From positions 682,001 to 746,000 of the forward strand of contig KV419407.1 in NCBI GenBank assembly GCA_001630475.1: a stretch of 64,000 nt of DNA, read 5' to 3'. Origin of the DNA: Sistotremastrum niveocremeum HHB9708. Lineage: Eukaryota > Basidiomycota > Agaricomycetes > Sistotremastrales > Sistotremastraceae. Position numbers and translations under genes: made by a program. Of this stretch, positions 1 to 64,000 are shown in pieces (positions within the stretch are counted from its first letter, which is position 1; the number at the start of each line of letters is the position of its first letter). Below the pieces are notes generated by a model. It was given only the letters and a program-made list of their open reading frames with translations. It did not search any database and was not told the DNA's origin.

Positions 1-1784
<1,784 letters not shown>

Positions 1785-2809
1785 TGACGATGATGGGGAA
1801 TAAGTGGTTGGGGCTGCTCGCTGAGTCTGACTCCATCAGATTTATACGCAATCGCTATCAAATTTTCAATCGAATCGGCCGAGTCGTAGAAGCCTCGCTT
1901 GTCCCTTTGACGATGGCAGCTTTCTTGGAGAGATAAGATAACATCACGTGATGTGAAATTTTCTTCTCCACTCTTAAATTCCCCGGAAAACTTTTTTCAG
2001 TCCTTGTCGTGAGAGTATTCGAAGAGAATATGTTCTAACTTATTGACGCTTTTGATAAGTTCAATTTCCGAAGACTGAATTAGACTGTGATTTTCAAGGT
2101 GAACGTCGTCAGATCGATCGCCTAGATTGGGTCAGGAACAGGAACCACGCATGCCGGCAGCAACTGGGAGGCACCCAGATTCCATCGGACAACGCAATGG
2201 CTGACGCTTGAGCTAAATACGCTACATGCATAGCACAGCGCTACCATCATGTCTCATACGCCTTATAGCAGTTCGTCTGTCCGACGGCCGTCGTTCCACG
2301 GGTTTTCGAGGCGGATTGTATATATACTTGTCGGCCGGTCGTGAAATAGAAGCATTAGAAACCAAGGATAATCAGTATTACACGCCTTGTTGATATTTTG
2401 GATGGATAATCCGAGGATCTTTGACGGCGATCGCATGAAAGCAACATGGCATAAGACAAACATGGGAAACTAATCGTTTGGGTTAAAGTGCAGTATCATT
2501 GGCTGATCCAACTCCAAAGCTAAACAGCGTTCGGGTAGCGCTACAACATTCACAGACCAGCTGCTATAGCAGATCTGCGAGCGTTTGGTATCCGGCGTGA
2601 TTCCAAAGAGGTCGATTTTGTCTCGCACAGGATTGGAAACAAGGCGCCTTGATTAGGAAAATATGTGCGTGTTTTGGTCGTGGTGAGACCGATCTTGAGG
2701 ATTAGCAAGAGAATGTATGCGTACAGCGCTCGGCGGAGGACACTGGGAGATCTTAGTACCCTCGCAGCCTCATGGCGTTTATCTCCGACGACCGCAGTGA
2801 GCGACCACG
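1785..2809. other. Intergenic region between GDH (-) and IST1 (+)
   Basis: About 1 kb between two divergently transcribed genes. Apart from the TATAAAT near GDH I see no convincing coding sequence, RNA gene or repeat. Short open frames here have no recognisable domain or splice pattern. It probably holds both promoters. Confidence 0.5.
1840..1846 (-). promoter_or_regulatory. TATA-like element of the glutamate dehydrogenase gene
   Basis: Read on the minus strand the sequence is TATAAAT, 56 bp upstream of the GDH start codon. This is a usual spacing for a fungal gene with a short 5' leader. It is a motif match only; no transcript start can be seen. Confidence 0.4.
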
Positions 2810-3801
2810 ATGTGGAATGCTGCAAGGACAAAGGCAGGTCTCAGGTTCCGGATGTCTGGCGGTGTAGAACTGAGGTGGTAGCGTGTCTGCAGGTGCAATT
2901 GAGGTGCCATTGATTCACGCCATCATGACACGGGAGGACGTGGCTAATAGGGCCGTACAGACTGGCCGTCCAGCGACTTCGGATGCTGCAGGAGAAGAAG
3001 ACGTCTCTTGCGAAGAGTGCTAGGAGAGACATTGCTACCCTTTTGGAACGACACAAGCTCGAAACGGCGCGGGTGAAGACTGAGAATATCATTAATGAGG
3101 TCTGGAATAGCCACCCCTATGCGATCGCGCTGACACGGAGATACTCTACAGGACATCTATGTGGAATTGCTGGAGCTGCTCGAATTGTACTGTGAACTGC
3201 TGCTCGCACGCTTCGGGCTCTTGGACATGAAGTGGGTGAAAAAGAGCACGTTGGCAGCCACAAGGCGTTGACGTCGATTGCAGCACGCGAGAGCCAGATC
3301 CAGGCGTCAAGGAAGGTGTTTGCGCGGTGATCTTTGCAGCGCAGCGAACGGAGCTGAAGGGTGAGTTCTAGACGAAAAGAGGAGATGGACTGGACTGACC
3401 AGGCCGTTAGAGCTGCACGTTCTGCGCGAGATGCTGATGCAGAAATATGGGCGAGAGTTTTCGGTGTGCGCAGTTGAGAATCGCGAGGGGTGTGTGCCCG
3501 AACGGGTAAGTGTCGGACAGAGAAACGGTGTTGACGTTGTTCTGACACGGGGTGTATGCAGGTCGTGCGGCGGGTGGCGGTGTCGACGCCGGGACAGGAG
3601 CTGGTGGACGGGTATCTGAAGGAGATAGCGGCGGCATACAAGATAGGGCTGGGCGAGCTGGGCGGCGGCGAGGAAGAGGGGGCGGCGTCGGGTGCGGGTG
3701 CGGCGGCTGAGCCGGGCGAGGAGTCAGGGGAGACGGAGCCGCCCAAAGACGAAGTCGATGAGCTCACGCGGAGGTTTGAGGCACTCAAAAAGCAACGCTA
3801 G
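2810..3801 (+). CDS. IST1: IST1-family ESCRT-III regulator
   Basis: IST1 proteins bind ESCRT-III/Did2 and Vps4 at endosomes and modulate multivesicular body sorting. Exon 1 (2810-2833) encodes MWNAARTK. A 59-nt intron with a GC donor and AG acceptor follows, then an 11-nt microexon (2893-2903) and then the core from 2961. Spliced, this gives TKVQLRLAVQRLRMLQEKKT, a typical IST1 N-terminus. Further exons encode RRDIATLLERHKLETARVKT, the helix DIYVELLELLELYCELLLAR, then FAAQRTELKELHVLREMLMQ and a VSTPGQELVDGYLKEIAAAY segment. The tail is Ala/Gly/Glu-rich and ends ALKKQR. The family match is strong. The first two splice junctions are inferred from reading frame and family conservation. A methyltransferase gene follows 151 bp downstream on the same strand. 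Confidence 0.88.
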
Positions 3802-3952
3802 CTGTACCTACCGATCTCGGAATTCCCACATTTGGCGACTTTATCGGCGGAGTCGGCTATCGGCTTCCCGGCATCAGATCTTTGCCCGATGCCTCTTCGT
3901 CCTCCGCCGACGCGTCCTATATAACCTTTGCCTCGTCCTCCTCGTCCATGCC

Positions 3953-5120
3953 ATGACCAACGAACTCCCCCACCCCGACCCATCCCTTTCCCCTGACTCC
4001 AGCGTCTGGAGCCCGTCAGACTCGTTCTCACCGCCGCCCTTCTCGAACTCGGACGACGCATCTTCGGTCACATCTGAAGACTGGGAACGTGCTATGCAGT
4101 CCCCCTCTCCTGCTCCCTCTGTATATTCCCTCACCTCCTCGCTCAGAGAGCAGTCGTTTCGGAGAGAATATGGTCGAGAGCTCAACAATTACTCAGAGGT
4201 CTATCGACTGCCTGCAGATGACGAGGAGCTCGACCGACTCAGTGAGCTATATCTTTTCATTCCATCGTCTTGTGCTCAATACAGGTCCAGAAAAGCAGCA
4301 TCAGTTGCTATGCTCCGTCATGGGCGAGTTCCACCCACTTGTTCATCAGGTCATGCAGGACGAGCCTGGCATCAAAAAGGCTGCCCTGGATCTGGGCTGT
4401 GGATGCGGCAGCTGGATCATGGACCTCGCCCGAAAGTATCCCAACGCATACACCGTCGCCGTCGACCTCGTCCCTATGCAGTGCATCGACATGCCCCCAA
4501 ACTGTCGCTCAGAGGTCGATGATATCAACCTCGGCTTAGAGCACTTTTATGGCGAATTCGATCTCGTCCATGCGCGGCTCATCGCATCAGGCATCAAGGA
4601 CTACGCGGGCCTCATCGAGCACATCTCCCGCGTCCTCCGGCCTTGCGGCCTTCTCCTTGTCGCAGAATGGGACTTCCGGGCCTACGACGAACAGAGAAAA
4701 CCCATCATCTGCGAACTCCATGACGAGTCCAAGCCATGGATCGCCCGTTGGTGTTCTGCCGTCGCCCAGGCCGCTCGTGCAAGGGGCGGTCATCTCGACG
4801 CCGCCAACCTCTTGAAACTCTGGTGCTCTGATAATCGAGCATTTCGTACAGAGTCCGTCGTCCACAAAGATCATTGGGTTCCTCTAAGCCCCTGGCACAC
4901 CAATCCAGGGCCCGAAGGGGACAAGTATCGCGAATGGGGACTCGCCATGCGAGAAGACACCATCGCGTTTTTGAAGGCAGGCAGGCCTCTATTACTAGGT
5001 CACGGATTTTCCGAAGACCTTGTCGACGAATTAGAAGAAAACTCTCGGGAATCTCTTTTCGACCCCTCCGTTCACCTGTATACGCGCGTACAGCAAGTTA
5101 CAGCGCAAAAGAAGTGGTAG
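3953..5120 (+). CDS. Class I SAM-dependent methyltransferase
   Basis: Two exons (3953-4241 and 4285-5120) joined by a 43-nt intron. The N-terminal ~95 residues are Ser/Pro-rich and probably disordered (MTNELPHPDPSLSPDSS onward). The catalytic part begins near SPEKQHQLLCSVMGEFHPL and contains SAM-binding motif I as ALDLGCGCGSWIMDLARKYP. An acidic motif II region follows (VAVDLVP), then FDLVHARLIASGIKDY and the post-motif strand VLRPCGLLLVAEWDF. The fold and cofactor are clear; the substrate is not. Related proteins are numerous in mushroom genomes and are usually annotated only as methyltransferase-domain proteins. The 3' end faces TAF2 convergently with about 120 bp between stop codons. Confidence 0.85.
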
Positions 5121-5241
5121 ACCGAACAAGTCGGTTGCCCCTCCTTCATATCTTACATCCCTTAATACTGTTACAATTATCTCTCTCGAATTTAACTTAC
5201 ACTATGTAATGCGTCTGTCTCCAAGTGTTTACCACCAATGA

Positions 5242-8200
5242 TTAAATCTTCATTTTCTTGTTCGATCCGGATACCTTCTCCTCATCTTTCCGTTTCTTGC
5301 CCTGAGTCACCTTGACTTCCTCCAGCATTTCCTTCACCTTCTTCTGAAGTTGGGTCGCGGTTTGCCCCACAAGTGACTCGGCACCGTTGAACGTGACAGC
5401 GTTTCGCACCATCAATTGGACATCACTCTCGAAAGCTTGAATCGAGTCGTACTTGTCGTTGTCCAACTTGGTCCGAATCGTGCGCAGATCACGCGCATCC
5501 TTCTTCGGGATGACTTTGTGATAGTCTGGAATGTTCAGAGCAATAGGATCTACCGGGTCCTTGAAGAAAAACACACTGAACAATAGAGGTGAATATTCTG
5601 TTCACCTCGGAATTCTTGGACACTCACAGGGTATCCATTTTCATGAGGCGAGTCAGAAGTCCTTGCAATGCTCGCTTTTCGTGTCCCCCAAGACGTTTCT
5701 CCAAAGCTTTGTTCCATTCCTTTTTCCAAACCCTCTCGACAGCGCTCGCCCATTCCGTAGGCGGCGTTGTTGGCGGATTAAACAATCGACAATTCGAAAA
5801 TATTAACTCCACGTCATGTGCGAATGCTTCCATCGTCGAGTAGCGACCGCTGTCCAAATTATTGCTCAGGGTCTCAAAATCCATCGGATGCTTTATTTCG
5901 TCGTAATACCTGTCAATATATTGTGAGTGAAGAAGTGTTAAAGACAAACTGTGCAACTCACGTTGGACAACCATCTCGCTCTGGATCGACGGGTCGATTG
6001 AAGATGATAGCCTCTGGAAGTTTTCGAAGGATGCGTAGTATCTCGCGGCACTTCTTCTCATTTATGGGAATGGGCGCTGCGGGTGTGGGCTTCGCACTCG
6101 ATGTCGTGGGCTGAGAAGCCTGGGGTATCGGAGTACGCTCTGGGTTCTTGATTTTGATGCTGGGTGCGCTCGAAGACCCACTTCCTGGTAGACTGATGGT
6201 GGGCTTCTTCACCTTCATCGATGGCAGAACCTCAGACTTGGAAGGTGGAAGCAGTATATTTGCTGCCAGTGGAGGAGGGCCGCCTTTGTCCTTCTCCTTC
6301 TCTTTGAACTTGAGCTTCTCCTTCTTCTTTTCTGAACGAGGTCGATCTTGTTCCATTTCGATAACCTCTTGCAATAATATGTCGTCCACAGTCTCCTTAG
6401 CTGTTGAACTGCTGGCTTTCGGCGGAAGTGCAGACGGCAGAGGGCTTGCACTCGGTACCCTGGGTGGCGCATTCTTTTGAGCGCCCAACTTCAACTTAAT
6501 CTTGGGAGCATGTTCTGCAGGTTCTGGACGGATGGGAGTGGGTGCGACGGGCTCTCGGACGATGTCAAGCGTCGATACGATAGCAGATTCGACTTCGTCC
6601 ATAACCGCCGGCGGACGAGTAAGATTCCCTGCGTGTTCTAGAGTGTTACGGATGCGAGCCCACGCTATATGCAATTATTCAGCCAAATTAAATTCTTGGA
6701 AACAAAAATCTAGGTTACCTTTGTTGAAGAATGAATCAAGCGCAAGGGCTTCATTGTATGCGAATGCTCCGGCGGGATTATAAGTCTTAGCATTTTCTAT
6801 CATCAGCCGGAAATCGGCCTCGAACTGAGCGAGGCTATTGTACAGGCCAGCTTCGAGTTTCGCGTTCATGGTGCTCAGATCCATCGGATTTTTGATGACA
6901 TCAAAATAACTGTGGAGTCATTATAAGGTTGTGAATGATTGAAAATATGAAACATACTTGGGTGCCCTGTCACGAATAGGGTCCACTGGTTGGCGGAAGA
7001 GTATGGAGTGACTATATGCCATAAGTTTCTTAAGAGCCGTTCTGCAGGCTCGCAAGTCACGATTTGAAAGCCCTCCTGACTGTCCTTTTGGTAAGATCTT
7101 ATCTTTCTTCTTTTTATCAGGGTTTTGAGAGGGTCGGTCCAATCCGGCGTGTCGCTTTGGCAATTCGGTTTTGATTTGTGCTTGAGGAGGTGCCTGGGCT
7201 TTTGGAGCATTGATTGAAGATCCAAGCTTGATTTTCGGGAATGCCGGTGAGGCTTTGGCAGCAGATGTGGCGAGAGGTGTGGCGGGAGGTTTGATAGGAA
7301 GCTTTGGGGCAACTCTGACTTTGGGAATAGGCGCAGGAAGTATAGGCGGAGCTTCTGAGACAGGGGTTGGAGGAAGATGAATGGTAACCTTAGGGAGTGC
7401 TTCCTCAGCGGGGCGAATGGTCATTTCGGCGAGCTTTAGGAGGCACCATCGTACTTGATAGTCAAGGTTGGGAGAACTGCTAAGTTGTGAGAGATTGGTC
7501 CCAGCCGAGAAAAACTTATGCTTACAGCAAAAGAGGCACGAGACACTCGCGGATGACATCATTCTTTCCAATTTCTCTGTCCCTTCTCAGGCTCCTGAAC
7601 ATCAACTCAGGATCCGTTTTCCTTGCCTCCTTGCTTTTTTCGCCCCCGTTTCCATCTTCCTCAATCAGAAGGCTCTCACCATCCTTGCTGAGTGCACTTT
7701 TGATCTCTCCGATGGAGTACTGGATTGCTAAACTCTCGCACATTCCTCGCGCAATGTGACGGCGAATGATGCGAGACGAGTCGTAACTCATGACAGTGAA
7801 CAAATACTTCATGATCTTCGGTGTGAACCAGTTCGATAGAAGCAACCCATCGAAAGCGACAATCCGGACCTGAGTATAGTTGCCTTCTCTATTATCTGGT
7901 CAATGAGTGAGATAGCAGGTTTCGAAAGAAACAAACCGGGAACAGGCTAAAAAGGGTTTACTGTCATTGGGGATGAGGTTAGCCATGCTGACGATGAGAT
8001 TGAACTGCACAAAACGAATCAACGCCGAACACTAAGGAAGTGCACGAAACTAACCTCCAAGGCCGCTATAGTGACAATATTGTGGGTTGACGGGACCAAA
8101 CGGTCCATGCTCCGATAACGATCTACTTCGGCAACGGCTGCCGCAAGCAACTCACGATCTTCTGCGCTCTGTTCTGTGCGCGTTTCGTCAGAAACAAGTT

Positions 8201-11200
8201 CCCCCCGTTCCGGCGGGACATTGGGTACAACAGCTGTAGCGAGTGCCGAGATTAAGGAGCTAATGTATAAAGCATCTCCAAACTAAACAAAGGTTAAGAT
8301 GAATACGGTAACCCCAAAATGATAGCCTTACAGGATTATTTGTATTATCATTGTAACGTAGCTGATCGATGAGGAATTGTCGTACAATGGGGGGTGATTT
8401 CCCTTTCTCGATCCGAACTTGTGAAATGGCACTGACAATGGCCTAAACAAATCATCAGTGGGTCCCGAAGATTGAACCAGAGGATGGCTCACCCTTCGGA
8501 CGAAGTATTCGGCTAAATCAGAAAAGTCATTTGGTCGTGGTACGTATTTGAGCGTGAACAACTCTTTGGTTGGATCATCCGGGTTGTAACAATAGCGTAG
8601 GAACATCTTGAAGAGATGAAACAGTCCGATGAAGTCAAGCCTTCGAGTAGCACACTTCGTTCGCGAATGAAGATCGGACGCAGAGAAAGCAAAGGCAGAG
8701 ACGTACATTGACGAGTGCCAGGGCAGCTTCCACCCGTATTCGAAAAAAGTAGTTTGTGACCAGAACGGTTTTGGTCAGCGTACTTGAGACAATATGGGAT
8801 GACTGGCGGCTCAATGCCCTGACCGCCTGAGCACAATCAGCACTGTGAGATGCACCAAGTTACGCAGATGTTACCTCGAGCTGAGCAACGACATCTCGAT
8901 CTCGCTGCAGTTGTGAGACCCACATGTAATCAGGTTGCTCGAAATTGATGCTGCCAATCCATTCAAAGTCTGCGTCCATGCGGATCCACTCGTAGACAGC
9001 CCCAGACATGTTCTGTTCGTCTTCTTCGGTCCAATCTGCAACCTTCCAATTCTCTCTTTCTTTGATGTCCTCCCATACTTCGAGACCAAATCCCATGTCA
9101 ATCATGCCGATAGCTTCAGCTGCCTCCGTGTCACCCTGAGCAGCCGCAGCGGCTGCAGCTTGGCGAGCAAGAAAGCGCTTGGTGTTTCGACGCACTCGTT
9201 TGTATTTCGTATTGAAAGGCACTTCATATCGTTTCGAAGGGGTCCGAACATCAAGAACATGCTCATATGGTGTGCCGTCGGCTTCATGTATCCGAATCGT
9301 CATTTGGCCTTCGAAGAACGGGATAGGCTTCAGAAGAGCCAATGCAACGGGATCGTGTTCGTTATGAGTATAGGCGGGTGCATCTTGGCGCATTGTCAGT
9401 TCGACGGCCATCCGTTTCCGATTGAATGTCGCAGAGAACGAAAATCGTGGGCAACCACTCCCGTAGATCCACTGATCAGCAAACGAACGCAGATCAACTC
9501 CGCTAATCTTCCGACACGTTCTCAGGAAGAAGTGGGTTGAAAGAAAATTATTCGGCATCTCGCCACTCAGAGCAGCCAGGAATATTTTGGGAAGCACACG
9601 AGAGAGTCCAAGTGATGTACCTGATTTTCCAAGTCGTCTGTCAAGAATGTGCAGAACGAGAGGGGCTTTGAGATGAATGAAACTGAGATTCGCGGTATCT
9701 GGAGGTTCCAGTACACCTGGCTGACAAATTGGAGGTTTCGTGCCAACGTCCCGAGCGATCACACGTTCCATGTCTTGCTTCAACCGAAAACGATATTCGT
9801 TATTGCCCAATAGTTTTCGCAAGAAAAGGCCGCAGATGTATAGGCCGATACCCGCCACAAGCCAAGTGTCTGAGTAAGCCTTCGGTTGAATATAGATACC
9901 AGCCCACTGACATGCAAGCCCATGAGCCAGCACCTGGCGAGTTTCAAAGACCTGGTCAATGGCGTCATCGCCGTGTAAAAGGTCTGCCGACACGATAGTC
10001 ATGGTGGCGCAATCAAAGCGCGCCGTGGACATTTCATCGACGAAAATCACTTTGTACGAGCTGAAGGGATATTGGCCGAAGTCAGTATAGAAAGTCATCG
10101 CGCTTCGAAGGAATGTAGTGGAGGCAATTAGCATGTGCTCGGAGCCAGGAAGGCAGAACACATGCATTTGCGGCTGACTAGAGGAGCCTTCGGCGTGATG
10201 GCTAGAGTCGAGTGGAAGATTTAGGATATGAAACGGTCCTGCGGCAAAACCAACATGTTGGGCTGAAGTGAAGGCGGAGAGCGTGAATAGAAAAATAGTT
10301 TTCGTTGAGTTATAGGGATGAGAAACCTTGGGACGTAATTTTATTAACATATAGTAATCAACGTCTGAATTTTCGATTTGGCGCACCTGCTCGATCAATT
10401 CCCCGCTGCAAACCACCACAGTAGGCCAGTCTCCGAGCTCCGAATCTTCACCTGGTTCATCATCTCGATATGAACGGGCGGCATCCTGATCGTGTTCTTC
10501 TAGATACCTCGGAACTACGAACTCAAAGTCCCAGGTGCACTTCTCCCAGGGGTTATCGATGCATGGTACCCAACATCGAGCAGCATCGGGGGATGACGGG
10601 TTGGTAAAGACATGTGGCACGCGCTACAGGGCAGTTCAGAACACTAAGCGACGCGCTTTAAGAAAGTATAACGAACGTAAGGATCCGCTTCTGTGGGCAG
10701 AACGAACTGTAATCCATCAGCGGGACGGCGCAGAGAATACTCAATGTGAACGACGATGGGAGAGAACTCAGTGGCAGGGAGAGGATGAGTCGAGGGGCCG
10801 GGGGTGCTTGGTTCGGGCGTTCCGACTGATAGAAAGATCAGATTGTCAAACGAACTCGAATTTCTGAAAGGGCACACCTTCGCTGTGAATCACCCCAATG
10901 GCGGACACATCCGCCTGAATGCATTGATCAGGTAAGTCCACAGTGTGCTAACATTCCACACACCTGTTTGAGCGATACTTGGGGAGGGACGGCAATAGCC
11001 AACTCTCCGTCGTCACATTCGGCAAGAGCTGAGAAGAGCTTGCGCTTATATTCAGGATAACTGTGGAAATCCGAAGGGTTTACAAGGTTGAGGGAGGCGA
11101 TGGGGTCGTGGTGAAGAAACTCGGCTTTATATGATGCAACGGTAATGGTTTCGATTTCTGTAGGCAAGACAATTCAATACAGGCCGAGAGCGAAAGCTGG

Positions 11201-11471
11201 AGAAGTCGTCTGACCACATTGACGGCAATGTAGAAGGATAGTCCTAAGGGCGGCCGAGGTAGGCACGAGAGTGATGTCTGTATATCCCTTGAATAACGTT
11301 AATCTCTCTGATGCCTGCAGTGCGCAAGACCAACATACTCGGGCGGCGCCTGAGAAGTCAAGCTCTAAGACGACCTTTTGATTCACAGTGTGGCATGGTC
11401 AGTCAGTAGAATGGATGAGAGTATGATATCACTTATATAGAAAAGCCACGGCGACTGCTTTCTCGTTGCAT
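5242..11471 (-). CDS. TAF2: TFIID subunit TAF2 with three C-terminal bromodomains
   Basis: TAF2 is the M1-aminopeptidase-like subunit of TFIID that contacts core promoter DNA around the initiator. The ATG at 11469-11471 opens MQRESSRRGFSI and is preceded directly by an in-frame TGA. The aminopeptidase-like N-half (LELDFSGAAR, ILLHCRQC, WVPCIDNPWEKCTWDFEFVV, FVDEMSTARFDCATM) lacks the HExxH zinc motif, as expected for TAF2. HEAT-like helical exons lie between about 8830 and 7500. Three bromodomains follow after low-complexity K/P-rich linkers, around 7030-6690, 6050-5740 and 5575-5330. Their acetyl-lysine Asn contexts are AKTYNP, CRLFNP and VTFNG; the third domain has a degenerate ZA loop. The C-terminus is a basic KKRKDEEKVSGSNKKMKI. 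The first intron appears to be of AT-AC type (11388-11436). Confidence 0.9.
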
Positions 11472-12043
11472 GGTTCACAGTTGCTCGAAGCCTTTGGAGC
11501 TCCGGGAAGAGCGAGACTATCGCGACCAAAGACGTGCAGTAAAGTGCCCGACCACAGATGGTCCAGTGATTATAGAGCCACACGGCGAGACACCAACTAA
11601 TACGTAGTAGTCTCCTCAGAATGAATCGGCCGTCGCGACGATGCTAGGCCAGATCCGCCAGGACGCGGTGGACGCACCGTGAGTCCGAGGTGATGAGGAC
11701 GAGTGTGTCGCTTAGTCAGCAACTCTGAATATTTCTTGCATTCAAGTCAATATTCAGGACCGCAAAGAATATGTCTATTACAGCTCTACAATGCTCTACA
11801 ATATGCTGGATGCGCTGTAGAGTTGTGCGATCATCGTTGACGGCAGCCCTATCAAAGACGTGGTGATGGTAATCACTTGTTGCCAACCTTGGGTTAGCGC
11901 AGCCACCCTAGCTCTGCCTCCTCTCCCATTGCCACACCGCCTTTCTCTTGTTTCTTGTTCCTTTGTCATTCCACTTGCTTCACTGGACGCTGGTCGACCA
12001 ACTCGCCTTGTACTTTTAGTTTCGCTTTGCTCTCATCCGCCTC
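11472..12043. other. Intergenic region between TAF2 (-) and the RasGEF gene (+)
   Basis: About 570 bp of divergent promoter space. It contains a C/T-rich stretch just before the RasGEF start (about 11900-12040), typical of fungal promoters, and short direct repeats of the type CTCTACAATG near 11786-11805. I see no coding or RNA gene. Confidence 0.45.
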
Positions 12044-14674
12044 ATGGATACCACCTCAATCTTCGACCCCCCTCACTTCGCCTCGTCTTCTCGGGTAGAG
12101 GGCAGTCTCTACAGTCTGGAGGTCAATCCATCACACACGCCATCTCTGACATCGCTGGCCTCTCATAGCCTCTCGACCTTTTGGGCACGGTGTCTTTTCC
12201 CCTTCCACTCAGATGATCCATCCCACTTGTCGATCGAAGAGGGTGAAACCTTGAGAGTCTTGAGAAAGGAAGACAACGGATGGTGGGGTGCCGAAAAGGA
12301 CGGGAAGACGGGCTGGTTTCCAGCAACCTATGTCAAACCTGTACCCTTGCCTGTACCCGTTTTTGCCCTCGTCGATGATCTTACTCAACAACTCGATTAT
12401 TTCGCACAAGAAACCAGGCGGTTGCATCGGACGGCTCCTTTGGCCGAATCCACGATTGCGAGTTCCCGGACCAGCCTGGCTTCTTTTGAAACACGAAGCG
12501 AGGACATAGTGAGTCTCACACGGCCTTGCACAGCGCTTGAGACCTGATGATTTTGTAGGGCAACCCCCCTGATGAAATTGTTCCTACGAACCCCTCGTAT
12601 CGTCGTGGACAAGCTTCAGCGGAGGTCACCTATCATGTGTCTACCTCACCGAAATCTTTCATATCAGACGACAGCTACTCCGATGAAGTAGACAGCTCCG
12701 CCAGATCGTCGTCAGGAGATCAGACCTCTCCAGTCCATGGACTGCCCGATTTGAATAAACCTGTCCCTCCCACTCCAGTCACAGAGCTCTCTCGTGGTCG
12801 CGCATTGTCGCGTAGCCGATCTGACTTATCATCCGCTAGATGGCCAACACGAATTAGCACCCATCTCGATGGCTTGTCTGCTCAACAGCCACAATTAGCT
12901 GTCTTGACCGAGTCGCTCCCACTTCAGCCATATCCCGATATCCTTTCCGCAGAATCAGATCCCGGACTAGATTTAGCTCCTTTCAGGGCACGGAGGAGTG
13001 ATCACAAGATTGGGCAGATCCTCGGATATGGCGATGCTCAAGCGTATGTGTTCCAGGTCTAGTTCTTGCTTTAATCTCAACTTTTACTGTCCCTTAGTTA
13101 TTACAAAGCCAAGAACGCCCAAGCGGCTCTGCCATGGTATCTCCGGCCAAGCCATTCCAACGACGAGCTAGTCGTGGACAATGTCAATGATCTGGTCCAA
13201 GCAGGAACTCTGAGAGCTCTTGTGGAGAGACTGACCATTGAGCCCTGGAGTGAGTTTATTCAGTCTCCTGAAATGAGCATGGCTTAATATACTATCAGAG
13301 CCGTCTCATGCCATCGAGTATCGGGACGTCTTTCTATTGACCTTGCCGACATTCGCCACTGCTGAAAGCGTGTATGAGTTGCTTACCGACTTGTTTCGGC
13401 AGTCACCTCCTGAGGGTCTCTCCGAACACGAGTTGAGAGAATGGAACGAACGAAAACTAAGGCCTATGCAGCAGAAGTGAGTGGCGTGTTTGGCCCTTAA
13501 ACTTCTCGTGACCTAATTTCCATGGTAGAATTTTGCAGACTTTCGCAGCTTGGGTGGAACAATTTGGATTCAGTCAATATCATCCGAATCTCGTTACGCG
13601 TTTGCAGGCTTTTGTTGCATCGATCCGTGCGCCATATGCTGCAGAGGCTAGGCGCACCATTGCTGACGCTCTTGATCGCATTGTAAGCATGCATGATAAT
13701 ATTTGGGAAAGCATCGTCCTGAACTATATTTGAGGCCTCGGACACTCCTCCGCCGATGATATCTGTACCTCCGAAGCGGTCTCGAATGGGGAAAAAGCAA
13801 AACAAAGCAGACATTCTTCACTGGGATCCTCAAGACCTCGCCGAGCAGCTGACTCTTGTAGAAAGTCAAAAGTATGCTCAAATTCAGCCACGCGACTGCG
13901 TGGCCTGGACCAAGGCGTTGAAACAAGACGACAATCTTCGCCCTATGTTTGGTGCACTGAAGGAACAGCTGTCCATGTGGGTCAAAACTAGTATACTGAA
14001 CCAGACAAGCCTCGGAAAGAGAGCTGATACTGTTGAGCGTTGGATTAAAGTTGCTGAGGTGACATTCCCACTCTTCCTGCTTCTGACTGCTGCTCATGTC
14101 GTTGCTATCAGAGGTGCACTCATGTCAAGAATCACAATTCAGTTGATGCAATCGTCTCTGCTTTGTCGAGCGCAGTGGTTAGCAAGTTATACTTGACATG
14201 GGCCCATGTCAAAGGACATGAACGGCGGCTGGATCAGCTGAAACAACTAGTCTCTCCAGACAACAACTATTCGAATTGTCGCCTCCGCGATGCCTCAGCC
14301 ACCACTCCATGCGTTCCTCAGCTTGGTAGGTACACACTTCTGACCATGTTCATTTGCCTCATTATGTGATAGAAATCTACCTCCTTGATTTGAAGAATGT
14401 CACGAAACTACGAGACTACCTGCAAACGTCACAAGGCGCCCCCATGATTAACTTTACCAAGTGTCGGAGGATTTCTGAAGTCATCTCTACCATGCTGAGG
14501 CATCAGACCAAACCGTACAAATATGCCGAGAAGACTGACGTAGTAGCCTTCATTAAAGAGCGTCTGCAAGATGTCTCTGACGACGCCACTTTGGCTACAA
14601 AGAGTATGAATCTCCAGAAGGCAGAGCTTGCCCATGCGGACATGAAGAAGAATTTGGAGGCAGCCGGATTTTAA
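12044..14674 (+). CDS. SH3-REM-RasGEF protein (Cdc25-like Ras guanine nucleotide exchange factor)
   Basis: Predicted activator of Ras by GDP release, acting at membranes in nutrient or mating signalling. An SH3 domain lies near residues 48-110, with FHSDDPSHLSIEEGETLRV and NGWWGAEKDGKTGWFPATYV. A Ser-rich linker follows. The REM (RasGEFN) domain starts with VDNVNDLVQAGTLRALVERL and EYRDVFLLTLPTFATAESVY. The catalytic CDC25 domain includes DPQDLAEQLTLVESQKYAQI, VERWIKVAE, VSALSSAVVSKLYLTWAHVK and EIYLLDLKNVTKLRDYL. The gene is split by at least six short GT-AG introns, including 12512-12558 and 14331-14371. The order SH3-REM-GEF matches fungal Cdc25/Ste6-type exchange factors. Which of these paralogues it is cannot be told by eye. 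Confidence 0.9.
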
Positions 14675-14833
14675 GCATACGAAGGACTGTGACGTAGTTT
14701 AGTTCCACTTCAGAGCTTGTTTGACGCAATTAGCGCATTTGTGCAAATGAGATGAATATCTAGCGAAATCGAGGAAATAATACCCAGAGCGTCCACAGCA
14801 GAAGAATGGTAATGGAATAAACAATAGAAGGCA

Positions 14834-15815
14834 CTAGCAATTACAACCGTCTTGAGACTGGGTCGTAGATCTATTCAGGTCGACCCCTTTCTGGCCGGCC
14901 GGCCTAGCAGACGCACCACCCCGAGGTGCAGTAGCTGAAGGAACTGTCAGAGGCAACTTTTTCGCTGCAAAGCGTGTCAGATATAGTGTTAGATATCCGC
15001 GCCAATGCGTACCTATCGAGAGAAATATTTCTGAAACGCCTTCACCAGTCTTAGCGCTAGTCTCTCCCCACATGAGACCTTCCTCCTCCGCGTATTTCTG
15101 TGCCTCCTCCTGTGTCACTTGTCTCCGAGCCGAAAGATCCGATTTGTTTCCACAAAGTGCAATTACGATTGACGGGTCTGCCTGCCGTTGCAGCTCTCGT
15201 ATCCAGTTACGAGCCTTCTCCAATGAAGCCTATCATATTGTTAGGATTCGGATGTAATCAAAACGAAAAGTGTGGTCGATACCGATTGTGTGATGTCATA
15301 AACAACAACTGCACAGTTGGCGTTCCTGTAGTACATGGGGGCAAGGGACTGGAGACCATGACATTAGAGCACTGTTATACGCTTGATGGCACACTACTTG
15401 CTTTGTATCTTTCTTGACCTGCCGTATCCCTGGCTACAATGAGATCGAAAGGCGAGAGAACGGATATAATCGTACCATATCTCAAACTTAACAGTAGTCT
15501 GATCTTCCAAGGTCACTGTCTGCGTCAGGAACGCGGCTACCGCGGAAGACAATGAGATTCAGTTGCAGGGAACCATAGCTCGAGACCGACCTCCGATAGT
15601 GCTCTCGCGATAGTCTTCGAACTGATCTTTCACAAATCGTAGAACGAGGCTAGAGGCCGCAATCTATTAAATCTCGCAGTTGGGTCTTGGACATCAAATG
15701 CACCTGCTCTTGCCCACGGCGGACTCGCCTGAAATCCCAGATAAATAACTGAAGCAGCAGAATGAAGAAAATACTAACCAAGAAGGACTAATTTAAACTG
15801 GAATTGACGGGACAT
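14834..15815 (-). CDS. RAB5: Rab5-type small GTPase (Ypt5/Vps21)
   Basis: Rab GTPase of early endosome fusion and vacuolar traffic. The start at 15813-15815 gives MSRQFQFKLVLLGESAVGKS, with the P-loop GESAVGKS split by a short intron. Later exons give AFLTQTVTLEDQTTVKFEIW and the Rab5-typical ARNWIRELQRQADPSIVIAL. They continue with the guanine-base motif GNKSD and the ETSAKTGEGVSEIFLSI loop. The hypervariable tail is PLTVPSATAPRGGASARPAG and ends in GCNC, a C-x-C double-geranylgeranylation signal. Six or more introns interrupt this short gene. It converges on the RasGEF gene, with about 160 bp between stops. Confidence 0.93.
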
Positions 15816-16086
15816 GTTACTCGAGTCCTGAAGGTATGGTGGAGCGTTGCTCAGCACAGCTTGCCTCAGCCGCTGCGATAGGGGGCCCTTGCGCAAGCTG
15901 AACCAAACAGGACGGCAACAGCGGCAAAGTCAAACTTTCTCACTTTGGAAACGACCGCCATCATCCTGCTCACCTGTTGAATCACAGTGTTCATCGACGT
16001 CTTAGACCTATCCTAAGTTGTAAGACGAAAGTGCAGTGGTGTATATACACACTGCTTGAGCTGGTGTCTGCATTGGACTTGACACA

Positions 16087-18767
16087 ATGAATCGACATCA
16101 CCCATACGGCGGCTATGAAAATACGACACGGCGGGGACTCCCACCTACAGGGCCAGGACCAGATCGCTCTCAACGCTTTGGAGAACGCGGTGGTGGATTT
16201 CGGGGAAGAGGTGGAGGGCGAGGCGGGGGCGGCTTTCAGCGCGGAGGATTCGGCTTCAGCAGAGGAGGGCCTCCTCCACCATTCAACCACGCGCAAATTG
16301 GTGCATCAAGCAACCAAAATGACAGCAATCATGACAATTATCCTGGCACTATTCCTTCTGAAGACGGTGAAGGAAGTCTTGAAGGTACGCTAAGACTTGA
16401 AATTATTGCCCAAGATCAGCTTCCTGGTATCGGCGAGCCGCCAAGTCTTCGTCGCCTTTGAGCGTGGGCGATACTATGAGAGGATCCAGGTCTCGATGCC
16501 AACGCCACGCAAGCCAAGTTTTCTTGAAATTTCTAGCGAGTTTCAGAGCGCTGAGAACGACAAGCATTGTCGCTCTGAACGGCTCTGCGACTGTGCTGCT
16601 TTTCGGCGTGTCTTTTTCTTCTTCTGGAAGTTGTCCAAGGATGTGGTGTCTCACTGTCGCATATGCTTACTCTCCAGAAGGATCGAGTTCTCGAAGGTTT
16701 CCGCGAAAGGAAAGAGACGACAAAGCGCACGATTCCATAATTGAGGAAAGAATTCAGCGAGAAAGGCCGTGTCGAACTTTGTTCATCAGAAACATCAAGG
16801 CGAGTCACGACACCGAGATTGAGAACGTTTGAATTTCTGCGCTCTTTCCCTCTCGCCTGGAAGACCACTGTCGCTTATGTTGCCTACTTTCCACAGTACG
16901 AGACGGACAGTAATGAAGTACGAAAGCTATTTGAAGATCATGGAGAAATCAAGACCTTTTTTGACTTGATTGGCAACAGGGGTATGGTATTTGTGACCTA
17001 TGTGAGCTGGAAAGAGTGTGAACTGGGCACCTCTGTTGTGGCTGATATTCTTTTCTAGTTTGACCTGAGAGCGGCCGAAAGAGCTCGAGAACGGCTGCAA
17101 GGGTCTCAGATTGCAGGCAGACCCGTGAGTCAGGGGATGAGGAGACGTGCAACGCGTCTTACTTGGCCGCAGATCGACGTTCATTACAGTTTGCCTCGTC
17201 CCGATGAGCAGAATGGGCAATGCGATCGTGATAAGAATCAGGTAACCAACCAGAGATGGGTCACTGAAATCCCAGAAGTTCAACGACATTTTTATACCAG
17301 GGCACGTTACTCGTCGTACTACGGAATTCACCCACTGCACAGGGGATTGACGAGATTGAACTGCGCCGGCGATTTCAGCAGTACGGAGACGTCAAATCAA
17401 TCAAAGTGGTGGGAGGTCGAGCTGAGTATGTCTGTATTTTTGATTGAAAGCTGCCCCGACTCATTTCGGGTTCGAAGTCAACGATACGTAGAATTCTATG
17501 ACACACGAGTGCGGCTCCATGGCTATATTCTTCTTGATTTTCCTCGCGATTCAACCTGCTTGTAGGCCTTGGGTGATGCGTATGACGCTCTCCAACATCA
17601 AAACCTTCAAGATGGATTCATGGAGATATCTTTTTCTTGGGACATACCAGACCAACCTCTGCCCATTGGCAATGTACCCACAAAGTATGATTCTATGGCG
17701 GTCTCGACTTTAAAATCAATTAATTTCATGCAGACCTCGGGAGGATAAACCATATCGTGAGCGTGACTTCGAAGATTCTTTCAGAGGCAGAGGCCGTGGT
17801 AGAGGCCGTGGTAGAGGTAGAGGAGGGTTTGATGACTGGGACCGAAGGAACAACAGAGACGCGGGACCTCCACATGCGAACGGCAGATTTGACAATGATG
17901 CTCGCGGGTTTGACACCAAAGGTAAACTCTTGATTGAGTGGACATATATATGAGTTTGCTCACCTTGTTCAGGTCAAACTTCCAACGCCAACATGACTCC
18001 GGTTGGACCTTCACAAGGCAATTCCGTACCTTCGGTATACGGTTTTCTCAGGTGTCGTTTTTCCACTGATCAATCCTCTGCAGAGAGCTGGAGACGGACG
18101 ATTGGAGCAAGCGAAGCAAGTTCAACAAGTAGGCACGCCGAGTTAATGATACCAGCCAACCACTGAACAAGCCTTTCAGCTTCTAGCAGCCTTAAAGCAG
18201 CCCACTGTCAACGCTAACGGAGCCATCAACGGCGGCTCATATGGCTCTGGGCATGCGCCTCCAACAGGCCCCAGGGCACAGATGATGGCACCAGCACCTC
18301 CAGCTGTAACCCCTCCCATGCAAGCTCCTCCACAGCCGTACTACGGCGCTGGACCACCAGCTGCCGTTTCCTATCATCAGCCTTACGCGCAAATGGCGCC
18401 CCCGTATTCACCAATGCAGCAGGCCCCTCCTCCCCAAGCAGTCGGGGCTTACCCCCAGTATGCACCCCCACCTGGACCTCCAAGACCGGAGCCTGTTCAG
18501 GGTTATCCCTCGGCAATGCCGACATTGCCAAGCAACGTTCTCGGACTCTTACAACAAGCTATGCAAGGAACTCAGATGGGTTCCCCCCAAAATGTTCTAT
18601 TACCTGCGACACAATATCCAGGACCACCACCACCACAACCTCCGACGCCAACAGCAGTCCAGTCTGAAGTTCCTACTAATGCTACTTACCAGCAACTAAT
18701 GGCATTTTTAGTCAGCGATTTTTCCTGCATCCCAAACAGACCGAAGCTAACCCGAGTGCTCATGTAG
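16087..18767 (+). CDS. RGG-box and RRM RNA-binding protein (Mei2-like RRMs)
   Basis: Predicted RNA-binding protein with two RRMs. The N-terminus (MNRHHPYGGYENTTRR) leads into a Gly/Arg-rich RGG region at about residues 35-65. RRM1 begins RTLFIRNIK (RNP2), continues YETDSNEVRKLFEDHGEI after an intron, and has RNP1 as GMVFVTYFDLRAAERARERL, then IDVHYSLPRPD. RRM2 contains LRRRFQQYGDVKSIKVVGG and RYVEFYDTR. A second Arg/Gly-rich stretch is encoded near 17783-17830. The C-terminus is Pro/Gln-rich (APAPPAVTPPMQAPPQP). The spacing and sequence of the two RRMs resemble Mei2-like/Csx1-like proteins, but I cannot assign an orthologue. The intron inside RRM1 (16800-16896) uses a GC donor. The 3' end is taken as the in-frame TAG at 18765. 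Confidence 0.8.
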
Positions 18768-19003
18768 GCACAAACGTCGACCAAACAATAGCATAAAATC
18801 TGTACTGAGTGCTAATTTGTTTATATCTGCTCATAGACTGCTTTTTGGAGTTTAGTTTTGATCCAGCGGGCGTATGTATTACACTAAATATATTTGTCTA
18901 AGCTTATGCTTCTGGTCGTTGAGCGTGACTGGTCTTAGAAGGAAATTCGAGAGAAGTTTGAGACGCGTCGGTGTCGGTAGCGCCGTGTTCGAGGCGCTTG
19001 TCG

Positions 19004-20554
19004 ATGAGGTCAGCTTTGCTCGGTGTTGAATCGAGAATGAAGCGATGCTCGACACTGGGTGCTGCGTTGCCCAGGACGGCGACTTGTCATCCCAATATTC
19101 AGCACCGACTCCTACGTCGACCTCTCTCCAGCGTCGCGACGCAGCGGTCGCAGCAAAATGTTCAGTCTGAATCTTTACCTCAGACTGCTAATCCACGCGT
19201 TGAACCGTCAAATCTTTTCTCGTCTGAACTAGCTCATCTCCGAAAGACACTCCTGCATCTTCTTGGCTCTGCCCATCCCCAACTCACCGAAATTGCACAA
19301 TATTATTTTATTCATCCTTCAAAACAACTACGGCCGCTACTCGTTCTACTTTTCTCTCGCGCGACAAATGGACTGGGTAGCTCGTGGCACCAGAAACTAT
19401 GGGAGTCAGAGCAGGCCAGGGGGCAGGCACGAGAATTGGACAGGCCTCTTACACGACCAGACGTGTTGAACGACTGGAATCCTAATATGCCAGACCATTC
19501 AGCGTCTTTCCATGTCCCGTTCCAGCTTCGCCCTCCGCCTCCAATCCCTACTTTACAATACTCACGTCCCTTGCATGACCCTCCGGCCCAACCCACCTTG
19601 TCGTTGTCTGTCCTCCCCACTCAATCCCGACTCGCTCAAATAGTCGAGATGATACACGTTGCCTCCCTCCTCCACGACGATGTTCTGGACGTCTCTCCTC
19701 TTCGTCGAGGGGCCCCTTCAGCCCCCGCTTTGTTTGGCAATAAGTTGTCGGTTCTGGCCGGCGACTTTCTGCTAGGTCGTACAAGTGCAGCGCTTTCGCG
19801 GCTGGGCGAGTACGAGGTTGTAGAGTTGATCGCTGGAGTGATCGCAAATCTCGTCGAAGGAGAACTATTGCAGTTACGAGAGGTCTATGCGCCTGATTCC
19901 ATCGATGGAGCAGAAGCTTCGTTCGTACCATCATCAAGTCATGGTCGTGTGAGCCAGGCGAGATGGAATCTGTATCTTAAAAAGACGTATCTCAAGACAG
20001 CGTCTTTGATGGCCAAAGGAGCGCGTGCTGCCGTTGTTCTCGGAGGCACTCGAGAGGGCGAGGTATGGAAAGAGGTCGCATACGCTTATGGGAGAAACCT
20101 CGGTATAGCTTTCCAGGTTAGTCTTACGGCGACCATTTAGTGAACCTTGCTAACCACCGATTTGATCAGCTCGTGGATGATATTCTTGACTATGAAGCAG
20201 GCGACGACGTCCTTGGCAAGCCAGGAGGGGCTGATCTTAAGCTCGGTTTAGCAACCGGCCCAGCTCTCTTCGCTTGGGAGGAGCACGACGACATGGGTCC
20301 CTTGATTGAGCGCAAATTTGAAGGTCCAGGAGACGTTGAGCTGGTAAGAGTTCCTGCCTTATTTCGACGATGGCATACTGATCGTTCATCAGGCTCGACA
20401 CCTGGTCCGCAATTCGTCTGGAGTTGAGAGAACCAGAGAACTGGCCCGTCAGCATGCTCAACAGGCCAAAGATGTGTTATCGGCTTTGCCCGATAGTGAC
20501 GCAAAAGAAGCATTAGAGCAACTGACAGAACGTGTAGTATTGCGTAAATGGTAA
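19004..20554 (+). CDS. COQ1: Polyprenyl diphosphate synthase, ubiquinone side chain (COQ1)
   Basis: Mitochondrial trans-prenyltransferase that builds the isoprenoid tail of coenzyme Q. The first ATG in frame is at 19004. The N-terminus MRSALLGVESRMKRCSTLGA is Arg/Ser-rich like a mitochondrial presequence. The first aspartate-rich motif reads ASLLHDDVLDVSPLRRG and the second, after a single intron near 20116-20169, reads LVDDILDYEAGDDVLGKPGG. FFxF-like chain-length residues are not obvious by eye. A Pro-rich insertion (about 19390-19620) separates the HPSKQLRPLLVLL helix from the IVEMIHVASLLHDD helix. A second short intron (20344-20392) precedes the last exon, which ends VVLRKW. The side-chain length cannot be read from sequence. 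Confidence 0.92.
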
Positions 20555-20706
20555 AATAGAGAATTGCGCAGTCTCAGTGCCAATGCCACTTCGGCCAGAA
20601 GGCCAATATTCTTTGAAGCCGCCCTGTCAATGTAGCATAATCGACCAGAAGACATTCAACAAACAATAATTATGTCATTAATTCATTTAAGAATTTGCAA
20701 AAGAAG

Positions 20707-20778
20707 TAGCATCAGGTAGTTTCGATCCACCGACCTCAGGGTTATGAGCCCTGCGCGCTTCCACTGCGCCATGATGCT
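20707..20778 (-). tRNA. tRNA-Met (CAT anticodon)
   Basis: Read on the minus strand, a full cloverleaf fits. The acceptor is AGCATCA pairing with TGATGCT. The D-arm region is GCGC..GCGC and the anticodon loop CTCATAA lies in a GGG/CCC-type stem. The T arm is GGTGG-ATCGAAA-CTACC. There is no intron, the discriminator base is A, and CCA is not encoded. The anticodon is CAT. The T loop ATCGAAA and stem features fit elongator methionine better than initiator, but I did not score this. It stands alone between COQ1 and calnexin. Confidence 0.92.
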
Positions 20779-21110
20779 CCATGTCTTTGGTCCCCTGCAA
20801 AACAGTTATGATTAGGTGCGTTCATACCACCATCCCGCATGCCCATCATTTTCCTCATTTTTTTCCATCCTTGTCTGTTCAGTCCAGTAAGTTACATTCG
20901 CATGGTGATGAGTTGGGACGTCAAACGCGTGAGTCTGGGATCTATCGAGAGATGTTGGATGACAATCGTTTCATTTTCCGAGGGAAATAGTTACAACACA
21001 ACATGAATATTACGAGTAAGAAGTATCCGCATCGCCAACTTTCTAACACAAATGCGAAAACCAGTTAGAAAGGCCGAGGCGACAAAAACAGGTCATTAGA
21101 GATATGTAAT
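20779..21110. other. Intergenic region upstream of the tRNA and downstream of calnexin
   Basis: About 330 bp with no supported gene. It holds the 5' flank of the tRNA and the 3' flank of the calnexin gene. A T-rich tract at 20847-20870 could serve in 3' end formation of a neighbouring transcript, but that is only a guess. Confidence 0.35.
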
Positions 21111-23288
21111 CTACTTCGCAGTGGTGGTGCGCTTTTTCAAACCTGAATCTTCAGCAGACTTCTCATCAGAGGCAGGAGCAACGGGTACTTTTCCAGTATC
21201 CTTGGATGCGTCAGTCTTTTTGAGGGACTGAAAATCAGAAATTAATTCCCATTCACAACAATTAGTTGTCAACCTCACCTTGGTGACAGGCTTTTGTGCG
21301 GATCCAATGATGCCAAAGACGGAGCCCAGCATGCCAAGGAGCGTCAGGAGGGCCACCGCAAGTGCTCCAGCTGTCTCTGGCTGGGTCTTCAGGGCAAACA
21401 TGGGGTCAACTTTCACAGCATCGATGAAGGTAGCAACTTTGGCTTGAATGAAAGAGACTGGGTCCTCTTTCCAGCTCTTGCTAGTAACTTCGTCTTCGTC
21501 CTCAGAAATCTCTTCTTTGACGTTGGATGCAGCCTCTTCGATGGGTCGTTTGATATCGAATGTCTCGGCAGCAAGTTTCTGGGCGTCTTCCAAGGAGTGC
21601 CCGACGTAAATGTTGTCGAAAAGGATGTCCTCAGTCATTGTCCAGAGTTCGATACCAACACCACCCTATATCCTGTTGAGTTCAGATATCGGGTTTGAAC
21701 TGAATGAAACTCACAATCTTATTCAGGCTCTTGATGGGGTCAAGATCTTCGAAATAAGCGGGGTTGGGAATCTTGCGAGGTGCCCAGATACCCTTGTACG
21801 CCGGGTTGTCGATGTAAGGAGCGGTCCATTTGCCCTTGTAATCGGGGTTACGGGTGAAAGGACTATGCACTGTGAGTCATGATTCTCATGACACGAGAAC
21901 AGGAAAATTCACCGCTTCCACTCTCCACAACCGGAGACTTCGTCACACTTAGGGTTGCGAATTGTTGGCGCGATCCAATCACCTGTGCACTGGCGTCAGA
22001 ATTCATATCGAAAGAATCTTGCAAATGTGTACACACCGTCTTCTTCATCGTCCCATTCCTCTGGCTTCTCAACGGAGGGATCGGGAACGAATTCGGGTTC
22101 ATCATCGAGCCAGTCTTCAGGTTTAGTCGCTTCAAGATCTTCGATCTCATAAGGGGCATCCTCGTCCCAATCCTCGGGCTACGGGTTCAAATGTTAAGCA
22201 TAAGAATGACGAAGACGACAATGGATTAACCTTGACAGCATCGGGGTCAGGAATACGAGACTCATCAACCCAGTCTTCAGGTTTGGTATCTTCCTCGTCA
22301 TCTAAAAGTTAAAGATGAACATTGTGTCCGGAAGATACCGATTATAAGTCTCCATACCAATTTCCTTTTCGGGGTTGACAGGAGGCTTGAAGTCTTCGAG
22401 CAGGCTACCGGTAGACACGCTGTCGCCATTAACGAAGATTTGGAATGTGTTGTCGGGGCTTGAATCTGGTGAGCACGTCCGTTCCTCAGAGGTTGAACAG
22501 AAAACTTACCTGACGACCAGAGTGTACAAGATGGTAGTTTTCTGAATTGAGGGAGCAGGAGGACCACGAAGGTGTTTCTCCTCATACTCGCCAGTCACAG
22601 GGTTCTTGTGTCTGAAAATGAAATGCACCTAAGGCGGGTTGAATAACGCTTCACGGCAGTACATAGAAAGCATCTTACCTTGGTACCGGGGCAAGTGAGA
22701 TCGGGTCCGAACATCACTACCCAAGGAGTTTTATCACTGAATTCCTTTCCGCTGGTCTGGAAGCCATCTTCAAGAAGTTTGAGGTAACCACCTCCACAGT
22801 TGCCGCCCTGCTGGTACTTGACTTCATATTGAACGACAAGTGGCTCGGTTTTGAAGTCCACAGGTTTTGAGAAGGGAGCCGAGATGGCGTGATGCGCGGC
22901 TTTGGACTTTGCAACGAGACCTTTGTCTCCGGCGATGGCAGGATAGACAGACGACTCTTCGACCGACCATACGCCAACGTAGCTGAAGGTCTCTCCGCCG
23001 ACTGGCGTCTTTTTGGTTGCTTCCGAAGGTGTCCACCGTGCAGACCAGTCGTCCGTGAATTGCTCCAGGAAAGGAGCTTTGATGGCAGATGGCTGAACGC
23101 AATATAAGCATGGCTCATGGGTTTTTGAGCAGGTATAGTACCGTGAAGTTGGGGAGCACTGCGGGAACAGTTGGCTCAGGCGTAGACTCAGGAGTGGGTT
23201 CGGCAACGAGGGAGTCGTCTGAGCCATCAGAGGCAAAGACGCCCGCCGTCGCAAGAGCCAACAGGGCAGAAAGAGTGATAGCCCTCAT
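21111..23288 (-). CDS. CNX1: Calnexin, ER lectin chaperone
   Basis: Type I ER membrane chaperone that binds monoglucosylated glycoproteins. The start at 23286-23288 gives [20 protein letters not shown], a clear signal peptide. The globular lectin part includes [36 protein letters not shown] and the conserved cysteine pair. The P-domain follows: four KPEDW/KPEEW-type motifs ([41 protein letters not shown]), then [26 protein letters not shown] and PNPAYFED. A hydrophobic span [20 protein letters not shown] precedes a short Lys-rich tail ending KKRTTTAK. At least seven introns are visible. Length and order match the family. Confidence 0.96.
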
Positions 23289-23459
23289 GTGAAGTGAGGA
23301 GGAAGAATGAAAGGAGATTGTCTGTGGGAAAGTATGGCCAGATCACCTGGCGCTTTATGAAGGCTACGCGGCTCAGACTCGACATACGTGGCACTTCGTG
23401 CCAGCTACGGGCTATGCGTATCAAATTATGGAATGCACACGATTTTACTAAATACAACA

Positions 23460-26400
23460 CTATCCTAACAAGTCTGCATGTCCTGACGCTGACAATGCTA
23501 ATACAAACTCATCGTCCAAATACTTAGATACTGCTATCTGATCTCCCAGTCCTTTTCGTCTACGAGTCTTCAACACTAAATCGCGTGCCAACGCTTGCCC
23601 CGACGCCGGCTCTAGTGGCCGAAGTTGGATGGTTGTGTCCGTGGGATCTCCTGAACGTGCGAAGTCAGAACGGCCGCAGTTGACTAATCGAGAAGCTTAC
23701 CTGGGACAACAGACCAATGATCGAACACTTGAAGACAAAACGCTTGCCCTTGCGTCGCTGTTCGCAAATCCGTCTCAAATCCATTCGCATCGATGACTGG
23801 GATTAAGGCTTTAATAGTATACAAGGGCGATCCAGCTTTCGGGAGATCTTGTGTGACGTGACCTCGTCGCCGGGCCAATACTGTGTACACAGCAGAGATA
23901 CAGTCGGCTGGTGCTTGGACTTCCACGTAGTATATGGGCTCCATAAGTCGGGGGGTCGCCTAACAAGCCATTATAATACTTATCATCCGGCAACTGAAAG
24001 TATTCGCACCATTAAAAAGGATGAGTAGCACACCCGTCTGGCAGTGGGAACAATTTGTCCGCCGCCCCGATATATGGGTTCCTGGGCAAGACTGGCATCC
24101 AAAATTCGGAATTTGACATTCCGCAAAGCTTGAAGGGGGCTCAGGTGGTTTCGGTGAGAAAGAGGAATAGACTTACGTTCGTCGCATAGTGGGCCTTCAC
24201 GAGCTCCCCACTGGAAACCTTGCTTAATGTGTTCCTTCACCGTACCCAACAGCTTTTTGTCAATCTTCCCATGCAATTGTGAGATCCACGCTTACGAGTA
24301 AAAGAATCTTCACTGACCTGAGACGGAAGCGTATCATCCAGTAATATATTGGGCCCATTCTCATCCGGTCCAAACGCCCAAATTGATCGCGAAGCCAGGA
24401 GATCCCACTGATATCGTTGTTCAAAGTGCTTTCCCCTTTCTTTAGGTGTCATTCTCATTGAAACCCTACCGCTTTCAATATCCTCAGCAATGCCCTTTTC
24501 GAGGGGTTCAGCGATCATGGTGATCTTATTCCTGTAAAAAGGAGTTATTTCAAGGTCAAATTTTCCAAGTAAGACGAAATTTTACTTTTTGTTAGGGGTG
24601 TCCGCGTAGCATTTGAGAGCACTCGTCTCAAGCACAGTTTCACAAAATGATGTTACGGGGTCAGAAACTTTGATTTCGATCTCTGAGAAGATTCGGCGCA
24701 GATCGTGCATGACGCAGTCGAGATACAATTCCCCGGGTCCAATGATTACATGTTCGCCGCTTTCTTCGACCTTCGTTGCCACAAGAGGATATGACTTGTT
24801 GATGTTGCGCAAACCAGAGAGCATCTTGGGAAGCTCAGATGGCACGATAGGCTCGACAGCAATCTTGAGGACAGATTGGGTCATGTGCTTGATTGGTCTA
24901 AAGATGTGCAAGTCCTCGTCAATCTGCGAGTCCGCTACAGTTGCAGTTTTGGTGATGGATGCATCGATGCCTCCGAGGAGGACTAGATTTCCGGCTGGTA
25001 CCTCCTGGGCCTCAACCAAATAACTGAGGCCAGACAAAGTCAAATAAAGTTAGGATAAAACCGGCTTTGTATCACGTACCGCGATTCGTTTATCCAAATA
25101 GTCTCAACTACACTTTTGACCATATCCTCCTCATCTTCAGGAGAGTAACCTTCGCCTAACACTTTGACTTCAGCTCCTTTGCGAACGGTCCCGCTCAATA
25201 CACGGCCGAAGGCACGGAAGGCCTGCGCATCGGGTGTATGGTACAGTTTCGTGATCTGTATCACGAGAGGGCCGGTACGATCACAACTTGACATTGCCTC
25301 CGCGAGTTGCGATGTTTGGGGACCGGTATACGTCCGACCAACTTTCAGGGCCGAACCCTCCGCAGGAGAAGGAATATGTTCTACGATCATGTCGACCAGT
25401 CCTGTGGCACTACCAAAGAATTGGTCCAGGACAGCCTTCAGGAGCGGCCGGACATCCATCTTGAACATTACGGGCTTGAGGATGATACCAAGACTTGCCA
25501 GAGTCTCTTGCAGTGTTTCGGTATCTTCGCTTAAAACCTGAGAAACACAAACTCAGAGACAAATGGCGGATTTTATAAGGAAATGATCAACTTGGCTATA
25601 GAGCTTGTAAAGAGGCTCCAGCACGAAGTGGACGAATGTCCTTTTGGCTTCAGGATCGGACGCCTTTCGAGTGAACTTGCGGGAGTCTTCATCGAAGTAG
25701 ATATCCCCCCATAGACGCGCCGCAAATCCAGAGACGTCCATGGGACCTATTGACATTATCAGCACATGCCGATTATTACGCGGGTATGACTAACCAAACG
25801 TGCCAGCATATAGGGTAGCAAAAGAATTCAGCGTGAAGCACCATCCCATGTCAGAACTTGCAAATGCAACATTTCCATTTTCTGGACTGAGTCTCAGTTC
25901 AGGGTTGGGATCAATGGTGCTATTACAGTGAGTCAGAATAGCTTGGCGTATGGACGTATTCCTGGAAGTACCTAATAAACGAGTTGACTTCTTCAATCGT
26001 ATGACGGATTTTGTAATATGCATCGGTTGGCTTTATGCGAAGCTCGAGGATAAGTCGATCCAGCTTATTGAGTACAAGCGTGATTTTCACACCCTCGAGC
26101 AAGGCATGCTTGATGATAGCCTCGGTATTGACCATTACCTGTGAGAAGGGTTACGCGAGAGAATAACCACCAAACAGAATGTATACGTACACCCTCAACA
26201 ACATCCACGACAAGGACTATTCCATCAACCAGTCGGATAGCTGAAGCCACTTCATCGACGAAATTGACGTGCCCTGGGGTATCAATTATGTGAAGGAGGT
26301 GGGATTTGCCAGCTGTTGTTGACAAGATTAACGACATCGGGGAAGATTTGATGGATATTTCTCTCTGCCTAGACAGAATGTGGGTATCAGTGTAGCGTAA

Positions 26401-27064
26401 CTAGTTGGCATGATTAAGTCGCATTCAACAAAGCATTCGGTCTTTACTCACAGCGGCATCGGCGTCCCAGGTTAGTCTGTGAGTCTCAAAGACGAGCATG
26501 TCCATCAACGCAGTTTTGCCATGGTGCAGATGTCCGACTAAAGCTACGTTGCGAATCATCTCAGGATAATTTGTCATGTCAACTAAGAATCTGTTGCTGC
26601 ATGAGGACAAGGCTGACCATAGACAGTGAACCACAAACCCCTTGTCGAACCGCGTTTCCGGAAGATCCTTCTCTTCTACCACCCATTTTCTCACTTTCAC
26701 TGGCGCAACTATGGGTTCCGTGAGAGGTTGGGCGTCTTCTTCCTGGACCAAAGTCTCAACATCGGGTCCATAGACTTCCTCTGCCGTCGGGTAATATTTT
26801 TTGTCTTCATGAAGAACGACAGCATTGTGCACAGGCCCTGTCAACGAGAGTTCAGTCCTCAGCCTCGCGTTGCTATCATTCTGCTTCACCGTCTATTTCC
26901 ATAAGTGCCAGATCATCGTGTTCCTCAGCAAAGCCCTCGAGTGGTTGGGACGCCTCTGGTTTTTCAGGCTGGAGCTGTGGAATTTCCGGAAACTCTTCAT
27001 CATCTGAGTCAAGGTCTGCACCTATGTAGTTCCCAAATTCATCGTAGTCCTCGAAACCAGACAT
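23460..27064 (-). CDS. SNU114: U5 snRNP GTPase Snu114 (EFTUD2)
   Basis: EF-2-like GTPase of the U5 snRNP that helps control spliceosome activation and disassembly. The start at 27062-27064 gives [20 protein letters not shown], the acidic N-terminus typical of this family. The G domain shows G1 as [13 protein letters not shown], then [13 protein letters not shown]3 as [18 protein letters not shown] and G4 as [12 protein letters not shown]. Domain II contains [20 protein letters not shown], and domains IV-V contain [16 protein letters not shown] and [14 protein letters not shown]. The final exon reads [20 protein letters not shown], then [20 protein letters not shown] and ends at 23460. That replaces the commoner NYPM-type end with a short divergent tail. 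Roughly a dozen short introns are present. It lies head to head with prefoldin subunit 1. Confidence 0.95.
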
Positions 27065-27184
27065 AGAGAGCCGAAGTCAATTGCAACAGTCCCAGAGGAT
27101 TCGGTTGGGCACAACTGTTGCCGACGAAGAGACGCGACTGACTTTGAACTGCACAACCCAGCTCTGACACGCAAAACGTAGACC

Positions 27185-27758
27185 ATGTCTCAACAATTAC
27201 CCGACGAGACCTTGCGTAAAGTAGACTTCGCGTGCTCATGTTGGAATTCCTATCTCATTTTACCAAAGATTCTGGTTCAAATTCAACAGACTGCGGTCCA
27301 ATCACAGCGAGCTCTATCGCTAACTCGAGCCCAAGTGGCATCTAAAGAGCGTGAACGACGTGTCCTTCAGCTCACCATTTCAGAAATTAATTCCACTGGG
27401 CAAGAGGTGAACCTATACAAAGGAGTGGGAAAGATGTTCGCGTCCTCGGGCTACCTATTGCGGCTCAGCACACATATTTGACCGCACACGACAGGTTCAT
27501 GTTGACCCCACGAGTCGAGATGCAACGCAATCTAGCATCTCAAGAGAAAGAACTCACTGATGATATCTCAAACCTCAACAAAAAGGTATTTTCTCCCGCG
27601 TTTCATTTGCATGGCTAACTTGCTGTAGGCAAAGTACCTTGAACGGCAGTTCAATGAAGCACAAGGCCAACTTCGGGATATTGTGAGCGCGACAATCATG
27701 GAGTAGAGTTGCTTATCCTCATTCTGTCTAGTTCCACAATCGCACTGATGACTCTTGA
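27185..27758 (+). CDS. PFD1: Prefoldin subunit 1 (beta-type)
   Basis: Subunit of the hexameric prefoldin co-chaperone that delivers actin and tubulin to the CCT chaperonin. MSQQLPDETLRK is followed by an intron, then ILVQIQQTAVQSQRALSLTR, the first coiled-coil helix, which continues VASKERERRVLQLTISEINS. The hairpin GQEVNLYKGVGKMF is interrupted by a 59-nt intron (27436-27494). It resumes as FMLTPRVEMQRNLASQEKEL and then the second helix DDISNLNKKAKYLERQFNEA. The last exon gives FHNRTDDS. About 125 residues in total, as expected for this subunit. The start codon is 121 bp from that of SNU114 on the other strand. Confidence 0.92.
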
Positions 27759-28035
27759 TCTTCACTCGACATCCATGCCTGCCGTCCTCACGCGTATTTT
27801 TCTGTGATCATTGTTTGATCATTGTGTGTTCAAACCCTTTGCCTTATCTCCATGCCTCTAATTATGGGTTCCCTCTCAAGCAGTCGTGATACGACCAACA
27901 GGTTCTTTAGGAAAACAGTACATGTAATATACCAGTATTAATCTGATCAGGCAGTAGTGCGCGCCTAATGATGTCTCTGATCGGACTCGGAGCAGCTTAC
28001 TTTCGTGGACAGCTCCCTGGACCAGCTCCTGGACC

Positions 28036-31000
28036 ATGCCTAAAGGAAGGGGCATTGTTAAGTCTGGACTGGCGGGGAATTCGAAGAAAGCTAAGGCACC
28101 TGCCGAAGATCCAAGCACCAGCGAAAATATCGTCAAACCACTGTTCCCTCCAGGATCTAAATTCCCGTTGTCTTTGCTAAATGAAAGGTAATGACTGTCA
28201 ACATCCCAATAAACATTGTTTTCATGATTTGGGGTGTAGATGTCAGAAGAACGGATGGGAGCGGCCTCTGGTTGAAACGGTACCGTGCTCTGAGTCTTAG
28301 CACGACTTCCTCGAAGCGCTGAAGCAAGCTGGATATCAGCGTGAAAAGAACGGGGAACACTCATTCTCTGTTATCTTGCGTCGACAAAACAAGAAAACAT
28401 CGGAACAAGATAGTGTTCGACTTGAACCCCATCCTCCATATTTCCGTCCCAGCGCACTAGAAGCTCGTCACTGGGGTGCAACGTATGCGCTCTATCGTGT
28501 AAGTCTACTGTCAATGAAAGCCTTCTATCAAAATAGCTTACATCAGCTGAATTCAGATCTGTAACAATCTGTCGCTACAACATGTTTTACCCGCTGGTCC
28601 AAGGCAATACTGGAATGAGTTGGCCGATGAGCACAAGAAAGCTCCTGGTCACCTAAAGTGGATGTATGACCCAGATCCATTTTCCGCTCGCAAGGAAGTG
28701 TCTCGACGCCAGGAGGCTGCAGCAAAACGTCAGGAGGACTCAGAGGCGAGTCATGAAGGACGCAGCCCCATCGTTTCAAGAGAGTTCGAAAAGGCTCCCG
28801 AAGTGAAGATGTCCTTAGCTTTGCGTGAACTCGTCGAACAGGTCATCAGAAAGGTGATGTTCGGAACCGCTTCCCTAACCTTCCTCTCATAAGTGATTAG
28901 CATCTCCCAGATATGTCCCGCGACTCTGAGTCCTATGAGCCATTTCAATCGCAAGAAATTTGCAAGCAACTTGAACTTTTGGGATTTTCCGATCGCCACG
29001 TTGCATCAGTTGTCCCGTTGTTGCAAAGACCAAGCTTCCTGGCGGGTCTCAATCCTTTGGAGGCGAGCATTGAATACCTTCTTCTCAAAATTCCTGAATG
29101 TGATCTACCCTCTCGGTTCCTTGGATCCGAGAAATCCTCAGAACCTTTCATTATGTCAACTCATTCTGGAAATGACGCACTACGAAGTCGCTGGATCCAC
29201 AAGGTAGCAATGGAGGCCGGATGGCCAGAACACGTCGTCAAAGCGTGTTCAGAAGGTCTGAACGAGTTGGACTTGTCTTCCTTGATCCTCGCTTTGGACC
29301 ACCTGTCAATCGGGCAACCTGAAAATCACAGCATACCAACAGCTTCACTGGACGAAACTGAATTGGAAATCAGAGATGCTGCCCGCACAGATGAATTGAG
29401 CGCAGTCCAATCTGTCTACTCCTCCGCTTATATCACCAAAGGTACTACATATCGGACTATCTGCGTGCCGATAGAGGAAGTTGGCCTTACCCTTCATATC
29501 GTTTTGGCCCAAAACCATCCATATCCCTTGAAAGAATCCGTCGTCCCTATGTATCTCAGCTCGAAGACAATACCGGCCTACCTTCGAATACACTTGTTGA
29601 CTCAAACCCTGTTCAAGTACGATGATTTGCACCAACCTGGTGTTGGGGTCATGTTCTCTGCCATCGACTACATAATCCAGGAATGGCAAGATGCCAAGAG
29701 TAGTCCTCCAGATCTTCATGAAATAATGGCTCGCTTTACAACGAAACCTAGACCGAGCGCAAACCCGCAAGTCAGCGTACCTGTGGATGTCTCCGAGCCA
29801 TTGTCTCAACACATTGCCATCCGAAGAAAAACAAAAGATACCCGGAGCAATGAACAGATCACACAGGACTTTAAGAAAATGACGTCATCGTCGGCTTACC
29901 AGACGATGTTCAAGATTCGAAGCACTTTGCCTGCATTTACTGTTAAAGAGGACTTTCTTCGGGTTGTTGACTCAAACAGAGTGGTCGTAGTGGTTGGAGA
30001 GACAGGCAAGTGAGATCATTTCCCTCGCAGTAACTTAGACTGACGTGATTGATAGGTTCTGGAAAGACAACACAACGTTGGTCAAGTCATTTGATCCAAT
30101 GGCACCACAATCTGAGGACTACAAGTGCCCCAGTTTATTTTAGATGCGTGCATAGAGGCAGGCCGCGGCCGCGAAACTTCCATTATAGTCACTCAACCTC
30201 GCCGCGTTGCAGCGATGGCAGTCGCGAATCGTGTAGCAGCAGAACGTGCCGGTGATGAGTCTGTAGGCTACACCACCCGCGGGGAAAGTCGAGTCACCGC
30301 AAAAACGAAAATCTTATTCTGCACGATCGGAGTGGCACTGAGGCGGCTTTCAGATGGCCTTGCGGATGTTTCCCATATCGTTATCGATGAGGTATGTTCA
30401 ACCGAGTGCTATGAGTATGAGTCACTTGATACTGAGTGTTACATGTCGACAGGTTCACGAACGTTCTCTCGACAGTGACTTTCTATTGCTAGAACTCAAA
30501 GCCATTCTCGAGAGGAACGCGCGCATTAAAGTAATCCTCATGTCCGCTACGATCAATCATGACAAATTTGTTGCATACTTTGGGCATTGTCCAGTGTTAG
30601 CCATCCCAGGTCGCATTCACCCCGTGACAGACATGTAAGTGAGCACATGGATGCTCGATGCCGAACTCCGTCCGTACGAACACTCATTCGTCTCTTTCTA
30701 CAGTTATCTGGAGGAATTTATTCAAAAATCGCACTATAGACCCAGTTTAACAGGCAACTTGACCAAGTGGCCCCAAGAGCGGCTTGACGACTTTAAACTC
30801 CAGTACGAGCAAATGGGTCTCGATTCTCAAGCAATCTCTTCTCTGGAGAAGTTGGTCCGCTCAAGTGCATTGGATTATCAGGTTTGTTGGACAACCTTCC
30901 AGAGACGCCCATACCCATTGCTTTCTAGTTGATTGCATCCATCGTGGCAGACATCCTAACACGGTCTTCCCAATCTGGAATTCTGGTCTTTCTATCCGGC

Positions 31001-32930
31001 ACCCAAGAGATTCAGAAGTGTATGGATGTTTTGCATACGGCCGGAATTGGCACTCGAGCCAAAATACTCCCTCTTCACGCCGGTCTATCTAGTGAAGAGC
31101 AAAGCAGAATATTTTCGCAGTATCCAATGGCAAAAATCGTCGTTGCAACCAACGTCGCGGAGGTAAATGGGACAATTCGCCTTCAAAGCACTGACTGATT
31201 CATTCAATCAGACATCCATTACCATCGACGATATCGAATATGTCATAGACTCCGGCAAGGCCAAAGAAATCCAACAGGATTCGGAAACGGAATTGTCGCG
31301 ACTGGCTGAAGATTGGGTTTCACGAGCAGCCGCCCGACAGCGTCGTGGCCGTGCTGGAAGAACTGGCCCTGGCGTCTGCTATAAATTGTATACCCGAGCA
31401 CAAGAAAACGACATGTCCCCATTTCCTGTCCCAGAGATTCAGAGGGTCCCGCTGGAAAGCATGCTGCTGACGATGAAAGCCATAGCACCTATGACTGATC
31501 CTAGAGTACGTCGCTTTGCATCATTCGGCTCGTCGGAAGCCGCTGATCAGCCTTCAGAAATCTATCGCGGGGGCTATTGATCCTCCAGATGTAGGGTCAG
31601 TCGACCGCTCGTGGGCAACTCTGCAGATTGTAGGTTGTATCGACGAGTCTGGCGACCTCACTGCACTAGGAGAACAAGTCGTAAGCTATTACTGTGTCTA
31701 CTAAGCTTCATCTAGCTTGACTTCACTCTGTAGTCTCATCTTCCCCTAGACATCAGGCTCGCCAAGGTCAGACTACTGATAACCCAATTCATCGCCACGC
31801 ATTGAAGTAATTGTCCAGATGTTGATTCTCGGGGCCGTTTTCCATTGCCTCGACCCCATGCTTACCATTGCCGCAGCTTTGTCCTCAAAGCCTCTGTTCA
31901 TTTCATCCACAGACAAGCGAGAAGAAACTTCTTTGTCAGTCTATGCACTCGAACAAATCAGTGATCGTTCATCGTCCCTAGATCGCGCGCAAAGTTTTCC
32001 ATTGGAAACAGCGACGTTCTGACAGTATGCGCAGCGTTCAATGAGGCCTTGCATCAGGAGCGCATATCACATGCCTCGATGCAAGACTTCTGTCGTCAGG
32101 TCTGTCGGCTCTGGTATCCGTTCGAGGCCTTTTATTCAAGAATTTCCTAGAATTCAATCTCCCTGACTACGGTTCGAGAGATTCAATGGCTTCGCAATGA
32201 TTTCAAGAATACGTTACGGAGTATGGGCTTCACCGTTCCCTCACCCGACTTAGCAAGATCTGACCTTCAGCGGGATACTTCGCAACAAAGTCTTGTGAAA
32301 TCTATTGTTCTAGGTGGATTATGGCCACGCGTCGCTCGGATTCATCTTCCGTCAGATGCCATAAAATTTGATCGTGTTCAAGCAGGAGCAGTTCAGCGAG
32401 AAAATGAAGCACGAGAATTTAGACTTTATGATGTTGTAAACGATACCAGAGTGTTCATACACCCCAGCTCTGGCCTGTTCGGCAATTCAGTGTGGAAGTC
32501 GAAGTATGTGGCGTTTTTCACTAAACGTCTAACGTCAAAGATATTCATCCAGGACGTCACCGAGGTACATTCTACTTTATGTATTTTCTCTTTCAACGTT
32601 GATTATCACAAAATAGGTTCCGACATACGCTCTTTTGTTGTTCGGAGGTCAACTCACGGTCAATCACGTTGGCGGCGGTTTGACGGTGAAGGCTGCGGAC
32701 AGAGAGATACGCCTTCGAGCTTGGCCTCGGATCGGGGTGCTCGTTAACCATCTTCGGTAAGTTTGTGGCATGCATTTTTTTCCGATTTGACCAACGCCTT
32801 TTCCACCAGTCGACTTCTTGACGAGCGTTTGAGGGAATCCATTCAGAATAATGAAGTCTTCCACCAGGGAACAGAAGATCCTGTCATAGAAGTGATTCGG
32901 ACGTTACTAGTAACTGATGGCTCTGCATAG
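28036..32930 (+). CDS. DEAH-box RNA helicase with UBA and RWD domains (DHX57/DHX29-like)
   Basis: ATP-dependent RNA helicase. The first exon starts MPKGRGIVKSGLAGNSKKAK; later exons encode ALEARHWGATYALYR and the linker KKAPGHLKWMYDPDPFSARK. A UBA-like helix set follows (QEICKQLELLGFSDRHVASV), then an RWD domain (TELEIRDAARTDELSAVQSV). The helicase core has motif I GETGSGKTTQ split by two introns, motif Ia IIVTQPRRVAAMAVANRVA, and motif II DEVH, also split by an intron. Motif III is LMSATINHDKF, motif IV has GILVFLSGTQEI, motif V is VVATNVAETSITIDDI and motif VI is RQRRGRAGRTGPGVCYKLY. The winged-helix/ratchet region and a C-terminal OB-fold (FGGQLTVNHVGGGLTVKAAD) follow. The UBA-RWD-DEAH order matches DHX57 and yeast YLR419W. 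One intron in motif I is of GC-AG type. Confidence 0.92.
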
Positions 32931-33256
32931 AGACTTTCGGGTTACTCTTTTAGAGCCTATGATGGACCGGTTATCTCGTCTCTTGATTGAAAGATACCAT
33001 GGACATATCAGAGCTCCCGTTCTGCAGAAGTGACGCACTTCGGTCGTTTTTCTATTCCCAATTAGTTGATAGATGATACAGTATAGCTTGGATGCAATCA
33101 TATAAGCCTTTAATTGTCCTTTACCTGCTCTGCTGATATTTAGCTGAATATATCTACCGCAACGCATCGGAAGCAAGTCCGGCGAGCTGTCCGGCGGCGT
33201 AGACGCTCAACAAACAAACGTCAATACAAACTCATTATTTCCTTGTCCTCCTCATA
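32931..33256. other. Intergenic region between the helicase and FCF2
   Basis: About 330 bp between two genes on the same strand. It holds the helicase 3' end and the FCF2 promoter. The 3' half has a C/T-rich tract ending just before the FCF2 ATG (33236-33254). No gene or RNA is seen. Confidence 0.4.
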
Positions 33257-34237
33257 ATGGCTGTTTCTTCGAAAGGAAAAGGCAAGGCCGATGAATCTTT
33301 CACGAGCACTCTATCTTCTTCGACAATTACTCTGCAAAATGACAATCAAGTGCTGGATCAATCACCAGATGAACTGAGCGGGTACTCAACTCTTCGTGAC
33401 TCTGAAGTTGCGTCCATCGGACGAGATAGCCAGGACACTTCTGTGCTCAAGGAAAGCGATGACGAGATTCTCTTTTCAAATGCTACCACTTCGAAGTAGT
33501 TATTTTTCTCAATTCTCATTGTCTTTTCTTGACTCAAGATGAACAGGAGTTTGTTTCAGCTTGACCCTGGTCCTCTGGGCTTACCGTCCTACGCCAACGC
33601 ATCATCTTCCCGAGGTCGTCTTGTCAAACGGGACCCTGTCTTGGCCGCCGAGCAGGCTCTGTTAAAGCAAGGTGGACCGGCTGCTCCACTGGCTCCTACA
33701 GACCCCTCATTATCGAAAAAAGCGTTAAAAGAAGTACGCCTTTGGTCACATGTACCTGATGATTACCCTCATAATTTCTCCAGTTAAGAAAGGCCTCAGC
33801 GAAGCCCGCGTGGGCTGACCTTCCGACACCTAGCGCTACTGAGAGAGTAGCACTCCATCGAGAAGTCGAAGCTCTCCGGTTGCGCAATCAACTCGACCCG
33901 AAAAGATTTTATCGAAAGGACGAAGGAGAAGGGAAAGGTGTCAAAGGACTCCCAGCTCAATTTGCGGTGAGTGCAGGCACCTTCTGATACACGGCACAGT
34001 CTGCTGAGTGTGATAAAGATTGGTACTATCCTCCCATCTCCATCGGCATTCGGAGGGCCATCAGCTGATAATTTGCCGCGCACTGCAAGAAAGCGCACTA
34101 TTGTTGATGAGCTAGTCGACGATGCTGAAGCTCGTCGATATGCGAAGAAGAAGTTCCTCGAGTTACAATCAGTCAAAGGATCGCGCGGTCGGGGTACTCT
34201 GGCCAGGAAACTGGCCCCTCGGAAGCCAAAGTGGTGA
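33257..34237 (+). CDS. FCF2: Fcf2-family pre-rRNA processing protein
   Basis: Nucleolar protein of the small-subunit processome, needed for early pre-rRNA cleavages. Exon 1 encodes an acidic Ser/Thr-rich N-terminus (MAVSSKGKGKADESFTSTLS). It must be joined through an intron at 33498-33545 to KSLFQLDPGPLGLPSYANAS; reading straight on meets a TAG. The Fcf2 core follows: KPAWADLPTPSATE, then EVEALRLRNQLDPKRFYRKD, KGLPAQFAIGTILPSP, and RKRTIVDELVDDAEARRYAK before KKFLEL. A basic tail ends APRKPKW. The RNQLDPKRFYR and RTxVDELxxDAExRRY motifs are diagnostic. Two further canonical introns (33732-33783 and 33968-34018) are visible. Confidence 0.92.
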
Positions 34238-34368
34238 TCCTGGTCAATGTCTGTATCCCGCTCTTCTTCATCGCACTATCTGGCTCATCTGCCCCGTCTG
34301 ACTACACAAATCCCCCGATACCCACTTGCGGGTGGTCTATCACCTTAATCATGTTGCCACATTTCTAT

Positions 34369-35517
34369 TCACACCTTTCTCTTTGTTATTATATACGTTT
34401 CTGGTGTAGTCCCTTTCAGGGACAGTAATCCCTCCGTAATCAATGACTTCAGCCATAACTCGACCTCATCCTGTGTGTCGAATAACAACATCCGTGATAT
34501 CCACCCATCTACAGGGTGTTTAAATTCTCTATAACCAACGCGCATTACGGACCAAGCCTGTTCACGTCCCTTTTGACGCAACGCCCGTCTGAGAGCAAGG
34601 AATGCAAGTCCGTGAAGATCGTTCTCTGAATAAGAAGCCAGTGGATTCCTGACAGCCTCCAGAGTTGACCGACAAGATTCCGTCGTTGTTAGATCCGAGA
34701 GACGTGCGTAGTTTTTGTGGGAGAGCGCCGAGGCAACGGATGAAAGCCAACCCCTCGTATTTGGTGGCAGGCTATGGCACGAGCCCGACAATGTTTCGTG
34801 GAAAGGACTAAGTCGGGGGAAGTTCGACACGACCGCATTCAGCAAGTCGAGAAAGGTGATAAATTGGCGATGATTCCCAGAATAAAAACCAGGTGTGGAA
34901 TTCATTGGCAAAGGGTAGAATGGACTGGCTTTGGAGACACCAGGATATAGCTCTTCCACCAAATGCGACAGGGAGGACTGAACAGGGAGAAAAGTTGATT
35001 GGAAAATTATCGTCAGGAGATAAGATATTTCATAGACTGTAAAGTGTCGTCAGTGACCATGGGATACAATCAACACGCCTTGCTAACCTGTGATTGAAAA
35101 TGCATCCTTCCTTTTAGTCGACAGGACTCCTTCTCTGAGCTTTCCTGGAGACGCTTCAGGACAACTGACGAGACCGAAACGTCAATGCGTACGGAGCTGG
35201 ATGAGGATGTTGTCCTGTTCCTCCTTCTGGGCACCCTTCAAGGCAGGTCGCCAGTTCCAGGCCTGTTCATTGGGAACAGGATACCTCCGCCAGTACGCTG
35301 CTATCTTCAGAGAGCCGTGTAAGACGCATGCGGTTATAGGATGACTGTGGCAGCGACCTTTCCCGCTATGAATTTGAAATATTCCTCTTGGACTTTAAAG
35401 TCCTTTAGTCTGAACGCATCGATAATGATCTTGACAGAAGCTCATGAGAAAGAGCATACGTGTCACCGTCTTTATCCAATCCACTTGCGCGACTGATGCT
35501 AGGAATGTTCTGCATGT
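34369..35517 (-). CDS. Uncharacterised protein, possible SAC3/PCI-like fold
   Basis: A multi-exon gene that I cannot name. Supported coding exons read, from the N-terminal side, EYFKFIAGK then IAAYWRRYPVPNEQAWNWRP, SPGKLREGVLSTKRKDAFSI, TVYEISYLLTIIFQSTFLPV and SHLVEELYPGVSKASPFYPL. The large last exon ends TPETYIITKRKV. The C-terminal part has ALSHKNYARLSDL, then ALRRALRQKGREQAWSVMRV and DEVELWLKSLITEGLLSLKG. This spacing recalls the helical-repeat plus winged-helix layout of SAC3/GANP or PCI domains, but the match is weak. The start is unresolved: an ATG at about 35517 is possible, but the first splice junctions do not fit cleanly. It is divergent from the PPCDC gene. Confidence 0.5.
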
Positions 35518-35634
35518 GCCGGGTCATAGAGCGGAACTGGCGCTTTGCAAACACTCTCGCTGTGTCATCTGTTTTCAGTTGTGTTGCGAAACTACCAGTC
35601 TCCAGCTTGGGATCGTATACAGAAATCGGAGACT

Positions 35635-36480
35635 ATGTCGCGCAACTTCGTAGCAGCAGAAGAACGCAAAGATGGATATCTACATATCGTCCTGATCACG
35701 ACAGGAAGCGTCGCTTCAGTAAAGGCGCCCTTGATTGTGTCTGAACTGTTACAAGTTCGTACATCATTCATGCCATACTAGAGACTCAGCACGCAGGACA
35801 TTTAGCACAAAAATGTCAGTATACAAGTGGTTGCTTCCAAGAATTCACTTGTTTTCTACGACCCTCGGGCAATAGAGGCAGCAGGGTCTCGGGTCTGGGT
35901 TGATGAAGACGAGTGGCAGGTAGGCAACCCAGTACGACATAGCCCTACCTATTTCACCGAATATCCTCAAGGCCAACTATCGGATAGGCGATCCTATTCT
36001 GCATATCGAGCTTCGAAGATGGGCCGATCTCGTGCTCATTGCCCCGTGCTCCGCGAATACCCTCTCTAAAATCGCGCATGGGAGTTGCGACAACCTAGCA
36101 GTTCAGTGTCAGGTCACTTGGTCAGAGTATCCCCGACTGACGCTTGTTGCAGACTTCGCTTCTGAGAGCATTGGCACCGACAACGCCGACATACGTCTTT
36201 CCTGCGATGAATACCATGATGTATGAGCACCCCCTTACAGCAGAGCATCTTCGAGTTGTGCAAGAAGTTATCGGTTATAAAGTGGTGGGTCCTATAGGGA
36301 AAAGCTTGGCTTGCGGCGATGTAGGTATGTGAGAGTACACATGCTCTATTTGGCATCTAACTGACGACGGTATCAATTGGAGGAATCGGGGCAATGACGG
36401 ATTGGCGAGATATTTGCAAACTAGTGGTTGAAAGGTTTCATCTGGAGAAAACATCGGGTGCCAGCAATGGGACTGACTGA
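35635..36480 (+). CDS. Phosphopantothenoylcysteine decarboxylase (HAL3-like flavoprotein)
   Basis: FMN enzyme of coenzyme A synthesis that converts 4'-phosphopantothenoylcysteine to 4'-phosphopantetheine. The start MSRNFVAAEERKDGYLHIVL leads to the FMN-binding GSVASVKAPLIVSELLQ. After introns come SIQVVASKNSLVFYDPRA and then PILHIELRRWADLVLIAPCS, with the family's catalytic His. The segment ANTLSKIAHGSCDNLA follows, then YVFPAMNTMMYEHPLTAEHL with the catalytic Asn and GKSLACGDVGGIGAMTDW with the catalytic Cys loop. All three catalytic positions sit in one short polypeptide. There is no long acidic tail like yeast Hal3. It ends KTSGASNGTD. Introns lie at about 35756-35810, 35920-35970, 36103-36151 and 36326-36384. 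Confidence 0.9.
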
Positions 36481-36626
36481 GAGTATCTCCATCTTTGACC
36501 GCCTTTGTACGCTCCTGCTCGAATTTTTGCCAGTCCATCCAACCTTAAAGTTTGGGCCGAGCAAAAACATGGATGTGGGCCAGTCCAGGCACGCTCTGAA
36601 GTCTCTGCACGTCAAATTAGAACAAA

Positions 36627-37417
36627 TCATTGGAACACATAAGATGCTGAAGTTACAGGAGGATTCCAAAACCACGCAGTCTCCCATTCGAGCTCTGGCC
36701 AGTGCTTCACAACGAATTGATGGATGAAAGACGCGGCTTTGGTGGGATAAATGTCGACTTGGTCGCTGGACTGAACATCAAGACTGGCAGATGTATCAGC
36801 AGATTCGCCTCCGCTGAATCCCCATAAACCATCTTGGTACACCGCCGCTGCATGCTCAGGACCTACGGTCTCTGCATGAACGACGGGCAATCGGGTCCAT
36901 ATTATGCTATGAACGACCTCAAAGGGTACTAAACAGAGAATCAACCCGCCAAGCATGTCAAGAAGGGCGCAAAACTTACCAGAATAAGGCCAGTCGTTAG
37001 GAACAATCTTCACGAGGTGTTCTGGGATGTAGGGAGTGAAGTATGGCGGATTGATGGCTCCGACACCTTGATCCAGAGTGTCTTTGTCCCAGTGCAGACG
37101 ATGCTCAAGTAAAAACCTGACTTCATAGGAGTTTTTATAGATGTGATCGTCAATCGAGGACGACTAAGAATTCCTACCTGTTGAGCCTTTGGCCTCGCGA
37201 ACTTTGGCAGACCATAGATCATAGCGAGCCTGTAGGTCACGATGCCGCTTCAAAAGGCCTAGGTCCCTTTACCGTCTACATCAAGTCGCGTCACTGGAGG
37301 TCGTTCGAAAGGATGCTACCCGGATGCGATGATGTTCTTTAATTCCTGCCAGGTATATTGAGGCGGATACGAGACCAAGAGTTCTTGATGGGTAGGAATA
37401 TCCTCAACAAGATCCAT
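36627..37417 (-). CDS. DUF3605-family protein
   Basis: A fungal protein of unknown function. The start at 37415-37417 gives MDLVEDIPTHQELLVSYPPQ, followed by YTWQELKNIIAS, the usual opening of DUF3605 proteins. Later exons give the segment KSTG.YEVRFLLEHRLHWD and INPPYFTPYIPEHLVKIVPN, then DWPY. The core VPFEVVHSIIWTRLPVVHAE is followed by an acidic linker, then FIHQFVVKHWPELEWETAWF and WNPPVTS. The pattern 'VHIIVWxRLP ... FxxxxW....WFxNP' is characteristic. At least three short introns are present. It is divergent from the short coiled-coil gene, with only 60 bp between the two start codons. Confidence 0.75.
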
Positions 37418-37477
37418 GGTGGCACTCCAAAATTGGATTGGATGCTAGCCAGACGGAAGTACTTCCGATACCGACAA

Positions 37478-37829
37478 ATGGACGCCTTTCCAAACTTTGG
37501 CGAGAATTCTGCATGGGGACCCTCTACGTCTGAACAACCACAGGGAAATATATTGAAAGATGCTGTCCGTAAAGAAGAAGTTATCAAGTGCATGAGTTTT
37601 TCTCATCTCTTAGCATACACTTATATTGGCACAGGGAGATCTTGAACGCTCAGAACGACTTGCGTGGTGAGCACGATCAGTTGACATATTCGTCCTTTGA
37701 CCGAAGACTTGCGTAGCTCTTCTTGGGCGCACGAAGACTGTACAAGGAGATATAGAGAAACTGACGGCCGAGAACGCGACTCTCCAGATGTACATCGATA
37801 ATCTGACGAGACAGATCGCTCGCCGGTAA
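37478..37829 (+). CDS. Short coiled-coil protein (SCOC-like)
   Basis: A small three-exon gene encoding about 74 residues. Exon 1 (37478-37587) gives MDAFPNFGENSAWGPSTSEQ and ends AVRKEEVIK. Exon 2 from 37635 gives EILNAQNDLRG, and exon 3 gives DIEKLTAENATLQMYIDNLT and RQIARR. The heptad-patterned helix with ENxxLxxYIxNL is the hallmark of the short coiled-coil family (DUF2205), which in animals binds Golgi Arl GTPases. Introns are canonical GT-AG. The function in fungi is inferred only from the family. It converges with RAD50, about 130 bp apart. Confidence 0.78.
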
Positions 37830-37961
37830 CAACCAGGAGTGATCAATGATGGCACATCCCTAGAGGCTGATCAAATGTCGAAGTGCTCATTACTCATTAT
37901 ATATGATAAATTGTCAGTATAATATCTATCGATGTCGAGGGGAACAAAAACACATGAATTA

Positions 37962-40900
37962 CTAATATACACGTTGGCGTTCGATGATTGACTTTTGTCG
38001 GGGATCCCTAGACACACGCCTGACGATTGTTAACAAGTTAGAATCCGCAAAAGAAATATCTTGGAAACTCACCAGTAGAATTCCATCAGGTCGCTCTGGC
38101 CCAACTTCGACAGGAAGGTCTCGTCGTGAGTGATGATGATCAGTTGGAAATTTGATAAGTTCTTCCGCTCCTTTATGAGACTGAATGCAGCTTAGAAGTA
38201 GGTTGCTTTCCTGAACCCAAGAACTCACTCGCCAAGACTCGCCGCTAGCGCTTCTATGTTCTCAAGGTCAAGAGCATTCGTGGGTTCGTCCAGCGCAAGA
38301 ATGCCACAGTTTTGACTGAACGAGTCGGACAACGCTAGACGGATAATGATGGAAGCAAGCATTTTCTGTCCCGCTGAACAGCGACCTCGCATATCCATTT
38401 CCACTTGATCTTTGGTCATCACCACCTGTTATAACGAGATCAATTTGGTCCAGGTTCTTTCATTGCCTATCCGTGCAGCTTACTCGATAATTATAAGACC
38501 GCTTGTTCGCGCCGCCCTCACTGTCAGACCGGATCCGGATGCCATCGATATCTAGGAGGTGTTCACGCAAGTCGGCATTTGGACACACCGTACGTACCAG
38601 TTCCCTGATATATTTTGTTCCACAGATGTCGCATTGTATCGTTCACTTCCTCCATTTTAAGCGAATGATATTTCATGATTGCACTGTGAAAAGATTACAA
38701 CGGGCGCATATTTCGTATCGAGTCAACTCACCTATCCAGAGCTTTGGCATACTTTTCTAGATCATTGTTGGCCATGTCCGACATCTAAAATATACATCAA
38801 GAGGTTGAAGACCCTTCAAAGATAAACATACCTTGACACGGATCAAGTGATCAGTGTACCGCTTCCCAATCCCCTCATATTCAGCAAGGTCGCCCTGTGC
38901 TACTTTTTCCTGATCTCTCAAGGATGACATCTCAGCACCAACGCTTGTGCACTTTCAAGAGACAAAAGTCAGAGGCGCGGAGGACGAGGGAAAGAGATGG
39001 ATCACCTTCGTCTGAAGCTCATTTTCCTTTCTCTTCACAAGAGGAAATTTCTGGTTGAATTCAGCCCGGGCCTCCCCAGCACTTACGAGATCAAGTTTTT
39101 CGAGATCCGTTTCCGCTTCGTGCAGGGAATTTTTAAGCCCGTGCATTCGGATATTTTCGCGCAAGTTAACCAGTACAAGACCGCCCTCACCAATCTCCTT
39201 ATCGATGGATGCGATAGAGGTTGTGAGATTCTCGATTGCATCCGTGAACTCTGTGATCTGTGCTGAAAGTTGTGCTATGCGTTCAGCGCAACTCCTCAAT
39301 TGACTGATGCCGCGACTTCGGATGTATCTAGGGCAAATGAGATGGTGTCGTGAGGTAGAGTGGACCACATACCGATCGATAGCTTGATCAATGCCTTCCA
39401 GCTTGTCTAAACCTATGTGCAACTTCTGTTGCTCGTTCTGAGCATCTTGAATTCTACGTTGGTAGTCTCCTTTGTAGTTGTTCAATTCCGTCTCCATGAG
39501 CTCAATAGGCCCCCGGGTTGCCAAGCATTTTTCATCAAGGTCCTGTCGAGCATGAGAAAACAAACCATCGTGCACATAAAGGAACATACTCTGAGACGCG
39601 CAGAAGCAGTCACCAGTTCTTCTCGACGACGAGCCAGGCGCTCCTCGGTCACGGTTTTGGTTTGGATCTCGTTCAAGACACCTTGTTTCTGCATTTCAAG
39701 ATCATGGAGCTCCTTCTCATTCTGGTACTGGAGGTCTCGTTGCCGATCCTTTTCTTGACTAATTTTATTCCTTTCCCGTTCGCTCGACCGACTGTGACGT
39801 AAGAGTGAGCCATGATACAGAGATATGAAAAGAGGACAGACATCTTCAAAGTAAGTTGATCAAGTTCTTCCTGGACATCATTGGCTGTTCTGGTAGACCC
39901 TGTGTGCGCTAAGTTTTGTTCAATGCGAGAAATATCGGCCTCGAGCTGAGTAATATCTGACTGTCCATGGGCAAGGTTAACCGATTGCTGCTTCAATGTG
40001 CTAAGCTCCTTGAGCTCCCGCTTTAGATTCTGAGGTACAGTGACAATCTGGACCGCTAGTCAGTGAGGAGCTGATTAGGGGTGAAAACCCTCGCACCTCC
40101 TTTACTAGTTCGGAGGCATCGGGCTCGAGACTTTGTTGTACTTTAATCTGCTCACGCAGAGATGGTATTTCAATGCCAGTCATACTTTTGAGCCGGGCTT
40201 CGATGGGAAGTAGTTGCTGTAGCCGAGCAAGTTCCACTTCCCAGGTCGGCAGTTCAGCCTGATACTCCGCCACTTTTTCATCGGATGATTTTTTAATCTG
40301 ATCTTGAAGCTGAAATCGGGCATGAGCTAAGGAAGAGAGTTGAGAGACAAATTCGCACGAATTGTTCAAAAATAGGCATTTCTGAATCGCTGAGATGGCG
40401 GTTGCAAGCTGTACAAACGTGCTTGCTCTTGCCCTTCTTCAGGAGTGATTCCCAGATCTTGCTAGATCCTAACGCTTTGTTGCTAGCGCTACAGAGAAAG
40501 ATATGAATATGTTCTGATCGTGAATAGAAACTACACACTCTCTGCGAAAGTTGACCTCGCTTGTGGCATCTTTGATCGCGGCACCAACGGATTCGAATGA
40601 CTGATCGACTTCATTCTTTAGCTTGGTGTCCAAAGCTGTAGTGCTGTCAAGCTAAAGATGGGAAAGTGGACATCGCGCTCACATGTCGCTTCAGCGATCT
40701 TCTCGTCCAATTGCTTGGTCAAATTCGCGAGCATTGCTTCAATCTTCTCGTGCTCTCTGCGCGCATTATTGACTTGTTCTTCAGCCTCAGTTAAATCAAC
40801 TTCTTTGGACCTGCCCAATTTCAAAGATCAAGACCATTATTTGCGCTGTGTCATACACACTATTACCTGATGAGAGTATCGATTTCCGCCTCCATTGAGC

Positions 40901-43103
40901 CAACTTGGGGGTTGTGGCCTGTAAAGTGCTTGAACTTCGGGGTGCTGTTGCTAAGACTGCAGCCAATGAGGTGAGTTGTCATGAATGTCTTGGATAGCAG
41001 GAACACCAAACATACACGCTTTCAAAATCTCGCCTCTTCGCCTTCACCTCAGTTCTCTTGAGGTCGAGCTTGGCCCGCGAGTCAGCCTGCATATTCAAGT
41101 TGCGAAGCTCGTCCGTGAGTTGTTCTCGAACATCTTCCCATTCGCGACTATGGTTCAACTTTTCTTGCAGTCGGGCGTCGTAGTTCGCCTCTCTGGTGGC
41201 CATCTTAATACTCTCGATCCTGCTTGATTTATCATGGATGTCAGCTTTAAGGTGCTCCAGTTTCGTATTCAAGGTCTGCGACTCCTCAATTTTAGCTTCG
41301 TCGGTCTCAATCGCCGCCTTGATATCAGCCTGGCTCGTTCGTCGTCAAAAATGCATCACGTAATGCGATGGGGAAGACCTACGATCTTGTCCTGGGAAGA
41401 GTCCCTCTCATGTCGTAACGTGATTGCCTCGTTCTGGAGGCGCCGGAGACTGGATTCCATCTCCCTAATCCTAACTTGCCCTTCGGCCTGATGAAGCAAG
41501 TCAACACCTTGTAGAACTGAAATGATAATATAACGTCACCTGCATTTCCGATAAATCTGATGCCAACTTCTTTCGCAGATCTAATAACTTTCGATGGAAT
41601 TGATCCACCTGATCCTTCGATAGGGGGCCACTATCAAAGCCAGAGATACCGTATTCCACACCCAGATTTGCAATCACTTCTTCCCGAGCAGCGATGTTCT
41701 GAGTGTGTACCTAAACAGAAAGTCAATCGACATATCTGATTACAAAGATCGTGGAAAGAATACTTTGTGGTCAGATTCGAGCCTGCCCTGCTCTTGATGC
41801 AATTCGACATGTTGACGACGTAAAATACTGAGTCTTTTTTCTGCGTCGTCACGCTCCTGCTCCAAACTCGACTTTCTTGCCTTGAGCACCTCAACGTTTT
41901 GGTGGAAATCCTCTGTCCGTGTTTGGAGACCTTCGATAGAATCTGCTCAAGTGTCAACGAGGCCCTTGGGTATTATCGGAAAGATGTCTGACCGTCGATC
42001 TCTGTTATCGTCGTCGAAAGTGCTCGCAGCTGTTTTTTGATATCCTTTTTCTTGTCTTCCAAAGCTTCGGCACGGAGGAAAGTCTCCCTGAACTTGGAAG
42101 CTGCTTCTGTGAACCTTGCATTTTGCAACTGGAGTGCCTCCAGCTCCTTCAGCAGTTTCTCATACTCGATCTGCTTAAGCTGCGCCGCTTCTCGAAGATC
42201 TGACACTCGCGTTTTGAGCTTGTCCGCACGACCTTTGTCGGCCGAAAGGGCTTGAAGCCTTTCTTTGTCGATCTTAAGTTCGGCCACACGTTCTTTCTTA
42301 ATGCTCTTAATATTTTCGAGCGCCTTGGTATACCTGGAGCATGGTCAGAGAAGGTCGTGCGTTGTGTCAACATGTTATCAGACTTTGTCGCTTCAAAGAT
42401 ATCATCAAACTTCTTCTTCAGAACCGAAGGCTCTGATAGTGGCCAGTATGAATCTTCCTGATGACAAAATATGACATTTTCAAGAACAGCTTTGGAGACG
42501 CCGAGCATGTGGGGGATCTCAGCGTCGATTTCAGCGCACTTGGTAGAGATTACGTTTCGCTGGATAATAATTATGAGGACACGACAAGTCAAAGGTTCCT
42601 ACAACATACCTTCCCGCCTTTCTCTTTACTATCAGCTGGGGCCAGTAAGTTCTCAAGGGTCTTGAAGGTGACGCCGGCACTCTTCTTCGTCGTTACGCTC
42701 ATATTCCGCACGGCTAACATTTTCCTCCCATCGGTCGTGTTGAACCTCAATTTGACCTGAGCCTTGACCTCCTTTTCGTTGGCCATTTTTGGGTCATGAA
42801 TGAATGCTCCGCCCTTCGTGTTGGGAGGCTGATCACCCGTCGTCGCATACTTCAGGCACTCTATAATGGTCTGAATATCATGAGCATTCACTCACTGAAT
42901 AGAATGTTGATTCTCACTGACCGTCTTGCCGCTTCCATTGTGGCCCACGATAACTGTTACCGGGTTGAAGAACTCAATGACTGATATTGATTTATCATCA
43001 AAAGACCTGCGGGGGGGAATTTCATGAGCAAGAAGACGGAGTCAGACGGTCCGAATCGAGCACACCGTATGCCACGAATAGCGAGTTTATCAAGCGATGA
43101 CAT
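37962..43103 (-). CDS. RAD50: DNA repair ATPase RAD50 (MRN complex)
   Basis: SMC-like ATPase of the Mre11-Rad50-Nbs1 complex, which senses and tethers DNA double-strand breaks. The start [13 protein letters not shown] is joined by an intron (about 43012-43071) to [20 protein letters not shown], then the Walker [41 protein letters not shown] and [15 protein letters not shown] follow. Long coiled-coil exons flank a zinc hook seen as [16 protein letters not shown] near 40400 (CxxC). The C-terminal lobe has [20 protein letters not shown] (signature motif), the Walker [14 protein letters not shown] and [17 protein letters not shown]. It ends [16 protein letters not shown]. More than fifteen introns are visible, and the length is as expected for the family. 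Confidence 0.96.
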
Positions 43104-43380
43104 AGGAGTATGGACGCTGCACAAGTTTGCAGGTCTACAAGGGTGAGACGTTGGGCGCTAATGTGTGACTTCACGAGCGGTCACATGTTTTCCGTCGACA
43201 GCTGGAATTTGTTCCGTTTGCTCGCGGTGTGCTCTATCCAGGGACCACACTCTTCAATTTCTTTGGCATGCGTAGACTCCAAGCTAACGCGATGAATTAC
43301 ATGGAGCTATATCATGCACACAACAAATCGATAAATGCATCACGCGCATCATCTCAATTTACACTCCTTGCACTCATTAG

Positions 43381-44505
43381 TTATTTTCCATGGAAAACTG
43401 GAGCTCGCTTCTCAACGAAAGCCGTCATTCCTTCACGTGCATCCTCAGTGCCGAAAGTGGAATGATATAGACGACTCTCAAATTGCAGCCCAGTCGCCAG
43501 GGTAAGATCTTCCGCTGCAGATGATCCATTCTAGTGAGAGACCGCCTGAGCTAGCAAACAAGACACCATACCGGCATTGACAGCTTCTTTCGCCATTGCA
43601 ACAATAGGACCTGAATAAGATGCGATTTTGCGTGCTGTTGACCGAACAACGTGATCCACGAAAGGTCAACGTGGGTTTCGATCATTCCAAGATTGACTCA
43701 CCCTCTGCAATAGCCTCGTCCAGGAGTTTGTCGGCCGGAAAAATCTTTGCGACCAGTCCAGAGCTTTCAGCCTCCTTGGCCGACAAGGAGTCGCCAGTCA
43801 GGATCATGTGCATGGCCTTGACGATTTATTGGTCAGCATCCGAAGCATGCTCTGAATGGAGTGCCTACTTTCGCCTTGCCGATGGCACGGATGAGACGCT
43901 GAGTTCCGCCAGCGCCAGGAATTGTACCGATTTTTACTTCCGGCTGGCCGAACTTGGCGTCATCAGCTGCAGATCCAGTGGCACAGCGTCAATTTAAGGC
44001 TTTTAGGAAGTGAGGGGGCCGTACCGGCATAAATGATGTCGCAGGCCATGGCCAATTCACATCCGCCACCTAGCTATAAATATAAATAAATGAGCGATGG
44101 GATCTAAGCGAATGATAACGGAGCCGACCGCGTAGCCGTGAACTGCGGCAATTAGGGGCTTGCGCACCGCCGCTACTTTTTGGGTGAGGTTGACCAAAAA
44201 ATTAGAGGTGTATGCCGTGATGAAATCAAGGCCCTTGAGCTCTTTGATGTCGGCGCCAGCTAATCGAGAGGGGGGGAGGACGGCCTAAGTTTCTCCATGG
44301 TCACTCCAGAGGAATCAATGGACGTACCGCAGAACACATGCTCGCCGGTGATGATGATCGCGCCTATCTCGGGGTCACTGTCAAAAGTAGCCAAAGATGC
44401 CAGTAGCTGCTCGATCAATGCGGCAGATAGAGCATTTTTGGCAGAGGGGCGGTTTAATTTTATGATTCCGACCCTGTCGATTCGAGCGACGAGAACGAGA
44501 TCCAT
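43381..44505 (-). CDS. Enoyl-CoA hydratase/isomerase (crotonase family)
   Basis: Hydrates 2-enoyl-CoA to 3-hydroxyacyl-CoA in fatty acid beta-oxidation or branched-chain amino acid breakdown. The start at 44503-44505 gives [20 protein letters not shown] and [15 protein letters not shown]. The oxyanion-hole signatures are [15 protein letters not shown] and [20 protein letters not shown]. The catalytic glutamates lie in [20 protein letters not shown], the pattern of mitochondrial short-chain hydratase (ECHS1). The C-terminus reads [20 protein letters not shown] and a final K, with no peroxisomal tail. No clear mitochondrial presequence is present at this ATG. An upstream exon could supply one, since MKYSFRMRCSHTCRNAW opens a frame near 44654, but I could not find convincing splice sites. 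Confidence 0.9.
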
Positions 44506-45515
44506 ACTAGGAGATTGGGGACGGGGATTTGACGAAAGCAGGATATTAAATGATGAATACTTGCATTGTGATTGTCACAATAGCGGAATAGGGAGATCAC
44601 GAGCCAAGCGTTCCTGCATGTGTGTGAGCAGCGCATACGAAAAGAGTATTTCATCTCACGCGGTGGGCGTCACGTCGGCAGATTGCTGACGCTTCGTGCT
44701 CTTTCCGCTTCAAGGAGAGGGCAGACCGAGTCGAAGTGAAGCTATTCGGACAGCTTTTTGGAGCAGAGGGGGCGACGACGAGAGCCAGAGGGCGGGCGAG
44801 GGGCTCGAACGACGCGCTCTTTATACTTGGACAGGGCCAGGGACGTGGGGTAGGATAGTAATAGCACGCCGCCGACATATAGCCCGGGTATTGAATGAGC
44901 AGCGGAATATCTGAAGCAGAGCAGACGAAGAGCATGCAAGACTCAGCGGAGGCGAAGACGATTGATTGATCGATCACGCCGCCGGATATGGAAACTCAAA
45001 GTCGATCACTTTGGACGCTCTCCTCCTGCCCCCATGTTGCAGACGCGGTACGTCCATATGCTCTATAGGTGCCTTATTGCATTCAGAACCGCCGTCGGCG
45101 CTGCAGATGCATCTTAATCATAGGGTTATCGCCACGCAACTACTCGACGAGGATACCCAGTCTTCTCTGAATGGCCCAGTCTGACAACCGAGCTAGTCGA
45201 AGAGTCGCAATATCGCCGGCTCTTTCTCGCTCATGCTCAGTTCCCCCGCGTGCGCATGGCATTACCTGAACGTGCCCCTCCATCCCCCTCTGGCAATGTC
45301 TTCGAACCACCATGACGATCACCAGCAGCTTGGGCAATTTAGACGTGCCATACCATGTTATCACGGGTCCACTCCTCCGAACTTCTCCATGCTAGGCAAA
45401 TGCGTAATCCGTTTGGAGTTGCCTCTTTGTCCTCTGCATAAATAGGGCGCAGTATGGTCCTCTTTTTCGCCCAGACCCACTCTGCTCTTAGCCCCCTCCT
45501 GCACAGGACGACATC
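44506..45515. other. Intergenic region between enoyl-CoA hydratase (-) and the adenylation fusion gene (+)
   Basis: About 1 kb of divergent promoter space, the longest gene-free stretch together with that upstream of GDH. Open frames here lack any recognisable domain. A possible alternative first exon of the hydratase lies near 44654. A TATA-like element lies at 45438. Confidence 0.45.
45438..45444 (+). promoter_or_regulatory. TATA-like element of the adenylation fusion gene
   Basis: The sequence reads ATAAATA within GCATAAATAGGG, 72 bp upstream of the start codon. This is a typical TATA position for an inducible fungal gene. Motif evidence only. Confidence 0.45.
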
Positions 45516-48500
45516 ATGTCTCCACCATTGGAATGGAGCGCTCTTCTCGACCTCTCAGAATCAGATAGAGAGCTTTTTGCCTTATACGGCCTGGGACAGA
45601 GGCTTGAGCCTCCCTTCGGCTGCGTTCACCACGCTTTTGATCACTACGTCGCACGCCACCCCTCAGCATTAGCCGTCGACCATCTTGGTGAACAAATTTC
45701 ATACCATGACCTACATCGAAAATCTTCCAATCTCGCTCGCCACCTTCGCCACCTAGGCGTCAGACCTGGCACCAGAGTCGTTCTCCTCGCCCAACGCTCC
45801 ATCCCGTTTGTAGCGGCAATTTTGGCGACTTTGAAAGCAGGCGGCTGTTACGTCCCTCTGGACGGAACCATCGTCACAGATTCTACTCTGGATCACGTCT
45901 TGCACGATTCAGATGCAATCATGGTTCTCTATATGAAAGAGTATGCCCATCGAGTGACCGGGTTCCCCTCCGTATGCCTCGAAGAGGCCCTCGATCATGC
46001 GAACAAGTCGGAAACCGAGAACTTCGAAATCCAGGACTTGTCTAGCCCTTCAGACAGCGCGTATGTCATCTATACCTCCGGTTCGTATTCATCTACCCCT
46101 ACTGCTGCTTCAAACTGACAAGGTTTTCAGGAACCACTGGAAAGCCCAAAGGAGTGGATGTGATGCACTCGAACGTCACCAACTGTAAGTTCTCCAACTC
46201 CTACGCCCTGGCTGTTCTTTGACCCCTCCGCAGTAATATGCCTGCCTCCTGGAAACTTAGGAATGAAACCAGGAATGAAAGTGGGCCAGTTCCTAAATAT
46301 AGCCTTCGATATGGCGCAGTGGGAAATACTTGGCGCCATGGCCAACGGATGCTCTCTCTTCATTCGCGGAAGGACTTCCAAGGAATGGAGAAGCGTCATG
46401 AAGATGGTCGATATCGTCATTGCTACGCCCTCGATAATGGGTCAGTGACTTCCGAGTCTCTTAGATTCAGCATCTAAAGAATATTTTAGCCCCACATGAT
46501 CCCGCCGATTACCCAAATATTAAAGTCGTCGCAACTGCTGGAGAAGTTTGTCCTCAAGGCGAGCGACTCGATTCATTGTTTCGATCTAGTTCTGACGAAA
46601 CTACAGCACTTGCTGATCGATGGGCCCAAACATGCCGTTTCCATAACAGTTGCGGACCTACCGAGATTACGATCGTCAACACAGTTCAACTCCACACTGC
46701 TGGTTCGAACTTGAGCATCGGAACACCTACTCCGAACAACACGGTCTACATTTTAGACGAACAAATGAAGCCTGTTCCAATCGGAGAGCCCGGAATTATG
46801 TGGGCTGGCGGCTCTGGCATCAGTCGTGGGTACGTTAACCTTCCCGAGAAGACTGCGGAACGGTATTGGCTGGATCCTTTCCTGGGTAATGGGTACGATC
46901 TCCGTTCGATTGGTCCGGAAGCTTTTCTCACTGAATCCAGGAGTATCATGTTCAATACCGGTGATCTGGGTCGGTGGCGCCCTGATGGCCAGCTCGAGCA
47001 CCTTGGCAGAATTGACGATCAAGTAAAAGTCAAGGTATGTCAGAAAATTTCCCTTCTCTCAGAATGTCACTCATGCTTGTTCAGGGATTCCGTGTTGAGC
47101 TCGATGGAGTCTCGGCCGCAATGCAGGTAATTGGTCCCTCTCCGAAGCGAATACTGTTACCTACCCCGTCAAATCTAGACCTGTTCTGTTATCACCGGCG
47201 CGGTCGCTCTCCTGATCGGTACAGAGCTATGGGGTTTCGTAACACCCGCGAAGGTCGAAATCGAACTAGTGAAAGCAGCAACTGCTCGCGTTCAGCCATA
47301 TTATGCCGTGCCCACTCGTTATATAACGTTAGAATCCTTCCCTCACACGTCGTAAGTGTTTCAACCCGATTATATGGGGGTTTCAGAACTCAACCCCACT
47401 CTAGCAATGGCAAAATCGACAAAAGAGCCCTTCGTCGAATGGCGGAAACCGAGACAGAAACCTCAGTTGCCCCAGCACCTAGGAAGCCTGAGCTAGTTTT
47501 CGTCCCCTTTACTCCCGTTCCAGCGGTCAGCAAGTCGTCCAGCGTGACATCCCTAGCACCTGCTGATGGGACACTTTGGACAAACTTGGTATCTCAGCCT
47601 ATGCCACCGTCGCCTGCATATGTGCCAGAGTTCCGACCGTTCAAAGCCCAAATTGAGTCGCATCCATATTTCGAAGCATCTCCGCCATCACAGTCCGGGC
47701 TGTCGTCGTCTGGATCAAGCACCCTGGATGCCTCGAGCGAGTCAAAGGCTTCTTCTCAGGAGAAAGTCGCGCCCAGTGATATCTCCGTCGTCGAGAAAGG
47801 CGAAGCATGGAAGGGGTATCTGGACGATGTCCTCCCCCCAAAGACCCAAGGAAAGCGTGTCCGTAACCTGCGCCATCAAGTATTTTCGCTTTACAGACGA
47901 CTGTTCGGTGTTGTCTTCTTGACGAACCTCGGAGTCTTCTTAGCTACGGTTGCACGCGGCCACACGAACGCCAAGTCACTCGGACAGATTGTCGTGGCGA
48001 ACTTCTTCTGTGCTATTCTTATGCGCCAAGATTACGTTGTCAATGCCTTTTTCAATGTTTTCTGCGCGGTCCCAACTTCGTAAGTCCCATGAGGCTCATG
48101 CTCATTCTTAACTCGATCACTTATGTATTCATAGATGGCCCCTGGCGATTCGACGCGTGTGTGCAAGGGTCTACCACATCGGAGGATGTATGTACCGATC
48201 AATTTGCTTCCGTCAATGTCCTGACGGCCCTCATAGTGCATTCGGGTTGTGCCATTTCGGCCGTATTGTGGCTTATCCTCTTTACCGTTCAAGCAACCAT
48301 TGAGGTCACTCAGGGAACTGTATGTCCTTTGTTCCACCTACAGGTCATCTATCTTACGACGTGCAAGGTCTCCATCCCCACCCTGGTTGTGACATACTTG
48401 ATCCTCTTGTTGCTCTTCGCGATCTTGCTCTTCGCATGGCCGTCATTCAGGCAGCGCTTCCACGATCGATTCGAGCGTACTCATCGTTTCCTTGGATGGA

Positions 48501-49529
48501 CTGCAACAGCGTTGGTATGGTGCCAGGTACATAACTTCTTGAATGATGATTATCTTCTCTGACTTATGACCCGCATAGACCATTCTCCTCATCAACGACT
48601 ACCGCATACCTGGTGAATCATTGGCCCACGCTTCGAGGACGTCACCTCCTTTCTGGTTGGTCGTGATCATGACGGCTTCGATTGTTCTTCCATGGACAAG
48701 ATTACGGAAGGTTAGTTGTCAAATAATTTTCTAAACCGTTTGACTGAAAAATCCCAGGTACCTGTCCGTTCAGAGGTGCTGTCTACCCACGCAGTGAGAC
48801 TGTACTTCGACTATGGTATGCAATCGTGATACTTTCAAGGACGTTTGTTAATCGTATTTGATATACAGTGACCCCTGTGCCCGGGACATACACCAGGATC
48901 TCCGAGAATCCACTCATGGAATGGCACAGTTTTGCCACCGTGCCGGAACCAGGAAAGACTGGATACTCTCTTGTTGTGTCGAAAGCTGGCGACTGGACAA
49001 CTAATCAGATTACAAATCCCCCCACAAAGCTTTGGGTTCGAGGCATCCCGACTTGCGGTGTCCTTCGCATCGTTCCTCTCTTCCGACGACTGGTATTTGT
49101 CGCCACTGGAAGTGGAATCGGACCTTGTGCGCCTTGCATTCTCGAGCAACGAGTTCCTATCCGCGTTCTATGGACCTCCCCGAACGTCCGACAAACATTC
49201 GGTGATAAACTGGTTGACTCACTACTGGCCGCCTCCCCTGACGCAGTCATCTATGGTACGCATATATGCTGTTACAAGGACGATGGACGTGGCTCATATC
49301 GTATATCAGATACTCGCACCCATGGCAAACCCGACATGGTGAAACTAACCATGAGAATGGTGAAAGAATTCGATGCCGAAGCCGTCTGCATTATCTCAAA
49401 CCAGAAATTGACACAAAAGTTGGTCTACGGCCTGACTTCAAGGTGTGTTGTCTTGAGTATTTGAGTCAACATAGGCTGACCCTACTCCACAGAGGGATCC
49501 CCGCCTTTGGTGCTATCTGGGACTCGTAA
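45516..49529 (+). CDS. Adenylate-forming domain fused to a TmpA-like membrane flavoprotein (TmpB-like)
   Basis: A two-part enzyme. Residues about 1-590 are an NRPS-type adenylation domain: motif A3 is AYVIYTSGTTGKPKGVDVMH, A5 is NSCGPTEITIVNT, A7-A8 is FNTGDLGRWRPDGQLEHLGR followed by IDDQVKVKGFRVELDG, and A10 is NGKIDKRALRR. No carrier domain with an LGGxS motif follows. A Ser/Pro-rich linker leads to several membrane helices (LFGVVFLTNLGVFLATVA, VHSGCAISAVLWLILFTV, LVVTYLILLLLFAILLFAWP). The C-terminus has an NAD-binding VFVATGSGIGPCAPCILEQR and ends GIPAFGAIWDS. The layout matches what I recall of Aspergillus nidulans TmpB, and of AfeA plus TmpA, implicated in conidiation signalling. The substrate is unknown. 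About ten canonical introns are present. Confidence 0.85.
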
Positions 49530-49760
49530 AATAAAAACTGATTGACATGGATAACGAAACCATGATAAAAAGGATCACGGGAACTATATTACTTCAAACA
49601 TATCTCTTTCACGGATGCATCTCATTCATTTATTTTGTTCAAAGTATCACATATTCTCGTTGTAATATACACTAAACCTCAATACAAATTTTTAAAAGCA
49701 AAGCCCACTGCGTGGTTCGGGCGTCGGACTCGGAGCTCTTGTCTCATCGTTCAGTCATCC

Positions 49761-50553
49761 ATGGACCACCGAACTCCTTTGGTAGATTCGCCTCGGTCTC
49801 AAGAATGCCATAGACGGATCGCCACAATCATCTCATCTCAGTCTCGAGACTCTTGCTCAGATTCGATTAAAATCAACGCACATCTCATACTCGATATCTC
49901 CCTCATCTTCGAAAATCTACACGCCGAACACTCTCTTGCAAATCGCTCTGATATCATTGCATGGATCATCTCCCGACTCGAAGCATGGCGATTGCTAGAT
50001 GATTCGGAAAAGACGACGGAATCGTTCGTCTCTCTTCTCTGCCCCGTGCACGAACCGATATTACGGACGACGACCCCGCCCCCGCAACAACTTTGCTCCC
50101 GTAAAGAGATTGGATCGGGCTCAGGGATACACTCAGACTCGGATAAAGAAAATACGCCCGTACTCAATCGCAGACGAAGTCCCGCTGACAAAAAATCACT
50201 CAATCCTAAAACGCTCACAATTAATCGAATTATGGAAAGCACGGAGCACGATTTATCGGCAAATGCGATTCTATCGACTGCGGGGAGTCGCAGACCGCTT
50301 ACGCGTCTGACCTCATCGAAAAATTTTCGCTTGAAAGAACATAGGAGTAGAGAAGGCGGGATATCCAGGTGAGTGGTTGAGCGAACGTCAGCGCAGCAAA
50401 GCCGAGTATGCATATGCATCCATCCGCAGCTTCGACAAAGGCGACGGCCCCAATAGAACACCAATGACACCATGTCTAGGAGAACCGAGTGGCGAGCACT
50501 TTGTACCGTTTTTGAAAAGTAAAGGTCCCAGGCTGCGCAGGAGAGTGACGTAG
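49761..50553 (+). CDS. Hypothetical protein
   Basis: Exon 1 from the ATG at 49761 reads MDHRTPLVDSPRSQECHRRI and has a helical segment NAHLILDISLIFENLHAEHS. A Ser/Pro/Arg-rich half follows (SDSDKENTPVLNRRRSPADK). An intron at about 50370-50430 joins SREGGIS to SFDKGDGPNRTPMTPC and the final FVPFLKSKGPRLRRRVT. The open frame, the clean GT-AG intron and the basic end suggest a real gene, but I recognise no family. KENTP and the SP/TP sites could be phosphorylation or degradation motifs; that is a guess. An open frame of similar length runs antisense. Confidence 0.55.
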
Positions 50554-50640
50554 GAGTCATTGTATTGATGGTGTTTTAGAATGTTTCTAAGAATAAACCG
50601 GATAATGATACACTACAAAGGATCTCCCAACAGACGTTTT

Positions 50641-51453
50641 CTAAGACCTGTCAAAGAGAGATAGTGAGAGAGAAGTGGAGAACGACGTACAGTCCTTCAG
50701 GGGCCTCGTTCCAAAAACCATTTGCGCCGGACATTTCTCTAGCCCAGACATCTCTCGTGAACCAGCATACATGCCCTACGGCACATCCCATCAGATCTGC
50801 AGCTGCAGCTCTCCATGAACCATTGAGCAGCCAACTAAAACAGACGAGAGCCAGAGGAAGATACGGAGCGGTGATAGTGACCAGCCCAAATAGAGAAATC
50901 TGAGTATCTGGATGTCTTCTCGACCAGAGATATATTGGGACAAAGGCGAGCGATGAGGAGAGGAAGGGCATCGTGACGAGCGGGGAGAGCAGGAGAAGCA
51001 TGAATGATGAAGAGATCAGAAGCCAGAGATATTCGGCTCTTTTGTGGGCGTAGTTGGAATCTTCAAGCATTCGACTGTATCTCATGCTGTAACAAGAATG
51101 AGCAGACGAAGCAGGAGAGCAGACAAGCTCACAAGAAGAAGAGATGGAAGACAAAGTCCAGTGATATTGGACCGAAATACAGAAATGTCGTTATTATTCG
51201 CCACGGCTAGAGAAGATGAGCTGGGCAAGTAACAATAACTAGGAACAGACCTGGCCATTTGAAAAGGCAGCTTTGAAGCTAAAGTAGAGTTGGAGGGGTG
51301 TGACGAGCTGGCATTGCTGGACGCCGATGAGACACTTTCTGGACAGAACAAGTTGCGACGTACGACGGCAAGACTGAGAACAACGCATAGCGATATCCAG
51401 GCTCTCGTCACTGGAGGAACCTGATTGAACCAAGCCTCGAGACCAACTGGCAT
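50641..51453 (-). CDS. DER1: Derlin (Der1-like ER-associated degradation protein)
   Basis: Rhomboid-like pseudoprotease of the ER membrane that helps retrotranslocate misfolded proteins. The start at 51451-51453 gives MPVGLEAWFNQVPPVTRAWI, the classic derlin opening. Later exons read CQLVTPLQLYFSFKAAFSNG and MRYSRMLEDSNYAHKRAEYL, then WLLISSSFMLLLLSPLV. Membrane helices continue in AFVPIYLWSRRHPDTQISLF and TITAPYLPLALVCFSWLLNG. The GxxxG-type segment DLMGCAVGHVCWFTRDVW precedes WNEAPEGL. The end is either a splice to a short L-S stop at 50641 or a read-through ending FSLTISL at 50651. The start codon lies 45 bp from that of TAM41 on the other strand. Confidence 0.9.
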
Positions 51454-51498
51454 CGACTGAACACGACTTAGGGACGGACACACCGGAGATAAGGAATC

Positions 51499-52865
51499 AT
51501 GCTTACTCTTGCCCGACGACGTCCACTCTCTCTTATTTCACTTTCTCGTACTCTAGCAACCGAACCTATTCCCTATTCATCGTCTAATGAACCGCCTCCT
51601 CCATCACCATCTCCTCCCAGACAGCGCACTCAGTTCAGTCCGTCCCCGAGACCGGCCGACGTGAAACAGAGAAATACCAACGCTCTCCCTTCCTTGCCCC
51701 CTACTTTCGGTCAGAACCAAGTTCTAGCTGTTCCACAGTCAAAGCGGGCCCTCCTTGAGTCCATTGTCGCTCAGTTTGAAGCCCCCATTCGTTATGCTTT
51801 TGCATATGGCTCCGGTGTCTTTGAACAGGATTCAGAGAAGCAGGAGGGCCTCGAACAGAAACCCATGCTCGACTTCATATTCGCCGTCAACCACCCCGCA
51901 CATTGGCATTCCATCAATCTCAGCCAACATCCCTCACACTACGCCTTCCACAACCGTCTTTTTGGGTCAGACTTTGTCACCCGCATCCAACGAATATCGC
52001 CGGGCGTCTGGTTTAACGCTTATGTGCCCATGAACGGCGTCACCATCAAGTACGGCGTCACTACGCTAGATAACCTCTGCTCCGACCTGCTATCATGGCG
52101 CTCCCTCTACCTCGCCGGGCGTATGCACAAACCGATCCGTATTATCAAGGACGATGCCCGCGTGCGCCTCACGCAGCAGGTCAACCTTACCTCTGCGCTC
52201 CGAACTGCCCTTTTGACGTTGCCCGAGGAGTTCGAGGAACGTGATTTGTTTGAGCGAATCTCAGGAATCAGCTACGGCGGGGATCCCAGGATGTGGTTAC
52301 CTGCGGAAAACAGGGCCAAGATCAGAAACATTGTCAGCACGCAGAGTCCTCAGTTCAGGGAGCTGTACCGAAGACTGGCGGTGGGATTGCCAGGGGTGCA
52401 CTGGCCCATGCATTCATCTGCGATCAAGGTGCGCGACGTGATGTGTGGAGACATGTGTTGCATACACTGACCTCGCTGTGACATTATAGCAAGACATGTC
52501 GCCCACGGCACGATCCAACCATTTGCGGAAATTGCCTTCTCGACTGTTAGGAGGAGTGAATGAACGGTATTCTGTGGCATCGTCGCACGCGAGCCGGGAG
52601 GCGGATGAATCGGCGTACTATCTGCAGATGGCCGGATATCCGGACCTGTCATCATATATTGAGGGGGGTGAGTGATCTCGAATCTGGGGTTGTCGCAAAA
52701 AGTGCATCCATGGCTGATCGCAGCTTATCTCTCTCAGAACTCAAGAACATCGTCCGAGGACCCGCAACGTCGCAATCCATTAAAGGCATCATCAGTGCTG
52801 GGTTGGGCCAGAGCATCCGATACAGTGCAAGCAAGGTGGGCAAGTGGTGGCGAGGTGGACCCTAG
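51499..52865 (+). CDS. TAM41: Mitochondrial CDP-diacylglycerol synthase TAM41
   Basis: Peripheral inner-membrane enzyme that makes CDP-diacylglycerol for cardiolipin synthesis. The N-terminus MLTLARRRPLSLISLSRTLA is a good mitochondrial presequence. It is followed by a Pro-rich stretch and the nucleotidyltransferase core. That core reads RYAFAYGSGVFEQDS with the conserved YGSGVF, then KPMLDFIFAVNHPAHWHSIN with the metal-binding DFIF. It continues with GVTIKYGVTTLDNLCSDLLS, LYLAGRMHKPIRII and FERISGISYGGDPRMWLPAE. Three exons are seen. The last gives LKNIVRGPATSQSIKGIISA, then GLGQSIRYSASKVGKWW. The match to the Mmp37/Tam41 family is strong. Confidence 0.95.
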
Positions 52866-53228
52866 GGCTCGATCTAAGATAATCGGCCGAGCTTAATGCA
52901 GCCGAGAGACTGCCACTATTATAACAGGACGAGCCACGTTGTAATATCCACGAACATGAACCGAACACAATGGATTCTAGGTGACATGTACAAGATGGCT
53001 TTTATTCTATCGAGGCGAGAGAGAGTGTGACATCGGACAACGCTGCAGCAAGAAAGTAGGACAAAAAAGACAACATGCAAGATAGATGGAAAGAAGATGA
53101 CAGCAAAGCAAGGGAACGATGTTCGATGGGTACGGAAAAAAGGGAATAGACAGTGCTGGGGGAACAAGAAAGAGAGAAAGAAAGTGACCGTTCAAGAAAA
53201 AAAAGGGGGGGAAGAATACATGATATGG
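52866..53228. other. Intergenic region between TAM41 and the GNAT gene (convergent)
   Basis: About 360 bp between two converging 3' ends. Purine-rich runs (AAAGAGAGAAAGAAAG, AAAAAAAAGGGGGGG near 53193-53210) are present, probably 3' UTR of the GNAT gene read on its other strand. No gene is seen. Confidence 0.4.
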
Positions 53229-53717
53229 CTATCGCTCGTTGGTGCCAGGCCAGTGCATGTACAGTGCCCTCTCCTCTGGCGTGTGCTGAATCTCCTCTAC
53301 TGGCTCGAACCCCCACTTGCGAAAGAGATTGATGGTGTCGTCGTTGCGTGCAAAGACGCGGGTCCAGAGACCTGTTCGTGCACCTCCAGCTCCCCAACGC
53401 TGCTGCAGGAAACGCAGGATGGCATTTCCGTGGGCTTTGCGGCCGGGACCGGAGTGGATGCACAAGATTTCGACTTCTGGCGAGTCGTTGTCGAGGCCAC
53501 CTCGTGTTTTGACGTTGGCAAAGCCAATGATGTTATGGGAGTCGTCGCCTTCGAGGGCAAACGTCTGGGCGTCGCGCGCGTCGCGGGGAAAGAGTCTGTC
53601 TCTGAGACGTGCTTCCAGACCAGGGGAGTGCGCTACGTTGGACTGCTCGAGGAAGAGGGGGAGCAGGCCGGGGAAGTCGTCTTGGGTTGCGACGCGGACG
53701 TGAGCTGACTGGACCAT
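53229..53717 (-). CDS. GNAT-family N-acetyltransferase
   Basis: A single-exon gene of 162 residues. MVQSAHVRVATQDDFPGLLP is the usual N-terminal strand-helix of GNAT proteins, then GLEARLRDRLFPRDARD. The core EVEILCIHSGPGRKAHGNAI fits motif A, with a diverged acetyl-CoA loop (GPGRKAHGNA in place of the usual RxxGxG/A). The C-terminal part reads LWTRVFARNDDTINLFRKWG followed by FEPVEEIQHTPEERALYMHW, the motif B 'N..A..LY.k.GF' region. The substrate is unknown. GC content and codon use resemble the neighbouring NDPK-like gene. Confidence 0.8.
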   Translation of the reverse strand: MVQSAHVRVATQDDFPGLLPLFLEQSNVAHSPGLEARLRDRLFPRDARDAQTFALEGDDSHNIIGFANVKTRGGLDNDSPEVEILCIHSGPGRKAHGNAILRFLQQRWGAGGARTGLWTRVFARNDDTINLFRKWGFEPVEEIQHTPEERALYMHWPGTNER

Positions 53718-53884
53718 GGCTGTGGACAGAGAGAGCGACTGTGGGTATGAGCAAAGACGGACAGGACGGGCGGTCTTTATGTGATACGGAGCCCGGGCCG
53801 AGACCCTGAATACTACACTATCGCTACTCGATGCATCCGAAGAACAAGCTCGGCTTCCGGCTTCTCTGCTCCGATCCGGTCAGA

Positions 53885-55018
53885 TTATTTGCGGCAACGG
53901 ATAAAAAAATATTGGTGGCACGCACTCTTTGCTCGCAGCTCGGCTGACCGGTTCGTGCGTGGCGCGACGGCGGGGGCGCGGGTGCTGGCGACGGCGATGG
54001 ACTCGCGTCGTTTGTGGCCGGGGACACCGTCGAACGAGGGCGGGCCCGCCTTGCGCTCGCTCTTTGGTGCCGCCTTCCCACCTCCAATCCGGAGCGATGC
54101 TGCGCGTGTCATTCGAGGCACAATCCTCGGTGCTGCCGTGCTCGCCACTGTAATCTCGCTCTTCCGCTTGTGCCCTGGCACATTCGCAAACGTCTTTGCA
54201 ATCGACTCTCGCGTCGCCGGCACCCGCCTCTTCGTCTCCACCGCCATCCCCGCCCTCATCGCCGCCGTCCGTGTCGTCCGTGGCTGGATCGTCGCGACGT
54301 GCGTGCTCCCTGGAACCTTGCGAGCCTTGAAGCCTGTTCTCTTGCCTTCGCCTCCCACCGTGCTTCCACCATCAGACGCCACTCGTCCGCTTGACTCCTT
54401 CTCAGGGTCGTCAACACCCCTTTCTTGCTCTGCCTGCCCGACCCCTCCGGCTCCTGCCAGGGCTGCTAGCATCGAACTCGCTATCGACCGCAGCGACCCT
54501 CCATCGTATTCGGTCGGTGGAAATGGTGGCGATGACGCGAACAACGCCGAGATCTGTGCTTCCGCTGTTTCTTCATCTTGCGACCCAATGAACCCATTCA
54601 GCTCTCGACTCATCCCATACAGTGCTCGCAGACTCGAAGGCGACTTCTCTTGTGCAACAACAGGGTCCTCGTCCCCCATTAGCTCTTTCCACGTTTCCAC
54701 GGCCATCCGCCTCTCCAACACATACACCCACACCGATTCCCTGTTATCGCTGCCTCGTTAGCCCCCCCTTTCCATGTTTCACTTCGTTCGCACTCACTCG
54801 ACAAGCGCGTCCGCGTCTCTCCCGAATAGCTCTTCCATGTAGTCCCGGTCTCCATCCGGATCGAATGCCATTTTGCGTTCCTTAATCACTTCAAACCCAG
54901 CGTCCAGAATCCGTCGTTCAATCGTCAGTCGGTGTTTGATAGCATGTGGTTTAATAATAGCGAGTGTTCGTGTCTTCGGGACCAGTGGCTCTGATCCAGG
55001 GCGTAGTGGATATGACAT
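53885..55018 (-). CDS. Nucleoside-diphosphate-kinase-like protein lacking the catalytic histidine, with repeat tail
   Basis: Two exons (55018-54798 and 54740-53885) encode about 358 residues. The N-terminal ~150 residues have the NDPK fold: RTLAIIKPHAIKHRLTIERR, ILDAGFEVIKERKMAF, VWVYVLERRMAVETWKELMG, then SPSSLRALYGMSRELNGFIG and SQDEETAEAQISALF. In active NDPKs the last block reads N-x-x-H-G-S-D. Here it reads NGFIGSQD, so Ile (about residue 125) replaces the phosphorylated His, and KPD has become KPH. A linker is followed by repeats of the type PGHKRxSxxVASTxAPxxxP and RxxRxAxLR, two good copies plus one weaker one. The tail is strongly basic and probably disordered. Function unknown; a non-catalytic binding role is inferred. 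Confidence 0.82.
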
Positions 55019-55152
55019 CGTTAGCGTTAGAGTCTTGTGGGCCTCTGGATAGTTGGGTAGAGTGGTTGTCTTGAGCGTTAGAGCGAGCGTGGACACTATA
55101 TATCTCGGTGAACAAGTTCGGTCGTTAGGGTGTCACGGGACTCGGCGATAAA

Positions 55153-56583
55153 ATGCTCCTCAGAGATCACTTGCTCGCACAGTTGGCCACCTTGCCTGGC
55201 GAACGTCGTTTCCATCTCCACGTACTCTTCACGACTCCTCGAAAGCATTCAAGACTCTTTCCCTATGTCAAATCGCGTCCAAAAATTCTCGTCCAGGAGA
55301 TCCTCATTCTCTTGTCCGAACAGGAGCACAAGAACGACGAATACGGTCCCAATGTCTTTGTCTCTGTCATCGAAGCCATGCACTATACTATCCCTTCGAC
55401 GTCGTCGTCGATCCTGTACGTGTCAAAGGTAGATTCTACCGGACAAGGCATCGCGCCATCTCCCACGAGCAAGCTCGTTCGTTCATTCCTCGCCTTCTAC
55501 GCGAATCCTAAAACACGTCCCACAGACAATCTTTGGATTCATGTCTTCGCTCGTGCTCAGGGCCAATATCTATTCCCAAACTCCTCAGACTTTCCCGGGA
55601 AAAGAGTCCTGAGCGACACAAAGCTCTGTTCATGGTGGAAACGCGTCCTTACTGGCGTATCGAACGATTCATCAGCTGACCCAAGCTCTATTGAAGCATA
55701 CTATGTTCTCCCAGGGATGGGTGAATTAGAGGCTCTTCAATCCCTTGGCGAGGCTGTAGAGGCGTCCGGCGGGAGCACCGAACACCCACCGGCGCGTCTA
55801 AAGTGGCATTACGGTCATCCCTACACTCCCAAGACCACAGCCAAGATGCCTCTCGGTCTCGATGTGTCGGACACGGCCAGACTCGTGGGGGAACTCATAC
55901 CTTCTTTTCCCGACGATCCCAAGGCGCGCTTCATGGACGAATTGAGCGTTACCAAAGAGCGAGACACGCTTCCCATTTCGCCTATGCCTCCTGCAAAGCG
56001 AGCCAAGACGTCTTCGAGCACGAACAGTGTATTGGGAAAGGAAGACGACAAAAAAGAGGAAGGAGAAGCCAAATCGATTGCGATAACGGCAGATGAATTC
56101 TGGGAACGCATGTCTTTTCGACAGGAGTGCGTGTCTGGAGCGGCGACCGGATTCTTTGTGGTCGTGTTCAGACGAGGCGAAGGCGACGAGGCGATAAAGG
56201 ACGGTGAGGACGAGAAGGGCGAGGTGTCTGAGCAGACGATGACGCGGATCGTGTCTTCACTGACTACGGGACACGAGTTCTCGACGGCAGAGCGGGCCGT
56301 GCGTGCGACCGAGATCCTGTCGGGTGCGATCCGGGGACTCTGTGAAGGGCTACCGGATCGGAGTCGGAGATCCGGGGAGACTCAGCCGGAGAATCCAGAA
56401 CGTGATCGAGCCGAAGAGGGTCTGCTTCCGGATGACCCAGATCCACTTTCTCTCCACATCTACACTCGCTTCATATACGCATCCATCTCCGTCGACAACC
56501 CTAATAGCTCGGTCCGACCTGCCACGCCCCCGCCCCCACCGGTTACCATGCTCACCGTCCGAAGGAAGAGGAAGAAACAATAG
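55153..56583 (+). CDS. RTT109: Histone acetyltransferase RTT109
   Basis: Fungal histone H3 acetyltransferase (H3K56 and H3 tail lysines, acting with Asf1 and Vps75 in yeast), structurally p300-like. A single uninterrupted frame encodes 476 residues. The start MLLRDHLLAQLATLPGERRF runs into HLHVLFTTPRKHSRLFPYVK and SRPKILVQEILILLSEQEHK. The core IPSTSSSILYVSKVDSTGQG is highly characteristic, followed by LVRSFLAFY and WIHVFARAQGQYLFPNSSDF. The second half holds WWKRVL, YYVLPGMGELEAL and WHYGHPYTPKTTAKMPLGLD. It also has the acetyl-CoA-loop region FPDDPKARFMDEL, an acidic/Lys insertion, and FWERMSFRQECVSGAATGFF. The C-terminal extension is Arg/Pro-rich and ends RRKRKKQ, a possible nuclear signal. 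Confidence 0.94.
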   Translation: MLLRDHLLAQLATLPGERRFHLHVLFTTPRKHSRLFPYVKSRPKILVQEILILLSEQEHKNDEYGPNVFVSVIEAMHYTIPSTSSSILYVSKVDSTGQGIAPSPTSKLVRSFLAFYANPKTRPTDNLWIHVFARAQGQYLFPNSSDFPGKRVLSDTKLCSWWKRVLTGVSNDSSADPSSIEAYYVLPGMGELEALQSLGEAVEASGGSTEHPPARLKWHYGHPYTPKTTAKMPLGLDVSDTARLVGELIPSFPDDPKARFMDELSVTKERDTLPISPMPPAKRAKTSSSTNSVLGKEDDKKEEGEAKSIAITADEFWERMSFRQECVSGAATGFFVVVFRRGEGDEAIKDGEDEKGEVSEQTMTRIVSSLTTGHEFSTAERAVRATEILSGAIRGLCEGLPDRSRRSGETQPENPERDRAEEGLLPDDPDPLSLHIYTRFIYASISVDNPNSSVRPATPPPPPVTMLTVRRKRKKQ

Positions 56584-56707
56584 ATTGCCACGTTGTACTC
56601 AATACACTCCCTTTTGTAAACCAAGGAACAAGAAACGTCTGATAACAAACAACACTCGAGAACAATTCCAAATCAAGAATACAAGGCACACTTCACATAG
56701 CATAATA

Positions 56708-58658
56708 TCAAGACGTATCCATTCGGGGTCCCGATGGACTAATTGGCGAATCAGAGTTCGCAGAGTTCGACCCATTTGCAGTTCGCTCCTTCGAATTACC
56801 ACTCAGCGGCGCATTGGCCACAAGCGGCGAAGGGACCCTCGGTCGTGCTCGAGGGGCAAATGATGACCCTCCTCCACTCATGTCCTCTCGCATTCGAGGC
56901 GGCGGGTCCAAGCGTGTCGAGGACGTCGTCATCCGCCGAGGATCATGAGGCGTTGGCGAAGGCGTGTTATCTCTATCCGACAATCGAGGAGACGAAGGTC
57001 CTCGGATAGGGGCTGCTGGCCTGGAGACTTGGTCTCCATTCACGGTCGGGCCCTTCCCTTTTCCTTTGTCACCGCTTGCAGCTTGCAAGGCATCACTCAA
57101 CTCCTCAACGCGTGACCTCAGCCAATCGACCTCCTCTCGCATCGGCTTCAGTCTGTTTTCAACCTCTTCCGACACAAGCGAAGCAATGCGACCCTCTGCA
57201 CCCTGCAAGCTTTGAAGAAGCGTGTTACTGCGTTGGACCTGATCCTGAAGCCAGCCCTTGAGCTGTCGTGAGTCGGCTAACTGATCATAGAAATTTTCGA
57301 AAACGGAAAGAAAGGCAGCTTTAGGCGCAACACGCGCACTGGACGAGGAGGCAGAAGGCTGAGGAGGATTCAAGGCGTGGCGTAACGAAGATGGCGTAGG
57401 TGGGACCTGTGAATGAGCTAAAGGAGCCTGGAAGGTGTTGGAAGAGGACGGGGTAGGGGGGTGTACATTCGTCCGAAATGTCGATCCAGTTGCCGTCATG
57501 GGCACTTGGCCGCTAATCGGTCTTGGAATTGAGTTCGGTTTCGACAACCTGGCACTGGCAGGTGCTGGGGGCACTTGTGCCGACCTTCTAATACTCGGAA
57601 CACCACGATCGGTTTCTGCGACTGATCCTACAGAAAGTCTAAATCTGCTCGCCGGAACAGGCGGTGCACTTTGTATGAGAGGAGCGAGTGCAGTTGTCTG
57701 CGCTTGACTCTGAGGCGGAGGTCGAATCATGAGCTCAGACGGAGCTGCTTTACGAGACGACAGCATGCTTCGTCGCCTGGCAAATCCCGGAGTGGGTGGT
57801 AAACTGAAGTTCGAATCGGTGCCTGATCCTTGTGCATTCTGGGAAGAAGGCGGGGCACCACCGACTGGAGGTGGGGAATGGACGTGACCTTTTGACGTGG
57901 TTCCCGAAGTTCTAGCAAAGGAGGGATTCCCATCAGATTCTCGGGTGGGATGAGCATTCGGTTCTTGGCCATTTCCGGATACGCTCCCTCTCCTTTGTTC
58001 TATAATGGCCTTTTGTTTGACTTTAATGTCGAGGGTCGTGCGGACCTGCTCCATTGAGGTCGCGTCGTTCCGTGGAACAGAAAATCCAACGACGAGAGGT
58101 GAGATCGCGGTGGCTGATCTGGGTTCATGAGACTGGCGGATAGGTGATGGGACGTCTGTATTCACGCGAAGGTCGGGCATGGACTCGGTGCTGACGGTTA
58201 CACGACGCTTCTTCTTTGGAGGGTCGGCTGTGGGTGTCGTTGGTGCTGGTTGATGGGACCTGCGAATTGGAGACATTGGGAGGTCACCCTCTGGATCCTG
58301 TTTTACATGTGAACTATACGCAAAATAGGAGAAAACAAATGAGCCATAGTAGACCTGACGATAAGAGCTGAACGTACTCTGAATCGTAGTTTGACAAGTG
58401 GTCATGAGACCTTTTTCGTGGCTGATCTCTGGCCATACTATCTACATTTCTTGTAGACGATGGGGCAGCAGAATTGGAGTTAGGGGTCCTTGAGGAAAGA
58501 GCGTGAATTGGGGGAAGTAGTGGGTGGCCTGCGTCTGAACGAGAAGCTATCGAATGGAAGGTCTGGGCAAAGGAGGGCAGGGAGTGTTGGGACGACGATT
58601 GCGGTTTGTCGGTCGAGTCCTTTGACTGCATCGAGTTTTGATTGTGAACGACAGACAT
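56708..58658 (-). CDS. Disordered protein with a C-terminal coiled coil, unknown function
   Basis: The start at 58656-58658 gives MSVVHNQNSMQSKDSTDKPQ. One short intron, about 58294-58376, joins HDHLSNYDS to DPEGDLPMSPIRRSHQPAPT. The protein is about 620 residues, mostly Ser/Pro-rich and probably disordered. It has basic patches (PPKKKRRVTVS, likely a nuclear signal) and many SP/TP sites. A helical segment near 57110-57310 reads FENFYDQLADSRQLKGWLQD, then SLVSEEVENRLKPMREEVDW and LRSRVEELSDALQA, a coiled coil. The end is GPRMDTS. I do not recognise the family. The long uninterrupted frame and basic motif support a real gene, possibly nuclear. Confidence 0.7.
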
Positions 58659-58747
58659 CTTGATGAACGACCGTCTGATCGTTGGTTTCAGACTATCTCT
58701 CCTGAGAAGTCTGTTTGTTCCGACCAAATATCATCCTCATCCCGGTC

Positions 58748-59293
58748 ATGATCAAAATCAGACCGCTCCTCAAATCAGCCAGGACGTATGCGACCCGTCG
58801 TCCAGAACGTCCGCCTCTAAAAATAAAAGACCCTCTCATGGGTCCGGGAGCGTCCCAGCACTCGCTCGACGGCGGGAAATTCACTTTCATTCATCGCAAA
58901 CCGCCCACAGCACCGTCACCTCATTCATACATCACCGCACCTGTTTCGCCCCTACTCCGCCCCCCATCACAGCCCTCTGCGGTATCGTCACCATCGCCTC
59001 TTCCACCCCTTCAACGGCCAGAACTGCCGAAGCACAATGTGCTATCCGAGGCTCAGATTGATGAAATTCGTCGCCTCCGTGCAGAAGATCCCCAAAAGAA
59101 CACTGCATCACAGCTCGCGCGACAGTTTGGATGCTCGTCCAAATTCGTGTCATTCTGCGCTCCCCTTCCTCGTGAACTCAAGAAAGCTGCGTTGGCAGAG
59201 CGAGAAGCTGCACATGCGCAGAGCCGAGAGAGATGGGGAGAGAAAAAACGGACAGTCGCTGCTATACGACAAAAGAGACGGTCTATGTGGTAG
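58748..59293 (+). CDS. MRPL20: Mitochondrial ribosomal protein of the large subunit, MRPL20/mL58
   Basis: Component of the fungal mitoribosome large subunit. The N-terminus MIKIRPLLKSARTYATRRPE is an Arg-rich mitochondrial presequence. It is followed by SLDGGKFTFIHRKPPTAPSP, then a Pro-rich stretch. The conserved core is LSEAQIDEIRRLRAEDPQKN and TASQLARQFGCSSKFVSFCA, then PLPRELKKAALAEREAAHAQ. The tail SRERWGEKKRTVAAIRQKRR ends SMW. The 'DPxxxTxxxLAxxFxCSxxFV' pattern is diagnostic for the family. No intron is seen. The start is 89 bp from that of the disordered protein on the opposite strand. Confidence 0.92.
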   Translation: MIKIRPLLKSARTYATRRPERPPLKIKDPLMGPGASQHSLDGGKFTFIHRKPPTAPSPHSYITAPVSPLLRPPSQPSAVSSPSPLPPLQRPELPKHNVLSEAQIDEIRRLRAEDPQKNTASQLARQFGCSSKFVSFCAPLPRELKKAALAEREAAHAQSRERWGEKKRTVAAIRQKRRSMW

Positions 59294-59387
59294 TTCCGCA
59301 TTCGCTGGTCATGGATTGGGTTCAAGAATCATGTATTATTGCTACAGCAAGTCATTGTAATACACTTCATTAACATCTTCTCACACA

Positions 59388-61318
59388 TCAGAGTTTACTT
59401 TTCGCAAACTGAGCCTCCGTGACGCCTTTGCCCATTGCAGCCGTTGATGAGACACCTCCTGTGACCGTCAGGAGTAAGTTGTCAACATACTCGGCTCCGC
59501 TCCACTGTCGCGAAAAGTGAGTGATTTACTATAGGGAATGTACATCGTAATTACCTTCTGGTGCGTCAGGACATCCGTTCCCAGATCACGCTCTTTTCGT
59601 TGGATGAGCTCGACATATGCCTTCATGCCATCTGTGGCAAAGCTCTTGGCGAAGAGATCAGATATGTACGCGTTGGAGTGCAGTCCACCGAGCTATAGAA
59701 GAATCTGCTCAGTACCGAATTCAAAGCTTTTGACAAGACTCACGGTGATGAATTGCCACACGAAGCCGAGCTTCCCTAGTTCCCAGACGTAGTCCCTCAT
59801 GTCCTTGTCGCCGAGACCAGCGGCATCCCAATTGAAACTGGGGCTCAAGTTGTACGCGAGCCATTGACCAGGGTGAGCCGCACGAACGCCTGTGGCGAAT
59901 TCTCGTGCTTGGGCTAAGATAGGACTCTTGGTCTCCATCCACAACAAGTCGGCGTACGGCGCGAAAGCCACCGCACGGTTCACAGCGCATTGCGTACCAC
60001 CCTGATATCGGTAGAATCCCTCACGGGTCCTAGGAGCGTCCCAGTTCCAATAAGGAGCAGTCTTGAGGCCAAATTCGGTCTTCGCGATACGAAGTGCGTC
60101 ATGAACGGACGCATGCGCAACCAAAGAAAGGAAACGCTTAATAGTGTCACCACGAGCCCCAGTCTGTGTTTGAAGGGCCTCAGCCAGGGTCTCGGAGAAG
60201 CGTTGAAGTTTGGCTTGTGATAGCCAGGCATCTTCTACGGCTTGCAAAGCATCGCCTGCTTTTCCTGACGACTCTGCTTCGTTCATTACGGTCACGAGCG
60301 CAGGAAGATCGGGGTTAGTGGATCCCAGGATGAATGGATGATCCCTATCATCGACGTTCGTGGTGATAAGAGTGGCAGCTTCAGAGTCGGTTCTTGCGAT
60401 GACGAGATTCTCGACGCCCATGATATCGAACTGTAGCCGAATAGCGACAAGTCGATTGATGTGTTCTTGAATGGGGACCAGTACTTTTCCCGCCATATGA
60501 CCACATTTCTTCGTACCCGGAGCTTGATCCTCGATATGGATGCCTGCTGCACCCTTTTCGACAAACATCTTCGCGAGCTTCATGACAGCAGTCAGACCAC
60601 CGTGGCCTGTGTCTGCGTCGGCAACGATGGGCCGTAGGTAATCGACATACGGAGTCGATTGGAGCTGTGCCTCGGAGAGCTGAGACCTTGTGAAGCGCTG
60701 CTTTCGATCGTGAAAGAGCTGAGCCATAAACAGATGTTCGACTTTATTCGGAACAGTATTCGAGGGGTAATCTGTGGAAATATGAGTGAGCCGTTCCTCG
60801 GTACGAATGCGTTGGTTCGTCACCTGCAAGGTCAGGGCCTGGTTCATGTGTGCTGGAAGCAGTACTCGAAGACTGCCAGCCCGATACGTAAACAGTTTCC
60901 AAGTACTGAGAACCAGGATTAATAGGAGGCATGAACGCGAAACGGAAGCTCATCCACCTTTGCCATCTGTGTGACCTGCACAGGATCAAGCCTTCAGACG
61001 TCATACTATCAGATAATTATTAGGTGAATGCAATCAGAGTCACTCACGCTCCATATGTGTGCGATGGCGTACCCTGCTGAGCGTGTTTCTCGAGAACATG
61101 CCACAGCTTCTTGCCCATCTCATTCGAGGGGTATGAAATGGGTAGCGTGCCACGCTTCGAGACGACCTGAGCTGCAGTATATGGTCTTCTAACTCGTGCA
61201 AAGCGTGGACTCTGATGCAACGATGAGCTCATTCATACTGAGACAAACTGAGCAAGTCACCTTCCACCATTGTTCTACTTGCTTGACTTCACTCTGAAAT
61301 TGTGCGCGCTCGTCCATG
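59388..61318 (-). CDS. ICL1: Isocitrate lyase with peroxisomal targeting signal
   Basis: Glyoxylate-cycle enzyme that splits isocitrate into glyoxylate and succinate. The start at 61316-61318 gives [20 protein letters not shown], then [20 protein letters not shown]. The main exon holds [20 protein letters not shown] and [20 protein letters not shown] (KKCGH, with the catalytic Cys). It continues with [40 protein letters not shown] and [20 protein letters not shown]. The last exon ends [13 protein letters not shown] is a classical PTS1, so peroxisomal (glyoxysomal) location is likely. Introns near 59519-59555, 59695-59742 and several between 60775 and 61265 are canonical. Confidence 0.96.
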
Positions 61319-61397
61319 AATAAATGCCAGAGAAAGTAGCGTCAGGTGATGAAGAGTTGAGGGGCCTTCAGGAGCAGACATAGCGAGTGAAATGGAG

Positions 61398-61404
61398 ATT
61401 ATAT
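61398..61404 (-). promoter_or_regulatory. Possible TATA element of isocitrate lyase
   Basis: Read on the minus strand the sequence is ATATAAT, 80 bp upstream of the start codon. Isocitrate lyase is usually strongly induced on acetate or fatty acids, and such genes often have TATA boxes. Motif evidence only. Confidence 0.3.
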
Positions 61405-61578
61405 GCTGTCGGAAGGAACACTAAAGTCTTAGCTTGCTTCATGTGATTTGCGACTCGCTGAGAGTGCGGGGTTCCGATTTGGCGACAAGTATCATGCGCT
61501 TATTGCCGAATGGCTCTCCTCCGATATTTCCCGGTGTTCCTCTCCCGCAAAATGAAACTGTTCCGTGTTCTAGACAAG

Positions 61579-63296
61579 CTATCTGCGGTCTCCATCGTAC
61601 ACTAGTCCGGCAAGTCCATAGCGAATACCAAAAGCAAGTATACTACCACAAATCTGAACAGCGATCAAACGCCGCGTCAACGATTCCTCGCGTGTGGGCC
61701 CGAACACCAGAAGCAAAACATTGAGAATTGTCAAGTTCGTACAAGAAGTAATGCTTCCGGTGGTAGGATTCACAGTAAGCTTTGTAAGGCGCAGATAAGA
61801 CAAGATCTTGAGCACCAATACTGACAGCCTGCTGAGGTTTTCAGGGAAGGGCTGGTCTTTGTTTGCTTCGGAGGGATGCAAGAGCAAAGTGAGGTTGTCG
61901 ACACTGAGGTTTCCTTAGAAAAAGGCGTTCGATCTGCAGATAGTACTTACTTGGGTACACGGTGGCGAGGACACGGCACCAGTCCGAATAACTGCGGACA
62001 GCTCAAGATGAAGTTGAAAATCTGGGGCATGAAAAACAGAAGCAATGTTTTGGAGAAGTGCCCGACTATTCCCACGACAGCGAAAGCCATTCCCGTCAGA
62101 TAGCAGAGCGTATCGCCTGGGAATGCGCGTGCAGGATACCTACACGAAAGATTTGTGGTCAACACCATCTCATCAACGCTTGCACACGAACTGACCAATT
62201 GTGGAACATGAATCCCGCACAAACCCCGATGAGTGGCAATAGCAAGTATAAACTCAAGAGATGTCTTTCGACAAGTTCTTTGCTCCCATGAGCCAAGCCT
62301 GCACCGTACACTCCCCCAATCACGAAGTCGGCGCCCAAGAAAGGAACAGGGATGTGGAACGACCATGGAAGGTATAGCACGTCGTTTAAAGTAACAGACA
62401 GGGCAATGATGAACGCCTGAGAGACTTCACAGCCGTTGATTCCGGCCAGAATGTTGATCGAATTCGTCGTGAAGGTAGAGAGCAATGCCATATATAAGTA
62501 ATAAAGAGGCCCTTTATAATTCTTGTAAGCTCGTATTCCCGATTTTCAGCAGATAGAGATCTCGCACCCAAATGAATTATCTGACCGAAAAACCTCCTTA
62601 ATGGAATAGGCATGACGACGTCTGTGTTGCCTTGTTCGGCAAAATATACCATTAAAATGGGTATCGATCCAATGAGAGGGATAGGCAGCTTATGTCGCCA
62701 CCGTATATCAAAAATGTCGTCAAGAAAGCCGAGGAGGGTCGCTATTAGCAGAGATAGCACAGCAGCTAGGTAAACTGCAAGCTATCCATAAATGAGAATA
62801 TCCTTCGCGGTAGATTTATGAGGGCCGAACTTTTTGGATTGGGAATTCACCACCAGCCAGACCCTCCAGATGATGCGATGCAACCTTCGCCGTGAATGCC
62901 TCAGAGAACAAGAATGGGATAAATAATATAATCGTCATAATGTAGACGGCCGCGCAAACTAGACCGATGCTCTCAGGACTGCAATACCCGATCAGCCACG
63001 ACTCATTCTAATCAAGATAACTCTTACACGAATTCCTCATTTTTCGGCTTCAGTAGATCTCTTCCTTTCAGTCCGGCTCTAACAAAATTCGGGCCCAAGG
63101 GAGGTATGACGTAGGTCACGACAATTCCAGCAAGAATTGAGACACCAAGAGAGCTGAAAAGAGCGGGGAGGGGAAGAGCAGGCGTAATAAGTGCTCTGAC
63201 AATCAACCACAGCGATATTGGCAACAGCGACAAGAGTAGGACTTGAGGAACCTTTCGAGGTGCGACCACGAGATCCCCGCCGTTGCTGCGTGCCAT
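61579..63296 (-). CDS. ALG7: UDP-GlcNAc:dolichyl-phosphate GlcNAc-1-phosphotransferase (ALG7)
   Basis: ER membrane enzyme that makes the first dolichol-linked sugar for N-glycosylation, the target of tunicamycin. The start at 63294-63296 gives [20 protein letters not shown], then membrane helices such as [20 protein letters not shown] and [20 protein letters not shown]. Later exons hold the catalytic [20 protein letters not shown] (DDxxD) and [20 protein letters not shown] (NxxNxxDG-like). They also hold [20 protein letters not shown] and the VPCPRHRVP loop. The C-terminal exon ends [14 protein letters not shown]. Motif order and about ten hydrophobic spans match the DPAGT1 family. Confidence 0.95.
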
Positions 63297-63486
63297 TTTT
63301 GCGTAAACGACGGTGAGAGTATCGGTGCAGGTCCGTCCAGCAACCGCAAGGAAGCCTACAGGCTCAACGGTGGTTCACGGAGAGTAAGCAGCTCCAGAAG
63401 GAGGTCCAACGGCTTTCGTACGTGGTGATGGGCAATTGTCACGTGTTACTGGGAGGCTCAGGCTATTTCTTCAAGCTGCTTTTGCA

Positions 63487-64000
63487 ATGGCGACGCCAAA
63501 GAGCACGCCTCACCTCAACGATCTAGGTTTGGAGATTCAATATTTGGATGGGAAAGGTCGTGGATTAATAGGTCCGTATGATCTGAACCATTTTCGTACA
63601 GACTCATCATTCTGCTATATAGCCACGCGACCAATCTCTTCGCAAACTGTGGTCGAGATCTCTCCGGTCTTACTCTTTTCGAAAGACGAATATGAAACCC
63701 ACGGAAAGCACACCGTTTTGGATCATTATACATTCTGCTGGCCAGATCGTAGTGGGAGGATGGCGTTAGCGCTTGGCTTGGGTATGTCAATCAATAATCT
63801 GCAAAGCAAGATCATCTGGATCTCTGAATCTACTAGGTTCTATTTTCAATCATTCTTCGCACCCCAACGTGACTTATTCCATCGATGCGGAAGCTGAATG
63901 CATCCGTTTCACGACTTCTAGAAATATTCTGGAGGGAGACGAGCTCTGTATATTTTACTCGCATAATCTGTGGTTCGAAGACAACGACGTATCCAACGAA
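63487..64000 (+). CDS. SET-domain protein (3' end outside window)
   Basis: The start MATPKSTPHLNDLGLEIQYL leads into DGKGRGLIGPYD and TDSSFCYIATRPISSQTVVE, then ISPVLLFSKDEY. This is the N-terminal half of a compact SET domain. Exon 1 ends ALGL at 63781. A 55-nt intron follows, then GSIFNHSSHPNVTYSIDAEA with the conserved NHSxxPN. The last part in the window, FTTSRNILEGDELCIFYSHN, contains the GDEL..FY motif. The frame is open at the window edge, so the C-terminus is missing. The split between the two SET halves is short. The family is protein lysine methyltransferase; the substrate is unknown. It is divergent from ALG7. Confidence 0.85.

Follow-up and report, generated by a model that had tools for sequence, protein, structure and literature searches.

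A probable AT-AC intron of the ordinary spliceosome at the start of TAF2 in Sistotremastrum niveocremeum HHB9708

The question raised by this locus is how the reading frame opened by an ATG at position 11471 (minus strand) can reach the conserved N-terminus of TAF2 when a TAA lies in frame between the two. The analysis started from a window of 64,000 nucleotides (the whole stretch of DNA studied, C14:682001-746000) in a genome of 34.7 Mb, which was judged basidiomycete-like from its genes and its short introns. A 49-nt stretch on the minus strand, 11436-11388, is very probably a real TAF2 intron with AT-AC ends, which would be removed by the ordinary U2 spliceosome. Such an intron at the start of TAF2 had been put forward in an earlier note on this DNA, and the proposal is now supported by an in-register protein match, the donor, the intron length and a second gene family.

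The minus-strand gene at 11471-5242 was identified as TAF2 by the similarity of its predicted product to known domains and solved structures. The hand model, drawn by conserved reading, replaced a first heuristic model that had put several introns wrongly; it has 18 exons and encodes 1782 amino acids, and its 17 introns comprise 16 with GT-AG ends and one with AT-AC ends. Using phmmer, the N-terminal 667 residues were found to resemble Taf2 of PDB 6hqa_A (E 4.3e-89), which we take to be the yeast protein of Komagataella phaffii, and TAF2 of 30ff_DB (E 3.1e-53), presumably from human. The Pfam search returned the TAF2 Ig-like domain and the TAF2 TPR repeats (entries PF25316 and PF25577), a Peptidase_M1 match and three bromodomain stretches. 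In a genome search with TAF2, all four matching pieces fell at this one locus (5242 to 11471) and no second locus matched.

The three bromodomain stretches (PF00439) lie in the C-terminal part of the modelled protein (window positions 5242-6958 and upstream exons, minus strand), and a modelled GT-AG intron at 7525-7477 separates the exon in which the TPR part ends (aa 1039) from the exon of the first bromodomain, which starts at about aa 1251. A divergent gene was predicted by a rough parser on the plus strand from about 12043, approximately 0.6 kb from the TAF2 start; its open reading frame contains an SH3-like stretch, judged by reading. A tRNA gene was located by Rfam at 20707-20778 of the window (minus strand).

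Exon 1 of TAF2 (11471-11437, minus strand, 35 nt) encodes MQRESSRRGFS followed by two bases of an Ile codon, and an in-frame TGA is found two codons upstream of its ATG (TGA ACC ATG). The predicted intron 1 (11436-11388, minus strand, 49 nt, phase 2) reads ATAAGTGATATCATACTCTCATCCATTCTACTGACTGACCATGCCACAC, that is, it begins with ATAAGT, continues through CTGACTGAC and ends with CCACAC; the sequence behind it is TGTGAATCAAAAGGTC. Its removal joins MQRESSRRGFSI to VNQKVVLELDFSG in frame, the codons at the join being GGC TTT TCT AT + T GTG AAT CAA AAG and the predicted junction ...GGCTTTTCTAT joined to TGTGAATCAAAAG. Exon 2 (11387-11339, minus strand) reads (I)VNQKVVLELDFSGAAR and matches Taf2 of 6hqa_A. 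If the intron were retained, translation would halt at once, because ATAAGT in phase 2 itself reads as an in-frame TAA.

The 5' splice site ATAAGT (11436-11431, minus strand) carries AAGT at +3 to +6, which is the U2-type donor consensus and outscores 95.4% of 456 introns as well as all 16 other TAF2 donors. The 456 introns were taken from a rough gene parser, which is crude and fuses genes, and served for the donor and branch statistics only. For the branch site, a YTNAY-type motif 10-25 nt from the 3' end was sought, and two overlapping CTGAC sites were found on the minus strand at 11406-11398 (11406-11402 and 11402-11398), starting at −19 and −15 relative to the 3' end of the intron. The motif scan of the 49 nt revealed CTCAT as the only further site. 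The branch site is of average strength (54.8th percentile of the 456 introns). The 3' splice site, CAC with the AC end, was read at 11390-11388 (minus strand).

The other 16 introns of the hand model are GT-AG throughout and 48-66 nt in length, a range shared by intron 1, and branch-like sites of the same type were detected in 14 of the 16 (motif scan). They differ from intron 1 in the first and the last base, and their donors are weaker at +3 to +6. These results agree with what the earlier note had read from the letters, namely the ATG opening MQRESSRRGFS after an in-frame stop, the 49 nt from ATAAGT to CCACAC with their frame-keeping removal, a U2-type donor beyond its first base, CTGAC close to the intron end and a length matching that of the neighbouring introns.

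The protein evidence lies across the junction. In the alignment of 6hqa_A NFKIAHQKVQLDVDLA with the product of AT-AC splicing GFSIVNQKVVLELDFS, the junction is crossed without a gap, and the N-terminal stretch reported by phmmer spans it, since this stretch starts at query residue 6 (6hqa_A) or residue 8 (30ff_DB). Taken alone, the stretch matches weakly (12.7 bits, i-Evalue 0.31 for 6hqa_A; 19.4 bits, i-Evalue 0.0029 for 30ff_DB); in the short exon 1, the match to the family is carried by a few residues (F, I).

For a comparison of possible splice pairs, single introns were enumerated, allowing any ATG from 12100 to the anchor, intron lengths of 35-249 nt and acceptors no more than 45 nt beyond the anchor. 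This resulted in 16 products, of which 11 derive from GT-AG or GC-AG pairs, 3 from AT-AC and 2 from AT-AG. Two statements of the earlier note have to be corrected here. It had described the TAA as preceding any usable GT donor, but GTCGCC (11455) and GTGGCT (11449) lie in exon 1 ahead of it; it had also stated that no GT-AG or GC-AG combination keeps the frame, whereas 11 do. The conclusion is unchanged, as VNQK is kept by none of the 11 and each loses at least VNQKVVL. VNQK is incompatible with any canonical acceptor, because the next AG after that of ATAAGT itself is CAAAAG at 11375.

A canonical intron with a weak exon 1 donor, as in the 85-nt pair of GTGGCT (11449) with TCTTAG (11365), giving a shorter N-terminus that lacks VNQKVVL, is improbable. 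In its favour are the 11 frame-keeping pairs and a rough parser, which used no homology and, with AT-AC permitted, picked the 85-nt GT-AG pair at TAF2. A coding-potential test with a home-made gene parser showed zero gain at TAF2, whose exons of only 35 and 49 nt give such a test too little to work on. Against the 6hqa_A stretch, the Smith-Waterman score was 82 for the AT-AC product and 71 for exon 2 alone, but 59, 57 and 58 for the GT-AG products of 85, 91 and 100 nt, which drop the pattern F.I..QKV.L..D that stands in register with yeast Taf2. Against 30ff_DB, six of the seven sequences, the AT-AC product included, scored 87, and the 100-nt GT-AG product scored slightly higher (92). The N-terminus of 30ff_DB does not discriminate among the candidate products and does not favour the AT-AC product. 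The canonical donors, such as GTGGCT and GTCGCC, were judged poor, and all 11 lengths (ten of 82-109 nt and one of 37 nt) fall outside the 48-66 nt of the other TAF2 introns. A second AT-AC register of 49 nt (ATATAA...TGCCAC, 11438-11390, product GFSTVNQ) keeps the frame as well; it is without the donor consensus, and its score against 6hqa_A was lower (77).

Alternatively, a sequence or assembly error might be assumed, the true intron being either GTAAGT...CAG or GTGATA...AAAAG (11432-11375) with the TAA as a base error. One change each at donor and acceptor would produce a canonical intron, and the GTGATA...AAAAG pair is in phase but for the TAA. The former version, however, needs two independent errors that jointly hit the one known partner pair, and the latter loses VNQK (Smith-Waterman score of 60 against 6hqa_A, with the stop as X). 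The same signature recurs at four other loci, which errors would hardly produce, and an error of this kind is considered very improbable.

The letters at the donor, TATATAAG, look like a TATA box, and transcription might start below it, with TAF2 beginning further downstream and without exon 1. The position near the 5' end, with the divergent gene predicted from 12043, would suit a promoter. Exon 2, however, contains no in-frame ATG, and the ATG at 11396 inside the 49 nt is out of frame with VNQK. Moreover, the agreement between exon 1 and the splice consensus would have to be put down to chance. When the 260 nt upstream were subjected to 20,000 dinucleotide shuffles, an ATG-opened in-frame intron of the type ATAAGT + CTRAC + YAC ending within 12 nt of the real place never occurred (0 of 20,000); under a loose criterion (six AT donors, branch site not required) 109 of 20,000 shuffles qualified. 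A TATA box in place of the splice site thus appears scarcely credible.

Since AT-AC ends are the classic mark of minor introns, the type of spliceosome was analyzed. U12-type AT-AC introns share these ends with TAF2 intron 1 but are characterized by the donor RTATCCTT and the branch site CCTTAAC. The donor found here is ATAAGTGA, and CTGAC occupies the branch position; CCTTAAC is absent from the 49 nt. Using Rfam, U6 was found at five places in the genome, three of which were rescanned, and the ACAGAGA box was normal in the one shown. No match to U6atac, U12 or U11 was obtained in the whole genome, although the 14 control genomes likewise gave none. The available excerpts of two surveys describe minor introns as absent from the Basidiomycota or find none convincing (PMC10639083; PMC2846911). 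A U12-type intron has a probability close to nil, and given the donor and branch site of non-minor type, the lack of detected minor snRNAs and these surveys, intron 1 is probably removed by the U2 spliceosome.

Splicing of TAF2 intron 1 by the U2 machinery would proceed as follows. ATAAGT would be recognized by U1 and U6 via positions +2 to +6, and U2 would pair with CTGAC. The first A and the last C would stand in for the two G residues usually found there, which come into contact during the second step of splicing. The contact between the first and the last intron base is known from yeast and mammalian work, on which the proposed A-C contact is modelled. The predicted product is GFSIVNQKVVLELDF; without splicing, or with the GT located four bases downstream as the donor, the reading would run into the in-frame TAA.

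The whole genome was then searched with the pattern ATAAGTN{18,45}CTGACN{4,18}YAC and its CTAAC version. The forward patterns gave 83 (CTGAC) and 31 (CTAAC) matches and the same patterns read backwards 283 and 261, so that the counts alone are uninformative. The flanks of every listed place except C95:6231 were scanned. Open, coding-like flanks were found for 49 of 121 ATAAGT..CTRAC..YAC pairs compared to 652 of 1639 other end pairs, i.e. without genome-wide enrichment. At the lowest threshold, coding-like flanks showed no excess (59 of 121 observed, 59.4 expected); above 3 there were 2 (3.25 expected) and above 5 none (1.48 expected). A coding-potential score above 5 was reached by 1 of 121 AT-AC pairs (L025) and by 1 of 842 null pairs, at the same L025 donor. 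It is homology at five loci, and not genome statistics, that carries the case for the predicted introns. AT-AC introns in phases other than 2 may have been missed or read as GT-AG, because only the phase-2 TAA bars the GT four bases on.

Further candidates from these searches were inspected and not accepted as AT-AC introns. L079 (C49:200412) holds an ordinary GTAAGT...GCTCAG intron, and L073 (C39:124090), which we take to be clathrin-light-chain-like, was read with a GT-AG intron whose donor is the GT four bases further on. For L047 (C14:394661-394717, plus strand), presumably a kinase-like gene, a phase-0 candidate intron with the ends ATAAGT...CAC would join GVLDGKEITY to RWPIFGG..FYAELALY; a GT-AG alternative was seen on reading the sequence, and no other genomic place covering this junction was found in the whole genome. 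L105, L026, L097, L110, L082 and L103 were likewise not accepted. Two zf-C4pol loci (L114 and L115), considered in view of an AT-AC intron in zf-C4pol of Ganoderma lingzhi, were given a cursory AT-donor scan in three frames, the zf-C4pol reading of L115 being on the strand opposite to the match. Searches for relatives revealed none in viral_contigs and six pattern matches in genome_contigs, none of which was confirmed.

The four loci accepted beside TAF2 belong to one family. Candidate introns of the form ATAAGT...YAC were found in L025 (C3:321432-321481, plus strand; 4501-4550 of the locus) and L076 (C40:44108-44156, plus strand), which encode related proteins with the join GFN|NQL(Q/E)EL. 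The same place holds an ATAAGT...TTAC intron in L075 (C40:41950-41903, minus strand) and an ATAAGT...TATAC intron in L116 (C40:39075-39025, minus strand); the latter has a CTTAC branch-like site and is absent from the pattern lists. L076, L075 and L116 are three paralogues within 6 kb. All four copies found thus carry the predicted intron at one position (48-51 nt, phase 2, giving GFN|NQ), the copies being those recovered by a genome search with 60 residues of one member at E up to 0.1, by which distant copies may be missed. In each of the four, the unspliced donor reads as an in-frame TAA. Among the six pairs of copies, exon identity was 57-79% and identity of the intron interior 26-57%; for L025 and L076 the two values are nearly equal (59% and 57%).

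In-frame GT-AG or GC-AG pairs exist in these copies as well (5, 10, 4 and 2, in total 21), and GFNNQ is kept by none of them. One alternative of 69-72 nt is common to the three copies on C40, its donor G(C/T)TTCA lying 10 bases upstream and its acceptor GAAG 11 bases downstream; the copy on C3 is without it. This pair was rejected because the donor is poor and conserved residues, GFNNQL(E), would be lost. The best Pfam match of the protein is O-FucT with 26.3 bits, below the cut-off of 31.5, and no related solved structure was found; the name O-fucosyltransferase-like is therefore tentative.

AT-AC introns outside the minor class are known, the AT-AC II introns of sodium-channel genes being examples. 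In C. elegans, which seemingly lacks minor snRNAs, at least 42 AT-AC introns were judged real in the sections available (PMC3033335). According to partial texts, AT-AC introns account for 0.019% of annotated fungal introns (PMC7072748), in line with the rarity mentioned in the earlier note, and for 0.0235% in Coriolopsis trogii, where the intron types examined by PCR included AT-AC (PMC13395996). For G. lingzhi, Table 1 of the respective report gives 13 AT-AC introns among about 92,000, one of which was confirmed by Sanger sequencing (PMC11590231). As far as these excerpts go, the U2-type AT-AC introns of G. lingzhi and C. trogii resemble TAF2 intron 1 in their AT...AC ends, their short fungal length and their great rarity, and the TAF2 intron would join an already known class. 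The present case differs in concerning another gene and, in addition, a family in which each of the four copies found carries such an intron. Searches among open-licence papers revealed no report of an AT-AC intron common to a mushroom gene family.

A more far-reaching reading, which we regard as rather unlikely, is that these U2-type AT-AC introns are under selection and that their ends act as a maintained switch or quality check, and are not a mutation reverting to GT-AG. Selection is suggested by the four copies found, in which ATAAGT and the terminal AC were kept while most of the intron interior changed. A switch or quality check is suggested by the phase 2 of both accepted families, in which retention of the intron or use of the neighbouring GT would end the frame. 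For genome annotation, gene finders restricted to GT-AG and GC-AG introns will cut TAF2 and the fucosyltransferase-like genes of this fungus short or begin them at a wrong place. The paralogues with their common AT-AC intron, in a genome where no minor spliceosome was found, may offer a natural series for studying why such introns persist.
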